From Desulfolithobacter dissulfuricans (GTDB lineage Bacteria > Desulfobacterota > Desulfobulbia > Desulfobulbales > Desulfobulbaceae): a stretch of DNA of 64,000 bases. The notes under the pieces are model-generated. The model saw nothing but the letters and a program-made list of their open reading frames with translations, was not told the DNA's origin and searched no databases. Location: contig NZ_AP024233.1 of assembly GCF_025998535.1 (NCBI RefSeq), positions 1,711,219-1,775,218 on the forward strand. The letters are read 5' to 3'. Every line of letters starts with the position of its first letter. Position 1 is the stretch's first letter. The position numbers and the translations under genes were made by a program. Positions 1 to 64,000 of this stretch are shown in pieces.

Positions 1-685
1 TGAGCACCACCCGAATGGTATAGCCGTATTCCAGGGCTCGGAGCTGTTCGAGTTTCTCGAACCGTTCCCATTCACCCTCGGGCAGGCCGACAAAAGTCAG
101 CAAAAAGCCCTTGCGGTAGGCATAGAAGCCCAGGTGCTTGTAATAGGTGGGTTGCCGGGGTTCTTCGGGGTTGCGCTGAAACGGGATCGGCGAACGGGAA
201 AAGTAGAGCGCGTTGCCGTGGCAGTCAAAAACCGTTTTCACGTGGTTGGGATCGGAGATCTCTTCCGGACGGATGATCTTGTATATCAGGGTGGCCATGG
301 GCAGGGCCGGATCCTCGAGAAGGGGGCTCGCCACCTGATGGACCACTTCGGCCGGAAACAGGGGCTGATCGCCCTGAATATTCACCACCACGTCCTGTTC
401 CGGGATATCAAGCAGCTCGGCCGCCTCGGCCAGCCGGTCGGTACCCGAAGCGTGATCGCTGCGGGTGAGCACCACCTCGCCGCCGAAATCCCTGACCTTC
501 GCGGCGATCCGTTCGTCATCGGTGGCCACCACGACCCGGGAGAGCATCTCCACCTGCCAGGCCCGTTCCACCACGTGCTGAATCATCGGTTTTCCGGCAA
601 TGAGCGCCAGCGGCTTCCCCTCGAAACGATTGGACTGGTAGCGGGCCGGAATAATGGCCACCACTCCTGGCTGTTCTTCTTTCAT
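1..685 (-). CDS. kdsB: 3-deoxy-manno-octulosonate cytidylyltransferase (CMP-Kdo synthetase), 3' end off window
   Basis: Activates Kdo (or its 8-amino form) with CTP to CMP-Kdo in the cytoplasm, feeding lipid A-core synthesis. About 228 codons are visible. The N-terminus has the nucleotide-binding signature IPARYQSNRFEGKPL, followed by VVVATDDERI and VVNIQGDQPL, all typical of KdsB. The family is about 245-250 residues, so roughly 20 C-terminal residues lie beyond position 1. The start MKEEQPG is at 685, with AGGACAGGAG directly upstream. The gene diverges from rsmJ across a 127-base gap. A KdnA-type aminotransferase two genes away suggests the true substrate may be 8-amino-Kdo; that is inference from context. 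Confidence 0.93.
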   Translation of the reverse strand, partial: MKEEQPGVVAIIPARYQSNRFEGKPLALIAGKPMIQHVVERAWQVEMLSRVVVATDDERIAAKVRDFGGEVVLTRSDHASGTDRLAEAAELLDIPEQDVVVNIQGDQPLFPAEVVHQVASPLLEDPALPMATLIYKIIRPEEISDPNHVKTVFDCHGNALYFSRSPIPFQRNPEEPRQPTYYKHLGFYAYRKGFLLTFVGLPEGEWERFEKLEQLRALEYGYTIRVVL

Positions 686-812
686 CTCCTGTCCTGCCTG
701 CACGCCATCCACCCTCTCTGGCCGGACGGCTGGTAATGATTGACACTCCCTTCCTGATGGTCTTGTAACATGATATATTGCACAACAAGAAATAGCAATA
801 TAACATGACTGT

Positions 813-1619
813 ATGACTTGGAAAAACAAAACCCGACCAAACCCTCTGGCCGGGGTGATCACGAGCGGTGACGGGCCTGCCCGAAGAGCTGCCGAACTGG
901 CCGCCCGACTGGACGTCCCGCTCCTCGCCCATCCGCCTGCTGATTCCCTGGTCGTGCGGGTTGGAGCGAACCATCTGGAGCTGGTTCATTGCCAGCCGCA
1001 TGGTGATCTGGCCGTACGGGTGGAATTTGTCCTGGGAGCGGCGGGATACCGGAGGCAGAAAGGTGGCCGGGAGATGCTGCTGCGGGCTGTGGGCGCCAGG
1101 AAGGGCGAGCGGCCGGATGTCCTGGACGGAACCGGCGGCCTGGGCCGGGACAGCTTTGTCCTGGCTCAAGCCGGCTGCCGGGTGCAGCTGTTCGAACGTC
1201 ATCCGGTGCTGGCCCTGCTCCTCGAAGACGGCCTGCGCCGGGCGGCGGACAGCCCGGAAACCAAGGCCGCGGCGGAACGGATCACCCTGCACGGCCAGGA
1301 TGTCCTGGAATACCTGAAAGTACCGGGGCCGGACCTGAGGGAGAAGACCCCGGTCATCTATCTGGACCCCATGTATCCAGGACGAGACAAGGCGGCCAAG
1401 GCCAAAAAGGAGCTGCAACTCCTCCAGCTCCTGCTGGGCGATTCACAGAACCGGGAACATGAGGAAGCGATCCTGCTGGAGGCCGCCCTCCAGGCGGCCG
1501 GAAAGCGGGTCGTGGTCAAGCGGCCGCGCAGGGGACCCTTCCTGGGCAGGCAGAAACCCTCCTACTGCCTGGAGGGCCGCTCTACCCGGTTCGACATCTA
1601 CCTCACCAGAGGGCGTTGA
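813..1619 (+). CDS. rsmJ: 16S rRNA m2G1516 methyltransferase RsmJ
   Basis: Class I SAM-dependent methyltransferase that methylates G1516 of 16S rRNA in the small subunit. The 268-residue protein shows the SAM-binding loop DGTGGLGRDSFVLAQAG at about residues 109-125, an acidic residue in QLFERHP, the catalytic-type motif YLDPMYP near residue 185, and the family KRPRR segment near the C-terminus. Length fits the family (about 250-270). No strong ribosome binding site precedes the ATG at 813, so the start is the least certain part. The gene converges with kdnA and is probably monocistronic. Confidence 0.88.
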   Translation: MTWKNKTRPNPLAGVITSGDGPARRAAELAARLDVPLLAHPPADSLVVRVGANHLELVHCQPHGDLAVRVEFVLGAAGYRRQKGGREMLLRAVGARKGERPDVLDGTGGLGRDSFVLAQAGCRVQLFERHPVLALLLEDGLRRAADSPETKAAAERITLHGQDVLEYLKVPGPDLREKTPVIYLDPMYPGRDKAAKAKKELQLLQLLLGDSQNREHEEAILLEAALQAAGKRVVVKRPRRGPFLGRQKPSYCLEGRSTRFDIYLTRGR

Positions 1620-1664
1620 AAAACCCGGCTCTGTCCCGGCCGGACGGCAGCCGGCAAGGCCTGT

Positions 1665-2864
1665 TTACAAGGCGGCAGCCTTGGCCAGAGCAGCGGTGAT
1701 GGTATCGAGCTGCTCGTTTTTCATCTTCACCGGTATCTGGTAGACCAGGGTCCGGGACATCAGCTCCGCCGACTTCGGCAGGGCCTCGGGATCATAGATC
1801 ACCCGCCGTTTTCCCTCCAGGCTGAAGGGCCAGCCGTTGTGGCAGAGGGTGGAACCGGCCATGAGATGCTCCCACTTGGGGTAGAAATGCCAGGTGTTCT
1901 CGCCAAAGGCGATGGCCCCGGCTCCGTTGTCCCGCAGCACCTGGTTCACGGCCGCGGCCTGCTCTGCACTCTCCAGCATGAAGGCCAGAAAGGTGGCCGA
2001 ATCGCCCTCTTCGTCGAGGATGGTGCGGAAACTGACCCCGGGAATGGCGGAGGCTGCCTCCTTGAGCCGGGCCTTGGTTTTCTTCTGACTGGCCACCATG
2101 TCGTCGAGCTTGGCCAGCTGCGCCAGCCCCATGGCGCCCTGGAGCTCCATCATCCGGTAATTGAAGCCGATAAAACGGCGCCCCTCGCCGCCGCGACCGC
2201 CGGGATTCACCACGTGGTCGTGGCCATGGTCGTGGTATTCCGACATGTTGCGCCACAGCTCTTCGTCGTTTGTAATCACCATTCCACCCTCACCGGTGGT
2301 CATGGTCTTGACCGAGTCAAAGGAAAAGGTGCCGCAGGCGCCAAAGGTGCCCAGATGCTGGCCGTCGAGCCGGGCTCCGGCGGCCTGGGCCGTGTCCTCG
2401 ATCACCGGGATCCCGTGTTTGTCGGCAATGGCCTTGATCTCGCGGATCCTGGCCTGGGCACCCAGCATGTGCACTGGAATGATAGCCCGGGTCCTGTCGG
2501 TGATCTTCTTCTCCAGGTCGGCCGGATCCATGTTCAGGGTTTCATCCACCTCGGTGAACACCGGCACCGCGCCGGCATCGAAGATGGCCTCCCAGGTGGC
2601 GACAAAGGTGAAACCCTGGGTGATGACCTCATCCCCGGCTCCGACGCCCAGGGCGGATAAAGCCACCTTGAGGGCGGCGGTTCCCGAGGTTACGGCCTGG
2701 GCATGACTGGCACCGGTGTAGCGGGCAAAGGCCTCTTCGAACTCCCGGACCTTGTAGACCCCCCGGCGCTGCTCGCCAAATTCGTAGCGAAACAGGACCC
2801 CTGTTTCAAACACTTCCAGGACCTGCTGCTTCTCCTCTTCCCCAAACACTTCAAAACCAGGCAT
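1665..2864 (-). CDS. kdnA: 8-amino-3,8-dideoxy-manno-octulosonate aminotransferase, KdnA-like (DegT/DnrJ fold)
   Basis: PLP-dependent sugar aminotransferase of the DegT/DnrJ/EryC1/StrS fold, 399 residues. The Schiff-base lysine is Lys186 in SFDSVKTMTTGEGG, and Asp157 in IEDTAQA should contact the pyridine nitrogen. The N-terminus MPGFEVFGEEEKQQV, the FRYEF segment, the SEYHDHGHDH segment and the C-terminal MSRT match what I recall of Shewanella KdnA, which puts the 8-amino group on Kdo. The partner oxidase KdnB is not in this window. The gene starts 8 bases after panD in a reverse operon, and kdsB is nearby. It could be another nucleotide-sugar aminotransferase, but the whole-length resemblance to KdnA is strong. 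Confidence 0.75.
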   Translation of the reverse strand: MPGFEVFGEEEKQQVLEVFETGVLFRYEFGEQRRGVYKVREFEEAFARYTGASHAQAVTSGTAALKVALSALGVGAGDEVITQGFTFVATWEAIFDAGAVPVFTEVDETLNMDPADLEKKITDRTRAIIPVHMLGAQARIREIKAIADKHGIPVIEDTAQAAGARLDGQHLGTFGACGTFSFDSVKTMTTGEGGMVITNDEELWRNMSEYHDHGHDHVVNPGGRGGEGRRFIGFNYRMMELQGAMGLAQLAKLDDMVASQKKTKARLKEAASAIPGVSFRTILDEEGDSATFLAFMLESAEQAAAVNQVLRDNGAGAIAFGENTWHFYPKWEHLMAGSTLCHNGWPFSLEGKRRVIYDPEALPKSAELMSRTLVYQIPVKMKNEQLDTITAALAKAAAL

Positions 2865-2872
2865 GATGACCC

Positions 2873-3235
2873 CTACTTATCCAGCTTGTCTTTAATCTTG
2901 TTCTGCTCGTCCAGGAGCAGGATGACCGGCCGAAACCCGTCGAGCTCCTGCTCGTCCACCTGGACATAGGTGACGATGATGATCAGATCACCCACCAGCC
3001 CCTTGCGGGCCGCAGCCCCGTTGAGACCTATCACCCCGCTGCCGGGAGCACCCTCGATGGCATAGGTATCAAACCGCTCGCCATTGTTGATATTGTACAC
3101 CTTGACCCGTTCGAAAGGAACGATGCCGGCGGCATCCATGAGCTCCCGGTCAATGGTCAGGCTTCCCTCGTATTCAAGGTCGGCCTCGGTGATGGTCGCC
3201 CGGTGTATTTTTGCCTTTAGCAGTGTTCGTTGCAT
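2873..3235 (-). CDS. panD: Aspartate 1-decarboxylase proenzyme
   Basis: Pyruvoyl enzyme that decarboxylates L-aspartate to beta-alanine for pantothenate and CoA synthesis. At 120 residues it has the expected length. The self-cleavage site is Gly-Ser in EYEGSLTID, where Ser25 becomes the pyruvoyl group, and the conserved [10 protein letters not shown] and GLNGAAAR segments are present. It begins 16 bases after the panC stop, so panC and panD are co-transcribed and supply the two branches that meet at pantothenate. Confidence 0.97.
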
Positions 3236-3251
3236 ATCCGTGCTTCAAAGT

Positions 3252-4103
3252 TCATGATTCGACCAGCATCCCGTTGTCGATCAACCGGACCCTGTCGCGG
3301 ATTCTGACCGCCAGGGCCAGCAGGGTATGGTCGTCGATCCGGGAAACCGGTTCAAGAGTCCGGCAGTCCACCAGTGTAACATAATCAATGGTCGTGACCG
3401 GATGGGATAGAATAAAGGTGGTTATCTCTTCCTGCAGCAGGCCGGCATCGGTGAGCCCTCCGGCCACAAGCTGCCTGGCCCGGGCGATGGCCCGCGACAG
3501 ACTCAGCGCCGATTCCCGGTCTTCGGAGGCCAGGTAGGCGTTTCGCGAACTCATGGCCAGACCATCACTCTCCCGGACAATGGGATGCCCGATGATCTCC
3601 ACATCCATATTGAGATCCCGGACCATGCGCCGGATAACGGCCAGCTGCTGAAAATCCTTTTCGCCGAACACGGCGCAGTGCGGCCGGACAATATTGAAAA
3701 GCTTGCAGACAACAGTGGTGACGCCGGCAAAATGTCCCGGCCGGTCGGCCCCGCAGAGATGGTCAGTGAGACCGGAGACCGCGACCCGGGTCTGGAAACC
3801 GTCCGGATAGATCTCCTCCGGGGTGGGCGCGAACAGTACGTCCACGCCTTCGCCTTCGGCCAGTTGCCGGTCCCTGTCGAAATCGCGGGGATAGGTGTCC
3901 AGATCCTCGCCGGGGCCGAACTGGGTCGGGTTGACAAAGAGGCTGACCACCAACCGGTCGGCCCGCTCACCCCCGAGCCGCATGAGCGAGAGATGGCCTT
4001 CATGGAAGTAGCCCATGGTGGGCACCAGGGCCAGTTTTTCCCTCCGGCCGCGGCATTCCCGGGCCCAACGGGTCATCTCATCGACGCTGCGTATAATCTT
4101 CAT
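3252..4103 (-). CDS. panC: Pantoate--beta-alanine ligase
   Basis: Joins pantoate and beta-alanine with ATP to give pantothenate. The 283-residue protein starts [10 protein letters not shown] at 4103. A longer in-frame extension to 4187 exists but lacks family similarity. Nucleotidyltransferase motifs are [14 protein letters not shown] near the N-terminus, [17 protein letters not shown], the FGEKDFQQL loop and MSSRNAYL, all diagnostic for PanC. It lies directly upstream of panD and 34 bases downstream of a TPR membrane protein in the same reverse operon. Confidence 0.97.
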
Positions 4104-4137
4104 TTTTCCTGCAAGCCGGCAGAATCCGGCCCCGCTG

Positions 4138-4833
4138 TCACTTGAGTCGGCCGAGACGGTACTGGATGATCTCCGCCTCCGGATCACCGTTCACGCCGCT
4201 TTCCTGTCCACTTCTGGCTTCAAGAAATTTCTCATACATTTCCCTTGCCCCGGCGGTGTTGCCCTGCAGTTCGTAAATCCGGCCAAGAGCCCGGTACGAC
4301 TCCACTTCAAAACCCTTGAAATCGCCAAGCGGCTGATAACTGGCCAGGGCCTGTTCCAGCTGGCCCTGTTTTTCATACAGAGCCCCGAGATTGTAGAGCA
4401 GGAGCGGCTTGAGCGGGTTGGAGTTGCGCACCTTCCTGTTCACCGCCATCAGCTCACCAATAGCCCGGTCGACCTCGCCCCGGTCGGTCACCAGGTGGGC
4501 GATCTCTATCCTGGCCCAGGTGCCGGAAGGGGTGGAGCCGTACTTGTCGACCACCTCTTCCAGGGCCGCAAGCCGTTTGTCCGTATCAGCCATCAGGGCG
4601 GCGTCAAGGGCAGAGGCGGCTTTTTCCAGCCGGTACTCCCGCCAGGATCCGTACAGGGCCACCCCGGTCACCAGGATAACCACCGCGGCCACCGCGATCC
4701 AGATGGCCCGCTGGTTTTTGCGGATAAAGGCGATGGCGCCCGGTGGCAGATTCAACTGCTCCAGCAGTCCGGATGTTTCCACCAGGGCGGTCTGTTCAAC
4801 ATGCTGTCTGTCAAAGGCGCTCTTATCTGCCAT
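4138..4833 (-). CDS. Membrane-anchored TPR protein, YfgM-like
   Basis: A 231-residue protein with an N-terminal cytoplasmic segment, one transmembrane helix at about residues 44-62 ([16 protein letters not shown]), and an extracytoplasmic region of tetratricopeptide-like repeats ([38 protein letters not shown]). The arrangement resembles YfgM/Tetratricopeptide_9-type proteins linked to envelope protein traffic, but the exact role here is unknown. The start MADKSAF at 4833 is chosen because the helix follows at a normal distance. It is the first gene of the operon with panC, panD and kdnA. Confidence 0.7.
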
Positions 4834-4989
4834 GTCTATCCTGCCTGTACCTTGAATATTGGCCCGGAACCGCGCCCTGGCCTGTAAATCGAAATTGGTA
4901 TTGCACTTGTCATGTAAACCGATAACTATACCCGCTACCGGGCTACGCCGGAAGAGAAAAGTGCATCCAGGGGGAGGAAAAAACAAGAC

Positions 4990-6348
4990 ATGACCGGCCA
5001 GAGAATTTTCACCGTATCCGAGCTGACCGGCTCCATCCGCGGCCTCCTGGAAACCCGCTTTCCCCATGTCAGCGTGGCCGGGGAGATCTCCAACCTGCGC
5101 CGTCCCCGCTCCGGTCATCTCTATTTCACCCTCAAGGACGACCAGGCTTCCATCAGGGCGGTGCTTTTCAAGATGCAGCAGCGCTACCTGGAAAGGCTGC
5201 CGCAGGAGGGCCAGCAGGTGGTTTGCCGGGGCCGGATATCGGTCTACGAACCCCGGGGCGAATACCAGCTGATCATCGACACCATGGAGCTCCAGGGAGC
5301 CGGAGACCTGCGGCTGGCCTTCGAAAAGCTGAAGCGCAAACTGGCCGCCGAGGGGCTGTTTGCCAGTGAAGCCAAGAAGGAGGTACCCTCCTGTCCGGCG
5401 CACATCACCCTGGTCACCTCGCCCAGCGGAGCAGCGGTCCACGACTTTATCCGGGTGGCCCGCAGCCGTTTCCCCCTGGTTCGCCTGGCCATCTACCCGG
5501 TGACCGTCCAGGGTGACCAGGCCCACAAAGAAATGATCCAGGCCATCCGTGACATCAACCGCCACCTCGACACCGACTGCATTGTCCTCTGCCGGGGCGG
5601 CGGCTCCATCGAGGACCTGCAGCCGTTCAACGAAGAAGAGCTGGCCCGGGCCATCTTCGCCTCGGAGATTCCGGTGGTCAGCGGTGTGGGCCACGAGATC
5701 GACTTCACCATCTCCGACCTTGTCGCTGACCTGCGTGCCCCCACTCCCAGCGCAGCGGCCGAAATACTCCTGCCCGATATAAGCGAAATCAGGACCCGGC
5801 TCGCCCGGCTACGCGCCACCCTGACGCGGGCCATGACCCGCCTGCTGGACAGCTACCGTGACCGACTGGCCCTGCTGCGGGAAAAGCTCCGCGACCGGCT
5901 CCACCCCGTGACCACCATGCTTCTCAAGGTCGATCATCTTGCCGAGCGGCTGATCCGGGCCATGGAGGTCCTGCTCAACTCCAGACAGCGGCAACTGGAC
6001 CAGCTCGAGACCAGGCTCAGGTCCCGCAGCCCGGCCCCGACGATCGACCTGGCCGGCCGACGCGTGGACGAACTCCACCGGCGGATATCCCAGGCCATGC
6101 TCAGTATACTGGAGGACAAACAGGCCCGCCTGGCCCATCTTGCCGGGGTCCTGGACGCGGTCAGTCCGCTTGCCACCCTGGCCAGGGGGTATGCCATTGT
6201 CAGAAAAGAAGGAAAACAGGGACAGGTGGTCACCAGCAGCGGAGAAACGCGGATCGGCGAGCGGCTGGAGGTCCTGCTCCACCGGGGTCGGCTGCGGTGC
6301 CGGGTGGAAGAAACCATCGGGCCCGAGGAGAAGGACAAAAAAGGTTAA
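4990..6348 (+). CDS. xseA: Exodeoxyribonuclease VII large subunit
   Basis: Large subunit of exonuclease VII, a single-strand DNA exonuclease acting in mismatch repair and DNA damage clean-up. The 452-residue protein has the N-terminal OB fold (FTVSELTGSIRGLLE, VAGEISNLRRPRSGHLYF), the catalytic region with RGGGSIEDLQPFNEE and SGVGHEIDFTISD, and a long basic coiled-coil C-terminus. GGGGGAGG lies upstream of the ATG at a usable distance. No xseB gene is adjacent. Its stop codon overlaps that of the convergent secreted protein within the palindrome TTAA. Confidence 0.97.
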   Translation: MTGQRIFTVSELTGSIRGLLETRFPHVSVAGEISNLRRPRSGHLYFTLKDDQASIRAVLFKMQQRYLERLPQEGQQVVCRGRISVYEPRGEYQLIIDTMELQGAGDLRLAFEKLKRKLAAEGLFASEAKKEVPSCPAHITLVTSPSGAAVHDFIRVARSRFPLVRLAIYPVTVQGDQAHKEMIQAIRDINRHLDTDCIVLCRGGGSIEDLQPFNEEELARAIFASEIPVVSGVGHEIDFTISDLVADLRAPTPSAAAEILLPDISEIRTRLARLRATLTRAMTRLLDSYRDRLALLREKLRDRLHPVTTMLLKVDHLAERLIRAMEVLLNSRQRQLDQLETRLRSRSPAPTIDLAGRRVDELHRRISQAMLSILEDKQARLAHLAGVLDAVSPLATLARGYAIVRKEGKQGQVVTSSGETRIGERLEVLLHRGRLRCRVEETIGPEEKDKKG

Positions 6349-6797
6349 TTGAGGATTTCGTTGACTTTCTGGTCGATTTTCCGGATCGTTTCGGCCAGCT
6401 TGCGGGGATCTTCCTCGGCCGCCTGCTTGAGTTTTTCACCCCACTGCCTGAGCATCCTGGTGTCGATCCTCCGCACCTGGTTGTCACGGCACCATTCCCG
6501 GCCGATCTTTTCCCCCAGGATCTCGAGCACCTTTTTCTGCTCTTCCTGCATCTCCCGGGGGGTTTTGCTGAGAATCTCCTCGGTGACCCGCTCCCAGCCG
6601 TCGGCCAGCATGTTGCCCTTGTAAAAGGTTTCCAGCCAGGCCCTTTCCCTCTCGGTCAACTCCTGCTCCCGGGCAGGATGTTCATCATGGGACCGGGAAG
6701 AATGAATCGAGGCGACCGCCTCGTCAACGGCATGGCTGTAATCTGCCAGAAGGACGGAGAGGAAACCGGCAATGACAACGGCACAGATTTTTTTCAT
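6345..6797 (-). CDS. Small secreted protein of unknown function
   Basis: A 150-residue protein with a clear signal peptide (MKKICAVVIAGFLSVLLA, likely cut after SHA), followed by a highly charged, mostly helical region rich in Glu, Lys and Arg (EEILSKTPREMQEEQKKVLE). I do not recognise the family. It should be periplasmic and soluble. It converges with xseA, and their stop codons overlap by three bases. The upstream 200 bases separate it from the lectin remnant and contain no other gene. Confidence 0.65.
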   Translation of the reverse strand: MKKICAVVIAGFLSVLLADYSHAVDEAVASIHSSRSHDEHPAREQELTERERAWLETFYKGNMLADGWERVTEEILSKTPREMQEEQKKVLEILGEKIGREWCRDNQVRRIDTRMLRQWGEKLKQAAEEDPRKLAETIRKIDQKVNEILN

Positions 6798-6993
6798 GGC
6801 GCTGGATCTCCCGAGTATTTTATACCCGGAATTGGTACCATCGCCAGCGCCCGTTGTCAAGCTACCAGGGAAAAAGATCCCACAATGTGTCACCTTCCCG
6901 TACGACCGGCCCCTGACACAGACCTGCTCCGCCGCCGAAACGGAGCTAAGGCAAGCGATTGCCAGCTCTTCGGCAGGATACGAACTCAACCAG

Positions 6994-7392
6994 TCATGCG
7001 GCCTGCTTTCTCGACCTGCAGTTATACCCGACCAGGCCAAAGAGACCACTCCCGAACAGCAACATTGTCCCAGGCTCGGGCACAGGAGCGGGGACCTCGA
7101 CAACACCGTATATGCCTGCCACAATGTCCGGAGCGTCGTTCCATTCGCCGGCATTGAGATACGAAAAATCCTGCGCCAGCATGAAGGCGAAATCTTCGGA
7201 CACTGGCGGCGATAACGGCGCTCCGTCATTGGGTTCATCGAGACCCCAATTCGTGAACGTTACCGGTTCGCCACTGGCCCAGACAAAATCACCTTCACTG
7301 GCCGCGTTATTGAAACCGATCCAGAGATCACGGGCGACACCTCCATAAAAAGCAAACGTATCGATAAAAATCCCGGCAACACACGGTGGTGC
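6994..7392 (-). pseudogene. C-type-lectin-like protein with PEP-CTERM sorting tail, 5'-truncated
   Basis: The open frame encodes the C-terminal two thirds of a C-type lectin fold: DLWIGFNNAASEGDFVWASG, then VTFTNWGLDEPND, then GEWNDAPD. It is followed by a PEP-CTERM tail: the VPEPGT motif, a hydrophobic helix (MLLFGSGLFGLVGY) and a basic end (CRSRKQAA). Such tails direct export and exosortase processing in exopolysaccharide-making bacteria. The frame begins at a TAG at 7393-7395 and has no signal peptide or lectin N-terminal half. A decayed transposase lies immediately upstream, so the gene is broken. Confidence 0.8.
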
Positions 7393-7465
7393 CTATAACT
7401 TGTGAACAAACCATAATCTATCAGACAGATCCCTTCGCCGGACTCTTCCGTGGCCGCCCTGCTCG

Positions 7466-7967
7466 TCAAGGCGTCGCCTGTCGACCTAGCATTGCACTAA
7501 TCTGCTCCTGAAAATGGCTGTTGCCGAGGGCGAAATTGCCGTTAGTGGTTTTCCGTATCTCATCAACTACCCCGTCCTCGAGTTCATGCCGAAACAACTC
7601 CCGATACGCATCCTGTCTTTCCCCATCTGACCGACCAGGTTGCCGATAAAGCGAATGCGTGACTACAAGATCGGTGCCTTGCCCCTGCCCGTTGACCAAG
7701 TAACTTGACCAGCGGTATTCGCCGGGATGCTCGCCTCATGAGTAAACCGGCACTGCCACGTTCATCCGGAGTCAGCAACAGGTGAACATGGTTTGTCATC
7801 AGGACATACGCATGGATCTGGCAACCCGCATCTGCGGCATATTCTTCCAACCACTCCTGGTAAAATAGACAGCCAGTCTCGGAAAAGAAACAAACCTGCC
7901 TGTTGTTCCCCCGCTGAATAACATGAAGCGGCACACCAGGTACCACGATACGGGCTCTTCTTGGCAT
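7466..7967 (-). pseudogene. REP-associated tyrosine (Y1/HUH) transposase, decayed
   Basis: The N-terminal part MPRRARIVVPGVPLHVIQRG with the HUH motif NHVHLLLTPDE is characteristic of RAYT (TnpA-REP) transposases. The C-terminal part is recognisable in another frame from GEYRWSSYLVN through AYRELFRHELEDGVVDEIR to ALGNSHFQEQISAMLGRQ. The join near 7735 has lost about 50-60 residues, including where the catalytic tyrosine would lie, and changes frame, so the gene is dead. Four short GGTCTGTCCCC-type repeats sit within the next 600 bases. Confidence 0.85.
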
Positions 7968-7983
7968 GATTCATTCCCAGCAT

Positions 7984-8010
7984 AAAAAACGTGGTCTGTC
8001 CCCTATTGTC
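7984..8010 (+). repeat. GGTCTGTCCCC repeat, copy 1
   Basis: Contains AAAAAACGTGGTCTGTCCCC followed by TATTGTC, the longest version with copy 4. It lies just upstream of the decayed RAYT transposase start. Related copies are at 8321-8336, 8357-8371 and 8535-8560. RAYT proteins are known to travel with short REP sequences, which makes these candidate REP-type units. Confidence 0.6.
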
Positions 8011-8114
8011 ATTCGGGATACCAGTGCGTCCCTGCAGGCCAAAGCGGGCAGATTATACCACCTTGGATTATTGTCTGAAAATTGTGGCCGTGGCGTGTTT
8101 GATCCCTACTTTTG

Positions 8115-8228
8115 CTACGGGGTTCTTTTCTGTTGCTTATCCTGCTTCCTCTTTGCCTTTTGTTCCTGTTTCTTTATCTTCTGTTTTTTGCTCTTGTCCT
8201 TGTCCTTTTTGCCACCTTTGTCTCCCAT
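8115..8228 (-). CDS. Very basic 37-residue protein
   Basis: Encodes MGDKGGKKDKDKSKKQ followed by more Lys/Gln/Arg-rich sequence ending KQQKRTP. More than a third of the residues are lysine and there is no hydrophobic segment. A strong ribosome binding site, AAAGGAGAT, sits six bases before the ATG, which is the main reason to believe it. I recall similar MGDKGGKKDK-type small proteins in other proteobacteria but know no function. A nucleic-acid-binding or ribosome-associated role is only a guess from composition. Confidence 0.6.
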   Translation of the reverse strand: MGDKGGKKDKDKSKKQKIKKQEQKAKRKQDKQQKRTP

Positions 8229-8320
8229 TGTGTATCTCCTTTCTGATTGGTATTTATCTTCTCGCCCGGATACTTTTTCGATCGTTGCGTATGTCACCAA
8301 TGCACCAATGTATAAACGGA

Positions 8321-8336
8321 GTCTGACCCCTATTGT
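8321..8336 (+). repeat. GTCTGACCCCTATTGTC repeat, diverged copy 2
   Basis: GTCTGACCCCTATTGT, a diverged member of the GGTCTGTCCCC family found at 7984, 8357 and 8535. Confidence 0.45.
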
Positions 8337-8356
8337 CACTACTATTATCACTAGAA

Positions 8357-8371
8357 TTGTGGTCTGTCCCC
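8357..8371 (+). repeat. GGTCTGTCCCC repeat, copy 3
   Basis: TTGTGGTCTGTCCCC, sharing the core with copies 1 and 4. It abuts the left side of the ISL3-type transposase fragment. Confidence 0.5.
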
Positions 8372-8383
8372 GTTTTGTGTTTT

Positions 8384-8530
8384 GACCATCCAATCACCAA
8401 CGCTCAAGTGGAATGGCTGGTCAATAAAATCAAAACACTCAAGCGACAGGACTATGGCTTCAGAGACATGGAATATTTTCAACTCCGGCTTTACCATCTA
8501 CATCAGTCCAGGTACTCATTTGCCGAATGA
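8384..8530 (+). pseudogene. ISL3-family transposase, C-terminal fragment
   Basis: The frame reads HPITNAQVEWLVNKIK, then TLKRQDYGFRDMEYFQLRLY and HLHQSRYSFAE, the usual last 45 or so residues of ISL3 (IS204/IS1001/IS1165) transposases. That family normally has N-E or N-S in place of the EW here. The rest of the transposase is missing. The fragment is bracketed by GGTCTGTCCCC repeats at 8357 and 8535. Confidence 0.75.
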
Positions 8531-8534
8531 ACCT

Positions 8535-8560
8535 AAAAAACGTGGTCTGTCCCCTATTTT
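8535..8560 (+). repeat. GGTCTGTCCCC repeat, copy 4
   Basis: AAAAAACGTGGTCTGTCCCC followed by TATTTT, nearly identical to copy 1. It follows directly after the ISL3 fragment. Confidence 0.6.
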
Positions 8561-8746
8561 CTGTGTTTCCGTTACCCGGGCGGTTGACCCTCAACAGGTG
8601 TTTGGTGCAGGATCTGCCACCGAATAGGAAACCCAAGCTAGACCTTTTCAAAGATCAGTCAGCCGGTATCCGACTGAAGAGTGAAGGAAATTTCGCCCCT
8701 ACCTACTTTTGTCGCTTGGCAACCGGGGGCCTCTAGGTGTTAGCCA

Positions 8747-9235
8747 TTATTTTTTGTTTAAACAGCATTTCTTATACTTCTTTCCGCTACCACATGGGCA
8801 GGACTCGTTTCGACCAACTTTTTTACTTTTATTTGGTGTTTGATCAGGTTTCTCACTCTCTGCTGTTGGCGGTAAAATCTGGTAAATATTGTTTATAACA
8901 TTATTAACTTCTATTTTTCGTGGTTCACTTGACGAATCTTGACCAACCAACAATGCAATAATGGATATCACTATTACAATAAAGGCATAAAGTTCACCCC
9001 GTGTTTTGGGAAGAATATCTTTTAATGAAGATAATTCAGGAAGCTCTTTTTCAATCTCCCTTGATATATCTTGATAAGACAGCAGTTCCCGATTTGCCCC
9101 CTGCTCAACCAGCGAACAGGACGATTTGAGAAATTTTGACCCTGTTGTCCAAGTTTCCTGTCGATTTTCGGCATGAAACGACAGGGAAGGCGGTTTTCCC
9201 GGAGAAAAAACCGAATTTTTGACGTACTTCTCCAG
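8747..9235 (-). pseudogene. SEC-C zinc-motif membrane protein, probably 5'-truncated
   Basis: The C-terminus carries a SEC-C motif ([18 protein letters not shown]), a four-ligand zinc-binding tail like that of SecA. Before it is a likely transmembrane helix ([16 protein letters not shown]) and an upstream charged region ([20 protein letters not shown]). The frame stays open to a TGA at 9236-9238, but the sequence before about 9130 looks like IS flank rather than protein, and no convincing start exists. The stretch is more AT-rich than its surroundings, suggesting foreign origin. Function unknown. Confidence 0.6.
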
Positions 9236-9300
9236 TCATCCTTCCGGATGTTGTCCGCAAGAATACGTTCTTTGACAACCTGATTTTTTCGATCGGCGAC

Positions 9301-10680
9301 TCACTCCCATTGGAACTCCAGTTTCGGCTTGCGGACGCCGTTGACGATACAGTGGAGTATCAGCTCCATTGACGGGACGAAATTCTCATTAAAGCAGCTG
9401 CGAACTCGTTCCCAGAGGTACCGTCTCGTTCTATATTTTGCCTGGGCCGCCTGGAACAGCGGACAACACATCTGCTGAACCTGATCCACCAAGAAGGCCA
9501 GCAGCATCAGATGGGCAAAAACAGCGCTCAGGTGCTTCTTGCCGAGTCCATAGTTGTGCTCCAGGTTGTAGCCCTGGTTTTTCAAGGTATTGAACGTCTC
9601 ATTCTCGATCCGCCACCGGGCACGGCCGGCACGCATGATGTCAAAGGCGTTTTCCCCGCTGATCGGGATGTCCGTCACCCAGCCGAACCGGTTCTTTACG
9701 TTACCTTCACTGTCCGTCTCCCAGTATTCCAGGAAGTTGACCGTCAGAGAATCCTTGCTGGACTTGTTGAGGGGAACATTGTTGAGAAAACGAAAGCAAT
9801 GGTGCACATTGGTCTTGTTGGAATCCGCTATGTGCAACTCGGTGATTTCGCCCCTGTCAGCCGCCTCGTCGACCGATTGGTACAGATTCTCATGATCCTT
9901 GGGCTTGGCCCCGAGGATGTAGCGCAGGTCATGTTTCTGCAACTCCTGGATATGCGGCGCGTTGGACGCCAGGGCATCTTCAATGACAATGGTCTTGAGA
10001 TGGGGATGCTCGCGCCGGAAATCAGTCAGGTAACGCTTGGCCGCATTTCGTTCACAGTCGTTCTTGCTGCTGCCGTCCTGCTTGACGATCATCTCCGGGC
10101 AGGTGGGAATCACTTCCGAACGGTCCGGATGGACAAAGGCCCCGGCAAACATCTGTTGGTAATATTCGACCTTGCCGTTGCGCTTCCTCTTGCTCAGGCA
10201 ATAGTCGGAGCCCATCTTTTCAGAGGTGTAAATACCGGTGCCGTCCAGGGCAAGAAGATAATATCCGCCCAGCCAGGTCATCTTCTCCAGTACCTTGCCA
10301 CGCTGAAGCTGGGCAAAAATACTTTTGAACGGACGACGCAGATCCCTGACGGAAACCTCATCCAGAACAGTGCGCATCTGGCTGTCGCTGGGGATGCGGC
10401 TGACACCGAATACTCCCTGCAGGCTGTCGGGCTCTTCCCGGCGCCGTTCATCAAAAGCAAGCAGCGATGGATCTTTCAGGCAAAACATGGCAAAACCGGA
10501 CATCAGTACATCGGGCAAAGATATTGAACTGTTGGCGGCCCGATGATCCACCACTCGGTTAAAATCCTCGCGTATGCGGGAATACAAGGTATCGGCATTG
10601 AGGTGACAGCGCATTTTTATCCGACGAAATGTTTTTCCGCTGTTACGGTAGTTGCGAATGAATCTGCTGAGTGTCGACAT
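9301..10680 (-). CDS. DDE transposase, IS4-superfamily-like
   Basis: An intact 459-residue transposase. Likely DDE acidic residues are Asp in YYLLALDGTGIYTSEK, Asp in VIEDALASNAPHI, and Glu in ARWRIENETFNTLKNQGYN, the YREK-like third motif. A ribosome binding site (AAGGAGATATGCC) precedes the ATG at 10680. Terminal inverted repeats could not be identified; the only flanking match is the direct octamer TTGAGAAA at 9126-9133 and 10764-10771. The insertion lies next to the truncated SEC-C gene and probably caused that truncation. Confidence 0.85.
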   Translation of the reverse strand: MSTLSRFIRNYRNSGKTFRRIKMRCHLNADTLYSRIREDFNRVVDHRAANSSISLPDVLMSGFAMFCLKDPSLLAFDERRREEPDSLQGVFGVSRIPSDSQMRTVLDEVSVRDLRRPFKSIFAQLQRGKVLEKMTWLGGYYLLALDGTGIYTSEKMGSDYCLSKRKRNGKVEYYQQMFAGAFVHPDRSEVIPTCPEMIVKQDGSSKNDCERNAAKRYLTDFRREHPHLKTIVIEDALASNAPHIQELQKHDLRYILGAKPKDHENLYQSVDEAADRGEITELHIADSNKTNVHHCFRFLNNVPLNKSSKDSLTVNFLEYWETDSEGNVKNRFGWVTDIPISGENAFDIMRAGRARWRIENETFNTLKNQGYNLEHNYGLGKKHLSAVFAHLMLLAFLVDQVQQMCCPLFQAAQAKYRTRRYLWERVRSCFNENFVPSMELILHCIVNGVRKPKLEFQWE

Positions 10681-11441
10681 GGCATATCTCCTTGTAACGA
10701 ATTGATATTACAAAGAAAAATGCCGCCGATCTTTTCAGCCATGTCAAGTAAAAAATCAAGTTCTTGAGAAAAAATTATGTTGTGATTACACCATGCTACG
10801 ACACAGAAGTTTACGAAACCGCTCTCCCGGAAGCCGCATTATTTATGCGTTCCGGGCATAACGGGAATTGCTGTATTTATTCTTAGTAGCTAACAGTTAA
10901 CTAGACAGAATGGGCCAATATGGTGATAGGCAGATTCTGTCTAACACGCCTATATTCGTAATATAAAGAAACAAGACACTGGATTACCCACGGTCCTCAT
11001 GCGCCGCCAACAGGAGATGGTCTGGTCCTGAAACAGCGTTGTGTGGAAATATCCTGGCACATTGAAAAAGAATGATGCGTTTTGGTTATTGTATCGCGAA
11101 ACGACATGAAACGCGTTCCTGGCACCATGATCCGGTCTCTGTTTTTTCATCCAGACCGGGTTTAAAAAAATTTTCTGGAACAATTAGTTGTCTGTTTTCT
11201 CTTAGAATTTCTTCATCTGTAACTTGCACATTCTACTGGTAAACCAGATAATGCATTTTTTTGAAAGCACAAAAAAATGTCAAAGGTGGTTCGATTGCGG
11301 AAGCGGAGTGCCTGGATCAGGGGACTTCTATTGCACAGGAGAGGATATCAGGAATAGATGAAAACGTTTATCAACGGGCATATAATTTTTCAACAGCCTG
11401 ATACAGACAGTCGTACAGTGCAGGATTACAGAGGAAGCGGG
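10681..11441. other. Non-coding interval downstream of the cobalamin operon
   Basis: About 760 bases with no supportable gene. It holds the right flank of the DDE element, an imperfect hairpin at 10827-10854 (CCGGAA...TTCCGG arms) and the inverted repeat at 10902-10943. A 77-codon reverse frame at 10950-11183 has no recognisable homology or start signal. Confidence 0.5.
10902..10943. repeat. 10-bp perfect inverted repeat
   Basis: TAGACAGAAT at 10902-10911 and ATTCTGTCTA at 10934-10943, separated by 22 bases. Its spacing fits either a hairpin or the two ends of a lost insertion. No gene lies nearby to assign a regulatory role. Confidence 0.5.
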
Positions 11442-12446
11442 TCAGGAGATGTCAAGTAGGAGGAACAGAAGTCCGCTGAGGAGCACGGCCAGCAGCGAGC
11501 CGAGAAAGACGATCCGGTTGGCCTGGCGGATATGTTGGGGAGTGGGAGTCTGCAGCGGCTCGCCGAGGGTTGGTTTTTCCACTGTCTGGCCGAAATAGAC
11601 CGACGGACCGCCGAGCTGGATGGAAAGCGCCCCGGCCATGGCCGCTTCGGGATGGCCGGCGTTGGGGCTGGTGTGGTTGTGGTGGTCTCTTCGCCAGGTG
11701 GTAAAGGCACGGGCTGCGTTTCCTCCGCCCGGCCAGGCTGCGGCGATGATCAGCAGGGCTGTGAGGCGGGCCGGCAGCAGGTTGGCCAGGTCGTCGAGGC
11801 GGGCGGCGAAGCGGCCGAAATGAAGATACTGCTCGTTCTTGTAACCAAACATGGAATCCATGGTATTTACGGCCTTGTAGAGCATGCCGCCCACCGCGCC
11901 GGCAGCCGGGCTGTACTGGGGGTAGCCGGTAACGACCGCTGCCAGGGCGACCAGACTGCTCCAGAAAAGCGGGGCGATCACCCCGTCGGCCATGTTTTCC
12001 GATACGCTTTCCACGCAGGCCCGGACAATGCCCGGCCCATCCAGGGTGGTGGTGTCGCGGCCGACGATCATGGCCACCTTTTTCCGTGCCTGGTCCAGAT
12101 TCCCTTCGTTGTCCTTGAGCGCCCTGTACACCTCCCGGGCATGGTGGAGCAGGTCGCGCACCGCCAGGGTGGTATAGAGGAGAAAGACCGCCAGGACGAA
12201 AAGGGCGGCCTGGGAAAAAATCGCCGCCAGGCCAAGGAGTCCGGCCGTGGTCAGCAGAACGGTGGCTAGCAGGGTCAGGGCGGTGACAGTTCCGGCCAGG
12301 CCCGGATCCCGGAACAGGCGCCGGAAGGTCCTTTCCAGGAACAGGGCAAACCGGCCCATGAGCTGAACAGGATGGGGGAACCAGCGGGGATCGCCGAACA
12401 GGAGATCGAGGAGGAAGGCCAGGTAGATGGCAACACAAAAGGTCAT
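11442..12446 (-). CDS. cbiB: Adenosylcobinamide-phosphate synthase (membrane)
   Basis: Integral membrane enzyme that attaches aminopropanol (phosphate) to adenosylcobyric acid. The 334-residue protein opens with the family signature LDLLFGDPRWFPHPVQLMGR and contains ARKKVAMIVGRDT, ACVESVSENMADGVIAPLFW and NTMDSMFGYKNEQYLHFGR, all characteristic of CbiB/CobD. Several transmembrane helices are visible. The start overlaps the cobQ stop by four bases, and it is the last gene of the cobalamin operon. Confidence 0.96.
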   Translation of the reverse strand: MTFCVAIYLAFLLDLLFGDPRWFPHPVQLMGRFALFLERTFRRLFRDPGLAGTVTALTLLATVLLTTAGLLGLAAIFSQAALFVLAVFLLYTTLAVRDLLHHAREVYRALKDNEGNLDQARKKVAMIVGRDTTTLDGPGIVRACVESVSENMADGVIAPLFWSSLVALAAVVTGYPQYSPAAGAVGGMLYKAVNTMDSMFGYKNEQYLHFGRFAARLDDLANLLPARLTALLIIAAAWPGGGNAARAFTTWRRDHHNHTSPNAGHPEAAMAGALSIQLGGPSVYFGQTVEKPTLGEPLQTPTPQHIRQANRIVFLGSLLAVLLSGLLFLLLDIS

Positions 12447-14113
12447 AGATCCAGGAGACGGAAAATCTCGTCCAGGTCCACGTGGGCGCGGAACACCTCA
12501 GCCAGCCGGTCCAGAGCCGGTTCCAGGTCATAGGTCGCCCCGGGTCCCTGCAGGGGTTCCAGGCCTTTTTCTCGGCGCAGTCGGTCGATAAACCAGCGCC
12601 GGAACGGGTCGCTGTCAAAGATGCCGTGCAGGTAGGAGCCCCAGACCCGGTCAGCGGCCAGGCCGCAGGTGGTGTCATCGTCAAAGACCAGGATCGGCTC
12701 TCCCCTGCCCCGGGTCACCCCGTGGTGGATTTCATAGCCGTGGACCGGGGTTCCGGAGGGCGCGTGGGTACCCTGGCGGCGGGTCAGGGTTTTTTCCGGG
12801 GCCAGCTCGGTTCGCATGTCGAGCAGGCCAAGCCCCTGGCAGACCGATCCTGGCTCTCCTTCCAATCCCAGGGGATCGCCGATCTCCCGGCCAAGCATCT
12901 GAAATCCGCCGCAGATACCGACGATCTCGCAGTTCCGGGCGGCCAGTTTCCGCAACCGGGCGGCCAGGCCAGACTCTTCGAGGTAGGTAATGTCGTTGAT
13001 CACGTTCTTGGAGCCGGGCAGAATCACCGCGTCCGGATACCCCAGGTCTTCGGCCCTGCGAATGATGCGCAGGTCCACATCCGGCTCGGCCAGCAGCGGC
13101 TCCACGTCGGTGAAATTGGAGATATGGGGCAGATCGATGAGGGCCAGGGTCACGTGCTCCTGGTCCGGCTTTGGTTTGTCAAAGAGACCGGCCTTGAAGG
13201 AGACCGAATCCTCCTGGGGCAGGCCCAGGTCACGGATGTAGGGCAGGACACCCAGCACCGGCTTGCCGGTCCGCTTCAGGAGATAGTCGTGGGCCGCGGC
13301 CAGGAGCGAGCTATCGCCCCGGAAGCGGTTGACCAGAAACCCGGCCACAAGCTGCCGTTCCCACTCTTCCATGACCTCCATGTGGCCGACAAAGGAGGCA
13401 TAGACCCCGCCCCGGTCGATGTCACCGGCCAGCAGTACCGGGCTTTCGGCATAGCGGGCCATGCGCATGTTGACGATGTCATGCGACTTCAGATTGACCT
13501 CGCCGGGACTGCCCGCTCCTTCCAGGACCAGGACATCGAAGTCCGCCGCCAGCTCGTCGTAGGCCCGGCACACCTCCTGCCAGGCTCTCTCCTTGTAGCG
13601 CACATACTCGGCCACCCGCATGTTGCCCACCGGCCGGCCGTGGACGATGACCTGGGAACCCACGTCCGAGGAGGGCTTGAGCAGCACCGGATTCATCCGC
13701 ACGTCCGGATCCAGGCGGCAGGCCTGGGCCTGGACCACCTGGGCCCTCCCCATCTCGCCCCCGTCGCGGGTAACATAGGAGTTGAGCGACATGTTCTGGG
13801 CCTTGAACGGCGCCACCCGTATCCCCTCCTGGAGCAGGACGCGGCAGAGCGCGGCCACGAGCACGGACTTACCCACGTCCGAGCCTGTGCCGACAAACAT
13901 GATGGAGCGGACCCTGGCCGGCCTGCGGCTGTTCCTGCTGTTGTTTTTGTTTCTCCGGTCAGGGTCGGTGGTCCGGGCCTGGGCCAGAACCTGCTCCAGG
14001 GCCGAGACCAGGGCGCGGTTGTCCTCCTGCGGCCGCACTGCGACCCGAAAATAGCTCTGGTCAAGGCCCGGATAGCCCCCGCAGGTCCGGATGGCGATCC
14101 GGTGATCGGCCAT
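12443..14113 (-). CDS. cobQ: Cobyric acid synthase, with an N-terminal extension derived from CobD
   Basis: Glutamine-dependent amidase that adds four amides to the corrin ring. From about residue 71 the protein is standard CobQ/CbiP: SIMFVGTGSDVGKSVLVAAL (P-loop-like), FKAQNMSLNSYVT, LEGAGSPGEVNL, DIDRGGVYAS, and a C-terminal glutamine amidotransferase half with ICGGFQMLG (nucleophile Cys) and YEIHHGVT. The first 50 or so residues, MADHRIAIRTCGGYPGLDQS to LVSALEQVLA, are the tail of threonine-phosphate decarboxylase, joined by a polar Arg/Asn/Ser linker. Correcting one missing base at 14142-14144 would fuse cobD and cobQ. If translated alone, CobQ could start nearer ATG 13900. Confidence 0.93.
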   Translation of the reverse strand: MADHRIAIRTCGGYPGLDQSYFRVAVRPQEDNRALVSALEQVLAQARTTDPDRRNKNNSRNSRRPARVRSIMFVGTGSDVGKSVLVAALCRVLLQEGIRVAPFKAQNMSLNSYVTRDGGEMGRAQVVQAQACRLDPDVRMNPVLLKPSSDVGSQVIVHGRPVGNMRVAEYVRYKERAWQEVCRAYDELAADFDVLVLEGAGSPGEVNLKSHDIVNMRMARYAESPVLLAGDIDRGGVYASFVGHMEVMEEWERQLVAGFLVNRFRGDSSLLAAAHDYLLKRTGKPVLGVLPYIRDLGLPQEDSVSFKAGLFDKPKPDQEHVTLALIDLPHISNFTDVEPLLAEPDVDLRIIRRAEDLGYPDAVILPGSKNVINDITYLEESGLAARLRKLAARNCEIVGICGGFQMLGREIGDPLGLEGEPGSVCQGLGLLDMRTELAPEKTLTRRQGTHAPSGTPVHGYEIHHGVTRGRGEPILVFDDDTTCGLAADRVWGSYLHGIFDSDPFRRWFIDRLRREKGLEPLQGPGATYDLEPALDRLAEVFRAHVDLDEIFRLLDL

Positions 14114-15033
14114 CAGCCGGTGGGCCAGCTCGTCCGTCCCAGGGTTTGTGACCTGACCAGCAGGTAGTTGGCCTGACCCGGGTAAACGGTGAGACCCGGC
14201 AACCGTCCAAGCTCTTCCCCGAGCTTCTCCCGCAGGGTCCGGGTGGTTTCCACCGTCCTGGCCAGGTAGTCACTGTGGTCGAGAAAGGCGGCCCCGCAGG
14301 CCTGGGCCAGGGTGTTGACGCTCCAGGGGGCCAGCTGGTTGCGGATACGCTCAGCCAGGGCGGGATCTGCAGCCAGAAAGCCCAGCCTCAGACCGGGAAT
14401 GGCGAATATCTTGGTCAGGGAATGGAGAGTGACCAGGTTGTCGGCCGCCCCGGCCAGGGAGCGGAAGCCGGGGACAAAACCGCCAAAGGCCTCGTCCACT
14501 AGAAAAAAAACATCGGGATGGAAGAGGATACACTCCAGCAGGGCCCGGGGATCGCTCACCACGCCGGTGGGGTTGGCGGGCTGACCGAGCAGGACAAGGT
14601 CCCCGGGCGCAAGCATTCCTGCCAGTACGTCCAGGTCCAGGGTGAAGCCGTTGTCCGGCCCCAGGACCAATCGCTCCACCGGGAGACCGCTGGCCCGGCA
14701 GGCGGTCTCATAATCGATGTACGAGGGCACCGGGATGACCCCGCGGCGGACCGGCAGAGTACGGACCGCAGTGAACAGCAGCTCCGAGGTGCCGTTGCCG
14801 GCCACCAGCATGGCCGGATCCAGGTTCCAGGTCCGGGCGGCCCGGGCAAGGAAAATGCTGGAGTCGGGATCCGGATAATGGACCAGGTCACTGACGTGGC
14901 GGGAGATGATGTCCCGTAGACCGGGCGGCGGTCCCAGGGGATTGAGGTTGGCGCTGAAATCAAGGATCTCACCTGGATCACAGCCATACTCGCTGGCCAG
15001 CCGGGTGAGGTTGCCCCCGTGTCCGCTGCTCAT
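14113..15033 (-). CDS. cobD: Threonine-phosphate decarboxylase (C-terminus frameshifted)
   Basis: PLP enzyme that makes (R)-1-amino-2-propanol phosphate, the nucleotide-loop linker of cobalamin. It has HGGNLTRLA, DFSANLNPLGPP, the GNGTSELLF loop, GQPANPTGVV, the DEAF aspartate and the PLP lysine in LHSLTKIFAIPGLRLGFL. Homology runs to ANYLLVRS, then this frame goes wrong (SQTLGRTSWPTG then stop). The missing tail (TDELAHRLMADHRIAIRTCG) is in the next frame, continuous with cobQ. One C is apparently missing from the run at 14142-14144. The start overlaps the cobS stop by four bases. Confidence 0.92.
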   Translation of the reverse strand: MSSGHGGNLTRLASEYGCDPGEILDFSANLNPLGPPPGLRDIISRHVSDLVHYPDPDSSIFLARAARTWNLDPAMLVAGNGTSELLFTAVRTLPVRRGVIPVPSYIDYETACRASGLPVERLVLGPDNGFTLDLDVLAGMLAPGDLVLLGQPANPTGVVSDPRALLECILFHPDVFFLVDEAFGGFVPGFRSLAGAADNLVTLHSLTKIFAIPGLRLGFLAADPALAERIRNQLAPWSVNTLAQACGAAFLDHSDYLARTVETTRTLREKLGEELGRLPGLTVYPGQANYLLVRSQTLGRTSWPTG

Positions 15034-15806
15034 CCCGCACCTCCTGCCACCGCGGCAAAGCCAAGGGCCATGAAGGTCTCGGCCAGTTCGCAGGCCGCCC
15101 CCAGGGTGTCACCGGTGGCGCCGCCGATCTTCTTACGACAGAACCGGGCAAAGAGACAGATGGTGCCCATGGTGAAGACGAGCACGCCCAGGCCGCAGGT
15201 TCCGGCCAGCCACACGGTGACCAGACCGGCAAAGGCAAGGCTCCCCAGGGCGGCAAGCCGGGAACGCCTGGTGTAGAACAGCCCCCCCAGCCCACCCTCG
15301 GGCCGGGCATAGGGCAGAAGCCCCATCATCAGGACAATGGCACTGCGGCCGGCCAGGGGCAGGAGCAGGGCCGTGACCACGACTGTGGATCGATCCAGGG
15401 TGGCCAGGGCCGATGTTTTGAGAAGCAGAAGAATGATCAGGGCGATCACCCCCATGGCGCCGATCCGGGAATCGCGCATGATGGCAAGGATCTGCGTCCT
15501 GTCCGGCCGGGCACTGAAAAATCCATCCGCGGTGTCGGCCAGTCCGTCCAGGTGCAGCCCGCCCGACAGGGCCAGCAGCAGCAGGGTCAGACAGACTGCC
15601 GCCGGCAGGGACGGCAGAACCAGCCACAGGACCCAGGCCCCGGCAGCGCAGATCAACCCCAGCAGCAATCCGATGAGTGGGAACGAGCCCACGGAGCCGG
15701 CCAGCTCCTCTTCCGTGGTCCCGAGCCTGCCGGGCAGAGGCAGGATGGTGAGAAAACGGAAGGCCGCCGCCAAATGGCCGGGACTGAGGGGCGAGCGCGA
15801 GATCAC
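15030..15806 (-). CDS. cobS: Adenosylcobinamide-GDP ribazoletransferase
   Basis: Membrane enzyme that joins adenosylcobinamide-GDP and alpha-ribazole (phosphate) to give cobalamin. The 258-residue protein has the family motifs AAFRFLTILPLPG, SFPLIGLLLG, GGLHLDGLADTADGFFS with its metal-binding aspartates, and MRDSRIGAMGVIAL, plus several hydrophobic helices. The GTG start overlaps the cobT stop (GTGA), indicating translational coupling. A normal CbiB-CobD-CobS end to the pathway follows downstream. Confidence 0.95.
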   Translation of the reverse strand: MISRSPLSPGHLAAAFRFLTILPLPGRLGTTEEELAGSVGSFPLIGLLLGLICAAGAWVLWLVLPSLPAAVCLTLLLLALSGGLHLDGLADTADGFFSARPDRTQILAIMRDSRIGAMGVIALIILLLLKTSALATLDRSTVVVTALLLPLAGRSAIVLMMGLLPYARPEGGLGGLFYTRRSRLAALGSLAFAGLVTVWLAGTCGLGVLVFTMGTICLFARFCRKKIGGATGDTLGAACELAETFMALGFAAVAGGAG

Positions 15807-16906
15807 TCGACCGGGGTGCCGGTGACGCCGGCCTCTTCAAAGGTAGCCACTTCGGTGAGCACGGCCACGGCCGCCTCGACCAGGTTCATGGCCAGGGCGG
15901 CGCCGGTGCCCTCGCCCAGCCGCATGTTCAGGTCCATCAGGGGCCTGAGCCCGAGCCGTTCGTGCATGGCCCGGTGGCCCTGCTCCACGCTGCGGTGAGC
16001 GCAGATGATGAAGTCGCGGACAAAGGGTTCCAGGGCATAGGCGATGAGCGCGCCGGCGGTGGAGATGAACCCATCCACCAGCACCGGCTTTCGGTGGGCG
16101 GCGGCGCCGATGATGAGCCCGGCAATGCCGCCGATCTCGAACCCGCCCACCTTGGAGAGCACGTCGATACCGTCCGACGGATCCGGGCGGTTGATCTTCA
16201 GGGCCCGTTCCACCACCTGAATCTTCTGCTGGAGTTGGTCGTCATCCAGGCCGGTGCCACGGCCGGTGACCTCGGCCACAGGCGCGCCGGTCATGGCCGC
16301 GACAATGGCCGTGGACGGCGTGGTGTTGCCGATCCCCATGTCGCCGGTACCGAAGACATCGGTCTCCGGGGCCAGTTGGTTGGCCACCTCGATCCCGGCC
16401 TCCACCGCCATGACCGCGTGGGTCCTGGTCATGGCCGGGCCATGGGCCATGTTCTGGGTTCCGTTACCGATCTTGCGGGCGATGATCTTGCCCGCTTTGA
16501 CCAGGTCGTCGAGATCGGCGGCCGTGCCCATATCCACCACTGTGACCTCGGCTCCGGCCTGCCGGGCCAGGGCGTTGATCCCGGCCCCGCCGTTGACGAA
16601 GTTGTAGACCATCTGGGCCGTGACCTCGGAAGGATACCTGGAGACACCCTCGGCGGTGACCCCGTGGTCCCCGGCCATGACCACCACCCGCTTGCGCTTG
16701 ACCGGTGGCTTAAGCGAGCGGGTAATGCCGGCCAGGTCCACGGCCAGGTCCATGAGATCGCCCAGAGCCCAGTGGGGCATGGTCAACTGTTCCAGCCGGG
16801 CCCGGGCCTTCTCCCGGTACTCGGTGTCCTGGGGAAAGATCTTGCGAAACGTTGCCTCAAGAAAGTTTACCTGCTCCTGCCTGGGCTGAAATGATTTTGG
16901 TCGCAT
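15803..16906 (-). CDS. cobT: Nicotinate-nucleotide--dimethylbenzimidazole phosphoribosyltransferase
   Basis: Makes the alpha-ribazole phosphate that becomes the lower ligand of cobalamin. The 367-residue protein has VVMAGDHGVTAEGVSRYP, VNGGAGINALARQAG, GTGDMGIGNTTPSTAI and, near the end, MRLGEGTGAALAM with the catalytic glutamate. An N-terminal extension (LEATFRKIFPQDTEYREK) also occurs in other delta-type CobT proteins. The gene was once directly downstream of cobU; an IS110 element now separates them, so cobT and everything after it may have lost its native promoter. Confidence 0.95.
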   Translation of the reverse strand: MRPKSFQPRQEQVNFLEATFRKIFPQDTEYREKARARLEQLTMPHWALGDLMDLAVDLAGITRSLKPPVKRKRVVVMAGDHGVTAEGVSRYPSEVTAQMVYNFVNGGAGINALARQAGAEVTVVDMGTAADLDDLVKAGKIIARKIGNGTQNMAHGPAMTRTHAVMAVEAGIEVANQLAPETDVFGTGDMGIGNTTPSTAIVAAMTGAPVAEVTGRGTGLDDDQLQQKIQVVERALKINRPDPSDGIDVLSKVGGFEIGGIAGLIIGAAAHRKPVLVDGFISTAGALIAYALEPFVRDFIICAHRSVEQGHRAMHERLGLRPLMDLNMRLGEGTGAALAMNLVEAAVAVLTEVATFEEAGVTGTPVE

Positions 16907-16999
16907 GTTCCTGTGTTGTTTTTATTTTTTATTATTTAATATTATATCAACTTGTTATCCTGGTTGCCATTTACAATTCAGCCTGCACGGGACGCTATT

Positions 17000-17170
17000 G
17001 GTTGCGGGCCGCCGAAACCGGCAGTGCCAGAAACCGGCCGGGCGTCGTCCCCGCGGAGCGAGAGCATGGGGTTCTGCGTTTCTATGGACTGCCGCTTCCT
17101 TTGTGTGACACCGCCGAGGTAAAATGAGAAGGCTGATTCCCCGCGAGCTGTGTTATAAACACGCTCAAGA
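17000..17170 (+). ncRNA. Candidate bridge RNA in the IS110 left non-coding end
   Basis: The leader upstream of the IS110 recombinase folds as expected of a bridge RNA. A long-range stem pairs CGGCAGT (17019-17025) with ACTGCCG (17088-17094), and inside it AGAAAC (17029-17034) pairs with GTTTCT (17078-17083), leaving an internal loop and a 43-base terminal region. A second hairpin lies at 17145-17166 (GAGC-T-GTGTT, loop ATA, AACAC-GCTC). IS110-subgroup elements are known to encode such RNAs in the left end. The boundaries are approximate and the identification is inference from position and folding. Confidence 0.5.
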
Positions 17171-17211
17171 ATAACCGCAGTCGAATGCTGCACAACCTGG
17201 GAGAACCAGCC

Positions 17212-18267
17212 ATGCACAATGTAACAATCGGAATGGACCTTGGCGATAAAAATCATGTTATCTGTATTGTTGATCATGCAGGCCGAATCGTGCGTCGAGA
17301 TACGGTTACTAATACCAGAGAGGCGTTGAGTGAGTTTTTCTCACCCCATAAAGGGGCAACTGTTGCCCTTGAAGCCGGTACCCATTCGGCCTGGATCAGC
17401 AGGCTGTTATCCAGGCTGGGCTGCCATGTTTTGGTTGGCAACCCTCGTAAATTACGCGCCATCTGGGACAGCAACGATAAATCAGATACCAGAGACGCTG
17501 AAATGCTGGCCCGCATAGCCCGGATGGATCCTGATCTGCTCTATCCGGTCAACCACAGGGGCGAACAGGCCCAGATTGATCTGGAGATATTGCAGGCCAG
17601 GGATGTCCTGGTGAGGAACCGCTCCAGCCTGATCAACCATGTTCGTGGCAGTGTCAAGGCGCTGGGATATCGCCTGCCGGGATGCAGCGCAGACAGTTTT
17701 CACCGGCAGGCAGATGAACATCTTCCTGAAGACTTACGTGGCGCTCTGGAGCCTGTATTGACAATTATCGGCCAGATTACGTCCCAGATCAAAGAATTTG
17801 ACAGGGAAATAGAGCGTATCAGTGCGGAGCGATACCCGGAGACCGAATTATTGCGGGCCATAAAAGGAGTTGGTCCTCTGACGGCCCTGGCCTTTCTATT
17901 AATCGTGGAAGACCCGGCACGATTTGGCAAAAGTAGACAGGTTGGATGTTTTCTTGGCCTGACTCCCCGCCGCGACCAGTCAGGAGAAACCGACAGGCAG
18001 CTTCGGATAACCAAAGCGGGCAACCCCTATCTGCGGAGGTTACTGGTCGGTTCGGCCCAGTACATCCTGGGACCTTTTGGAGAGGATTGCAATTTACGAA
18101 GATTTGGTCTTCGCCTGGCAGCCAGGGGAGGTAAAAACGCAAAGCGTCGTGCCGTGGTTGCCGTAGCCAGAAAACTGGCGGTACTCATGCATCGCCTCTG
18201 GCAGCACGGTGAGATATATGACCCTTTTTACAAACCGCAATCTCGCCCCCTGGCAAAGGCTGCGTAG
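17212..18267 (+). CDS. IS110-family DEDD recombinase/transposase
   Basis: RuvC-like DEDD recombinase, 351 residues from the ATG at 17212, which has GGGAGA at a proper distance; an in-frame ATG at 17185 lacks such a site. The DEDD domain shows IGMDLGDKNH, VALEAGTHSAWISR and DARDAEMLARI-like DTRDAEMLARIARM. The C-terminal transposase_20 domain shows IKGVGPLTALAFLL, FGKSRQVGCFLGLTPRRDQS and AKRRAVVAVARKLAVLMHRLW. The gene appears intact. It is inserted between cobU and cobT, opposite to their direction. Confidence 0.93.
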   Translation: MHNVTIGMDLGDKNHVICIVDHAGRIVRRDTVTNTREALSEFFSPHKGATVALEAGTHSAWISRLLSRLGCHVLVGNPRKLRAIWDSNDKSDTRDAEMLARIARMDPDLLYPVNHRGEQAQIDLEILQARDVLVRNRSSLINHVRGSVKALGYRLPGCSADSFHRQADEHLPEDLRGALEPVLTIIGQITSQIKEFDREIERISAERYPETELLRAIKGVGPLTALAFLLIVEDPARFGKSRQVGCFLGLTPRRDQSGETDRQLRITKAGNPYLRRLLVGSAQYILGPFGEDCNLRRFGLRLAARGGKNAKRRAVVAVARKLAVLMHRLWQHGEIYDPFYKPQSRPLAKAA

Positions 18268-18659
18268 AAAACCCGGTTGAACCAGAGAGTGAACAAAGGG
18301 AAAAAAGGATGTTTTTCCTTCTGTTTCCAAAGGCAGTTGAGAGTTTTTAATATCTCCCTCAAAAAAACGTCCCGTCCGGAAGACTGCGTGACACCGCTCG
18401 GTCCGTCATCAGCCAGTGACATATTCAAAGACCGCCGCGGAGGTTGCAGCTTCCACGACGGATTGTACGATGCATCGAGCTTATGGCTGAGCTCTTTATA
18501 TGAATGCGAATGGAAGCCTGACGTTACAGGGATTTATAAAAAAAATGGTTCGCCACGTCGAACTTTTCTTGACAAGCCTTCTCATGGAAGCGGATGTCAC
18601 GAGGAATGAGAGGAGGCCATCACCTGAACACCACCAGGCCGCGCAGGGACGAAGGGGTG
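18268..18659. other. Non-coding interval containing the IS110 right end
   Basis: No gene is supported; a 110-codon forward frame at 18277-18609 has no recognisable features. The right end of the IS110 element must lie here but was not resolved. GTGACACCGC at 18388-18397 repeats a decamer at 17105-17114 in the left leader, a possible end-related sequence. Confidence 0.4.
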
Positions 18660-19199
18660 TCAGCCTTTCAGCTTGAGAGGGACGCCGCAGCTGACCAGGT
18701 ACACCTCGTCCGCCTCCCGGCCGATACACTGGTTGCAGCGCCCGACCAGGTCCCGGTAGCGCCTGGCCAGCCGGTTTTCCGGGACAATGCCAAGGCCCAC
18801 CTCGTTGGTCACCATGATCACCGTTCCCGGCCGCTCACGGCAGGTCAAAAGCAGCTCTTCCGCTTTACCGCGAACGGTTTTTTCGTCAAGCAGTTTGCCC
18901 TCTTTTTCAGCAAGATAGAGCATATTATTAATCCACAGCGTCAAACAATCAAGCAGGATCGTGGCCCCGGGCGGACTCTCCCTGATGATCCGGGCCGGAC
19001 ACTGTTGTTCCTCCACTGTCTGCCAGCCCCGATGGGCCCGCTCTTCCCGATGGAGCCTGATCCGTTCCTGCATCTCCCGGTCCAGGGGCGGACTGGTGGC
19101 GAGAAAGAGGAGCTGGTCGCCGGTCTCTTCGGCCAGCTGCTGGGCAAAGGCGGATTTTCCGGAGCGGCACCCGCCGGTTATCAGGATAACGTGACCCAT
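18660..19199 (-). CDS. cobU: Adenosylcobinamide kinase / adenosylcobinamide-phosphate guanylyltransferase
   Basis: Bifunctional enzyme that phosphorylates adenosylcobinamide and transfers GMP to it. The 179-residue protein has the P-loop ITGGCRSGKSAFA, FLATSPPLDREMQERIRLHR including the guanylylation histidine region, LLDCLTLWINNML, and VTNEVGLGIVPENRLARRYRD, a complete CobU signature. The start is 3 bases after the cobC stop, showing co-transcription. The IS110 element lies 3' of its stop. Confidence 0.96.
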   Translation of the reverse strand: MGHVILITGGCRSGKSAFAQQLAEETGDQLLFLATSPPLDREMQERIRLHREERAHRGWQTVEEQQCPARIIRESPPGATILLDCLTLWINNMLYLAEKEGKLLDEKTVRGKAEELLLTCRERPGTVIMVTNEVGLGIVPENRLARRYRDLVGRCNQCIGREADEVYLVSCGVPLKLKG

Positions 19200-19201
19200 G
19201 A

Positions 19202-19786
19202 TCAGAGATTGAGTCCTGTAAGAATGCCACCCCGGGAATAGAGTTTCAGTTCGGTCATGGTCCCGGGCTGGACATCAAAGAGAAGATAATGGCGCACCGG
19301 AAGCCCCAGGGCCAGGCAGATCATGGTCCGGATCACTCCGCCGTGGGTAATGGCCACCACTTCCCTCTCTGGTCCCTGCTGGACCGCGGCCAGAAAACCC
19401 CCTACCCGGGCGGTGAAATCAGCCACGGCCTCGCCTTCGGGAAAGACAAAATCCCCGTACTCGGCCCAGCCGTCCAGCAGGTCCGGGTCCCGGCGGGAAA
19501 TTTCAGCAAAGGAACTCATCTCCCAGCGACCGAAATCGATCTCCCGGATCCGAGGGTCCATGCGGATCTGCTGCGGTGCCCAGCCAGGGTCCACCGCCTC
19601 CAGGGTCTCCCGGGTGCGGCGCATGGGGCTGACGTAAACCGGTCCGCAGTGTGGCTCGAGCAGGGGCCGGAGCCGCTGCAGGCGGTCCCTTGCCCCGGGT
19701 TCCAGGGCCACATCCCTGCTGCCGACAAAGACCCCATCAGGGGCCACGGTCCGGCCATGGCGGATAAGTCGCAACTGGACAGCCAT
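19202..19786 (-). CDS. cobC: Histidine phosphatase, probable alpha-ribazole phosphatase
   Basis: Phosphoglycerate-mutase-like phosphatase of 194 residues. The catalytic RHG is in LRLIRHGRTVAPDG, the second arginine in SPMRRTRETLEAV, the acidic residue in REIDFGRWE, and the second histidine in VAITHGGVIRTM. The family is broad, but its place directly before cobU argues for removing the phosphate from alpha-ribazole 5'-phosphate or cobalamin 5'-phosphate. The start MAVQLRLIRHG is chosen at 19786; longer in-frame starts add residues without similarity. Confidence 0.8.
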   Translation of the reverse strand: MAVQLRLIRHGRTVAPDGVFVGSRDVALEPGARDRLQRLRPLLEPHCGPVYVSPMRRTRETLEAVDPGWAPQQIRMDPRIREIDFGRWEMSSFAEISRRDPDLLDGWAEYGDFVFPEGEAVADFTARVGGFLAAVQQGPEREVVAITHGGVIRTMICLALGLPVRHYLLFDVQPGTMTELKLYSRGGILTGLNL

Positions 19787-19848
19787 GTCAACCGTCTCCC
19801 TGTATGCCGACCTGCCGGTACATAGCATACATTGTGGAACATTTGCAA

Positions 19849-21624
19849 CTACTTGGTGTCGGTGAGAACACGGTCATAGAGTTTGCCGATCCCGTATTCC
19901 TGGCGGCGCTTGAATTTTTCCCATGGCGGCCCGATGAGCTGCATCTCGGGATATTTCTGCTGCATCTCCAGGGCTATCTGCATCTCCTTGGTGCAACCGG
20001 TGGAATAGGTGGCGTCCTTGCCGGTCCATTCCGGCGGCACCTTTTCACCCATGAGCTCAAAGGCCTTCTCGATGTCGGAATAAGTCTGAAAACGCCATAT
20101 ATCGATCACCCCTGAGCGCTGGAAAATCTCCCACATGTACATGATATCGTCGGCATCCATACCCTCTTCGAAATGCTCACCGGGATTGATGATCACCACG
20201 TCGGTGAGGGTGGAGCGCAGGTGCTCGACAAAGACGTTGAGGATCTTCTTAGCGGTTTCGAGCTGGCCGGGGATGGAGCCGACGATGGCCGAGTAGAACA
20301 TGATCTTCTTGCCCTTTTCCTTCTCCTTGCGGGCCATGTAGATCAGGTGCTGGGCCTTGGCCCGCAGGTCGGCTTCTGAAAAACGGATCACCGCCGGATG
20401 GTGCGGCTTCAGATGGATGGCCAGTTTTCCGGTGTCCTCGCGGAGGATGGAGACCAGGTCCCGGGTGAACTGAAAGTGGTTGTTGATGCATTCCCGACTC
20501 TCCGGGCAGCGGCTGATCACCAGGTCCGACTCCTTGAAGGCCCGGGCAAAGGTGACCGAGGTCAGCAGCGGGTTGAACTGCTCGCCGGTGCCGTCGGAGA
20601 TCACCAGCAGCCGGTTGTCCTTGTCCAGCTTGCCAAGCAGCTCCTTCTTGGAGATCCGGGAATCGCCGATCACCTCGGCCCCGGACATGGCCTTTTCCAG
20701 GACCGGGTCTTCCAGGACGTCGGCAAAGGAGATGTGCTCGTAGTAAAAGGCCTGTTTGACCGCCAGGATCACCTTGATCCCCAGTTTCATGAGGATGCGG
20801 ATGATGGCCAGGTCAAAGACGATCTCCCCGGCCCGTCCGCCCAACCAGAGCAGGTAGGGTTTGTGCTGGCCGGAGAGCACCTGGGCGAGCCGTTCGCAGA
20901 ACCACTGCCAGCCCTCGGTCTCGATGGGGGTGTTCATGATCCGGCGCAGCTCGTTCATGTCCGGCGGCTGTTCCTCTTCCCAGATCTCCTTGACCGTGGA
21001 GAGCAGCAGCAGTCGCTGGAGCCGAAGGAGATGTACCTGGAGATCGATATCATCCAGGGTCGTCTCCTCGTTGATCCTGAGGCCCTCGCGGCCGTTGAAG
21101 GCGTCGAGAAAATCCCGCGAGGCCAGGAATCGGGCCACCCGCTTGTTTTCCAGTTCCCGGCGGGCGGCCAGCGGCCGGCTGATGTCCGAGATGTTGGTGA
21201 AGATGCCCAGCAACCGTTTCTCGAGCCTGGAGGGCAGCAGGACCATGGAAGAGGTATCGTGCTGGTACTTGATGGTGAGCAGGCTCAGGAGGTATTGCCG
21301 CCGGTAGGGGTCGATGATCACCTCCCGGACCAGCTTTTCCAGCCGGCTCCAGATACGGATAAAGGCCGGGGTCAGGAGGGTGTCGGCCCGTTTCTCGATG
21401 ATGGCGGTGAACAGTTCGTCCGAACAGGGGTAGTAGTACTGCTCCCCGTCCATGTGGACGATGAAGTTGAGCTGTTCCGGCGAGGCGACCATGTCCGGGA
21501 AGGCCTCATAGGCCATGTGGTTTTCGGTATAAAAGTTGGTCAGCCAGGCATCGCGGTCCGGATCGGTGCCACTGGTGATTATTTTTACAGATTCACGCAT
21601 GACATGGTTTTCCCGGTCTTTCAT
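19849..21624 (-). CDS. Unknown 591-residue protein with DUF89/ARMT1-like region
   Basis: A large cytoplasmic protein. Its central part (LLWLGGRAGEIVFDLAIIRI, then KVILAVKQAF, then LLVISDGTGEQF) looks like the DUF89/ARMT1 fold, where a metal-dependent phosphatase or carboxyl methyltransferase site uses an NAGE-like motif; here it reads GRAGE. The C-terminus has Cys-containing TYSTGCTKEMQIALEM and no membrane segment. Its ATG overlaps the TGA of the shikimate-kinase-like gene (TGATG), so the two are translationally coupled and probably act together. The reaction is not known to me. Confidence 0.5.
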   Translation of the reverse strand: MKDRENHVMRESVKIITSGTDPDRDAWLTNFYTENHMAYEAFPDMVASPEQLNFIVHMDGEQYYYPCSDELFTAIIEKRADTLLTPAFIRIWSRLEKLVREVIIDPYRRQYLLSLLTIKYQHDTSSMVLLPSRLEKRLLGIFTNISDISRPLAARRELENKRVARFLASRDFLDAFNGREGLRINEETTLDDIDLQVHLLRLQRLLLLSTVKEIWEEEQPPDMNELRRIMNTPIETEGWQWFCERLAQVLSGQHKPYLLWLGGRAGEIVFDLAIIRILMKLGIKVILAVKQAFYYEHISFADVLEDPVLEKAMSGAEVIGDSRISKKELLGKLDKDNRLLVISDGTGEQFNPLLTSVTFARAFKESDLVISRCPESRECINNHFQFTRDLVSILREDTGKLAIHLKPHHPAVIRFSEADLRAKAQHLIYMARKEKEKGKKIMFYSAIVGSIPGQLETAKKILNVFVEHLRSTLTDVVIINPGEHFEEGMDADDIMYMWEIFQRSGVIDIWRFQTYSDIEKAFELMGEKVPPEWTGKDATYSTGCTKEMQIALEMQQKYPEMQLIGPPWEKFKRRQEYGIGKLYDRVLTDTK

Positions 21625-22130
21625 CACAGGCAGCTGGCGATCTCGGCCGCCACCTCATCAATGGTTCTGCCCTCCACGTTGATCTCCCGATCCGCGGCCC
21701 GCCGATAGAGCGGCAGCCGCTGGCAATAGAGTTCCCGGGCCCGGTCCAGGTCCTGAAGCAGGGGACGTTTCTTTATCTTCTTCTTGGCTTTGGGGTGCAT
21801 GCTGATGGCGTCCAGGATGCCTTCCACCGAGGAATGGAGGTAGAACACCCGGCCCAGGCGCTGCAGGTTGCCGACCATGAAAAAACCGCCGCCGGTGGAG
21901 ACGATGGTCTGCTGCACATGATGCTCCAGCCATCGGGCGACCTGTTTTTCCAGCTCGCGGAAACGGGCCTCACCCTCTTCGGCAAAGATCCTGCGGATCT
22001 TCTTCTTGACCATGGTCTCGATCAGATCATCGGTGTCCACGGTGACAAAACCGGTCCGGCGGGCCAGTTCCCTGGCCGTTCGCCCCTTGCCCACCCCCAT
22101 GAAGCCAATAAGTATGATGTTGTCAGCCAT
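21624..22130 (-). CDS. Shikimate-kinase-like P-loop protein with altered Walker A
   Basis: A 168-residue protein of the shikimate kinase fold: NIILIGFMGVGKGRTARELA, VDTDDLIETMV, a conserved arginine in RFRELEKQVA, STGGGFFM and the lid arginine in KKRPLLQDL. The Walker A motif reads GVGKG, lacking the usual Thr/Ser after the lysine that holds magnesium; the following RT may or may not replace it. It could be the pathway enzyme or a relative acting on another substrate. It is coupled by overlap to a DUF89-like protein, which is not a shikimate-pathway partner. Confidence 0.7.
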   Translation of the reverse strand: MADNIILIGFMGVGKGRTARELARRTGFVTVDTDDLIETMVKKKIRRIFAEEGEARFRELEKQVARWLEHHVQQTIVSTGGGFFMVGNLQRLGRVFYLHSSVEGILDAISMHPKAKKKIKKRPLLQDLDRARELYCQRLPLYRRAADREINVEGRTIDEVAAEIASCL

Positions 22131-22214
22131 CTTGTCCTCGTTTATTCCTGGTACGGCAACAGCCCTGCTGCCCTGAAGTACAAAGTACACCGTTCTCTTT
22201 CCCTTGCTTTCCGG

Positions 22215-22900
22215 TCACCGGCCCGGCTCAGGTGAAAAAATGGCTTTCTTTGCCAACCATCCCCAGGCCTGATGATAAACCCGGTTCATCAGGTCCTCCA
22301 CCAGGAGCCGCTGTTCCTCCAGCCCCTGGCTGTCCAGGCCCGGCGGGACCAGGTAGGGCTCGCCGTAGACCACATGGACCCGGGACAGAGGCATGGGCAC
22401 CGAGAGCCGGTCCCAGCTCCCGAAGGCCAGGTGGCGGCTGGCCGACCAGGCGACCGGGACAATGGGAACCCCGGTCCGGCTGGAGATCAGGATGACACCG
22501 GGCTGCAGGACCCGGGGGGTCCCTGGGAGCCATCGCCGATGATACCGCCGTTATAGCCCTCTTTCATGGCCTTGAGCATGCCCTTGAGGGCACCAGGGCC
22601 GCCCCGGTTGCGGGAACCGCGGACCGGAAAGTGGCCCATGCGCTCGGTGATCCGGGCCACGTACTCGCCGTCGCGGCTGGCGCTGACCATGACCGCGGCC
22701 GGGTAGCGCCGCAGGTGGTGCAGTGTGTAGAGAACCGAATAATGCCAGCAGCAGACGACCACCGGCCCCCTGTCAAGCCACGGGGTCACGCCCTCGAACC
22801 CGTAGATCCGTTCCCGGCAGCTGCCAAACCAGAGACGGCTCAGACCCAGGTAGAGCCGGGGCAGAACACCAAGGGAGAGGTTGTAGAGGGTATCAGCCAA
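22215..22900 (-). CDS. DUF374 lysophospholipid acyltransferase-like protein (frameshift in a G/C run)
   Basis: Resembles DUF374 proteins related to LpxL/PlsC acyltransferases. The N-terminal part has [13 protein letters not shown] (His-containing active-site region), [16 protein letters not shown] and [12 protein letters not shown]. The C-terminal part, in another frame, continues [20 protein letters not shown], then [20 protein letters not shown]. The join is at the six-G run at 22514-22519; adding one base restores a single frame. The TTG start at 22900 overlaps the uvrB stop and has GGAG about 8 bases upstream. Likely acylates a lipid A or phospholipid precursor at the inner membrane. Confidence 0.75.
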
Positions 22901-24916
22901 GTTCGAGCTCCAGCTGTTTGAGCTTCTTGACCTGGTCCCGGTACATGGCAGCCTCCTCGAATTCCAGTTCCGCCGCTGCCTCGTGCATCTTTTTCTCCAG
23001 CTCGCGGATCCGGGAACGGAGATCGCCAAGATCCCGGTAGTCCAGCTCGGGTTCCGCGGCCTCCAGGAGACCGGGATCACGGTCCGCGCTCTGTCCTTCC
23101 CAGCCCGAAGCCTTGAGATGTTCGGTCATGGAGTCCTTGACCGCCGAGATGATGGTCCGGGGCTCGATCCCGTGTTCCCGGTTGTAGGCATCCTGTATAG
23201 CCCGACGGCGGTTGGTCTCGTCGATGGTGTACTGCATGGACCGGGTCACCCGATCGGCATAGAGGATGACCATGCCGCCCGCGTTGCGGGCTGCCCGGCC
23301 GCAGGTCTGGACCAGGGAACGCTCGGAGCGGAGAAAACCCTCCTTGTCGGCGTCGAGGATAGCCACCAGGGATACCTCGGGGATATCGAGCCCCTCGCGC
23401 AGCAGGTTGATGCCGATCAGGACGTTGAAGGCGCCGCGGCGCATCTCGCGGATCAACTCCACCCGTTCCAGGGTATCGATGTCCGAGTGGAGATAGCGGA
23501 CCCGGACCCCGACATTTTCATAGTATTCGGTCAGGTCTTCGGCCATCCGCTTGGTCAGGGTGGTTACCAGCACGGCCTCGCCCCGCTCCTCCCGTCGGCG
23601 AATCTCTTCCAGCAGGTCATCCACCTGGGTGGAGGCTGGTCGAACCTCGATCCGCGGATCGAGCAGGCCGGTGGGCCGGATCAGCTGCTCCACCACCCGG
23701 CCGTCGGCCCGCTGCATCTCGTAGTCTCCCGGCGTGGCCGAGACATAGATCACCTGGTTGACGCGCTCCTCGAATTCGTCGAACCGCAGCGGCCGGTTAT
23801 CCAGGGCCGAAGGCAGGCGGAAACCGTATTCGACCAGGGTCTTCTTGCGGGATCGGTCACCGTTGTACATGCCGTTGATCTGCGGCACGGCAATGTGCGA
23901 CTCATCGATGAACATGATGTAGTCGTCGGGAAAGTAGTCGAGCAGGTTGGGGGCGGTGCCCCGGGCTCCTTGCCGGTGAGATGACGGCTGTAGTTTTCGA
24001 TCCCGTTACAGTAGCCCAGTTCCTGGATCATTTCCAGATCAAACATGGTCCGCTGCTCGAGCCGCTGGGCCTCCACCAGCCGGCCCGCGGCCTGCAGTTC
24101 GTCCAGGCGCAGCCGCAATTCCTCGCGGATGGTATGCATGGCGATGCGCAGCCGCTCCTGGCTGGTGACAAAATGGCTCCCCGGGAACACGGTAAGTTCA
24201 TCCATATCCTGGAGCACCACCCCGCGCAGGGGATCGATGAGGGAGATGGTCTCCACGGTGTCACCGAAAAACTCCACCCGGACGGCCACGTCCTCCTCGT
24301 GAACCGGAAAGATCTCGATCACATCACCGCGCACCCGGAAAGTGCCCCGATGAAACGAGATCTCATTGCGTTCATAGAGCATGAAGGCCAGCCGCCGCTG
24401 GACCTCCTCCATGGGATAGTCCTCGTCCCGGCGCAGGAACAGGTGCATGTCCCGATACTCATCGGGGGAACCAAGGCCGTAGATGCACGATACCGAGGCC
24501 ACGATCAGCACGTCACGCCGGGTCAGCAGCGAGCGGGTGGCCGAGTGGCGCATCTTATCGATGGCATCGTTTATGGATGAATCCTTTTCAATGTAGGTGT
24601 CGGACTGGGGAATGTAGGCCTCGGGCTGATAATAGTCGTAATAACTGACAAAATATTCCACCGCGTTATGGGGAAAAAGCTCGCGGAACTCGGAAAAGAG
24701 CTGGGCCGCCAGAGTCTTGTTGGGGGCAATGACCAGGGTGGGCCGCTGAACCCGGGCCACCACCTGGGCCATGGTGAAGGTCTTGCCCGAACCGGTCACA
24801 CCCAGGAGCACCTGGTCCCGGACTCCCTCTTCGATCCCCCGGCTGAGCAGATCAATGGCCCGCGGCTGGTCCCCGGCAGGGATGAATTCCGAGACAAGCT
24901 CAAAGGGTCTGTTCAT
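22893..24916 (-). CDS. uvrB: UvrABC system protein B (frameshift in a G/C run)
   Basis: Damage-verifying helicase of nucleotide excision repair. The N-terminal part has the Walker [15 protein letters not shown] and the damage-sensing beta-hairpin [20 protein letters not shown]. The second part has [20 protein letters not shown], the helicase motifs [11 protein letters not shown] and [12 protein letters not shown], and the C-terminal UVR motif ([17 protein letters not shown]). The frame breaks at the G run 23949-23953 after HLTGKEPG; one extra base joins the parts through [12 protein letters not shown]. An essential-type repair gene broken this way suggests sequence error. Confidence 0.93.
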
Positions 24917-25186
24917 ACGTCCAGATGCAAATCAAAAAAAGTGAAGAAAAGAAAAAGACAGATACGCCCGTTGCCCGATCTCCAGGCAACCTTGTCACAA
25001 TACTCGGATTGTCGCTGGGCCGCAACGGTGACAACCATCATCCCTTGTCAAAAAAGGCCAAAACAGGTAGCCTTGCAGGCCGATTGCCGGAGTCCGGACC
25101 CGGGTTTCCGGATCCTGCCGGCGGGGAAGAACCCGTACCACGACTCCGGCCCCAGCTTTCCGGTGCCCCGGAGGCGGTCCGACAAG

Positions 25187-26325
25187 ATGATGACCCGAAA
25201 GAAAAAGAAAAAAAAGTCCGCAGACCCCGGCTCTGTGCACCCTGCCCTGCAGCAGCTGCTCCATGACCATTCCGCCAGCTGCGTCCATTGCGGTCTTTGC
25301 GTCAGGGAATGCGCTTTTCTCCAGGAACACGGCTCCCCTGGGACCATTGCCGCCTCTTTTGACCAGCGGACATTTGGTACCGCCTTTGGTTGCAGTCTCT
25401 GCGGATTGTGCACCGCGGTCTGCCCGACGAAAATAGGACTTGATCCGGCGGCCCTCTTCCTGGCCATCCGCCGGGAAGCGGTTGCCCGCGGACTGGCGGA
25501 TTTTTCCCGCCACCGGGGAATCCTGTTTTATGAGCGGGCCGGGAGTTCGCCACTCTTAACCTTCCATGGTCTGCCCCGGGGCTGTGACACGGTGTTTTTC
25601 CCCGGCTGTGCCCTGCCCGGCACCCGGCCCACCCGGGTCCGACAGCTCTTTGATCACCTCCGGCAGACCATCCCGCGCCTGGGCATGGTCCTGGACTGTT
25701 GCAGCAAACCATCCCATGATCTCGGCAGGGAGCGGTATTTCCAGACCATGTTTCGGAAACTGACAGGTTCACTCCTGGAACGGGGCGTCAAAAACGTCCT
25801 GGTGGCCTGTCCCAACTGCCACCGAATCTTTTCCGAGTATGGTCAGGGACTACAGGTGACCTCGGTGTACGAATATCTCGATATGACCGCACTTCCCAAG
25901 ACCCCGGACATTGCCGCCGAGATCACCATCCATGACCCCTGCGGCACCAGGCTCCGAACAGATATCCACCAGGTCATCCGCCGACTGGCCGGAAAAAAAT
26001 CACTCCAGGTCCGGGAAATGGCCCATCATGGCAAAAGAACCCTCTGCTGCGGCGAAGGGGCTCGGCCGGCTGTGTCTGTCCGGAATTTGCCAGCAAATGG
26101 GGAGAGCGCCGCAGCCGGGAAGCCGAGGGTATGGTCATGTTGACCTATTGTGCCGGCTGCACAGGATTTCTCAATCCGCTCACGCCCACTGCTCATATCC
26201 TCGACCTGCTCTTTGAACCGGAACAGACCCTTGCCGGCCGGGTCCAGGGTGCCAGGACGCCCTGGACCTATCTCAACCGCTGGCGGCTGAAACGTTTTTT
26301 CCGGAAGATCCTCAGGAAAGCCTGA
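25187..26325 (+). CDS. Heterodisulfide-reductase-like Fe-S/CCG protein (frameshift in a G run)
   Basis: Starts MMTRKKKKKKSADPG, an unusual lysine run, then has two 4Fe-4S motifs: CVHCGLCVRECAF and CSLCGLCTAVCP. Two cysteine-rich CCG domains follow: FFPGCALPG with VLDCCSKPSHDLG and VACPNCHRIF, then HDPCGTRLR, TLCCGEG and, after the frame break, LTYCAGCTGFLNP. CCG domains bind special Fe-S clusters in HdrB/HdrD-type electron-transfer proteins. The frame breaks at the G run 26057-26060; one extra G restores CGEGGSAGCVCPEF. No HdrA or membrane partner is adjacent, so its electron partner is unknown. Confidence 0.8.
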
Positions 26326-26490
26326 ACCTGGCCCGGAAACAGAATTTTCTGACCAAAATAAAAACCACCGTCTGGCCCCGAGAAAAATCCGCACATAAAG
26401 GGACCGCTACCTGCTCCTCTCCGAATCTGCTCTGCAGGGCAGCCATCGCCAGTCACTTGCATATTTCATACCTGCCCACAGATTGATCGA
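26326..26490. other. Intergenic, no feature seen
   Basis: Space between the Fe-S protein and the operator of the solute-binding protein gene. I see no gene and no clear terminator hairpin. Confidence 0.4.
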
Positions 26491-26551
26491 TAACACAAAA
26501 AACTACTTTGTGTTACCAAGCTTTGACAGCTCCACGCCCACCTGTTATTAG
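26491..26551 (+). promoter_or_regulatory. Promoter with upstream palindromic operator for the solute-binding protein gene
   Basis: A perfect 9-base dyad TAACACAAA / TTTGTGTTA (26491-26499, 26507-26515) lies just before a sigma70-like promoter: TTGACA at 26523-26528, 17-base spacer, TATTAG at 26546-26551. Seen as TAACAC-N13-GTGTTA the dyad could be a NikR-type site, which would suit a nickel-binding transport protein. That match is from memory and is unverified. The leader to the ATG would be about 134 bases. Confidence 0.55.
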
Positions 26552-26691
26552 AAATGTTAGAGGTTAAAATTGGGCGCTCAGTATTCCTGCCCGGGCTCGC
26601 CTCCCCCACTGATCGCGATCCGCAGCCATGGATGTCAACAGGGCTAACGGATGATTTCCACCAGGGAATCCAAACCCTACTGGAGGAACAG

Positions 26692-28233
26692 ATGAAACGG
26701 TTTATACTTCCGGGTATCACTCTTCTGATGCTCGCGCTCTTTTTTTCCACCACCGTTGTGGCGGTGGAAAAAGAAGAGGAGAAGGTACTGACCGTTGTCT
26801 CTCCCTGGCGCCTGAAGGGGATGAACCTCCATAAGTCCGGCTTTCTCTTTGCCAGGATGGGCTGCGTCGAGACCCTGACCACCACCGACAACCGCGGCAA
26901 GATTGTCGGCCTGCTTGCCAGGTCGTGGACGGTGAGTCCGGACCGGCTGACCTGGACCTTCACCCTCAGGCCAGATATCACTTTCCACGACCAGACCCCC
27001 CTGACCGCCGGGGCGGTGAGCAAAAGCCTCAATATCGCCCTGAAAAACCGGGGAGTCCTGGCCAAGGCAAAGATAGCCGAAATAACCCCCATCTCACCCC
27101 GGACCCTGCGCATCACCACAACCCAGCCCTTTGCTCCCCTGCCCGCCTATCTGGCCCATTACTCCGCTGCCATTGTCTCCGAGGGCTCGTTCGATGAACA
27201 GGGACGCCTCAAGCATATATACGGCACCGGACCGTACATCCTCACCGGGCAGCAGGGTGACATCCGGTTCGATTTCAAGGCCAATCCCTCCTACTGGGGC
27301 GAAAAACCGCAGGTGCAATACGTCCGTCACCTGGGGATTCCCGAGGCCAAAACCCGGGCCAACATGATTCTAAACGGCGAAGCGGACATGGCCTTTACCC
27401 TCTCGCCGGCCGACATGGAAGAACTGCAGGCCGCCGAGGGCGTCCGGGTGGTGGCCTTGACCATCCCCCGCACCAGGCTGCTGGTATTGAATTGTGCCCT
27501 GCCCTTTTTCTCCACAGTCCGCAGCCGTCAGGCCCTGAGCCTGGCCATTGACCGTCGTGGTATCGCCGCTGACATGTTGCGCAACCCGAATTCCATGGCC
27601 ACCCAGCTGCTGCCCTATGCCGCGGCCATGTGGCACACCCCGGAGCTGATACCCCTGGAGTACAACCTGCTGCAAGCCCGAAAAATGCTTGAGGAGGACG
27701 GTTGGCAGCCCGGGGAGGATGACATCCTGGAAAAAAATGGCCAGCGGTTTGAATTTGAACTGCGGACCTACTCCACCCGACCCATGCTGCCCGTCATCGC
27801 CGCCTCGCTGCAGCAGCAGTTGCGCAAAGTCGGCATAGAGATGCACGTTGTCGTGGGCAAGGGTTCGGATATCCCAGCCCACCGGGCCGACAATACCCTG
27901 CAGGCCGCCCTGATTGCCCGCAACTTCGCCCTGATCCCCGATGCCATCGGCACCATCTACAACGATTTTGGTCCCGATCCCGGCAACTGGGGCGCCTTCC
28001 ACTGGCAGTCGGACGAACTCAACGAGCTGCTGGAGAGGTACCTGGAGACCTTTGACCAGGAACGGGCCGAGGCCTTACGTGTGGATATCCTGACCGTCCT
28101 CCAGCGGGAGCTGCCCGTTATCCCGATCTCCTGGTACGAGCACATCATCGGCCTGAGCGACCGAATCGAGGGAGTGAACATCGATCCTTATGAGCTCAAA
28201 TCCTACCTGAACGGCGTGCGCTGGGCCAGGTGA
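26692..28233 (+). CDS. Family 5 ABC transporter solute-binding protein (nickel or peptide)
   Basis: A 513-residue periplasmic binding protein of the NikA/DppA/OppA type. The signal peptide MKRFILPGITLLMLALFF is likely cut after VVA. The mature part has the family segments LLARSWTVSPDRLTWTFTLR, ITFHDQTPLTAGAV, YGTGPYILTGQQ and RQALSLAIDRRGIAADML. GGAGGAACAG sits right before the ATG. No permease or ATPase genes adjoin it, so it either serves a transporter elsewhere or has become an orphan. The absence of an N-terminal lipobox fits a Gram-negative cell. Nickel is a guess from operator resemblance. Confidence 0.8.
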   Translation: MKRFILPGITLLMLALFFSTTVVAVEKEEEKVLTVVSPWRLKGMNLHKSGFLFARMGCVETLTTTDNRGKIVGLLARSWTVSPDRLTWTFTLRPDITFHDQTPLTAGAVSKSLNIALKNRGVLAKAKIAEITPISPRTLRITTTQPFAPLPAYLAHYSAAIVSEGSFDEQGRLKHIYGTGPYILTGQQGDIRFDFKANPSYWGEKPQVQYVRHLGIPEAKTRANMILNGEADMAFTLSPADMEELQAAEGVRVVALTIPRTRLLVLNCALPFFSTVRSRQALSLAIDRRGIAADMLRNPNSMATQLLPYAAAMWHTPELIPLEYNLLQARKMLEEDGWQPGEDDILEKNGQRFEFELRTYSTRPMLPVIAASLQQQLRKVGIEMHVVVGKGSDIPAHRADNTLQAALIARNFALIPDAIGTIYNDFGPDPGNWGAFHWQSDELNELLERYLETFDQERAEALRVDILTVLQRELPVIPISWYEHIIGLSDRIEGVNIDPYELKSYLNGVRWAR

Positions 28234-28363
28234 TCCTGCCGGCACCGCGGCCGCCGCCGATCCGGTCACAGAACGATCATTTCCCCGAAAAATCCCGCAA
28301 GTCCCCGGGACCGGATTGCCATCACTTCTTTTTTCTTTTAGTACCCCTGTCCAGCCACCACCG

Positions 28364-28392
28364 TTGACAACATCCGCCAAGGCGGATATATA
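28364..28392 (+). promoter_or_regulatory. arsR promoter with ArsR operator in the spacer
   Basis: TTGACA at 28364-28369, a 17-base spacer, and TATATA at 28387-28392. The spacer and first base of the -10 contain the perfect palindrome ATCCGCC-AA-GGCGGAT (28372-28387). A repressor bound here would block RNA polymerase. The -10 ends only six bases before the arsR ATG, so the transcript should start at or next to the start codon. Confidence 0.8.
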
Positions 28393-28398
28393 GCGACC

Positions 28399-28746
28399 AT
28401 GAAAGATACCGCCGCCCTGTTCAAGGCCCTGTCCGAGGAGATACGACTCCGCATCCTGGTCCTGCTGACCCGAGGTGAACTCTGTGTCTGTGACCTGATG
28501 GAGGTTCTGGACCTGCCGCAATCCACCATCTCCCGGCACCTGGCCTACCTGCGCCACGCCGGGTGGGTCGAAGGACGCCGTCAGGGGGTGTGGATGTATT
28601 ACCGGCTGGCCCGGGGAACCACCCCCTTCCAGGAGGGACTGGCCGAATTTCTCATCCAGTCGCTGCCGAACCTGGACACGGCCCGGCAGGACCTGGAAAA
28701 CCTCGAGTCCCATCTGCAACAGAAAGACCACGGCAATTGCCGCTGA
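28399..28746 (+). CDS. arsR: ArsR-family arsenic-responsive repressor
   Basis: A 115-residue winged-helix repressor. The metalloid-sensing cysteines are in ELCVCDLMEVL, the classic As(III) site of the ArsR group, at the start of the helix-turn-helix that continues LPQSTISRHLAYLRHAGWVE. No ribosome binding site precedes the ATG, which fits a leaderless message. It should repress itself and the downstream acr3-arsC genes until arsenite or antimonite binds. A second related palindrome sits before acr3. Confidence 0.92.
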   Translation: MKDTAALFKALSEEIRLRILVLLTRGELCVCDLMEVLDLPQSTISRHLAYLRHAGWVEGRRQGVWMYYRLARGTTPFQEGLAEFLIQSLPNLDTARQDLENLESHLQQKDHGNCR

Positions 28747-28821
28747 TTGCTTTCCCTGCCACCCGTCCTTCAGGCTGACACCGTTTCCGGAGAAATTTGG
28801 CAACTTATTCCGGGTCGACAC

Positions 28822-28837
28822 ATCCGCCTATACGGAT
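28822..28837 (+). promoter_or_regulatory. Second ArsR-type operator, before acr3
   Basis: ATCCGCCTATACGGAT, with ATCCG/CGGAT arms matching the outer arms of the arsR operator. It lies 24 bases before the acr3 ATG at 28862, which has GGAGG six bases upstream. A strong separate -35/-10 pair was not evident. Confidence 0.6.
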
Positions 28838-28944
28838 AAAAAGATTAAGAGGAGGCTGACCATGATCCATTCCGGCAAAAACAAAAAACTTTGTGATTAC
28901 CACTGAAATTCAGCCACCGATGCCTGAAGGTGTCGGCCTCTCTT

Positions 28945-29017
28945 GTTTCACGGGTGTCTGTGGCCTGGATGGCCACAGTCAAGCCCCCAGGGACGGGTTT
29001 ATGGCGTCCCGTGAAAC
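28945..29017. repeat. Branched hairpin inside the inserted element
   Basis: Outer arms GTTTCACGGG (28945-28954) and CCCGTGAAAC (29008-29017) enclose a perfect inner hairpin CTGTGGCC-TGGAT-GGCCACAG (28958-28978), giving a branched structure. Confidence 0.7.
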
Positions 29018-29084
29018 GGGTGTAGAGTAGAGCGCTGTCAACAATGATCTTCAACGACTATGCCCTGCCGCACGCGGCTACTAC

Positions 29085-31047
29085 ATATCAGAGGAGGTCT
29101 CATTGCGGACAGCGCCCCCTCGTCGAACCGGACGTGCGGTTTTACCGCATCCGGCTCTCCGATGATCTCTCGCCTCAAGGCATTCACAGGGAGTTGACGG
29201 CTCTTTTATGCAGATAGACCAGCCCCTTAGACATGAGCGCCCTGTACAACGACGCTCCAGCAAGGTGCCGGCAGTGCCGGTGACTCCGTGTCCTCATAAA
29301 GCGACTGAACCGGGTCTGCACGTACCAGTCAAGCGTCTTGAACGATACCTTCGGGTATCCGAAGGAAAAGTAGTTGCCCCAGCCAATCAGAAATCGATTG
29401 ACGTGGTCAATTACTTCTTCTACCGGCTTTTGAATCCTGCGAATCGTCAGAGCATGTATCCTTTCTCGCGCCCGTTTCAAGCTCTTGGCAGAAGGGACAA
29501 TGTTCAGGTACCGGCCCGCTCCGTACAGACTGCGATCAAAGCGGAACGTAAATCCAAGGAAATCAAAACTACTGCCGGGATCTTTCAAGTTAACTATGGT
29601 TGTCTTGTTCCGATTCAGGATCAGGTCGAGTTCCCCCAGCGTCTTGTCAACAAAGGCGTGAATGCGAGGTCCGATGTACCGAGCCATGATAACCCAGTCG
29701 TCGGCATATCGTACCAGCCTTGCGTTGGCAAAATTGCGGGGACCTTCCGAGCTGTGAAAGCGTTGGTCGAATTCATGGAGAAAGATGTTGGCCAGCAGAG
29801 GCGAGATGACTCCACCCTGTGGCGTACCCTTGCGGGAGCGAGTGATCTTGCGACCGCCCTGCCCATCCTCTTCAACGATATCGCTTTTCAACCACATCCT
29901 GATCAGCTTCAAAACGGATCGGTCAGCTATTCGACGCTCCAGGCATTGCATCAGTTTGCCATGGTCAATCGTGTCAAAGTAGCTGCTCAGATCCGCATCC
30001 AGAACTTCGGTAAATCCCGCCTTGAGCGCCTGCCGAATCGCGGCGAGAGCATCATGGGCCTTAAGGCCCGGGCGGAATCCGTACGAGCAGTCCTCAAAGT
30101 CTGCCTCGAAAATCGGCTCCAGGATCAACAGGACCGCCATCTGTACAACCCGATCCTTGACGGTCGGGATACCCAGCGGACGCATCTTTCCATTCGCCTT
30201 TGGGATATAGACCCGTTTTACCGGCATGGGCCGGTAGGTCTTACCCTTCAATTCCTGCTGTATTGTTTGCAGCAGGCCTGCTACACCTTCCGAACTCTCC
30301 TTGATGGACGCAAGGCTTACTCCATCCACCCCGGCAGCGCCTCGATTGGCGTAAACCCGGTTCCAGGCACTTTGCAGTACATCCAGGCGATACACCCGGT
30401 CGTACAGGGCATAGAATCGGAACTCCGGTTCCTGCTTGGCCTTGTGGCCCAGTTTCTTTCGCAAGAGGGAGACTTTCGGGCTCAGGCCGAACTCCTGCCC
30501 TGCCCGTTTATCCGTAGTGGGAGACAAACATGTGTACTCCAAGCGGGACTTCCTCCATTGTCAGAAACACGATCAAAGTCCTGCCCCTTCGCTCCACGGG
30601 AGTTACCCCGCTTCAAAACTACTATGAGCAGGTCCGACTCCCGGCCGGAACCGCACAGAGGGTTATGCATTCCCCTCCAGCGTTTGGACTCGGGCTATCT
30701 GCTGCCCTGCCCGTCCCGCCGGGTCTCCCAGGTTCCCTGGCGCTCCCTTGAGTACATGCCATCTCCAAACACCCCGGGCGGCCCAACGCAACGCTCCTGT
30801 TGTCTCATCGCGTCAATGACTGGCTTCCCCATGACCTCGGAGGGTCGCCGCCGCCAAATGTGTAACGAGGCCGAATCGAGTTCACAGATGTTACGGCCTA
30901 TACTCTATCTGACCTTACGGCCTTTTCCGACCCTGCTTGACGATTCGGGTTACCCCTACACGCCGGGTCGGCGATTTCGCGGTGAACAGGCAATTACCGC
31001 GGGTGGCATCGCAGCCACCAGGTTCGCCAGAGCTTCGCCTGGCACAC
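29085..31047 (-). mobile_element. Group II intron
   Basis: Reads on the minus strand. The 5' end GTGTGCCAGGCG begins at 31047. Near the 3' end is a textbook domain V (29125-29159: GAGAGCCGGATGCGG, loop TAAAA, CCGCACGTCCGGTTC), followed by a domain VI-like stem ending about 29085-29087. The intron carries its own maturase gene and sits inside the element that interrupts acr3, on the opposite strand to acr3, so it could not be spliced from acr3 mRNA. Confidence 0.85.
29184..30542 (-). CDS. ltrA: Group II intron reverse transcriptase/maturase
   Basis: A 452-residue intron-encoded protein. RT domains include [72 protein letters not shown] and the catalytic [11 protein letters not shown]. The maturase X region follows, ending in [18 protein letters not shown]. 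There is no HNH endonuclease domain at the C-terminus, so mobility would not use that activity. The frame is intact, suggesting a recent or active intron. Confidence 0.92.
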
Positions 31048-31726
31048 GAGGTCGACACCGGTTTCAATGCTGAAGATTGATGGTAATCAGAAAAAACTTT
31101 CCTTCCTGGACCGCTTCCTCACCCTGTGGATATTTCTGGCCATATTTGCCGGGGTCCTGGGCGGCTACCTGTTTCCGCTGGTCAGGGACCAGATAAACAG
31201 GCTGCAGGTCGGCACCACCAATATCCCCATCGCCATCGGCCTGATCCTGATGATGTACCCGCCCCTGGCCAAGGTCCGCTACGACAAGCTGCATCTGGTT
31301 TTCCGCCACACCAGAATCCTGCTCCTTTCCCTGGTCCAGAACTGGGTGGTGGGACCGGTCCTGATGTTTTTCCTCGCCGTGACCCTTCTCCAGGGTCACC
31401 ATGAATACATGGTCGGACTGATCCTCATCGGCCTGGCCCGCTGCATTGCCATGGTGATCTTCTGGAACGACCTGGCCGACGGGGACCGGGAATACTGCGC
31501 CGGCCTGGTGGCCTTCAACTCAATCTTCCAGATTCTCTTTTTCTCGCTCAATGCCTATATTTTTATTACCGTGCTGCCGGAACGGCTCGGTATCGAGGGG
31601 ACGGTGGTGAACGTCTCCATGGCGGAGATCGCCCGTTCCGTGCTGATCTACCTGGGGATCCCCTTCCTGGCCGGTTTTCTGACCCGGCTTACAGGTGTGA
31701 AAATAAGGGGGGAACAATGGTACGAG

Positions 31727-33262
31727 CTGAACTTTCTGAGTTGCAACAACTAGTTGTTTCTTCATTGTTTTAAGATGTTGAAGGCGCCGGTGGTTTCAGC
31801 ATATCAATAGCCACTGACATTACTGCATCAAGGATGTTTGATATAATATTTTCTGGTAACACGCCGATTTTCCGTATTTTATCAAGCGCCAGGCTCAATA
31901 TTCGCTGGAGCGCCTCCAAGACAGAGAGGTCCTGCAGTTCATCGGAGCAGGCGTAAAACAAACTGCCAAGGGTTCTGGGGTCGTCGTGCAACCGTTGCTC
32001 AAAAGCCAGAAACAGATAGCGAAGCATGACAATGGTCGTGTGGCCGATAAGCCCATCATAATCACGCAGTTGCATCTCCCGCTCCAGGTTGAGATAGTGT
32101 TTCGCCATCTTGAAGAAGACCTCTATATCCCACCGCTTCCCGTAAATCCGCACAATCTCTTCAGCGGACAACTCCAGATCGGTGGACAGGATGGCCAACC
32201 AGCCCCGTTTCTGCCGGTGCCGCACAAACACAATTTTCACCGGCAGCCCATCCCTGGTCTCGACGATTACGCTTGCCAGAATTTTTGCTTTGCCCCGGCG
32301 TTTCTTGATCCGCTTGTAAAGTTCCCCGAGACGAATTTCCGTGTGGCAATGCCGGTAAAGGATCGTCGGCATATCTTTGAGCATGCAGATCACCGGTCGA
32401 TGCCGACTCAACGCCTGAATGACCGACGGAAAAGCAAACCAACTGTCCATGAGGATATGGGACGCATCAATTCCGGCCGCCAGCACCCTTTTTATCATGG
32501 GCACCAGAAGTTCCGTCGCCTTGGTCATGGCCTCCTGACGCCGCTTGTAGCCGATGCTTCTCTTGTCCAGCTTTTTGGTGATCCCCTGCAACCTGTTTTG
32601 GCTGTTTGCCGACGACAGCATAGAAAAATCCAAGGGCAAAAACGTGGCGCCGTCGCTCCACCCCAGGCTGAGCATCTTGAAGCCGTTCAGAAATCGATTT
32701 TCGGTGTGATCATGGACTCTGGCCAGGAGTTCAACAAATTTCGAATGCGACCTGTCATAGGTGCTGTCGTCAATTATGAGCACCTTCTTCCTGTCACAAT
32801 CGGTAAGCAGATCGCAGAAGTTCACCAGCTTGGCCGCCAGGAGCAGAAGCAGTTTCCGCCAGTTGTAGCGCGGATTTTTCAGCAGCTGGTATGCCGCGTC
32901 CTTCTTGAAACCGTGGTTGTTGCCGGCAACGATACTGCGGAAAAAGTTGTTGTTTTCAAACGGCAACACGAAAATGGCCTTGAGCAGCACCAGCGGCGAA
33001 GCACCGCGTATCTTGCGGATGCCTGCCCTATTGAGCAGAGTGCCGATGGCAAAGTTATCAAAGAACGAATCGATTCTGTGGTGCAGACGTATTGCTTCTT
33101 GCTGTTTCTGCGAATTTGGTATACTCTTCATTTCGGCCCTTTCTTTTTGATTTTATTGAGGATTTTGGAAACTCCAATATATCAAAAAGCAAAGGGCTTT
33201 TCACGTTTATTTTAATGATTTCGGCATATTATTCTGTTTTTGTCACAAGTCAGAAAGTTCAG
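31727..33262. mobile_element. IS4-family insertion sequence, complete, 1,536 bp
   Basis: Ends are perfect 13-base inverted repeats, CTGAACTTTCTGA (31727-31739) and TCAGAAAGTTCAG (33250-33262). The target duplication GTACGAG is at 31720-31726 and 33263-33269. Removing the element plus one duplicate restores the acr3 frame exactly. Confidence 0.95.
31770..33131 (-). CDS. IS4-family transposase
   Basis: An intact 453-residue DDE transposase. The acidic residues are in VLIIDDSTYDRSHSK, ILMDSWFAFPSVIQ and YGKRWDIEVFFKMAKHYL, the YREK-type signature of the IS4 family. It occupies nearly all of the 1,536-bp element and reads opposite to acr3. Its frame shows no damage, consistent with a recent insertion. 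Confidence 0.95.
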   Translation of the reverse strand: MKSIPNSQKQQEAIRLHHRIDSFFDNFAIGTLLNRAGIRKIRGASPLVLLKAIFVLPFENNNFFRSIVAGNNHGFKKDAAYQLLKNPRYNWRKLLLLLAAKLVNFCDLLTDCDRKKVLIIDDSTYDRSHSKFVELLARVHDHTENRFLNGFKMLSLGWSDGATFLPLDFSMLSSANSQNRLQGITKKLDKRSIGYKRRQEAMTKATELLVPMIKRVLAAGIDASHILMDSWFAFPSVIQALSRHRPVICMLKDMPTILYRHCHTEIRLGELYKRIKKRRGKAKILASVIVETRDGLPVKIVFVRHRQKRGWLAILSTDLELSAEEIVRIYGKRWDIEVFFKMAKHYLNLEREMQLRDYDGLIGHTTIVMLRYLFLAFEQRLHDDPRTLGSLFYACSDELQDLSVLEALQRILSLALDKIRKIGVLPENIISNILDAVMSVAIDMLKPPAPSTS

Positions 33263-33721
33263 GTACGAGGAAAGATTGCTGCCGAGAATAAGTCCTCTGA
33301 CCCTGGTTTTTCTCCTCTTCACCATCATGGTCATGTTTTCCCTCAAGGGTGAAAACATGGTACAGTTACCGCTGGATGTTATCCGGGTGGCCATCCCGCT
33401 GACCATCTATTTCCTGGTCATGTTTCTGGTTTCGTTTTTCATGTCCATGAAGGCAGGGGCCACCTATGAACAGGCCACGGCCCTGTCGTTCACCGCCGCC
33501 TCCAACAACTTTGAGCTGGCCATTGCCGTGGCCATCAGTGTGTTTGGCCTCGAATCGGGACAGGCCTTTGCCGCCGTGATCGGCCCCCTGGTGGAAGTAC
33601 CGGTCCTGATCAGCCTGGTCAGCGTGGCCCACCGGTTCAGGAAGAAACTGTTTCCGTACCGCCTGCAGACAGCGACGACCATCTCTCATCTCCATCGACA
33701 ACCCTGAAAAACCAGAAGCCA

Positions 33722-34189
33722 ATGAATCGCAAACTGAAAATTCTCTTTCTCTGTACCGGCAACTCCTGTCGCAGTCAGATGGCCGAAGGCTGGGCCCGGG
33801 AGCTGAATTCCGACACCATCGAGGCCTGGTCCGCCGGCATCGAGCGCCATGGCCTCAACCCCAAAGCGGTCCAGGTCATGGCCGAGGCCGGGGTGGATAT
33901 CTCGACCCAGAGCTCGACCCTCATCGAAGAGCTGCCGGAGCAGGACTTTGACTACGTGATCACGGTCTGCGGCCATGCCCACGAGTCGTGCCCGCTCTTT
34001 CCCGGCAGGACCCGGGTCATCCACCGGGGTTTTGACGATCCTCCCAGGCTGGCCGCCACGGCAAAGAGCGAAGAAGAGGTCCTTGCCTGCTACCGGAGGG
34101 TGCGCGATGAGATCAGGGCCTTTGTCCTGGAGCTGCCGGAGATCCTCTCCGGGACAAGTTCCTGCAGCTCCGGGGCGAGCGCCGACTAA
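33722..34189 (+). CDS. arsC: Arsenate reductase, low-molecular-weight phosphatase type
   Basis: Reduces arsenate to arsenite with thioredoxin-type thiols. The 155-residue protein has the P-loop FLCTGNSCRSQMAEGW with the nucleophilic cysteine, WSAGIERHGLNPKAV, and the redox pair region VITVCGHAHESCP, followed by the DDPP loop in FDDPPRLAAT. The C-terminus has an extra Cys/Ser-rich tail (SGTSSCSSG). It begins 14 bases after the acr3 stop, so it belongs to the arsR-acr3-arsC operon. With acr3 broken, arsenate reduction alone would make arsenite that cannot be exported by this system. Confidence 0.93.
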   Translation: MNRKLKILFLCTGNSCRSQMAEGWARELNSDTIEAWSAGIERHGLNPKAVQVMAEAGVDISTQSSTLIEELPEQDFDYVITVCGHAHESCPLFPGRTRVIHRGFDDPPRLAATAKSEEEVLACYRRVRDEIRAFVLELPEILSGTSSCSSGASAD

Positions 34190-36066
34190 AATTCGATCTC
34201 GAAGCTGTAGACCCCCTCCTCCAGCCGGCTCTTGACCTTGTAGCCCGAGTGGTTGAAGATGGCCTGCATCCGGTAGTTGTCCCGCAGGACCTCGGCCGTG
34301 AACCCGGCGATGCCGTTACGCTTGGCAATGGTGATCAGGTGCCGGAAGAGGAAGGTGCCGATCCCCTTGCCCTGCCACTGGTCCTGGATCACGAAGGCGA
34401 CCTCGGCCTTGTTGGTCCGCTCGTTGAGATAGTAGCGTCCCACCGCGATGATCGCCTCTCCATGGGCCTCGGGCAAGGTGCCGACGATGGCCACATCCTT
34501 GCGATGGTCGATATAGACAAAATCGTGCAGCTGCCGGTGGGTGAACCGTTTCTGCCGGCTCATGAACCGGTAGTAGACGGTCTCCTGGGACAGGTTGTAC
34601 ATCAGTTCGCGCATGTGCGGCTCGTCGGTGGGCCGGATGGAGCGGAAAGTGACCAGGTTCCCGTCGTCGAGCAGCATGGTGGTGCGCATGTAGTCTTCGC
34701 CGGGAATGAAGAGACGGTCACCGAATTCCTCCATCTCCGGATGGATCAGCCGGGTCTCGATGGCTTCCCGGAAGAGCTGTTCGCGGAAATCGGGATGGGC
34801 GATGGAGATCAGGGCAATGACCCGTTCCTGGATGGACTTGCCGTGGAGAAAGGCCACCCCGTACTCGGTGACCACGTACTGGACCGTACCCCGGGTTATG
34901 ACCACTCCGGAGCCGGGCTGGAGCCGGGTGACGATGCGTGAGCGGCTGCCGTCCTCGTTGACAGAAGGCAGGGTCAGGATCGACTTGCCCCCTTCCGAGC
35001 GGGCCGCGCCCCGGTTGAAATCCACCTGGCCGCCGATCCCGGAATAGAACCGGCCGCCGACGGAATCGGAACAGACCTGGCCGGTGAGATCGATTTCCAG
35101 GGCCATGTTGACCGCCACCATCCGTTTCTGCCCGGCTATCACCTCGGAGTTGTTGACATATTCGGTGGGACGGAAACAGACACCGGGGTTGTCGTTGACA
35201 AAATCATAGAGCCGCCTGGTACCCATGCAGAACGAGGTGGTGATCTTGCCCCGGTCGATGGTCTTGCGGCGGCCGGTAACCACCCCGCACTCCACCAGGT
35301 CGATGATGGAGTCGGTGATCATCTCGGTGTGGACCCCCAGGTCCTTCTTGTCGTAGAGATGATCGAGCACCGCATGGGGCAGCCGGCCGATGCCCGGCAC
35401 CCGGCCAAGACCCAGCTCCAGGGTGGCGCCGTTGGGGATGAGGGCAGCCGCGTACCTGGCTATTTTGTCGCTGATCTCGTGGGTGGGATGATGTTCCCGC
35501 TCGATGAGCGGTGACTCCACCGGAACCAGGATATCGAGATCATAGACATCCACCTGCGAGCTGCCATGGGTCCAGGGCATGTTGGGATTGACCTGGGCAA
35601 TGACCAGGGAGGCGTTCTCCACCGCGGCGCGGACGATATCCACCGAAATACCCAGGCTCATCTTGCCCCGGGCATCGGGCGGGGTCACCTGGATGAGGGC
35701 CACGTCCAGCGGCAGCCGCCCACTGTGAAAGAGATCGGGAATGTCGGAGAGAAGAATGGGTGTGTAGGCCCCCACCCCTTCCTGGATCACGCCGCGGACA
35801 TTGGAACCGATGTAGAAGGAGTTGATGGTGAAACACTCGGCCAGGTGCTTTTCGGCATAGGGCGCATCACCCTTGGTGATAAGCTGGACGATCTCCACAT
35901 CGGACAGTTCGCCGGCCCGATCGGTCATGGCCCGGACCAGTTCCACCGGCTCGCCGCAGCCGGTACCGATGAACACCCGCTGTCCGGGGCGCAGATGGGA
36001 GAGCGCCTTGGCCGGGGTGGCGATCATGTCACCGTAGCGCTCTTTCCAGTCACTGTTATATTCCAT
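34186..36066 (-). CDS. Acetyl-CoA hydrolase/CoA-transferase fused to a GNAT acetyltransferase
   Basis: A 626-residue fusion. Residues 1 to about 430 form an acetyl-CoA hydrolase/4-hydroxybutyrate-type CoA-transferase (LRPGQRVFIGTGCGEPVELV, GLGRVPGIGRLPHAVL, DFNRGAARSEGGKSIL, VTEYGVAFLHGKSIQER). From about 460 a GNAT domain follows (RSIRPTDEPHMRELMYNLSQ, RYYLNERTNKAEVAFVIQDQ, and the acetyl-CoA loop QGKGIGTFLFRHL). It exchanges CoA between acyl groups and may acetylate a protein lysine. It is last in an operon with an acyl-CoA synthetase and a deacetylase. Its stop overlaps that of convergent arsC. Confidence 0.88.
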   Translation of the reverse strand: MEYNSDWKERYGDMIATPAKALSHLRPGQRVFIGTGCGEPVELVRAMTDRAGELSDVEIVQLITKGDAPYAEKHLAECFTINSFYIGSNVRGVIQEGVGAYTPILLSDIPDLFHSGRLPLDVALIQVTPPDARGKMSLGISVDIVRAAVENASLVIAQVNPNMPWTHGSSQVDVYDLDILVPVESPLIEREHHPTHEISDKIARYAAALIPNGATLELGLGRVPGIGRLPHAVLDHLYDKKDLGVHTEMITDSIIDLVECGVVTGRRKTIDRGKITTSFCMGTRRLYDFVNDNPGVCFRPTEYVNNSEVIAGQKRMVAVNMALEIDLTGQVCSDSVGGRFYSGIGGQVDFNRGAARSEGGKSILTLPSVNEDGSRSRIVTRLQPGSGVVITRGTVQYVVTEYGVAFLHGKSIQERVIALISIAHPDFREQLFREAIETRLIHPEMEEFGDRLFIPGEDYMRTTMLLDDGNLVTFRSIRPTDEPHMRELMYNLSQETVYYRFMSRQKRFTHRQLHDFVYIDHRKDVAIVGTLPEAHGEAIIAVGRYYLNERTNKAEVAFVIQDQWQGKGIGTFLFRHLITIAKRNGIAGFTAEVLRDNYRMQAIFNHSGYKVKSRLEEGVYSFEIEF

Positions 36067-36075
36067 GGGTTCCTC

Positions 36076-38193
36076 CTACCTCGGTGACGGAATATTTTTC
36101 GCTGGCGCCAGGGTCATCCTGGCATCTGCTGCCGTGGGCACGGTCCCGATTTCGCCGACGATCAGGGGATTGATATCCAGCTCGATAATCTGGGGAAAAT
36201 CCGTCGTCAGCTGGCTGATCCGCTGCAGGGAGCCGGCAATGGCATCGATATCCACCTCCTTGCGGCCCCGCTTGCCCTTGAGCATCTCGTAGGAACGGGT
36301 TGATTTGAGCATCTGCACCGCCTCCTCCCGGGTAATGGGTGCCAGATGGAAGGTCACGTCCTTCATTACCTCGACAAAGATACCGCCCAGGCCAAACATC
36401 AGCATGGGACCGAACTGGGGATCCCTGGTCATGCCGATGATCACCTCCAGGCCCGGATCGGCCATCTTCTCCACGTATACACCCTCGATCACCGCATCGG
36501 GCACCTGCTTGCTGATCCGCAGCATCATAAGGTCATAGGCGTCCTCCACCTCCTGGGCACTGGACAGCCCGAGGCGGACTCCACCGAGATCGGTCTTGTG
36601 GATGATGTTGGGCGAAACGATCTTCATGGCCACCGGAAAACCAATGAACCGGGCAATCTCGATGGCCTCGTTCACGCTGCCGGCCAGGCTGCCATCCATG
36701 ATGTGAAAACCGTACGCCTTGAGGATATCCTTGCTCTTCACCTCGCTGAGCTGAAGCTGGCCGGTGCGCTGACGGCGGGAGATGATCCGTTCCACCCGCC
36801 GCCGGTTGACCGGATAGCGGGTCACCTGGCGCGGCGGCCGCCGGCGCCAGACATTGTAATCGTACATGGCCTTGAGCGCCGACACTGCCCGTTCCGGCGA
36901 TTCATAATCCGGCAGCCCGGCCGCGGCCAGTTCCTGGCGACCAGGCAGCACGTCCTTGCCGCCCATGAACGACGCCAGCACCGGCTTGGAGCCATCCAGG
37001 GAGGCGGCAATGGCCCGGGCGGTCTCCACCGGCTTGGTCATCGCCTGCGGGGTCAGGAGAACCAGGATGGCATCCACGGACTCATCTTCCTGGGCTGCTT
37101 CCAGGGCGGCCACGTACCGATCCGGATCGGCATCGCCCAGTACGTCCACCGGGTTGCCCACCGAGGCACTGGCCGGCAGCCGGGCCCGCAGGGCCGTGGT
37201 GGTGTTTCGATCCAGGACCGCCACCTCAAGGCCGATCTTCTCCACGGCATCGGCGGCCATGGTCCCGGGGCCACCGGCATTGGTGATGATGAGCACCCGC
37301 TTGCCCCGGGGCAGGGGCTGCATGTCCAGCGCGGTGGCGTAGTCGAAAAGCGCATCGAAGGTATCGGCCCGGCAGACACCCGAACGCTTGAAGGCGGCCC
37401 CGTAGGCTGTTTCCGCCCCGGCCAGGACACCGGTATGGCTGGCTGCGGCCTTGCGGCCGGCGGCCGTGGTTCCGGACTTGAGCAGGATCACCGGTTTCTT
37501 GAGACAGGCCCGTTCCGCTGCCTTGACAAAATGGTCGCCGGAACTGATATCCTCCAGGTAGCCGACAATGACCGATGTGTCCTCGTCATCGGCCAGGGCC
37601 CGGAGCAGGTCCACCTCGGTGATGTCGGCCTTGTTGCCGATGGATACCAGCTTGGACAACCCGAGGTGCCGCTGGGCAGCCATGTCGAGCATGGCGGTGC
37701 ACAGGGCGCCGGACTGGGAGAAAACCGCGATGGAGCCCGGCTCGGGCATGCGGCCGGCAAAAGATGCGTTGAGATGAGTGGCGGTATTGATCAGTCCCAG
37801 GCAGTTGGGGCCAAGCATCCGGGCCCCGCCCCGGCGGACGATGTCGGCCAGTTCTTTTTCCCGCTTACGCCCTTCGTCACCTACCTCCTTGAACCCGGCG
37901 CTGATAACCACCACTCCGCCGGCCCCCTTGGCTACCGCCTCCCGGGCCGCCTCCAGAACCAGCTGACTGGGCAGGACGATCACCACCAGGTCAACGGTCT
38001 GGTCATAATCGGCCAGACGTTTGTAGACCTTCTGGCCGAGAATTTCCCCGCCGGCCGGATTGACCGGGACAATGGGACCCCCGAAGCCGGATTCCACCAG
38101 GTTCTTCAGGATATCATAGCCCACCTTGCCCGGTGTCCTGGAGGCACCGATGACCGCCACGGAACCGGGGGCAAAGAGTTTTTCAAGTGTCAT
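36076..38193 (-). CDS. ADP-forming acyl-CoA (acetate-CoA) synthetase, fused alpha-beta
   Basis: A 705-residue NDP-forming acyl-CoA synthetase that interconverts acyl-CoA and acid with ADP/ATP, common in anaerobes for energy conservation from acetyl-CoA. It has the N-terminal CoA-binding domain (FAPGSVAVIGASRTPGKVGY), the ligase domain with SIGNKADITEVDLL and the phosphohistidine in AAASHTGVLAGAETAYGAAF, then an ATP-grasp beta part (FPVAMKIVSPNIIHKTDLGG, MLMFGLGGIFVEVMKDVTFH). The start overlaps the CBS-ACT gene stop. It could instead act as a protein acetyltransferase scaffold (Pat-like), but the GNAT is on the neighbouring gene. Confidence 0.9.
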   Translation of the reverse strand: MTLEKLFAPGSVAVIGASRTPGKVGYDILKNLVESGFGGPIVPVNPAGGEILGQKVYKRLADYDQTVDLVVIVLPSQLVLEAAREAVAKGAGGVVVISAGFKEVGDEGRKREKELADIVRRGGARMLGPNCLGLINTATHLNASFAGRMPEPGSIAVFSQSGALCTAMLDMAAQRHLGLSKLVSIGNKADITEVDLLRALADDEDTSVIVGYLEDISSGDHFVKAAERACLKKPVILLKSGTTAAGRKAAASHTGVLAGAETAYGAAFKRSGVCRADTFDALFDYATALDMQPLPRGKRVLIITNAGGPGTMAADAVEKIGLEVAVLDRNTTTALRARLPASASVGNPVDVLGDADPDRYVAALEAAQEDESVDAILVLLTPQAMTKPVETARAIAASLDGSKPVLASFMGGKDVLPGRQELAAAGLPDYESPERAVSALKAMYDYNVWRRRPPRQVTRYPVNRRRVERIISRRQRTGQLQLSEVKSKDILKAYGFHIMDGSLAGSVNEAIEIARFIGFPVAMKIVSPNIIHKTDLGGVRLGLSSAQEVEDAYDLMMLRISKQVPDAVIEGVYVEKMADPGLEVIIGMTRDPQFGPMLMFGLGGIFVEVMKDVTFHLAPITREEAVQMLKSTRSYEMLKGKRGRKEVDIDAIAGSLQRISQLTTDFPQIIELDINPLIVGEIGTVPTAADARMTLAPAKNIPSPR

Positions 38194-38855
38194 GAACCCA
38201 TCCTCCTCTCGCCCGGCAGGTGCACCGTAAAACCGGCCTGTTCGATGAGCCGGTGCACTGCGGGTATATTACAGGTACTGATCCGGAAATAGAGCATGTC
38301 CGGTTCGTTCTCCCGATGGTCGGAGCGGATCACCCGGGTCACATGGATATCGTGTTCCTCGAGGGTCAGGATCAAGCGGCCCAAAGCTCCCGGCTCCCCG
38401 CTGTCGGTGGCCGCCACCAGGCAGGACCCCCTTTCCCTCAGGCCAAAGAGCGAACTGTAGGCCGAGACCAGATCGTTGAGGGAAAGGATACCAATCAGCC
38501 GCCCCTCCTGATCCAGAACCGGCAGGGCCCCCACCTTGTGACTCTGGAACAGGAGCAGGGCATCATCCAGGGTCGAACCGGTGGAGAGGGTGACGAATTC
38601 TCTGGTCATGATGGCATGAACCGGCGTTCTCTTGACCCGGTCCAGGACCAGCTGCCGCTCATCTTCGTCAAGCACCGACGACGGATAGGCCAGGCGCAGG
38701 TCCCGATCCGTGACCATACCCTGCAACCGGTTCCCGTCATCCACAACCGGCAGGTGCCGAAACCCATGCTTTAGAAGGATCTCTCTGGCTTCGGGAATGC
38801 AGACATCCGGTCCGACGGTCATCGGATCCGGGGTCATATGGTAGGTTACAAACAT
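38190..38855 (-). CDS. CBS-pair and ACT domain protein, AcuB-like
   Basis: A 221-residue protein with two CBS domains (MTPDPMTVGPDVCIPEAREI; MTREFVTLSTGSTLDDALLL ending LIGILSLNDLV) and a C-terminal ACT-like domain (ATDSGEPGALGRLILTLEE). CBS pairs usually bind adenine nucleotides, and ACT domains small ligands, so it probably senses energy or CoA state. The layout matches AcuB of acetoin operons. It lies between the deacetylase and the ADP-forming synthetase with overlapping ends on both sides, implying it regulates them. Confidence 0.85.
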   Translation of the reverse strand: MFVTYHMTPDPMTVGPDVCIPEAREILLKHGFRHLPVVDDGNRLQGMVTDRDLRLAYPSSVLDEDERQLVLDRVKRTPVHAIMTREFVTLSTGSTLDDALLLFQSHKVGALPVLDQEGRLIGILSLNDLVSAYSSLFGLRERGSCLVAATDSGEPGALGRLILTLEEHDIHVTRVIRSDHRENEPDMLYFRISTCNIPAVHRLIEQAGFTVHLPGERRMGS

Positions 38856-39874
38856 CTTTGTTTTTCTCCACTTTTCTCCCGGCCGGGATGACTATTGCCT
38901 TCCGACCCGGTTACTGCTGATAGCTGACCTGCCAGGTAGGCCTCCACACTGGCGGCCAGAGAGTCTGGATGATAGCCACCCTCGAGGATGGAAATCATCC
39001 GCCCGCGGCAAAAACGCGCTGCCCAGTCGCCCAGCCGGAAACCGATAATCCGGTACAGGTCCGTGGACCAGGCCAGGCCCGACATGTCATCGAGCCGGTG
39101 GGCGTCAAAGCCGGCGGCCACCACCAGGCACTGGGGCTGGAACCGCTCCAGGGCGTCTTGCACCGGTCCATCCAGGACCTCGATAACCCTGGCATCGCCG
39201 GCGCCCGGTGCCAGGGGGATATTGAGCACCGTCCCCCGGGCCGGGCCGGTCCCCTGCTCTTCCTGGTAGCCGGTCCCCGGATAGCTGAAACTGGGATGTT
39301 CATGGATGGATATGTAGAGGGTGTCCACGTCCTTGTCAAAGGCGGTCTGGATGCCGTTGCCGTGGTGGGCGTCAAAATCAAGCACACAGATCCGGCGTCG
39401 GCCATACTCCTTTTGCCAGTAACGCACCGCCAGGACGCAGTTGTTCAGAAAACAGAAACCAAGCGGCATCCCCGGTTCGGCATGGTGTCCCGGCGGCCGG
39501 GTACAGGAGAAGACCGGCCCGGAAAAGCCCCCTTCCACCAGGTCGACTGCCACCATACCGCTCCCGGCGGAAAGCTGGGCCACCTGGTAGGTCTCATAAC
39601 CCACCTGGTTGTCGGGATGGTCGATATAGGTGCGGCCGGCAAGAACGGCCTCTTCGAAACGGAAAAGCCAGGCTTCGGAATGAAAGGAGAGCAGGTCTTC
39701 CCGCTGCGGCATACGGGATGAATGAAAAACAAGATGGGGGGCCAGTGGTCCGTTGCAGAGCTGCTGCTCGATGGCCAGCAGTCGTTCAGGGGTTTCCGGA
39801 TGGTCGCCGCCCCCGGTATCGTGTTCGAGGAAGCGGGGATCCCTGATAAGTGCTATCTGTGGAACCGTCGTCAT
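38846..39874 (-). CDS. Histone-deacetylase-family protein, AcuC-like
   Basis: Zinc-dependent deacetylase of 342 residues from MTTVPQIALIRDP at 39874; a longer frame to 39940 is less likely. Catalytic motifs are RPPGHHAEPGMPLGFCFLNN (tandem histidines), CVLDFDAHHGNGIQ (zinc Asp/His), and AGFDAHRLDDMSGLAW (second zinc aspartate). The family includes AcuC, which removes acetyl groups from acyl-CoA synthetases, and polyamine deacetylases. Its operon with a synthetase and a GNAT supports the first role. It is the first gene of the operon. Confidence 0.85.
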   Translation of the reverse strand: MTTVPQIALIRDPRFLEHDTGGGDHPETPERLLAIEQQLCNGPLAPHLVFHSSRMPQREDLLSFHSEAWLFRFEEAVLAGRTYIDHPDNQVGYETYQVAQLSAGSGMVAVDLVEGGFSGPVFSCTRPPGHHAEPGMPLGFCFLNNCVLAVRYWQKEYGRRRICVLDFDAHHGNGIQTAFDKDVDTLYISIHEHPSFSYPGTGYQEEQGTGPARGTVLNIPLAPGAGDARVIEVLDGPVQDALERFQPQCLVVAAGFDAHRLDDMSGLAWSTDLYRIIGFRLGDWAARFCRGRMISILEGGYHPDSLAASVEAYLAGQLSAVTGSEGNSHPGREKSGEKQRCL

Positions 39875-39963
39875 GACCTGTCCTGAAGGAAAAAGTAATA
39901 TGCATGGTGTAGCGGGTTTACCGGCGCAAGTCAACGACAATCCGCAGGGGAAAGCAAATTTAG

Positions 39964-39992
39964 TTTTTATTTTAAATTCAGTGCGTTATAAT
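39964..39992 (+). promoter_or_regulatory. Candidate promoter of the UGA-containing gene
   Basis: A consensus TATAAT at 39987-39992 lies in an AT-rich stretch; the -35 region (39964-39969, TTTTTA) is weak. A start near 40000 would leave a leader of about 33 bases with GGGGAGCAGG before the ATG at 40033. Confidence 0.5.
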
Positions 39993-40032
39993 AGTAGATA
40001 CAACTGGCAATTCAGACAGGGGAGCAGGGCAC

Positions 40033-40299
40033 ATGAAAGATACGAACAGAGAAATAACCTTTTACAAATCAAGCCTCTGACCGCGCTGCATGCTGGTCAG
40101 CCGGGAGCTGAAAAAACTGGAAAAGGAAATGCCGGGGCTTACAATCAACCGGATCGATATCGTGACTCATCCTGGCCGAGCCTGGAAAGACGGGGTGCGG
40201 ATGATCCCAACCCTGCGGGCAGGCGAACAAACCCTCAGCGGCATCTTCCTCAGTCCTGAGCAGATCCGGGCCTTTGTTGCAAAGGCAAGGGAAAAATAA
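40033..40299 (+). CDS. Probable selenoprotein: thioredoxin-fold protein with a UxxC motif
   Basis: Read through one in-frame UGA (40078-40080), the frame gives 88 residues: MKDTNREITFYKSSL, then U16, then PRCMLVSRELKKLEKEMPG. The UGA falls exactly where the first cysteine of a thioredoxin-type CPRC motif belongs after a beta strand (ITFYKSS). Later VRMIPTL supplies the usual cis-proline, and the frame continues without other stops to AKAREK. GGGGAG precedes the ATG. A hairpin suited to a bacterial SECIS follows the UGA. The alternative, a chance nonsense mutation, is less likely because homology is continuous on both sides and the motif position is exact. Confidence 0.75.
40078..40111 (+). 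promoter_or_regulatory. SECIS-like hairpin after the UGA codon
   Basis: UGA at 40078-40080 is followed 16 bases later by the stem TCAGC (40097-40101), loop CGGGA, stem GCTGA (40107-40111). A small stem with a G-rich loop about 20 bases after the UGA is what bacterial SelB recognises. An alternative stem CTGACC/GGTCAG includes the UGA itself. Confidence 0.55.
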
Positions 40300-40400
40300 T
40301 TCATGTGAAAGTCCCGTCCCGCCTCTGGGAGGACGCGTAGACGCCGAACCAGATCTGCCATCCTCCATGTGTGTTCGGTAAAGGTTGTGCGGAAAGAGGT

Positions 40401-42929
40401 TCAGGCCTTTTGCTGATCTAGCACTCTGCGTACCGTTCGAAGGAGTTCATGCATGACCAGGGGTTTCTGCATGTATTCACTGATGCCCAGGGACAGAGCC
40501 TTGTCCCGGCTCATGGTTTCACTGTAACCGGTACAGAGAATAACCGGCAGGTCGGGATATTTTTCAAAAATGCGTGCTGCCAGCCGATCACCGGTCAATC
40601 CGGGCATGGTCATATCGGTTATAACCAGATCGACGCTCTGACATTTATTCAGAAAATCAAGGAGTGCTGCAGGCTGACAGAATGAGGTGACCCTGTATCC
40701 GTAACGGCTGAGCATTTCCTCACACAGTTCGACAATTTCCTTTTCATCATCCACAAAGAGAATATGTTCCTTCCCGCCTGCAATCTTCGGCACCTCTTTT
40801 ATCTCAGCATCCGACGTATCAGAGTTTACGATACGCGGCAGATAAACCTGAAATAAACTGCCCTGGTCCGGGCTGGAGTGTACCACGATCTGCCCTCCAT
40901 AACTCTGCACAATTCCGTGTACCACTGCCAGACCAAGTCCGGTGCCCTCTCCCGCCTCCTTGGTGGTAAAATAGGGTTCAAAGATATGAGCTCGGGTCTC
41001 TTCATCCATACCTTCACCGGTGTCACTGACTTCCAGCAGCAGATAGGGACCTGGCGCCGTGTCCGGAAGCCTGATTTCGCTGTCCGCGGAGATATCGACC
41101 TCGTGCAGGGCAACGCCCAGCGTTCCTCCATGTCGGCGCATGGCATGATAGGCATTGGTACAGAGATTCATGATGATCTGCTGAAGCTGGGTAGTGTCTG
41201 CCAGGATGGTTGCCTTGCTCTGGATATCCTGTTCGATGGTAATATTTGACGGAATCGAGGAGCGGAGCAGCTTCAGCGCCTCCTTGATCACCAGTTGCGC
41301 CTCGAGGGGTTTGCGTTCTTCCTTGCTTCGTCTGCTGAAGGCGAGTATCTGCTGGACAAGTTTCCTGGCCCGTTCCGCTGCCACGTGCACCTGAACCAGG
41401 TCCTGCCCGACGTCACTGTTTTCCCCGACTTTCAGCCGTGCCATCTCGATATAGCCAAAAATAACCGATAGAATGTTGTTAAAATCATGGGCGATACCGC
41501 CAGCCAGTGTGCCGATGGCTTCCAGTTTATGGGCCTGGCGCAGTTCCTCCTCCATCTTCTTGCGGGCGCTGATCTCTTTGGCCATGATAAAGAGGTATTC
41601 CTGGCCTCTGTACTGGAAATAGCTGGTGCTCACCTCTATGGGTCTCAATGAACCGTCTCTGTGACGAACTTCTGTCTCATAGGAGGAAAAAACGTTTTTC
41701 TTCAATCTCTCAACAAGCTGTGCATATTTCTCTTCCAGGGAATCATGCCCGATATCTGCGGCGCTCATCTGCAGCAACTCTTCCCGGGAATATCCGAGAT
41801 TTTGACAGGCGGCATCGTTGACATAAACGATTCTTGTCTCGCCCGCTGTCTTGCCCGGCTGATACCAGACGACGGGGATCCCACTGGAATCCAACGCATA
41901 TTTGGCCATATACAGTTCCTGCTCGGTCCTGCGCTGACGGGTCAGGTCCTGGAGTATGACCTGTAGATACGACCGTTCCCGGTCAATGGATATAACGGTC
42001 ATGCACACATCTATCAGCTTGCCATCCAGGCGACGACAGACCCATTCAACATGTTGTGTCCCCTGCTCATGGCACCTTTTCTCCAACTCGATGAGCTGTT
42101 CCCGGGATGTCTCCCCTTCAGGCTGTTTTTCCGGAGCCAGATCCACGGGCCTTGCTCCGAGCAGATCTTCCCTGCTGCAGGCAAAAATCTCTGCCGCCTT
42201 CTGGTTGCAGTCATCTATCACCCCGTTTTTCAGTAAGAAGACACCTTCCGGGGTATTATGGAACAAATACTGGTACAGTCTCTGGTTATAACGGTACTCG
42301 GTGATATCATGGCCTTCCGGCAGGAGATAACGGGTTTTCCCTCCCTGGTCTTTTACAGGGCGCATGGAAAAATCTATATACTGGGGCTCACCGTTCTCAT
42401 CATGCACGTAGGCCTCAAAGCGTACCTCCCGGCCACGGCGAGCCAGCCGTACCGCACCCCTGACCCGTTCATGCTGACTTGGGCAACGACTCCACCACGG
42501 GGCTTCCCAGAAAAGTTTCCCTCGTATCTCCCCTTCCTGGCAACCGGCCAGAACAAGAGCCGCCTCGTTCACATAAAGAACAGTGCCGTCGGAATCGAGC
42601 AGAGCTGCGGGGTGGCGGAGCTGTTGAAAAACAGCCTGAAACTTGTTTTCCAACTCCTGGTTTTCCCGGCGGTGCTGATTGATCTTGTTCCTGAGACGTT
42701 GATTGTACAGAACAAGGCCAATGATAAGGACCAGAATCAGCAAATCGAAAAACACCACGGCCAGGACTTCCGGACTGGCCCACAGCAGGCCTATGACAGA
42801 CGCATCGGATGCCAGGCTGGCGTTTGGCGTGAAAATAAGCAAGGACAGAAGCCAGGCGACAAAACGACTGGATGTGATGGAAAAACCGCACCTGCGTGAT
42901 GGTTTCCTGTTGCGGCTGTAAACTATCAT
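40401..42929 (-). CDS. Membrane hybrid histidine kinase with three PAS domains and a receiver
   Basis: An 842-residue sensor. There is a hydrophobic stretch at about residues 22-42 and a membrane helix at about 55-76 ([20 protein letters not shown]), then a short coiled coil. Three PAS domains follow, roughly 97-210, 220-335 and 345-455, then HisKA with the phospho-histidine in [13 protein letters not shown], an HATPase domain ([34 protein letters not shown]), and a receiver ([14 protein letters not shown], phospho-aspartate in [11 protein letters not shown]). No cognate output regulator adjoins it. The stimulus is unknown; no obvious haem or flavin signature was noted. Confidence 0.92.
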
Positions 42930-42950
42930 GGCCCCTTTTTCTTAAAAAAA

Positions 42951-43526
42951 TTACTTACCTGCCTGCATCACATTGAGAAGCCACAAGGCAATGCGGTTTT
43001 CAATCCCTTCCACACGGCCAAACATCCTGGTGCCGTGAATCCCGTCCTGCTTGAGCACAACCAGTTCGGCACCACGATTTTTTAACGCCCTGTGTATCTG
43101 AACCGCGTCACGATCCTGTTCTTCGATACTGCTCAGGATGAGAAGAGACCTGTCCGGCCAGGACTTTATATGTTGCATGGTAGGTACCCCGAGATAATTG
43201 GTCCCAGGCGTCATGAGCACCACCGCAGCCGGGATAACAGCCCCCGATGCCACGGCATGCATCGCCACACTGCAGCCCACACTGGCACCGACAAGGGCCA
43301 GACGATTGCCGCTGATATGGCGGTGTTCTCTAAGCCAGTCCACTGCCGCAGCAACATCGAGATACATGGCATTAAAAAGTTTCGGATCACGGTCCAGCAC
43401 CCGCGCCCCATCATCGCTGCCGTCTTCTGCCTGGCGGCTTTCGCCGTGGCCGCGCAAATCCATGGCCAGGGTGGTGAATCCGGCCCGGTTCAACTCGCTG
43501 ACAAGCGGCTGCTGTTTCAGTGGTAA
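42951..43526 (-). pseudogene. Alpha/beta hydrolase, 5'-truncated
   Basis: The visible part begins LVSELNRAGFTTLAMDLRGH and continues with the nucleophile elbow LALVGASVGCSVAMHA (Ser in GASVG), an acidic region in SLLILSSIEEQDRD, and the histidine in QDGIHGTRMF. The N-terminal strands and oxyanion region of the fold are missing, and the frame closes upstream at a TGA at 43527-43529 within the sequence TGATTACCACTGAAA, an end sequence also present on the element in acr3. Insertion or deletion by that element likely removed the gene's start. Confidence 0.7.
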
Positions 43527-43530
43527 TCAA
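43515..43530 (-). repeat. Solo end of the acr3-interrupting element
   Basis: On the minus strand reads TTGATTACCACTGAAA; fifteen bases (TGATTACCACTGAAA) are identical to the left end of the element at 28894-28908. Confidence 0.65.
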
Positions 43531-43545
43531 CTATGCTTATTACTG

Positions 43546-44793
43546 TCAATTACACTGGCTTTGGCGTAGACGTGCCAGTACCGTTTTTCTGGTGTTGTCC
43601 TGCTGGTTGAGCAAAATGACAAAGGGACGGCCATCCTCCAGGTATCCTGCGTAGTTGTATACGCCCTCCAGGGTTCCGGACTTCAGGAATATCCCCCTGC
43701 GGGAGTCGAGCAGGTCTTTGTATGGAGCAAAGGCGTGCAGGACCCGAAGCATAGCCCTGGCGGTAACCCGGTTGTCACGGGACAGGCCGGAACCTTCCTT
43801 CTGGATGATCGCCGCCGCGGTATCAGCTCCGAGCTCTGCCTGCAGGGCCTCGGTCACAGCACGATGTGCCTTTTCCCAGGTGGCCGGATAACCAAAACGG
43901 TTGGCGCCGCAGCTCAGGTACACTGCATTGGCAATGACATTACTGGAAAATTTGAGCATCGAAGCAATCACCCCGCCAAGATCTCTGGAATTTTGGTGTG
44001 TATAAACAAGCCTGGCATCCGGAGGTACTCGTTTTCTTGCCCAGCGGCCCGTTCCGGGGATACCAGACTGCTGCTGCAGGCCGCGGAACAGCTCGGCCGT
44101 CAGCCGGGCCATCTGCTCCCGGGGCTCGCAGCCGTTTTGACAGATATTGACCCGGTAGTGTGTCGGAACGACAGACGTCTGTGTCGAAGACAGACGGTGC
44201 TCCTGCCCGAGGGCCAGGGAGCGCATGATCGGCAGGGTCGGCGTCTGCTCCTCACCGGAACGTACCTTTCCATCCCCATCTACAATGATGTCAACGGTAT
44301 TGAAATTAACAAATACAGCACCAACCGGCGCATCATAGGGATTGGCGCTCTTGCCGAGGCCCGGTGTCTGCCTGGACAGGGCAAAGGCGGAATCATCAAT
44401 AAAGATACTATTTATCTCCCGCACATTGTGCTCGCCAAGGCGAGTCAGAATCAGGGCAACCTCCTCCGAAGTCAGCAAAGGGTCGCCATAGCCCTTTATG
44501 TAGAGATTGTTTTGGGTGTCCTGAAAAAATTCCGTCCGGAAACGGTATTCTCTGCCAAGAATGTGCAGGGCTGCCAGGGCAGTGGGGATCTTGATGACAG
44601 AGGCGGGGATAAACGGGGTGTCAGGCCGGCAGGAACTGACAATCCGTCCCCTGTGGTCTGCCACGCCATATCCGCCGTTACGGATCAGATCTGAAAAAAA
44701 ATGGCAGGCTGCAAACGCAGCCTGCCAGGATACACTAAGAGCGATAAGGGCCAGCAAAAAAACCAGGATCCGTGGTCCGGCTGACGGCCGCAA
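43546..44793 (-). CDS. dacB: D-alanyl-D-alanine carboxypeptidase, PBP4/DacB type (S13)
   Basis: A 415-residue periplasmic peptidoglycan hydrolase with a signal peptide (ILVFLLALIALSVSWQ, cut after AFA). The three penicillin-binding motifs are SVIK (PASVIKIPTALA), SSN (MLKFSSNVIANAVY) and KSGT (GIFLKSGTLEGVYNYAG), defining the S13 family. PBP4-type proteins trim and open peptide crosslinks; the protein is somewhat shorter than E. coli PBP4. The coding region contains one copy of a dispersed 16-base repeat at 44181-44196. Confidence 0.9.
   Translation of the reverse strand: MRPSAGPRILVFLLALIALSVSWQAAFAACHFFSDLIRNGGYGVADHRGRIVSSCRPDTPFIPASVIKIPTALAALHILGREYRFRTEFFQDTQNNLYIKGYGDPLLTSEEVALILTRLGEHNVREINSIFIDDSAFALSRQTPGLGKSANPYDAPVGAVFVNFNTVDIIVDGDGKVRSGEEQTPTLPIMRSLALGQEHRLSSTQTSVVPTHYRVNICQNGCEPREQMARLTAELFRGLQQQSGIPGTGRWARKRVPPDARLVYTHQNSRDLGGVIASMLKFSSNVIANAVYLSCGANRFGYPATWEKAHRAVTEALQAELGADTAAAIIQKEGSGLSRDNRVTARAMLRVLHAFAPYKDLLDSRRGIFLKSGTLEGVYNYAGYLEDGRPFVILLNQQDNTRKTVLARLRQSQCN
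44181..44196 (-). repeat. 16-base dispersed repeat CGTCTGTCTTCGACAC
   Basis: Exact copy on the minus strand, inside dacB. Other exact copies: 44822-44837, 54573-54588, 54591-54606. Confidence 0.75.
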
Positions 44794-44810
44794 CAGAACA
44801 GGTCTCCTGC

Positions 44811-46172
44811 TCAGTCGATTTCGTCTGTCTTCGACACGTTCGGCAGCCTGGCTAGGGACTTCTCGATCTGCTCCTTTGGATAGGAGTAATCATGGAGTTC
44901 ACCGGCAAAATAACTGTCATAGGCTGCCATATCGATGAGACCATGGCCTGAAAAGTTAAAAAGAATGGTCTTGGGCTCGTCGGGATCTTTCATGGCTTCG
45001 ATAATAGCACCGCGGATGGCGTGGGTGGTCTCGGGTGCAGGAATGATACCTTCAGTCTTGGCGAACAGGACCCCGGCCTCGAAGCATTCGAGCTGATGGA
45101 CGCTTTTTGGCTCGACGATATTATCCCGGATAAGGGCCGAGACGATGGGCGCCATACCATGGTAGCGCAGGCCACCGGCATGGATACCCGGGGGCATGAA
45201 ATCATGGCCCAGAGTGTACATGTAGAGAAGCGGGGTCATCATGGCCACGTCACCGGAATCATAGGCAAGCTTGCCAGCGGTCATGGACGGACAGGAGGCT
45301 GGCTCATAGCCCACGAAACGAATTTTCTTCCCTTCCAGGTAATCCGGGACAAAGGGGGCCAGCAGCCCGGCAAAGTTGGAGCCACCGCCACAGCAACCGA
45401 CGATCACGTCCGGATACTCGCCCGCAATTTCCATCTGTTTTTTGGCTTCCAGGCCAATAATGGACTGGTGCAGCACCACATGGTTCAATACAGACCCGAG
45501 TGCGTAATTGGTGTCGTCATGGATGGCTGCATCCTCCAGGGCCTCGGAAATGGCAATCCCCAGAGAGCCCGGCGTATCAGGATCCTTTTCAAGGATGGCC
45601 CGGCCGGTATTGGTATCCTGACTCGGACTGGCCACGATATCGGCGCCAAAGGTCTGCATGATGGATTTTCTGTACGGTTTCTGATCAAAAGAAACCCGCA
45701 CCATGTACACCTTGCACTCCAGACCGAACTTGGAGGTGGCCAGCGATAAGGCGGATCCCCACTGGCCGGCACCGGTCTCGGTGGCGAGCCGCTTTACCCC
45801 TTCACGCTTATTATAATAGGCCTGGGCCACGGCCGAGTTGGGCTTGTGGCTGCCCACCGGCGAGACCCCCTCGTTCTTGAAAAAGATCTTCGCCCTGGTG
45901 CCCAGGGCCTCTTCCAGCTTCCGGGCCCGGACCAGGGGGGAGGGACGCCAGATCTTGTAGACCTCCAGCACTTCCTCGGGGATATCGATCCACGGCTCGC
46001 TGCTCATCTCCTGCTCGAGCAGGGCCATGGGAAAGACGGCGGATAGTTTTTCCGGGCCCATGGGCTCCTTGGTCTCGGGGTCCAGGGGCGGCTGGAGGCC
46101 ACCGGGAATATCGGGCACCACGTTATACCAGCGGGTGGGCATCTCGTCTTCACGCAGAATGATTTTTTTCAT
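44811..46172 (-). CDS. trpB: Tryptophan synthase beta chain, TrpB2 type
   Basis: PLP enzyme that joins indole and serine to tryptophan. The 453-residue protein is longer than classical TrpB and has the TrpB2 N-terminus ([20 protein letters not shown]) and [17 protein letters not shown]. The PLP lysine is in [16 protein letters not shown], with [14 protein letters not shown] and the phosphate loop [12 protein letters not shown]. TrpB2 proteins often act without TrpA, for example scavenging indole; no trpA is seen here. The gene's last codons (VSKTDEID) contain one copy of the dispersed 16-base repeat. Confidence 0.92.
44822..44837 (+). repeat. 16-base dispersed repeat CGTCTGTCTTCGACAC
   Basis: Exact copy, overlapping the 3' end of trpB2, where it encodes VSKTDE on the minus strand. 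Confidence 0.75.
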
Positions 46173-46351
46173 GATCGCTCCTTGTCAGGTTCACTGCCTC
46201 ATGGTCTGCCCCTGGCCACAGGGGCTTTTCCTTCTTTCCGTACATGTCCGGCAATCGAACCTCGAAACAGGCACATCCGCTGCGCCCGGCTCACGGTTTC
46301 ATGCTCGACGTACTTTTTTCCTGTACCACCATAAACGGTTCCCCGAAACCG

Positions 46352-48922
46352 TCAAGTCCTCTCCGTCATGGCCGTGGCCCCGACCTTGCGAATATCGGCG
46401 AGGAGCGCCTCCCTGGCGGAAAAACCAAGGACCTTCTCCAGGATTTCCCGCGGCCCGGCTCCGGCCCGGCCGTGGGGATTGAGCATCTCGAGCATGAGCA
46501 TGTCATCCTGCACCTCCAGGCCGAGGACCAGGGGCCGCAGATCGAAAGTTTTTTTCCTGCCCTTGCGCAGCCGCTCCACCGGAAAGGTATCCCGGGCCAG
46601 AAAGTCCTCCAGCCGCTTAGTTGTTTCGGGGGAGAGTGGCGAGGCCGGACGGACTTCGTAGGTGACCCGCAAGTCGGTCTGTTTTTTCTTTTTCGCCACC
46701 GGCTCCACCCGGTGCACGCGAATGAAATGGGGCAGCTCCCGGTTGAGCTGCTCTCGGACCGAGGCCAGGTCGGCGAGTGGCTCGCCGAGATCCATGTCGA
46801 AATATTCCACCAGGCTCTCCACACCCACCGGCAGGGCCGGACTGAAGGAGACCCGGGGTGACGGGTTGTATCCCTGGGAGAAGAGCACCGGCAACCGGGC
46901 CCGTTTCAGAACCCGGAAGACCAGCTGGAGGATCTCCAGATGGCCCAGGTAGCGGCTGTCACCGCCTCGCTCGTAATGGACCCGGTAGGTGAAAATCCGC
47001 TCGTCGCCACTGCTCTTCCGTTTGCGGCGGCTGCCCCGGCCCACCACCCGGGCCGCGTCCTCTTTCTCCCGGGGACCATCCGACCGTTCCTCTTCTTTTT
47101 TGCGGCCATGGACCACCGGATAAATGGTCTTGAAGTCGCACAGGCCGCATTTCTGGCAGCCGTGGTTACGGCAGTCCGGGGTATATTCCCGGGCCAGGGC
47201 CCGGTGCCACTCCTGCTCGAGAAATGATCGCTCGACGCCGGAGTCCAGGTGATCCCAGGGCAGAATTTCGTCCATCTCCCGCCTGAGCAGATACCATTCC
47301 AGATCGAGCCCGATCTCGGCCGCAGCGGCCCGCCACTCATCCAGGCTGTAATGCTCGGACCAGCCGTCCAGTCGGGTTCCCCGGCGCCAGGCGGTTTCGA
47401 TGAGCCTGGAGAGCCGGCGGTCACCACGGGAGAAAACCCCCTCCATCACCGACTGGTGCGGGTCATGCCATTTAAGTTTGAATCCCTTGCGGGGCAGGAG
47501 CCGCTTGAGCAGATTGATCTTTTCCCTTGATTCGTCCAGGCTGATCTGGTGGTGCCACTGGAACGGGGTGTGCGGCTTGGGCACAAAGGTGGCCACCGAG
47601 ACATTGATCTGGACCCGGCGGCTGGCCTTGCCCGCTTCCTGCCGAGCCCGTTTGGCCAGCTCGACAATGGCCTCCACGTCCTCCACGGTCTCTCCGGGCA
47701 ACCCGATCATGAAGTAGAACTTGATCAGGTTCCAGCCCAGACTGAAGGCGTCGCGGCAGGTGGCCAGGAGATCCTTTTCAGTGATCCCCTTGTTGATTAC
47801 CTCCCGCAGCCGGTCAGTACCCGCTTCGGGAGCGACGGTGAACCCGGTCTTGCGGACCCGGCGTATCTGGTCCATGATCTCCGGTGTCAGGGTACCCACC
47901 CGCATGGAGGGCATGGACACCGAAACATAGCTGTTGGCAAACCGGTCCATGAGCCGCGTCATGAGCTGGGGCAGACAGGAGTAATCGCCGGTGGACAGGG
48001 ACAAAAGGGCCAGCTCGTCAAAACCCGAGGCCTCGATACCCTGCTCGGCAATGGCCAGGACCTCGTCCATGGTCCGCTCCCGCGCCGGACGGTAGATGAT
48101 GCCGGCCTGACAGAAACGACAGCCCCGGGTACAGCCGCGGGCGATCTCCACCCCGAGCCGGTCATGGATGGGCTTGACCAGCGGGACCAGCGGTCGGCCC
48201 TGCTCCTCGGGCCCGGTCAACCGCGGCAGCACCCGCCGCCGTACCCGCTCATAACCGGAACGCAGCGGCTCGATACCACAAAGCGTTTGGCCCTGGTACC
48301 GGGGCTTGAAAAAAGAGGGGACATAGACTCCGGGAATCTCGGCCAGGGCTTCGAGCTGTTCCTGTCGTGGGGCGGAGCGTTCCCGGGCCTGGCGCAGGGC
48401 GGTACCGATTTCCAGGATGATCTCTTCGCCATCGCCAAGGACAATGGCATCGAAGAACTCGGCCACCGGTTCGGGATTCATGGAACAGGAGCCGCCACCA
48501 AGCACTAGGGGATACCGTTCGTCCCGGTCCGCGCTACGCAGGGGAAGACCAGCCAGGTCCAGGATGGTCAGGATGTTGGTGTAGCACAGTTCATAAGGCA
48601 GCGTGATGCCAAGGACGTCGAATTCGCTCAGCGGCCGGCGGCATTCGACGGAAAAAAGGTCCACCCCATGGGTCCGGAGCTGCTCTTCCATGTCCACGTC
48701 CGGAGCATAACAGCGGTCGGCCAGGAATCCCTGGTGGTGGTTGATGACGTGGTAGAGAATCTGCAGGCCCTGATGGGACATGCCGATTTCATACAGGTCG
48801 GGAAAAACCAGGCAGAAACGAAAATCCGCCCCATCCCAGCTTGGGCGGACAGCGTTGTGTTCTCCGCCGATATAGCGCCCCGGCTTACGTACCAGGGAGA
48901 GGATATGATGAAGTTGTTGCAT
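46352..48922 (-). CDS. B12-binding-type radical SAM protein fused to a DUF2344 domain
   Basis: An 856-residue protein. An N-terminal cobalamin-binding-like Rossmann region (FRFCLVFPDLYEIGMSHQGL, LGITLPYELCYTN, LVLGGGSCSMNPEPVAEFFD) precedes the radical SAM core with the cluster motif ARGCTRGCRFCQAG (CxxxCxxC) and SLSTGDYSCLP. A cysteine motif CRNHGCQKCGLCDF comes next, then a C-terminal TIGR03936/DUF2344 domain (YRVHYERGGDSRYLGHLEIL, LFSQGYNPSPRVSFSPALPV). The two halves are separate genes in some bacteria. The reaction is not established; RNA modification has been suspected for relatives. Confidence 0.88.
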   Translation of the reverse strand: MQQLHHILSLVRKPGRYIGGEHNAVRPSWDGADFRFCLVFPDLYEIGMSHQGLQILYHVINHHQGFLADRCYAPDVDMEEQLRTHGVDLFSVECRRPLSEFDVLGITLPYELCYTNILTILDLAGLPLRSADRDERYPLVLGGGSCSMNPEPVAEFFDAIVLGDGEEIILEIGTALRQARERSAPRQEQLEALAEIPGVYVPSFFKPRYQGQTLCGIEPLRSGYERVRRRVLPRLTGPEEQGRPLVPLVKPIHDRLGVEIARGCTRGCRFCQAGIIYRPARERTMDEVLAIAEQGIEASGFDELALLSLSTGDYSCLPQLMTRLMDRFANSYVSVSMPSMRVGTLTPEIMDQIRRVRKTGFTVAPEAGTDRLREVINKGITEKDLLATCRDAFSLGWNLIKFYFMIGLPGETVEDVEAIVELAKRARQEAGKASRRVQINVSVATFVPKPHTPFQWHHQISLDESREKINLLKRLLPRKGFKLKWHDPHQSVMEGVFSRGDRRLSRLIETAWRRGTRLDGWSEHYSLDEWRAAAAEIGLDLEWYLLRREMDEILPWDHLDSGVERSFLEQEWHRALAREYTPDCRNHGCQKCGLCDFKTIYPVVHGRKKEEERSDGPREKEDAARVVGRGSRRKRKSSGDERIFTYRVHYERGGDSRYLGHLEILQLVFRVLKRARLPVLFSQGYNPSPRVSFSPALPVGVESLVEYFDMDLGEPLADLASVREQLNRELPHFIRVHRVEPVAKKKKQTDLRVTYEVRPASPLSPETTKRLEDFLARDTFPVERLRKGRKKTFDLRPLVLGLEVQDDMLMLEMLNPHGRAGAGPREILEKVLGFSAREALLADIRKVGATAMTERT

Positions 48923-49165
48923 GAATCGTCCATAATCCGCCGGGCAGGATTCCTGCCTGGCGGTCGTTGTATGAATGAGGGGTGCCGGACCCAGCCAGCC
49001 GATGCAGGTCCCAAGACCCGTTGTCTTCCGCCCCTGCCCTCTCCGGGCCAGGGGCTCTTTTACCGAAAATGAGTTGACATTGCAATGGTTGACGATGTAA
49101 TCCTGATACTATAGCGAAGTCATGGAGTTACCACTCATCCTCCCCACCGGTGCCAATTCATCGCA
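48923..49165. other. Divergent intergenic region
   Basis: Separates the radical SAM gene (minus) from the AMIN-domain gene (plus). TTGAC hexamers occur near 49074 and 49088 and CTATAG near 49110, but their spacing to one another is poor, so the promoter is only suggested. Confidence 0.35.
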
Positions 49166-50158
49166 ATGTACATGAAAAATTATCCCTGCACGGTCATCAC
49201 CCTGCTTGTGGCAGTGCTGCTGCCCGCCGTGCTGTTTGCGGCCACCGATTCGGCGGTGCTTGAAGATATCCGGTTTGAAAAATCCGCTGCCGATGCGGAA
49301 CAGGTCATCTTCAGTCTGGACAGGAGCACGATACCCAGGGTTTTTGCCATCAAAGGGAAAAAACCGCGGGTGGTTTTCGATTTTCCCGCCACCCGGCCCG
49401 CTACGTCGCTGGCCCACCAGATCCAGACCAGTGGCCGCTACATAGAACGCATCCGGATCGGGATCCACAACAAGCCGCAGCTGAAAACCAGGGTTGTCCT
49501 GGACCTGCGCCCGGGCCAGCACCTTGATTTCGACCAGCAGTTCCTGCCGGAAAAACACCAGCTTATCCTCCAGGTATTCACCGAAGAGAGCACTACCACA
49601 GCGGTGGACCATACCCCGCCTGCTGACCAAACAACACAAAAAACGACCACCCGTCCCCCGGACCTGGTCCCGAAACCAGAATCCGCGGCTGCAGCCATAC
49701 CACGCGACCCGGCCCGGAAGGTGAAAGAGACAAAGACAAAGGAAGGAACAAAAATATTCCACCCGCCAAATGCTGCGGTCATGCCCACCCTGACCGGGGT
49801 GGAATTTGATACTTCCCGCAGCCGGGGCGAGATGATCCTTTTTAAACTCAACGGATTCTACCCCCCCAGGGTTTTTGGTATTGCCGAAGGGCTGCCACGG
49901 GTGGTATGCGACTTCAAGGATACCCGCCTGGACAAGTCCGTACAGCGGTTGATCAAGGCAAACGGGCGTTATGTGAAGAGTATCAGGACCGGTCGACACG
50001 AGGACAGAATCCGGGTGGTGCTCGACCTGAAGCAGGGAAACAACTACGATCTCCAGCAGGTCTTTTTCAAGGAAGACAACCTCTTTGTCCTCATCGTCAA
50101 CACCCTGGACAACGCCCCTTCCACCGCCGAGATAGAAAAGCCGCTCCAGCGCCGCTGA
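49166..50158 (+). CDS. Secreted protein with two AMIN domains
   Basis: A 330-residue exported protein: signal peptide (NYPCTVITLLVAVLLPAVL, cut near FAA), a first AMIN domain (IRFEKSAADAEQVIFSLDRS to RVVLDLRPGQHLDFDQQF), a Pro/Thr-rich linker, and a second AMIN domain (TGVEFDTSRSRGEMILFKLN to RVVLDLKQGNNYDLQQVFF). AMIN domains usually target cell-wall amidases or secretins to peptidoglycan; no catalytic domain is attached here, so it may be an adaptor. It converges with the lipoprotein gene across a long hairpin. Confidence 0.85.
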   Translation: MYMKNYPCTVITLLVAVLLPAVLFAATDSAVLEDIRFEKSAADAEQVIFSLDRSTIPRVFAIKGKKPRVVFDFPATRPATSLAHQIQTSGRYIERIRIGIHNKPQLKTRVVLDLRPGQHLDFDQQFLPEKHQLILQVFTEESTTTAVDHTPPADQTTQKTTTRPPDLVPKPESAAAAIPRDPARKVKETKTKEGTKIFHPPNAAVMPTLTGVEFDTSRSRGEMILFKLNGFYPPRVFGIAEGLPRVVCDFKDTRLDKSVQRLIKANGRYVKSIRTGRHEDRIRVVLDLKQGNNYDLQQVFFKEDNLFVLIVNTLDNAPSTAEIEKPLQRR

Positions 50159-50178
50159 GCCGTTTCTACCTGGTGTAT

Positions 50179-50309
50179 GTCCATAAATGAGAATTTTCGT
50201 TCGAGTTCAAGGAGCATAGAAAAATAAAAAGCGCAGCATATTAAGCATATGTGAGCGTTTTTATTTTTCGTAGCGACGCAGAAATCGGGCGAAAAGGCCA
50301 TTTATGGAC
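50179..50309. repeat. 131-bp palindromic element between convergent genes
   Basis: Outer perfect arms GTCCATAAATG (50179-50189) and CATTTATGGAC (50299-50309). Inner arms GAAAAATAAAAAGCGC (50219-50234) and GCGTTTTTATTTTTC (50255-50269), with CATAT/ATATG near the centre. It could work as a two-way terminator or be a MITE. Confidence 0.8.
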
Positions 50310-50314
50310 AGGCA

Positions 50315-51121
50315 CTACCTGACCCTGGTAAGGGTGACATGGGATGGCAGCCTGAGCTGGAACCGCTCCGGCGACACCGGCTCGGTGGAGTAGATCCGCT
50401 CAAACTCGAGCACGATCTTGCCGGAAACCCTTTCTCCTTCTATCTCCAGGGTCCGTGGCCAGGGGCAGGGAAAGTCGCCGAGCGTCCCCTCGTATGTTAC
50501 TTCAAGCTCCAGTTCGTCGCCTGCCAGGATCCGGTGGCACGCCATCATGCCGGAGTCGCTCAGCAGCACCTGGTGGCGGAGGTTGTCCGCACAGCGCAGG
50601 GTGTACCAGTAGCCCCTGCCCTCCCGATCCCGGGCGATTTTCTGCACCTTGCACCGACCCGCCTCCAACCGCCCGGCCAGAAGAAAAAAGAGCTCCTGGT
50701 CTGCCAGAACCTCCGGCACATATTTCTTCCAGAAACCGGCCTCCACCGGTCCGGTGTACGCCTCTCCTGTCCGGTTATCGACCAGAGTGAAACTGGTGCC
50801 ATCACCGGTGATAAGCACCACCGGCCGGTCGAGAGGATCGACCAGGGCCAGTCGGAGAAAGGAAGGTACCTGCAGGAGCAGGGTTGCCCGGACCGTTCCC
50901 TCCTGCCCCCAGGCCTTCCAGCCGACCCGCAGATCAGCGTCCACGGCCAGACTACAGGAACGATCGATGAAACGGTGCCATATTTCCTCGGCCACCGGTC
51001 TTTCCACCCGGTCGAGCGCCACCGTTACCGGCCCCCTGGTCCCGCATCCACCCAGGACAAGAAGCAGCGGAACCAACAGCGCCAGGTAAAACAGTATGGG
51101 ACCGCGAGACCATCTCATCAT
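50315..51121 (-). CDS. LolB/DUF4292-like outer-membrane lipoprotein
   Basis: A 268-residue lipoprotein: signal peptide RGPILFYLALLVPLLLVLGG with the lipobox LVLGGC. The mature part is predicted beta-rich (LRVGWKAWGQEGTVRATLLL, LRLALVDPLDRPVVLITGDG, FTLVDNRTGEAYTGPVEAGF), a pattern like LolB or DUF4292 proteins that carry lipoproteins at the outer membrane. The start MMRWSRGP at 51121 is chosen for the signal peptide; a frame to 51229 overlaps the TPR gene stop but adds a non-secretory extension. It ends the long housekeeping cluster. Confidence 0.65.
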   Translation of the reverse strand: MMRWSRGPILFYLALLVPLLLVLGGCGTRGPVTVALDRVERPVAEEIWHRFIDRSCSLAVDADLRVGWKAWGQEGTVRATLLLQVPSFLRLALVDPLDRPVVLITGDGTSFTLVDNRTGEAYTGPVEAGFWKKYVPEVLADQELFFLLAGRLEAGRCKVQKIARDREGRGYWYTLRCADNLRHQVLLSDSGMMACHRILAGDELELEVTYEGTLGDFPCPWPRTLEIEGERVSGKIVLEFERIYSTEPVSPERFQLRLPSHVTLTRVR

Positions 51122-51225
51122 CTCACCACGGCCGTGATCCTCTTCCGGCAACCGTTCCGGGAACGTGCCGGAGGCCAGGCGCTCCCACCAGACACTCAAC
51201 CGGACGGCGCGATGCCATCGGGAGT

Positions 51226-52953
51226 TCATTCCCTGCCCTGCTCTTTGAGCATCTGCAGCTTTTTCCGGACCCGTTTGATATCTTGCCGGTCTTCAAAAAG
51301 ATCCAGGGACCGGCGGTAGACCTCCACCGCCTCCTGCACCATATCAAGCTCCAGATAGACATCGCCCAGATGATCCAGAATGGCCGGATCGTCCGGCGAT
51401 AGCTTCACAGCCTCTTCCAGGGCCTTGCGGGCCTCGTCCAGCCGACCAAGCCGGTAGTAGACCCAGCCGAGGCTGTCGAGGATATAGCCGTTTTCCGGTT
51501 CCAGCTGCACCGCCTTTTCGATATACTCAAGGGCCTTGTCCAGATGGACCTTCTGATCGGCCCAGGTGTATCCCACGTAGTTGAGAGCACCGGCATGGCG
51601 GGGCTGGACCCGGATCACCTGTTGCATCACCGAGAGCGCCTTGTCATGCTCACCGCTGTGCTCGAGGAAGAGACCATACTCATAGAGCAGGTTCTCGTCA
51701 TCGGGAAAGGCCTCCAGGGCCCGACTGAAGACGTCCCGCCCCTTATCTTCCCGGTTCTGCATCTGGTAGAGAGCGGCCAGGAGGACAAACATCTCGCTGC
51801 TGCGGCCAGTCTCTTCCTGGACAGCCTCCTCGAGAATTTCGATGGCCTGTTCCACCTGCTTCAGGGCCCGGTAGATGCGGACCTGGAGAAAGACCGCATC
51901 CTCATATTCCGGGGCCTGCCGGTCGATGTGTCTGAGCTGGGTCAGGGCCTCCTGGTATTTCTTTTCCTGAAAATAGATCAGGGCGAGGAGAAAACGGCCT
52001 TCGGACAGATCGTTTTTTTCCAGTACCTGCTGGAGGATGGTGGCAGCCCGGTCAAATTTTTTCTGCCGGGCAAAGAGCCGGGCAATGGTAAGATCCACCC
52101 GGGTGGGATTGGAGGATACGGTCTTGAGCCGATTCAGCTCCCGGAGAGCCTCCTGTTCACGGTTCTGAAGAAGGTAGGTGTGGACCAGGGCTATACGAAC
52201 CCGTTCGTTTTCCGGATCATCGCCAAGGATCTTCCGGTAGAGTTCCACGGCCTCGTCGTAGCGCTTCTGCCTCAGGAAGACCTCGCTCATCTCCAGGGCC
52301 AGATCCACGGACCAGTTCAGCTCCAGGGCCTTTCTGTACTCCCTGATGGCCTGGTCAAACTTCTTTTCCTGGACATTGATCCGGGCGAGCAGAATCCGGG
52401 CCGGGTAGGATCCGGGATCAATCTGCAGGACCTCGTCCAGGATGGCCCGGGTTTTCTCCATCTTTTCCTGACCGAAAAAGAGACGGGCCAGCAGGAGCAG
52501 GGAATCGGTTTCCCGGGGATCCTGGGCGTGGATGGTGCGATACTGCTCGACCGCCTCATCCAGGCGACCAAGGCGTATCAGGACTCTGGCCAACAGCATC
52601 CTGCTGTCGGTATCGCGGGGATGGCGGCTGAGGAAATCCTCCAGTCGGGAAACCGCCTCCTGGTTGCGTCCCATGCGGAGGAGGAGAATGGGGATTTTGC
52701 GTTCGATGTACACGGCCTCGGGGTCGCAGATAAGGCCCTTTTCATAGGCCTCCAGGGCCTCGGCAAACTTCAGATCCAACTCGGCATGGCGCCCCCAGAG
52801 AAAATAGAAGTAACTGCAGCCGAAATCAGGCTCCTCGACCATGTCCGCCAGCTCCATGCCACCGGTCCGACGGCCCGTCTGCCCGCAGCCGCCCAGTAGC
52901 CCGGCGGCCAGAACACAGCAGCACAGTATGGCCCACAGTCTCATTGCCCGCAT
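51226..52953 (-). CDS. TPR-repeat lipoprotein
   Basis: A 575-residue lipoprotein (lipobox GLLGGCGQ after LWAILCCCVLAA) built from about 14 tetratricopeptide repeats, for example ALEAYEKGLICDPEAVYIER, AVELYRKILGDDPENERVRI and ALEYIEKAVQLEPENGYILD. TPR solenoids bind other proteins; at the outer membrane this one may help assemble envelope complexes. The start overlaps the tmk stop by 13 bases, and a lipoprotein gene follows, so the pair may act together. Confidence 0.85.
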   Translation of the reverse strand: MRAMRLWAILCCCVLAAGLLGGCGQTGRRTGGMELADMVEEPDFGCSYFYFLWGRHAELDLKFAEALEAYEKGLICDPEAVYIERKIPILLLRMGRNQEAVSRLEDFLSRHPRDTDSRMLLARVLIRLGRLDEAVEQYRTIHAQDPRETDSLLLLARLFFGQEKMEKTRAILDEVLQIDPGSYPARILLARINVQEKKFDQAIREYRKALELNWSVDLALEMSEVFLRQKRYDEAVELYRKILGDDPENERVRIALVHTYLLQNREQEALRELNRLKTVSSNPTRVDLTIARLFARQKKFDRAATILQQVLEKNDLSEGRFLLALIYFQEKKYQEALTQLRHIDRQAPEYEDAVFLQVRIYRALKQVEQAIEILEEAVQEETGRSSEMFVLLAALYQMQNREDKGRDVFSRALEAFPDDENLLYEYGLFLEHSGEHDKALSVMQQVIRVQPRHAGALNYVGYTWADQKVHLDKALEYIEKAVQLEPENGYILDSLGWVYYRLGRLDEARKALEEAVKLSPDDPAILDHLGDVYLELDMVQEAVEVYRRSLDLFEDRQDIKRVRKKLQMLKEQGRE

Positions 52954-53561
52954 GGATAGTTTCTCTCCCGGAGAAGGGTGTCTACGTGTTTTCGTATCCG
53001 TTCCTGGACCAGGCTGACAGAACCCTCGGCAGGGACCCGACAGATGCAGGGATGGTTGAACGAATCAAAGATTGCAGCCACCTGGCGCAACTGGTCCACC
53101 TGTTCGAAATCATTTGGTTTCTCACCGCGAATCTCGGCGATGCGACGGATACTTGTCCCGGGATCCATGCTCAGCAGGATCACCAGGTCCGGTTGGGGCG
53201 CGAAACGGTTGCAGGCAAAGATGTGGTCCACATCCATACCCGCTGCTCCCTGGTAGGCGGCTGTGGAAAAATAGTAGCGATCGGTGAGGACGATCTTGCC
53301 ACTGGCCAGGGCCGGTTCGATCACCTCGCGTACATGGTCCCGTCGATCGTTTATGAACATCTCCAGCTCCTCCTCGGGAGTGCAGGAGGAGCGGTCCTTG
53401 TACAGTTCCCGGATCCGCCGGCCCCAGGGGCCGTCGGTAGGTTCGCGGGTCACCACCACCTCGCACCCCTTTTGTCGCAGGTAGTCGGCAAGGAGCTTGA
53501 TCTGGGTCGACTTGCCGGTGCCGTCGATGCCCTCGAGAGCTATGAGGAGGCCCTGTTTCAT
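52941..53561 (-). CDS. tmk: Thymidylate kinase
   Basis: Phosphorylates dTMP to dTDP. The 206-residue protein has the P-loop IALEGIDGTGKSTQIKLL, the DRX-type motif VLTDRYYFSTAAYQGAAG and the LID region IRRIAEIRGEKPNDFEQVD. The start overlaps the pdxA stop by four bases, and it is followed immediately by the TPR lipoprotein gene. Length and motifs are ordinary. Confidence 0.96.
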   Translation of the reverse strand: MKQGLLIALEGIDGTGKSTQIKLLADYLRQKGCEVVVTREPTDGPWGRRIRELYKDRSSCTPEEELEMFINDRRDHVREVIEPALASGKIVLTDRYYFSTAAYQGAAGMDVDHIFACNRFAPQPDLVILLSMDPGTSIRRIAEIRGEKPNDFEQVDQLRQVAAIFDSFNHPCICRVPAEGSVSLVQERIRKHVDTLLRERNYPCGQ

Positions 53562-54631
53562 GATGGTTCCATCGGGTTGGTTTCGTGCTCTGCCCGGTTG
53601 CGGACAATCTCTGCCGCCATCTTCCAGGCCGCCTCCAGACTTGAGGGATCGGCCACACCCCGGCCGGCGATGTCATAGGCCGTACCGTGGTCCACCGAGG
53701 TCCGGACAATAGGAAGCCCCAGGGTCACGTTAACACCATCATGGAAATGGAGCAACTTGAAGGGAATAAGACCCTGGTCATGGTACATGGCCACCACCGC
53801 GTCCCACGCCCCCCGGGCCCCCCGGTAGAACACGGTGTCCGGCGGCCAGGGGCCGGAAATCAGGCTCGGGCCGGTCCGGTTCAGCGCCTCGATCACCGGA
53901 CCAAGCACTGTTTCCTCCTCCCGGCCGAACATACCATCTTCCCCGGCATGGGGATTGAGACCGGCCACCGCGATCCGGGGCCGGCGGACGCCAAAATCTC
54001 GTTCCAGGGCAGCAGCGGTCAGCCTGATACAGCGCTCAACCCGCTCCCGGGTGATCAGTTCGGCCACCCTGGCCAGCGGCTCGTGGATGGTCACCAGAAC
54101 GACCTTGAGCCGTGATCCGGCCATCATCATCAAAAACCGGTCCGCGCCGGTGAGATCGGCAAGCATCTCGGTGTGGCCGGGGTAGGGATAGCCGCCCAGT
54201 TGCAGCGCGCTCTTGGAAATGGGACAGGTGACCAGGCCGGAGAATTCACCCTCCTGGATCGCCCGCACAGTCTCCTGGATATACAGCCCCATGGCACGGC
54301 CGGTCTCCCGGTTCGGATGCCCCCACTGCAGGGCTGTGGGATCAAGGGCGGAAAGGGGCCAGACCGGAACCGTGTCAGGTTCGATAGCTGCCCCGGGACG
54401 CCAGCGAACAATTTCCGGCTCCAGGCCAAGAAGCAGGGCCGTGGCTTCAAGGATGCCCGGATCACCGGCCACCACCGGAGGCGTACCGCAATCCCGCCCC
54501 AGGTGAGTGTAGAGCTTCAGGATAATCTCCGGCCCTATGCCCACCGGGCAGCCCATGGTAATGGCCAGAGGTCGTCTGTCTTCGACACACCGTCTGTCTT
54601 CGACACACTGCGGTTTTTTCGTTTCCATCAT
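53558..54631 (-). CDS. pdxA: 4-hydroxythreonine-4-phosphate dehydrogenase
   Basis: Acts in the DXP-dependent pyridoxal phosphate pathway. The 357-residue protein has GCPVGIGPEIILKLYTH (most relatives have GDPAGIGPE or GEPAGIGPE, so the Cys is unusual), the metal histidine in PGHTEMLADLTGADRF, and VAMYHDQGLIPFKLLHF with the remaining metal-binding histidine. Before the conserved start it has a duplicated hexapeptide CVEDRRCVEDRR encoded by two tandem copies of a 16-base repeat. Its ATG overlaps the yraN stop. Confidence 0.95.
   Translation of the reverse strand: MMETKKPQCVEDRRCVEDRRPLAITMGCPVGIGPEIILKLYTHLGRDCGTPPVVAGDPGILEATALLLGLEPEIVRWRPGAAIEPDTVPVWPLSALDPTALQWGHPNRETGRAMGLYIQETVRAIQEGEFSGLVTCPISKSALQLGGYPYPGHTEMLADLTGADRFLMMMAGSRLKVVLVTIHEPLARVAELITRERVERCIRLTAAALERDFGVRRPRIAVAGLNPHAGEDGMFGREEETVLGPVIEALNRTGPSLISGPWPPDTVFYRGARGAWDAVVAMYHDQGLIPFKLLHFHDGVNVTLGLPIVRTSVDHGTAYDIAGRGVADPSSLEAAWKMAAEIVRNRAEHETNPMEPS
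54573..54606 (+). repeat. Tandem pair of the 16-base dispersed repeat
   Basis: Two exact copies of CGTCTGTCTTCGACAC at 54573-54588 and 54591-54606, two bases apart, encoding CVEDRRCVEDRR at the pdxA N-terminus on the minus strand. Confidence 0.8.
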
Positions 54632-55014
54632 CCCGTGCCGCCCTCAAAAGCGTTTTCAATCACGTCAATGGTCACCCTGCCGTCCCGGGCCAGGGCCACC
54701 GAAACCACGTCAAAGCGGGCCGGGGTTTCCTGCAGCCCGTGGGAGGCCAGGTATTCCTCGGCCACCCGGTATATCTGTTGCTGCTTGCGCCGATCCACCG
54801 CCACCAGGGGCCCTCCGAACCGTCCCGAGCGCCTGGTCTTGACCTCGATAAAGACAGTGAAGCCCCTGTGGCGGGCAATGATGTCTATTTCTCCAAACCG
54901 ACGGCGATAATTGCGGCAGATAATAGTATAGCCATTTTTCTCGAGATACGCTGCGGCCAGCGACTCGCCCTGTCTGCCGGTGGGCAGGTTTTGGCGCCTG
55001 TCTGGACCGGTCAT
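54628..55014 (-). CDS. yraN: YraN-family (UPF0102) endonuclease-like protein
   Basis: A 128-residue protein of the restriction-endonuclease-like YraN family. The candidate active-site residues are in RRFGEIDIIARHRGFTVFIE and VEVKTRRS-like FIEVKTRRSGRFGGPLVAVD, the E-x-K pattern of that fold. The N-terminus GRQGESLAAAYLEKNGYTII is typical. The natural substrate is unproven, with a role in DNA or RNA processing inferred. It lies 7 bases after rnhB, a common pairing. Confidence 0.9.
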   Translation of the reverse strand: MTGPDRRQNLPTGRQGESLAAAYLEKNGYTIICRNYRRRFGEIDIIARHRGFTVFIEVKTRRSGRFGGPLVAVDRRKQQQIYRVAEEYLASHGLQETPARFDVVSVALARDGRVTIDVIENAFEGGTG

Positions 55015-55021
55015 TGTCCCC

Positions 55022-55770
55022 TCACCACAAATCGCGCTGACAAGGGGTCGGCCGCTGCTGATCCGGATCCGAGAATTCCCGTACGCCCTTGAACGACCTC
55101 CGGTGGATGGGACAGGGACCATGCTCGGCAATGGCCCTCCGGTGGTCCCGGGTGGGATATCCTTTATTCTTGAGAAAATTATATACAGGATAGGTCTCGT
55201 GATAGCCGGCCATGATCCGGTCCCGGGTGACCTTGGCGATAATGGAGGCTGCGGCGATGGACGAGCTTTTGGATTCTCCCTTGACAAGAGCTTGCTGGGG
55301 AGCTGCATGGGAATGGTGAACTTGCCGTCCACCAGAAGAAAATCGATAGGGAGGCGTGTTTCGCCGTCCATGCAATCGAGGACGGCCCGCTTCATGGCAA
55401 GCAGGGAACCCTGGAGAATGTTTATGGCATCGATCTCCCGGGCGCTGACCACCCCGACGCCGATCCGGGCCCCGCATTCGTGCACGTAGGAGAAAAGTTC
55501 CTCGCGCTGGCTGGAATTGAGTTTTTTGGAATCAACAAACCGCTGGTAGCAGCAGTCCGGGGGCAGAACCACGCAACCGGCCACCACCGGGCCGGCCAGC
55601 GGGCCGCGGCCCGCCTCGTCGACGCCGGCAATGGTCGCAAATCCCTGGTCATGCAGAACCCGTTCGAAGGCATAGGTATCGTCAGGGATCCTGGCAGTTG
55701 CCAGCGACTCAAAGACCGACTGCATATCACAGCGGAACCGGGAACCGGGGGCACGGGCCGAGGAATTCAT
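55022..55770 (-). CDS. rnhB: Ribonuclease HII (frameshift in a G/C run)
   Basis: Removes misincorporated ribonucleotides and RNA primers from DNA. The first part has the catalytic [36 protein letters not shown] and [15 protein letters not shown]. The second part, in another frame, gives [20 protein letters not shown], then [20 protein letters not shown]. The break is at the G run 55297-55300; one extra base restores [11 protein letters not shown]. The start at 55770 is chosen as the nearest ATG with a modest leader. One of five similar breaks in the window. Confidence 0.92.
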
Positions 55771-55817
55771 AACCCTGGACAATGTGCCCCCCGCACCTTG
55801 CGTGGAAGAACCACGTC

Positions 55818-56165
55818 TTATCTGGTACCACGCTCCCGGATACGGGCGGCCTTCCCACGGCGCTCGCGCAGGTAGTAGAGACGCGAACGGCGGACCCGGC
55901 CAAGCGCGACCACCTCGATCTTCTCGATCCGGGGTGAATGCAGGGCAAAGGTCTTTTCCACCCCGACACCGTGGGAGATCTTGCGTACGGTGAAGGTGGC
56001 ATCCATTTTCCCCCGTTTGCGCTTGATCACAACGCCCTGGAAAATCTGCACACGTTCCTTGTTTCCCTCAACGATGCGGATATGCACCTTCACGGTGTCA
56101 CCGGGACGAAAATCCGGATGATCGAACCGCATCTGCTCCATGTCAATTTTATCGATGATATTCAT
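55818..56165 (-). CDS. rplS: 50S ribosomal protein L19
   Basis: A 115-residue ribosomal protein at the 30S-50S interface. [34 protein letters not shown] and [24 protein letters not shown]-type C-terminus (read as two blocks) are diagnostic. It lies in the usual rpsP-rimM-trmD-rplS neighbourhood, with an additional RNA methyltransferase gene before it. Confidence 0.97.
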
Positions 56166-56343
56166 GATGTCTTGTTTTACGGGATTCCTATTCTTAATGA
56201 TGATTTCCCGAAGGATGCCTCCACACCATCCAAAGCCGGTCTTGCCGGAGTTTGAAGTTCTTTTTACTTTTTTTACTTATTCCTGACTTGAGGTTGTTAC
56301 CTGTTTCAATGTATCTCGACAGGCCGGGCCTGTCCTGGTCTTT

Positions 56344-56892
56344 TCAGGTGCCCAGCAGCCGGTCCAGAATAATGGAGACCGCTGAACGCACGGACAGATG
56401 GTTGTACTCCCCCGGCCCCATGATGGGCGGCAGGGTCGCATCCACCCGCTGCAGAATCTCCGGGGCCAGGCCCCAGGCCGTTCCGAAGAGAAGCAGCATC
56501 GATTCTCCCCTGGCCAGCCTCTGCCGAGCGGACTCATAACCCAGGGTATTGGCCTGTGGACGGGCGCAGGTGGCCAGCAGCAGGGGTTTTTCCCCCTGTT
56601 CGGCCGTGGCCTCTTCCAGCACCTGATCCAGATCATGACAGATTCGGATCAGCTCCAGGGCGTGTTGCCGGTCCGGATTCACGGTGCTGCCGTATCCCCT
56701 GGTCCAGTGGTCGACGATCTCCCGGGCCAGCCGGCGCTGCTCGGCAAAGGGCGAGACCACCCAATACCGGCCAATGCCGAAGGTAGCCCCGGCCCTGGCG
56801 ATATCGTGCAGGTCCAGGTTGGTGATAGCCGAGCCGATAACCTCTCCGCTCCGATTCACCACCGGGTGGTGGATCAGGGCCACATCAAGCAT
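56344..56892 (-). CDS. SPOUT-type RNA methyltransferase (Methyltrn_RNA_4 family)
   Basis: A 182-residue protein, [20 protein letters not shown], with [40 protein letters not shown] and [17 protein letters not shown], the glycine-rich SAM-site region of the SPOUT fold. This family commonly sits between trmD and rplS in Desulfobacterota and some other anaerobes; the modified RNA position is not known to me. The start overlaps the trmD stop by eight bases. Confidence 0.8.
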
Positions 56893-57655
56893 GGTCTGTC
56901 CCGCTTTGAACCGTTCGCCGGATCTGCCGATCCAGTCCGGCCCGGCGCAGCAGTTTCTCTTCTTCCCGGGTGAACCGGACATCGGCCAGCAGTTCGGGCC
57001 GCCGTTTCAGGGTCTCTTTCACCGATTCCAGGAACCTGTAATCGGCTATGGCCCGGTGGTCGCCGCTGAGAAGAACCTCGGGGACCTCCATGCCTTCAAA
57101 CTCTCTCGGCCGGGTGTACTGGGGATGCTTGATCAGGCTGCGACTGAAGGTGTCGTTGCGGGCCGAATCCTCGCAGCCGAGAACCCCGGGCAGCAAGCGG
57201 GTCACCGAATCCACCACCACCATGGCCGCCAGTTCGCCACCGGTGAGGATATAGTCACCGATGGAAAGCTCCTCGTCGACAAAAGCCTGCCGAATCCGTT
57301 CGTCCACCCCCTCATAACGGCCGCAGATCAGCATCAGCCGGGGATAACCGGCCAGACGCCTTGCCTCCTGCTGGGTGTATGTTGTGCCGCCGGGCGACAG
57401 GAGGATAACCCTGGCCGGCGGACCGCTGGACTGCACGTCCCGGATACAGGCCGCCAGGGGTTCAGGTTTCATGACCATGCCCTCACCGCCGCCAAAGGGG
57501 CGATCGTCGGTCATCTTGTGCCGGTCCAGGGCATAATCGCGGATATTGTGCAGCCTGACATCTATGTGCCCGGCCTGAACCGCCCGACGCAGAATACCTT
57601 CCCTCAGGGGTGAGGCCAGGAGCTCGGGAAAAATTGTCAGAATATCAAACAGCAT
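56885..57655 (-). CDS. trmD: tRNA (guanine-37-N1)-methyltransferase
   Basis: Methylates G37 of tRNAs to prevent frameshifting. The 256-residue protein opens [20 protein letters not shown] and has the knotted SAM site in [33 protein letters not shown] and [19 protein letters not shown], with [20 protein letters not shown] further on. It starts 5 bases after rimM. Confidence 0.98.
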
Positions 57656-57660
57656 CGGGC

Positions 57661-58188
57661 CTAGGAGTTGATATCAAGCAGACCCGGGGGCAGATCAACC
57701 TCCACCTCGTCGTCACCTATGCTGACAATAAATCCGCTCTGTACCGGAATCAGGTATTCCCTGGTTCCGTCCCGGACCACCAGGATATCGTGGGCTCCGG
57801 TTTCAAGTATTCCTGTGATCCTTCCAATCACCCGACCGTCTCGTCTGCCTTCGACATACTCCACGACCCGGAGTCCCTCAAGATCCTGCAGGTAAAATTC
57901 ATCTTCGTCCACTTCCGGCATTTCACTGCGCCGTACCCAGAGTTCCTGTCCGGCCAGGCTCTCGGCCTGATCGCGACTGGTGCAGTCACTGAGTGTGAGC
58001 AAGGCAAACCGGCCCTGCACCCGGCTGCGGACAATCCGGTGGTAGGTTTTTTCCCCGGTATCGCCGGCCAGCCAGATCTGCTCATACACGCCCAGCCCGG
58101 CTGGATCACCGGAATAGGGATAGACCTTGATCTCGCCCCGGATACCATGGGGTTTGGTCACCTTGCCTAGAAGAACATATTCGTCCAC
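57661..58188 (-). CDS. rimM: Ribosome maturation factor RimM
   Basis: Assists assembly of the 30S head. The 175-residue protein has the N-terminal [20 protein letters not shown] and the C-terminal PRC-barrel ([49 protein letters not shown]). A degenerate copy of the dispersed 16-base repeat (CGTCTGCCTTCGACAT, 57842-57857) lies in its [10 protein letters not shown] codons. Confidence 0.95.
57842..57857 (+). repeat. Degenerate copy of the 16-base repeat
   Basis: CGTCTGCCTTCGACAT, two mismatches from CGTCTGTCTTCGACAC, within rimM. Confidence 0.4.
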
Positions 58189-58209
58189 AGAAAAAGAAGA
58201 ACCAGCCTG

Positions 58210-58440
58210 CTACTCTAAAATTTCCAGACGTGACCGCCTGTCCACCCTGCTGGCCGCCGCGGCCAGCACCGAACGCATGGCCCGGGCGGTGCGGCCCTGC
58301 TTGCCGATCACCTTGCCGAGGTCTTCCTTGGCCACCCGCAATTCGATGGTCACGGTGTCGCCCTCTTCCCTTTCCGTCACATCGACCGCATCCGGCTGAT
58401 CGACCAGTCTGCCGGCAATAAAGCCAATGAGTTCCTTCAT
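58210..58440 (-). CDS. khpA: KH-domain RNA-binding protein KhpA
   Basis: A 76-residue single KH domain protein (formerly YlqC). The GxxG loop is in LGKVIGKQGRTARAMRSVL. It overlaps the rpsP stop by one base and lies before rimM, the conserved location for this gene. In other bacteria KhpA pairs with KhpB and binds many RNAs. Confidence 0.93.
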   Translation of the reverse strand: MKELIGFIAGRLVDQPDAVDVTEREEGDTVTIELRVAKEDLGKVIGKQGRTARAMRSVLAAAASRVDRRSRLEILE

Positions 58441-58697
58441 CAGGCAGTCTCAGTCTGACCGGCACCAACCTTCTTCAGGAGACTCTGCACGGTCACGGTG
58501 GGCTTTGCCCCCTTTCCGAGCCAATCCTGGAGTTTTTCCGCATCGATGTTGACCACTGCGGGATCCTGCATGGGATCATAGGTGCCGACGATATCCAGAA
58601 ACTTACCATCACGCTTGGCCTCATTGCTGGCCACAACGATACGGTAAAACGGTTTTTTCTTACGGCCCATTCTTGTTAAACGAATACGTACAGCCAT
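58440..58697 (-). CDS. rpsP: 30S ribosomal protein S16
   Basis: An 85-residue ribosomal protein: [40 protein letters not shown] and [20 protein letters not shown] are standard S16 sequence. It follows ffh after 137 bases with no gene. Confidence 0.97.
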
Positions 58698-58834
58698 GTG
58701 TGGTTTATCCTCCTGTATACGGATACTTTATTTTTCTATCCCCGGACCCTGGGCCCTGGACGAATTGTGCTGGTAGTTGCTGTGTCTTGTGGTCGGCGCC
58801 CCCAGGAAACGTCGCCGTGGTGCAGCCGGGCAGA

Positions 58835-60184
58835 TCAGCGGATCAGGCCCTTGGGCAGCTTGCGGCGCTTGCCGCCACGCACCACCGGTTTACCGCGGAA
58901 TTTTTTCATCATCTTGAGCATCATGGTATAGCTCTTCAGCACCCGGTTCACCTCAGCGACCGTGGTGCCGGATCCCTTGGCGATGCGCTGGCGCCGGCTG
59001 GCGTTGATAATCTTGTGATTGGCCCGTTCCTTCTTGGTCATGGAACGGATGATGGCCTCGGTCTTTATCAGTTCTCGCTCATCGGGCTTGGGAGCGTCCT
59101 TGAGCTGCTTGAGCTTGTTGATCCCCGGGATCATGTCCATGAGCTGTTCCAGATTGCCCATCTTCTTGATCTGCTGGATCTGATCGAGAAAGTCCTCCAG
59201 GGTAAAGGTGTTTTTCTGGAGTTTACGGGCCAGCTTCCTGGCCTTTTTCTGATCAACGACCTTTTCCGCCTTCTCGATGAGTGACAACACATCACCCATG
59301 CCGAGAATACGGGAAGCAGCCCGGTCCGGATGGAACACCTCCAGGGCATCCAGGGACTCGCCCACACCGACGAACTTGATAGGCTTGCCGGTCACCTTCT
59401 TGACCGACAGGGCCGCGCCACCGCGGGCATCACCCTCGATCTTGGTCAGGACGACACCGGTGATCTCCAAATCCGAGTTGAACTTGTCCGCCACGGTCAC
59501 CGCATCCTGACCGGTCATGGCATCGGCCACGAACAGAATTTCGGTGAGCGGGACCGCCCGGGAGATATCCTTGAGTTCGGTCATCAGGGCTTCGTCCACA
59601 TGGAGTCGGCCGGCGGTATCGATGATGACCGTATCGTACCCCTTGTCCTCTGCCTCGGCCACGGCCCGCTTGGCGATATCCACCGGTCGATCCTCGGTGG
59701 TGGAATCAAACACCGGCACCCCGACCTGCTCGCCCAGAACATGGAGCTGCTGGATTGCGGCCGGCCGGTAGACATCCGCAGGCACCAGAAACGGCTTACG
59801 TCCCTTTTCACGCAGCATCCTGGCAAGCTTGCCGGCCGTGGTGGTCTTACCCGAACCCTGAAGGCCGGCCAGCATGATGGACACCGGCTGCCTGCCATCC
59901 AGGCGAAGGGGCTCCTCGTGGCTGCCAAGCAGCTCCACCAGCTCGTCGTGAACAACCTTTATTACCTGCTGCCCGGGGGAAAGGCTGGAAAGAACTTCCC
60001 GGCCCACCGCTTTTTCCGTAACCGCAGCAATAAACTCCTTGACGACCTTGTAGTTGACATCGGCTTCGAGGAGCGCCACACGGACTTCACGCATGGCATC
60101 CTGAATATTCTCCTCTGTCAGCTTGCCGTGGCCGCGAAGCTTCTTGAATACGGAGTCTAAACGATCTGTAAGGTTTTCAAACAT
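58835..60184 (-). CDS. ffh: Signal recognition particle protein Ffh
   Basis: GTPase that binds signal sequences and 4.5S RNA to target membrane proteins. The 449-residue protein begins MFENLTDRLDSVFKKLRGHG (60184) and has the NG domain motifs LAGLQGSGKTTTAGKLA, VIIDTAGRLHVDEAL, TKIEGDARGGAALSV, and the M domain with KKERANHKIINASRRQRIAK and a methionine-rich end (YTMMLKMMKKFRG). An upstream in-frame extension to 60214 is not needed. Confidence 0.97.
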   Translation of the reverse strand: MFENLTDRLDSVFKKLRGHGKLTEENIQDAMREVRVALLEADVNYKVVKEFIAAVTEKAVGREVLSSLSPGQQVIKVVHDELVELLGSHEEPLRLDGRQPVSIMLAGLQGSGKTTTAGKLARMLREKGRKPFLVPADVYRPAAIQQLHVLGEQVGVPVFDSTTEDRPVDIAKRAVAEAEDKGYDTVIIDTAGRLHVDEALMTELKDISRAVPLTEILFVADAMTGQDAVTVADKFNSDLEITGVVLTKIEGDARGGAALSVKKVTGKPIKFVGVGESLDALEVFHPDRAASRILGMGDVLSLIEKAEKVVDQKKARKLARKLQKNTFTLEDFLDQIQQIKKMGNLEQLMDMIPGINKLKQLKDAPKPDERELIKTEAIIRSMTKKERANHKIINASRRQRIAKGSGTTVAEVNRVLKSYTMMLKMMKKFRGKPVVRGGKRRKLPKGLIR

Positions 60185-60332
60185 GGCATCCGAAAAGGCA
60201 AAGTGAAAAAACACACGGCCTGCAAGAGGCAGGCAAAATCAAAAATTATTACCCCAGCCCGGCCATCCTGTCAAGAAAGAAGCGTACCTTGCCGGAAAAA
60301 CCGGCAGGTAGATGGTGACTGCCGGCCAATGG

Positions 60333-61280
60333 TTATCCGGCCACCGCCTGGACCACCTGCTCCAGCTTTTCCGGGGTATCGGCCTGGAGGCAGACGATAC
60401 CCGATTTCCGGGGCAGAATCTTCTTCATCAGCCCGGTGAGCACGTTTTTGGGCCCCAGCTCGACGAAAACCTCGACCCCGTCCTCGACCATGCGCTGGAC
60501 CGATTCCATCCAGCGAACCCGGGAGGCAATCTGCCGGGCCATGACCGAGCGGATGGTATCAGGATCGTTCTCCGGCGCCGCGGTCACGTTGAAGACCATG
60601 GGCAGGGAGGGGGCATTGAACAGGACGGAGTCCATGAAATCGGCGAAATCGGCCACCGCCCCGGCCACCAGCGGCGAGTGGTTGGCCACCGAGACCTTGA
60701 GAGGGATCACCTTGCCGCCCTTTTGCTGGCACAGAACGCTCAGGCCGTCGAGCCCATCACTGTCACCGGAAATCACCACCTGTTTTTCCGAATTGTGATT
60801 GGCCACCACCACGGTACCAGGGCCCTCGTACTCTGCCAGCAGACCGTCAATCTCGTCGATGGTCAACCCCAGCACGGCCCTCATGCCACCCGGGTTGGCT
60901 GCCCCTTCCCGCTCCATGAACTCACCACGGCGGGTGACCAGACGAAGACCATCCCGCTCACTGACCACGTCGGCAGCCACCAGGGCGGAATACTCACCCA
61001 GGGAGTGGCCGGCAACCCAGGCTGGCCGCAGCTCCGGCAGGGCCTTTTTGAACTGCTGATAACAGATGAGGTTTATAACGGTCAGGGCCGGCTGCAGGTG
61101 CACAACCCTGGTCAGGTCCTCCAAGGGCCCCTCACTGCACAGTCGGCGCAGCGGAAACCCGCTCACCTCTTCGCCCAGTTCCATGAGTCTGCGGACCTCG
61201 GGGTCGCTTTCCATGAATTCCTGCCCCATGCCCAGATACTGTGATCCCTGGCCGGGAAAAATAACGGCTGTTTTTTTCAT
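60333..61280 (-). CDS. fabD: Malonyl-CoA-acyl carrier protein transacylase
   Basis: Moves malonyl groups to ACP for fatty acid synthesis. The 315-residue protein has VIFPGQGSQYLGMGQEF, the active-site serine in VAGHSLGEYSALVAADV, ITRRGEF-like LVTRRGEFMEREGAANPGGM, and the histidine in LKVSVANHSPLVAGAV. It is not near other fab genes here; its neighbours are lspA and ffh. Confidence 0.96.
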   Translation of the reverse strand: MKKTAVIFPGQGSQYLGMGQEFMESDPEVRRLMELGEEVSGFPLRRLCSEGPLEDLTRVVHLQPALTVINLICYQQFKKALPELRPAWVAGHSLGEYSALVAADVVSERDGLRLVTRRGEFMEREGAANPGGMRAVLGLTIDEIDGLLAEYEGPGTVVVANHNSEKQVVISGDSDGLDGLSVLCQQKGGKVIPLKVSVANHSPLVAGAVADFADFMDSVLFNAPSLPMVFNVTAAPENDPDTIRSVMARQIASRVRWMESVQRMVEDGVEVFVELGPKNVLTGLMKKILPRKSGIVCLQADTPEKLEQVVQAVAG

Positions 61281-61348
61281 TGGTTTCTCAACATATCAGA
61301 TTGGGAGTTCCCGGTCGGGCCGCAGGCAGGCCACGGTCGGACGGGAAT

Positions 61349-61831
61349 TCACCCGGGAAATTTCTTTCTGTTTTTCTCCACCACAAAACTGGTCACCAGG
61401 AACAGACCGACCCCCACGGTGATGGCTGAATCCGCCACGTTGAAGGCAGGCCAGTGATGCCCCCTGAAATAAAAATCGAGAAAGTCGACCACAGCGCCGT
61501 AGCGAACCCGGTCGACCAGGTTGCCGAGCGCGCCGCCACCGATCAGACCGAGCGCAACGGTGAACCAGCGGCTCTGGTCGGCCAGCCGGCGGTGCATGAC
61601 CACGATGGCCGCCAGGGCGACCAGGGCCACACCGACAAAGAACAGCTGGCGCTCCCGGCTCGGCTGCCCGGCCAGCATGCCAAAGGCGGCGCCGGTATTG
61701 GTCAGGAAGGTCAGGTTGAACAGCCCGGGGATCACCACCACGGACTCATAGAGGGAAAAATGGTGGACAATCCATGACTTGACCGCCTGGTCCAGGACCA
61801 GGACAAGGGCCATTATCCCGAAAAGGCGCAA
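61349..61831 (-). CDS. lspA: Lipoprotein signal peptidase
   Basis: Inner-membrane aspartyl protease that cuts lipoprotein signal peptides. The 160-residue protein has four hydrophobic segments, FLTNTGAAFGMLAG, the catalytic aspartates in ALGNLVDRVRYGAVVDFLDF and FNVADSAITVG. It is 3 bases after ileS, the classic arrangement. Its substrates include the two lipoproteins encoded at 50.3-53 kb. Confidence 0.97.
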   Translation of the reverse strand: MRLFGIMALVLVLDQAVKSWIVHHFSLYESVVVIPGLFNLTFLTNTGAAFGMLAGQPSRERQLFFVGVALVALAAIVVMHRRLADQSRWFTVALGLIGGGALGNLVDRVRYGAVVDFLDFYFRGHHWPAFNVADSAITVGVGLFLVTSFVVEKNRKKFPG

Positions 61832-61834
61832 GAA

Positions 61835-64000
61835 TCACATCCCCAGCTGTCGAACCACTCCGGCGCAGCGGCCACAGAGGGTGGGATGGTCCGGATCCTC
61901 GCCCACGGTCTCGGATATAGTCCAGCACCGTTCGCATTTCCGACCAGGCGCCGGATGAACAGCGATGCGTAGCCCGGGCACGGTTTCGGCGACCACCGGC
62001 TCCACGTCTGCAGCTGCCGCCGTATCATCCACAAGCTTCAGGCTGGAGACAATGCAAAGCTCCTGCAGCAACGGTTCCCGGCCGGCAAGAAAATCAGCGG
62101 TCTCCCCTTCCACATCCAACAGGACCTCGGCATCCAGGGGCAGGCCAATGACCTTGTCGCGCCGGGCGCTCTCCAGTACCCGGGTAATCTCTTTACGGAT
62201 GGCCAGCAGCCGCTCCCAGCGTTCATCCAGTTCCGGATCGATCTCGATATCGTCCACCTGGGGAAATTCTTCGAAAAAGATCGACTCTTCGACGGGAGCG
62301 TTTTGATCCAGCCCCTTGAAGTGTTCCCAGGCCTCGGCCGCCGTAAAACTGAGCACCGGCGCCATGAGACGCAACAGACCGTCCAGGATGCGGTAAATAA
62401 CGGTCTGGGCCGCCCGGCGAGCGGGATCGTCGGGCAGAGAACAGTAGAGACGATCCTTGAGAACGTCCATGTAGAGGCTGGAAACCACGGTACCGCAGAA
62501 ATTGTGCAGGTTATGGTAGACGGCATGGAACTCGAAATCATCATAGGCCTTCCGGACCCGGCGGACCAGCTGGGCAAACCGGGCCAGGGCCCAGCGATCG
62601 ATCTCGGTCAGAGTCTCGGGCCCGACCGCGTCCCTGTCCACCTGAAAATCACTGAGGTTCGAGAGGAGAAAACGGATGGTGTTGCGCATCTTGCGGTAGG
62701 CATCCGAAACATGCTTGAGTATCTCGTCCGAGACCTTGACATCATCCCGGTAATCCTCGCTGGAAACCCAGAGCCGGAGAATCTCGGCCCCGTATTTGTC
62801 GATCACCTCCTGGGGCGCGACCACGTTGCCCACGGACTTGGACATCTTCTTGCCCTGGCCGTCCACCACGTAGCCATGGGTCAGGACCCCACGGTACGGT
62901 GCCCGGTTGCGGGTACCCACCGAGGTGAGCAGCGAAGACTGGAACCAGCCACGGTGCTGGTCGCTGCCCTCGAGATAGAGATCGGCCGGGGAACGCAGTT
63001 CCTGGCGCGGTTCCAGGACTGCGGCGTGACTCACCCCGGAATCAAACCAGACATCGAGGATATCGCTCTCCTTGCGGAACCTGGCAGAACCGCACTCACA
63101 GCGCACGCCATCGGGAACAAAGTCCGCGGCCTCGTAACGGAACCAGGCATCGGCGCCTTCCTTTTCAAACAGGGATTCGATCCGCTCGCACACTTCGGGA
63201 CTGCGGAGAACCTCGCCGCACTCCTCACACAAAAGCACGGTGAGCGGCACGCCCCAGGAACGCTGGCGGGACAGACACCAGTCCGGCCTTGCCTCGACCA
63301 TGCCGTAAATCCGCTGCTGCCCCCAAGCCGGCGTCCAGGTCACCTCGCCGATGGCCTGGAGCGCCTTTTTACGCAGATCATTCTTTTCCATGGAGATGAA
63401 CCACTGGTCCGTGGCCCGGTACATGACCGGCTCCTTGCAGCGCCAGCAATGGGGATAACTGTGCTCGATATGGCTTTCCCTGACCAGGGAGCCGTCACGG
63501 CGCAGATCCTCGTTGATATCGCGGTTGACCTCGGGAATCTTCCCACCGGCATAGGGACCGGCCTCGCTGGTCAGGTGGCCCTCTTCGTCCACCGGAGAAA
63601 GCGGTTCCAGGCCGTAGCGCAGGCCGGTGAGGTAGTCGTCGGCCCCGTGGCCTGGAGCGGTGTGCACGCAGCCCGTACCCGAATCGGCGGTCACGTAATC
63701 GGCCAGGACCAGGAGCGAATCGCGGTCCAGGAAGGGATGACGGCACTTGCGTCCTTCGAGCCCAGCGGCCTCGAAGGTGGCCAGGACCCGGTACTCGAGC
63801 CCGAACTCCTTGAAACAGGGCTCCACCAGGTCCCTGGCCAGGATCCAGACCTCGTCGCCCACTTCCACCGCCGCATAGACGAAATCGGGATGGAAGGCCA
63901 CGGCCAGGTTGGCGGGCAGGGTCCAGGGGGTGGTGGTCCAGATCAGGACAGAGACATTTTTATCCGCCAGTTCAGGCACCAGGTCACTCAGATCGTCCTT
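61835..64000 (-). CDS. ileS: Isoleucyl-tRNA synthetase, 5' end off window
   Basis: Charges tRNA-Ile. About 720 residues are visible, missing the N-terminus with the HIGH motif. Present are the editing region (VLIWTTTPWTLPANLAVAFH), the catalytic KMSKS in GQGKKMSKSVGNVVAPQ, the anticodon-binding domain, and a C-terminal zinc motif (CERCW, then LCGRCAGVV). The gene continues past 64000. Confidence 0.97.
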   Translation of the reverse strand, partial: KDDLSDLVPELADKNVSVLIWTTTPWTLPANLAVAFHPDFVYAAVEVGDEVWILARDLVEPCFKEFGLEYRVLATFEAAGLEGRKCRHPFLDRDSLLVLADYVTADSGTGCVHTAPGHGADDYLTGLRYGLEPLSPVDEEGHLTSEAGPYAGGKIPEVNRDINEDLRRDGSLVRESHIEHSYPHCWRCKEPVMYRATDQWFISMEKNDLRKKALQAIGEVTWTPAWGQQRIYGMVEARPDWCLSRQRSWGVPLTVLLCEECGEVLRSPEVCERIESLFEKEGADAWFRYEAADFVPDGVRCECGSARFRKESDILDVWFDSGVSHAAVLEPRQELRSPADLYLEGSDQHRGWFQSSLLTSVGTRNRAPYRGVLTHGYVVDGQGKKMSKSVGNVVAPQEVIDKYGAEILRLWVSSEDYRDDVKVSDEILKHVSDAYRKMRNTIRFLLSNLSDFQVDRDAVGPETLTEIDRWALARFAQLVRRVRKAYDDFEFHAVYHNLHNFCGTVVSSLYMDVLKDRLYCSLPDDPARRAAQTVIYRILDGLLRLMAPVLSFTAAEAWEHFKGLDQNAPVEESIFFEEFPQVDDIEIDPELDERWERLLAIRKEITRVLESARRDKVIGLPLDAEVLLDVEGETADFLAGREPLLQELCIVSSLKLVDDTAAAADVEPVVAETVPGLRIAVHPAPGRKCERCWTISETVGEDPDHPTLCGRCAGVVRQLGM

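Follow-up and report, generated by a model that had tools for sequence, protein, structure and literature searches.

The stretch of DNA considered here contains a short reading frame that is interrupted, after fifteen codons, by a single in-frame TGA. We wish to determine whether this TGA ends a protein, or whether it is instead read as selenocysteine (Sec) in the active site of a small redox protein. The frame lies in what we call the window, that is, the whole stretch of 64,000 nucleotides that was analysed (G000:C1:1711219-1775218), which belongs to a closed genome of one contig and 3,596,428 bases. The organism, Desulfolithobacter dissulfuricans GF1, is a deep-sea sulfur-disproportionating bacterium of the Desulfobulbaceae, and its genome is given as GCA_025998535.1 in PMC12013277.

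An earlier note on this DNA had described an ATG with a good ribosome binding site, followed by fifteen codons, one TGA and 72 more codons up to a stop, with the TGA standing at the first Cys of a CPRC motif and an IPTL segment supplying a cis-proline. All of these elements are found in the sequence. A GGAG stands 8 nt upstream of the ATG at 40033, and the frame runs from there through 15 codons to the TGA at 40078-40080, and on through 72 codons to a TAA at 40297-40299 (Table 1). The motif thus reads U16-P17-R18-C19, and the full product is MKDTNREITFYKSSLUPRCMLVSRELKKLEKEMPGLTINRIDIVTHPGRAWKDGVRMIPTLRAGEQTLSGIFLSPEQIRAFVAKAREK. In an alignment of 60 proteins, residues 16-19 and Pro59, the proline of IPTL, are invariant, and Tyr11, Ser13, Leu26, Pro47, Gly70 and Phe81 are nearly so. 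The note had also drawn attention to an ATG at 40090, downstream of the active site. A 69-residue reading frame does start there, but comparison with homologs makes this ATG a likely point of mis-annotation and not the start of a product. A scan for promoters and terminators returned no convincing site; a TATAAT at 39987-39992 was spotted by eye only. Elsewhere in the window, the minus strand at 29022-29159 matches an Rfam group II intron above the gathering score (46.9 bits).

Table 1. Positions, in the window, of the elements of the UPRC gene and of its neighbours, with the basis of each assignment.
Feature	Position	Strand	Basis
Shine-Dalgarno-like AGGGGAG	40018..40024	+	sequence; its GGAG is 8 nt before the ATG
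CDS, 88-residue thioredoxin-like probable selenoprotein, TGA read as Sec	40033..40299	+	homologs cover both flanks of the TGA
In-frame TGA, probable Sec16, first residue of UPRC	40078..40080	+	codon is TGA in 52 homologous genes, Cys in 58
Cys19 of UPRC, presumed resolving cysteine	40087..40089	+	invariant in the 60-row alignment
Mechanical ORF from internal ATG, 69 aa, without Sec	40090..40299	+	ATG there in 21/52 TGA genes and 4/58 Cys genes
Putative SECIS apical hairpin: TCAGC (40097-40101), loop CGGGA (40102-40106), GCTGA (40107-40111)	40097..40111	+	comparative
Pro59, cis-proline of IPTL	40207..40209	+	alignment invariance; predicted fold
Acetyl-CoA hydrolase/transferase with C-terminal GNAT acetyltransferase fusion	34186..36066	-	domain matches
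ADP-forming acyl-CoA synthetase type	36076..38193	-	CoA-binding, Succ_CoA_lig, ATP-grasp_5
CBS-domain protein (AcuB-like)	38190..38855	-	Pfam CBS, E 4e-30
AcuC-like histone-deacetylase-family protein, divergent	38846..39871	-	PF00850, E 8e-79; first divergent neighbour in 31 neighbourhoods
PAS-sensor hybrid histidine kinase, convergent	40401..42929	-	Pfam

Homologs were sought in 196 related genomes, of which 111 gave matches, the organism's own genome included. At the site of the TGA, the 110 homologous genes (counting the window's own) carry TGA in 52 cases, TGC in 39 and TGT in 19, and Pro-Arg-Cys follows this codon in every one of them. That the codon should be TGA or a Cys codon in 110 genes, and never anything else, is far beyond chance. 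Cys in place of U at codon 16, which the earlier note had proposed to look for among homologs, is therefore what we find wherever Sec itself is not encoded. All 110 genes fall within one order among the genomes searched. By its identifiable members this order is Desulfobulbales, to which it is tied by a close homolog (L001) from the Desulfobulbaceae assembly UBA10518, which is of the same family as the window's organism. A profile search at E 1e-8 across 395 genomes of the phylum, in which the best 14 candidates per genome were scored so that rare outsiders are possible, found no members outside the order. Two of the three matches of the contig search (L002 and L003) were spurious short matches and were rejected as homologs.

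These homologs bear directly on the simplest alternative, according to which the TGA is a true stop, so that the locus would comprise a 15-codon leader and a separate protein of 69 residues from the ATG at 40090, or else a decayed gene. The mechanical reading frame from 40090 does exist, but the ATG that follows UPRC is missing from most homologs, and the frame is kept on both sides of the TGA, with 58 genes reading straight through it with Cys. Nor do the homologs begin after the UGA, a pattern that the earlier note had named as counting against its proposal; instead, the residues upstream of the TGA (ITFYKS) are conserved, which places the true start ahead of the TGA and not at the downstream ATG. 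As for decay, it would not leave TGA at one and the same codon in 52 genes from different species. A true stop is, on this evidence, extremely unlikely.

If the TGA is recoded, a bacterial SECIS element is to be sought just downstream, and the earlier note had pointed to a SECIS-like hairpin 16 bases past the TGA. The hairpin begins after exactly 16 intervening bases. Taking the T of the TGA as position 0, we scored each gene for a perfect stem of 5 bp with a 5-nt loop at either +19 or +26. Such a stem is found in 39 of the 52 TGA genes, as compared with 5.1 on average, and 12 at most, over 1000 synonymous resamplings, a test that is somewhat favourable to the hairpin because both offsets were picked after viewing the sequences. 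The Cys genes, controls with a slid register and covariation are less exposed to this choice. Among the 58 Cys genes, a perfect stem occurs in two (L148 and L160), against 1.5 expected. Among the 35 genes of the +19 group, paired cells make up 92.6% and four of the five pairs have changed on both sides, whereas pairing falls to 18-44% when the register is slid. The +26 group (17 genes, 15 of them distinct) pairs at 100%, and two of its pairs have changed on both sides. In 40 Cys genes, used as controls, the same columns pair at 48%. A G lies within the first two loop positions in 49 of the 52 TGA genes.

The published model of bacterial SECIS elements calls for a stem of 4-16 bp, a loop of 3-9 nt with a G in its first two positions, a distance of 16-37 nt from UGA to loop, and a minimum free energy (MFE) of at most -7.5 kcal/mol (PMC13188914). 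With 5 bp, the 5-nt loop CGGGA and a distance of 21 nt between TGA and loop, the window's hairpin lies within the model's limits for stem, loop, G and spacing, but the MFE of the apical hairpin alone, about -5.6 to -6.0 kcal/mol, is weaker than the cut-off. The 43-nt piece that starts at the TGA reaches -12.6 kcal/mol, but does so via another pairing: taken in isolation, a competing stem that involves the TGA is the more stable one, and the longer fold prefers other pairing as well. By energy alone the hairpin is no better than shuffled sequences (z = -0.09). A search of Rfam at the TGA site returned no SECIS or other family, either at the gathering score or permissively; since bacterial SECIS elements are too varied, we do not count this result against the hairpin. 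Single-sequence folding thus lends the proposed hairpin no support, and it is covariation, together with near-absence from the Cys relatives, that speaks for it. Comparison across the UPRC family shows this putative SECIS to be under selection.

The machinery for inserting Sec, whose four genes the earlier note would have sought in the full genome, is present in GF1 with every component above its curated cut-off: selA (637 bits), selB (380 bits), selD (352 bits) and one tRNA-Sec (selC, 73 bits) with the anticodon tca (UCA). The selD gene (L051, G000:C1:2931160-2932086, minus strand), with a TGA inside its frame, is a selenoprotein gene too. In the wider sample, selA was matched in 169 of the 196 genomes. 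For a check of selB and tRNA-Sec we picked 11 genomes that have no selA match among the matches listed; selB is present in 10 of these and tRNA-Sec in 9. The sole genome of the 11 to lack both (G193) carries a Cys copy. Counting against our reading is G110, a near-complete genome that has a TGA copy (gene L092) and in which selB and tRNA-Sec are present but selA was not matched. A divergent selA, a missing stretch or an assembly gap could each account for that absence.

It is also conceivable that the TGA is translated, but as Cys or some other residue by an opal-reading tRNA. Cys occupies the site in many homologs, and so Cys would work there. The canonical tRNA-Sec (tca) is present, however, and the weaker tRNA-Sec-like matches examined proved to be ordinary Ser, Leu, Tyr and Trp tRNAs, which read other codons. 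Moreover, the covarying SECIS goes with the TGA, and nearly all Cys genes are without it. We give such a decoding almost no weight. Very probably, then, the TGA is recoded as Sec in a thioredoxin-like redox protein, a degree of confidence that does not extend to any particular substrate.

The two SECIS registers are not scattered among the TGA genes, but follow the tree of 109 proteins: the +19 register is found in 35 genes of families f1, f3 and f15, and the +26 register in 17 genes of family f12 only. Because the registers are 7 nt apart, the hairpins lie over different codons of the same protein. One tentative reading, to which we assign somewhat less than an even chance, is that at least two lineages of the order gained Sec, independently of each other, at this one active-site position; the alternative is a shift of one ancestral SECIS.

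On the same tree, which has few columns and is unrooted, the distribution of Sec and Cys needs 12 changes, at least 8 of which are forced by well-supported branches. Two Cys genes (L148 and L160, both with TGC) differ from their TGA siblings at 7 and 4 of 120 nt, respectively, and such near-identity suggests that Sec was replaced by Cys very recently in these two. Both still have an intact SECIS hairpin despite the Cys codon. Across the UPRC family, comparison shows Sec and Cys to be equivalent at position 16.

What kind of protein, then, would carry this residue? AlphaFold2 predicts a compact thioredoxin fold (pLDDT 80.6). The top Foldseek matches of the model are thioredoxins (E about 1e-6, TM about 0.75-0.8), with which it aligns in VIA-align at a Z of about 12 and an rmsd of 1.6-2.3 over 80-87 residues. 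The protein is thus predicted to have a thioredoxin fold with UxxC and a cis-proline. It is assigned to no known family by score: no Pfam model reaches its gathering score, and no NCBIfam cut-off is passed, the best match being 23.8 bits against the 92.75 required for the MJ0307 family thioredoxin (TIGR00411; PDB 1fo5). This very short thioredoxin is also the best NCBIfam resemblance of 56 of the 60 members scanned, whose commonest resemblances are TIGR00411 and Pfam Thioredoxin, and 1fo5 is the best PDB profile match (E 3e-12).

Among the closest known systems are the UxxC thioredoxin selenoproteins of PF00085, which are listed as experimentally verified (PMC13188914). The thioredoxin fold, Sec as the first residue of UxxC, a bacterial SECIS and the existence of Cys relatives are common to both. 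The window's protein differs by description, being shorter (88 residues) and having the motif UPRC; by score, at 21.6 bits against a PF00085 cut-off of 23.5; and by distribution, in that the UPRC profile has no match outside the order at E 1e-8 in the phylum sample. The glutaredoxin-like DUF836 family (PF05768) and Thioredoxin_3 (PF13192) are likewise small and align over most of the protein's length, but the scores, 24.1 bits against a gathering score of 26 and 21.4 against 24.8, fall short, and the listed Thioredoxin_3 selenoproteins Sec.1 and Sec.2 have CxU or UxC where UxxC is found here. The UXX-star selenoproteins (NF041212, NF041211, NF047338) are likewise small glutaredoxin-like (seleno)proteins; the window's protein, with its UxxC, scores far below their cut-offs.

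The earlier note had spoken of a small selenium-dependent redox protein. The selenoprotein part of this description is supported by the evidence above, and the redox role of the UPRC protein we infer from the motif and the predicted fold. Insertion of Sec as the first residue of UPRC would proceed by recruitment, through the hairpin 16 nt downstream, of SelB with Sec-tRNA(UCA). The selenolate of Sec16 would attack a disulfide or similar bond of the target, as in thioredoxin; Cys19 would resolve the mixed intermediate, leaving an internal Se-S bond; and an enzyme of the thioredoxin-reductase type would presumably reset this bond by reduction, completing the catalytic cycle. By eye the protein has no signal sequence, and it is probably cytoplasmic.

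The gene stands alone in the window. The deacetylase, CBS, synthetase and hydrolase-GNAT genes upstream form what looks like a compact module of the protein-acylation or acyl-CoA type, which part of the order conserves. A further reading makes the selenoprotein a dedicated redox partner of this adjoining module, which is found upstream in divergent orientation in 51 of 109 neighbourhoods (34 with TGA and 17 with Cys), mainly in two families of the order. The selenoprotein gene is not, however, co-transcribed with the module, and the shared position may be inherited synteny. In another 50 neighbourhoods, moreover, the same strand instead carries, close to the gene, ftsH and folP (both named by eye from sequence) and a gene for a class I adenylate cyclase. 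A dedicated partnership with the module is thus unlikely. Since synteny takes two forms and no operon partner is constant, the protein more likely has a general role in thiol-disulfide chemistry than one devoted to a partner among these neighbours.

Thioredoxin-like UxxC selenoproteins are a known kind. A 2026 inventory of 119 families includes Trx, Grx and several thioredoxin-like families, none of which is described by UPRC (PMC13188914), and our literature search found no text in which UPRC occurs together with selenoprotein, or CPRC together with both selenocysteine and thioredoxin. A 2025 study counts 22 known selenoproteins in the GF1 genome and none that is new (PMC12013277); the UPRC gene may be among those 22, under thioredoxin or glutaredoxin.

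The UPRC proteins would thus constitute a family of thioredoxin-like selenoproteins that, within the sampled genomes, is restricted to a single order. Since none of the family models tried names them, standard annotation is likely to cut off their active site. Closely related species have proteins in which a single residue, Sec in one and Cys in the other, is the only difference, and this makes the family a good system for measuring the advantage of Sec over Cys and for tracing how SECIS elements arise and vanish within coding sequence. If the independent gains of Sec considered above are true, the family would be a natural experiment in which Sec has been gained and lost repeatedly, and in which nearly identical siblings with Sec and with Cys can be compared.
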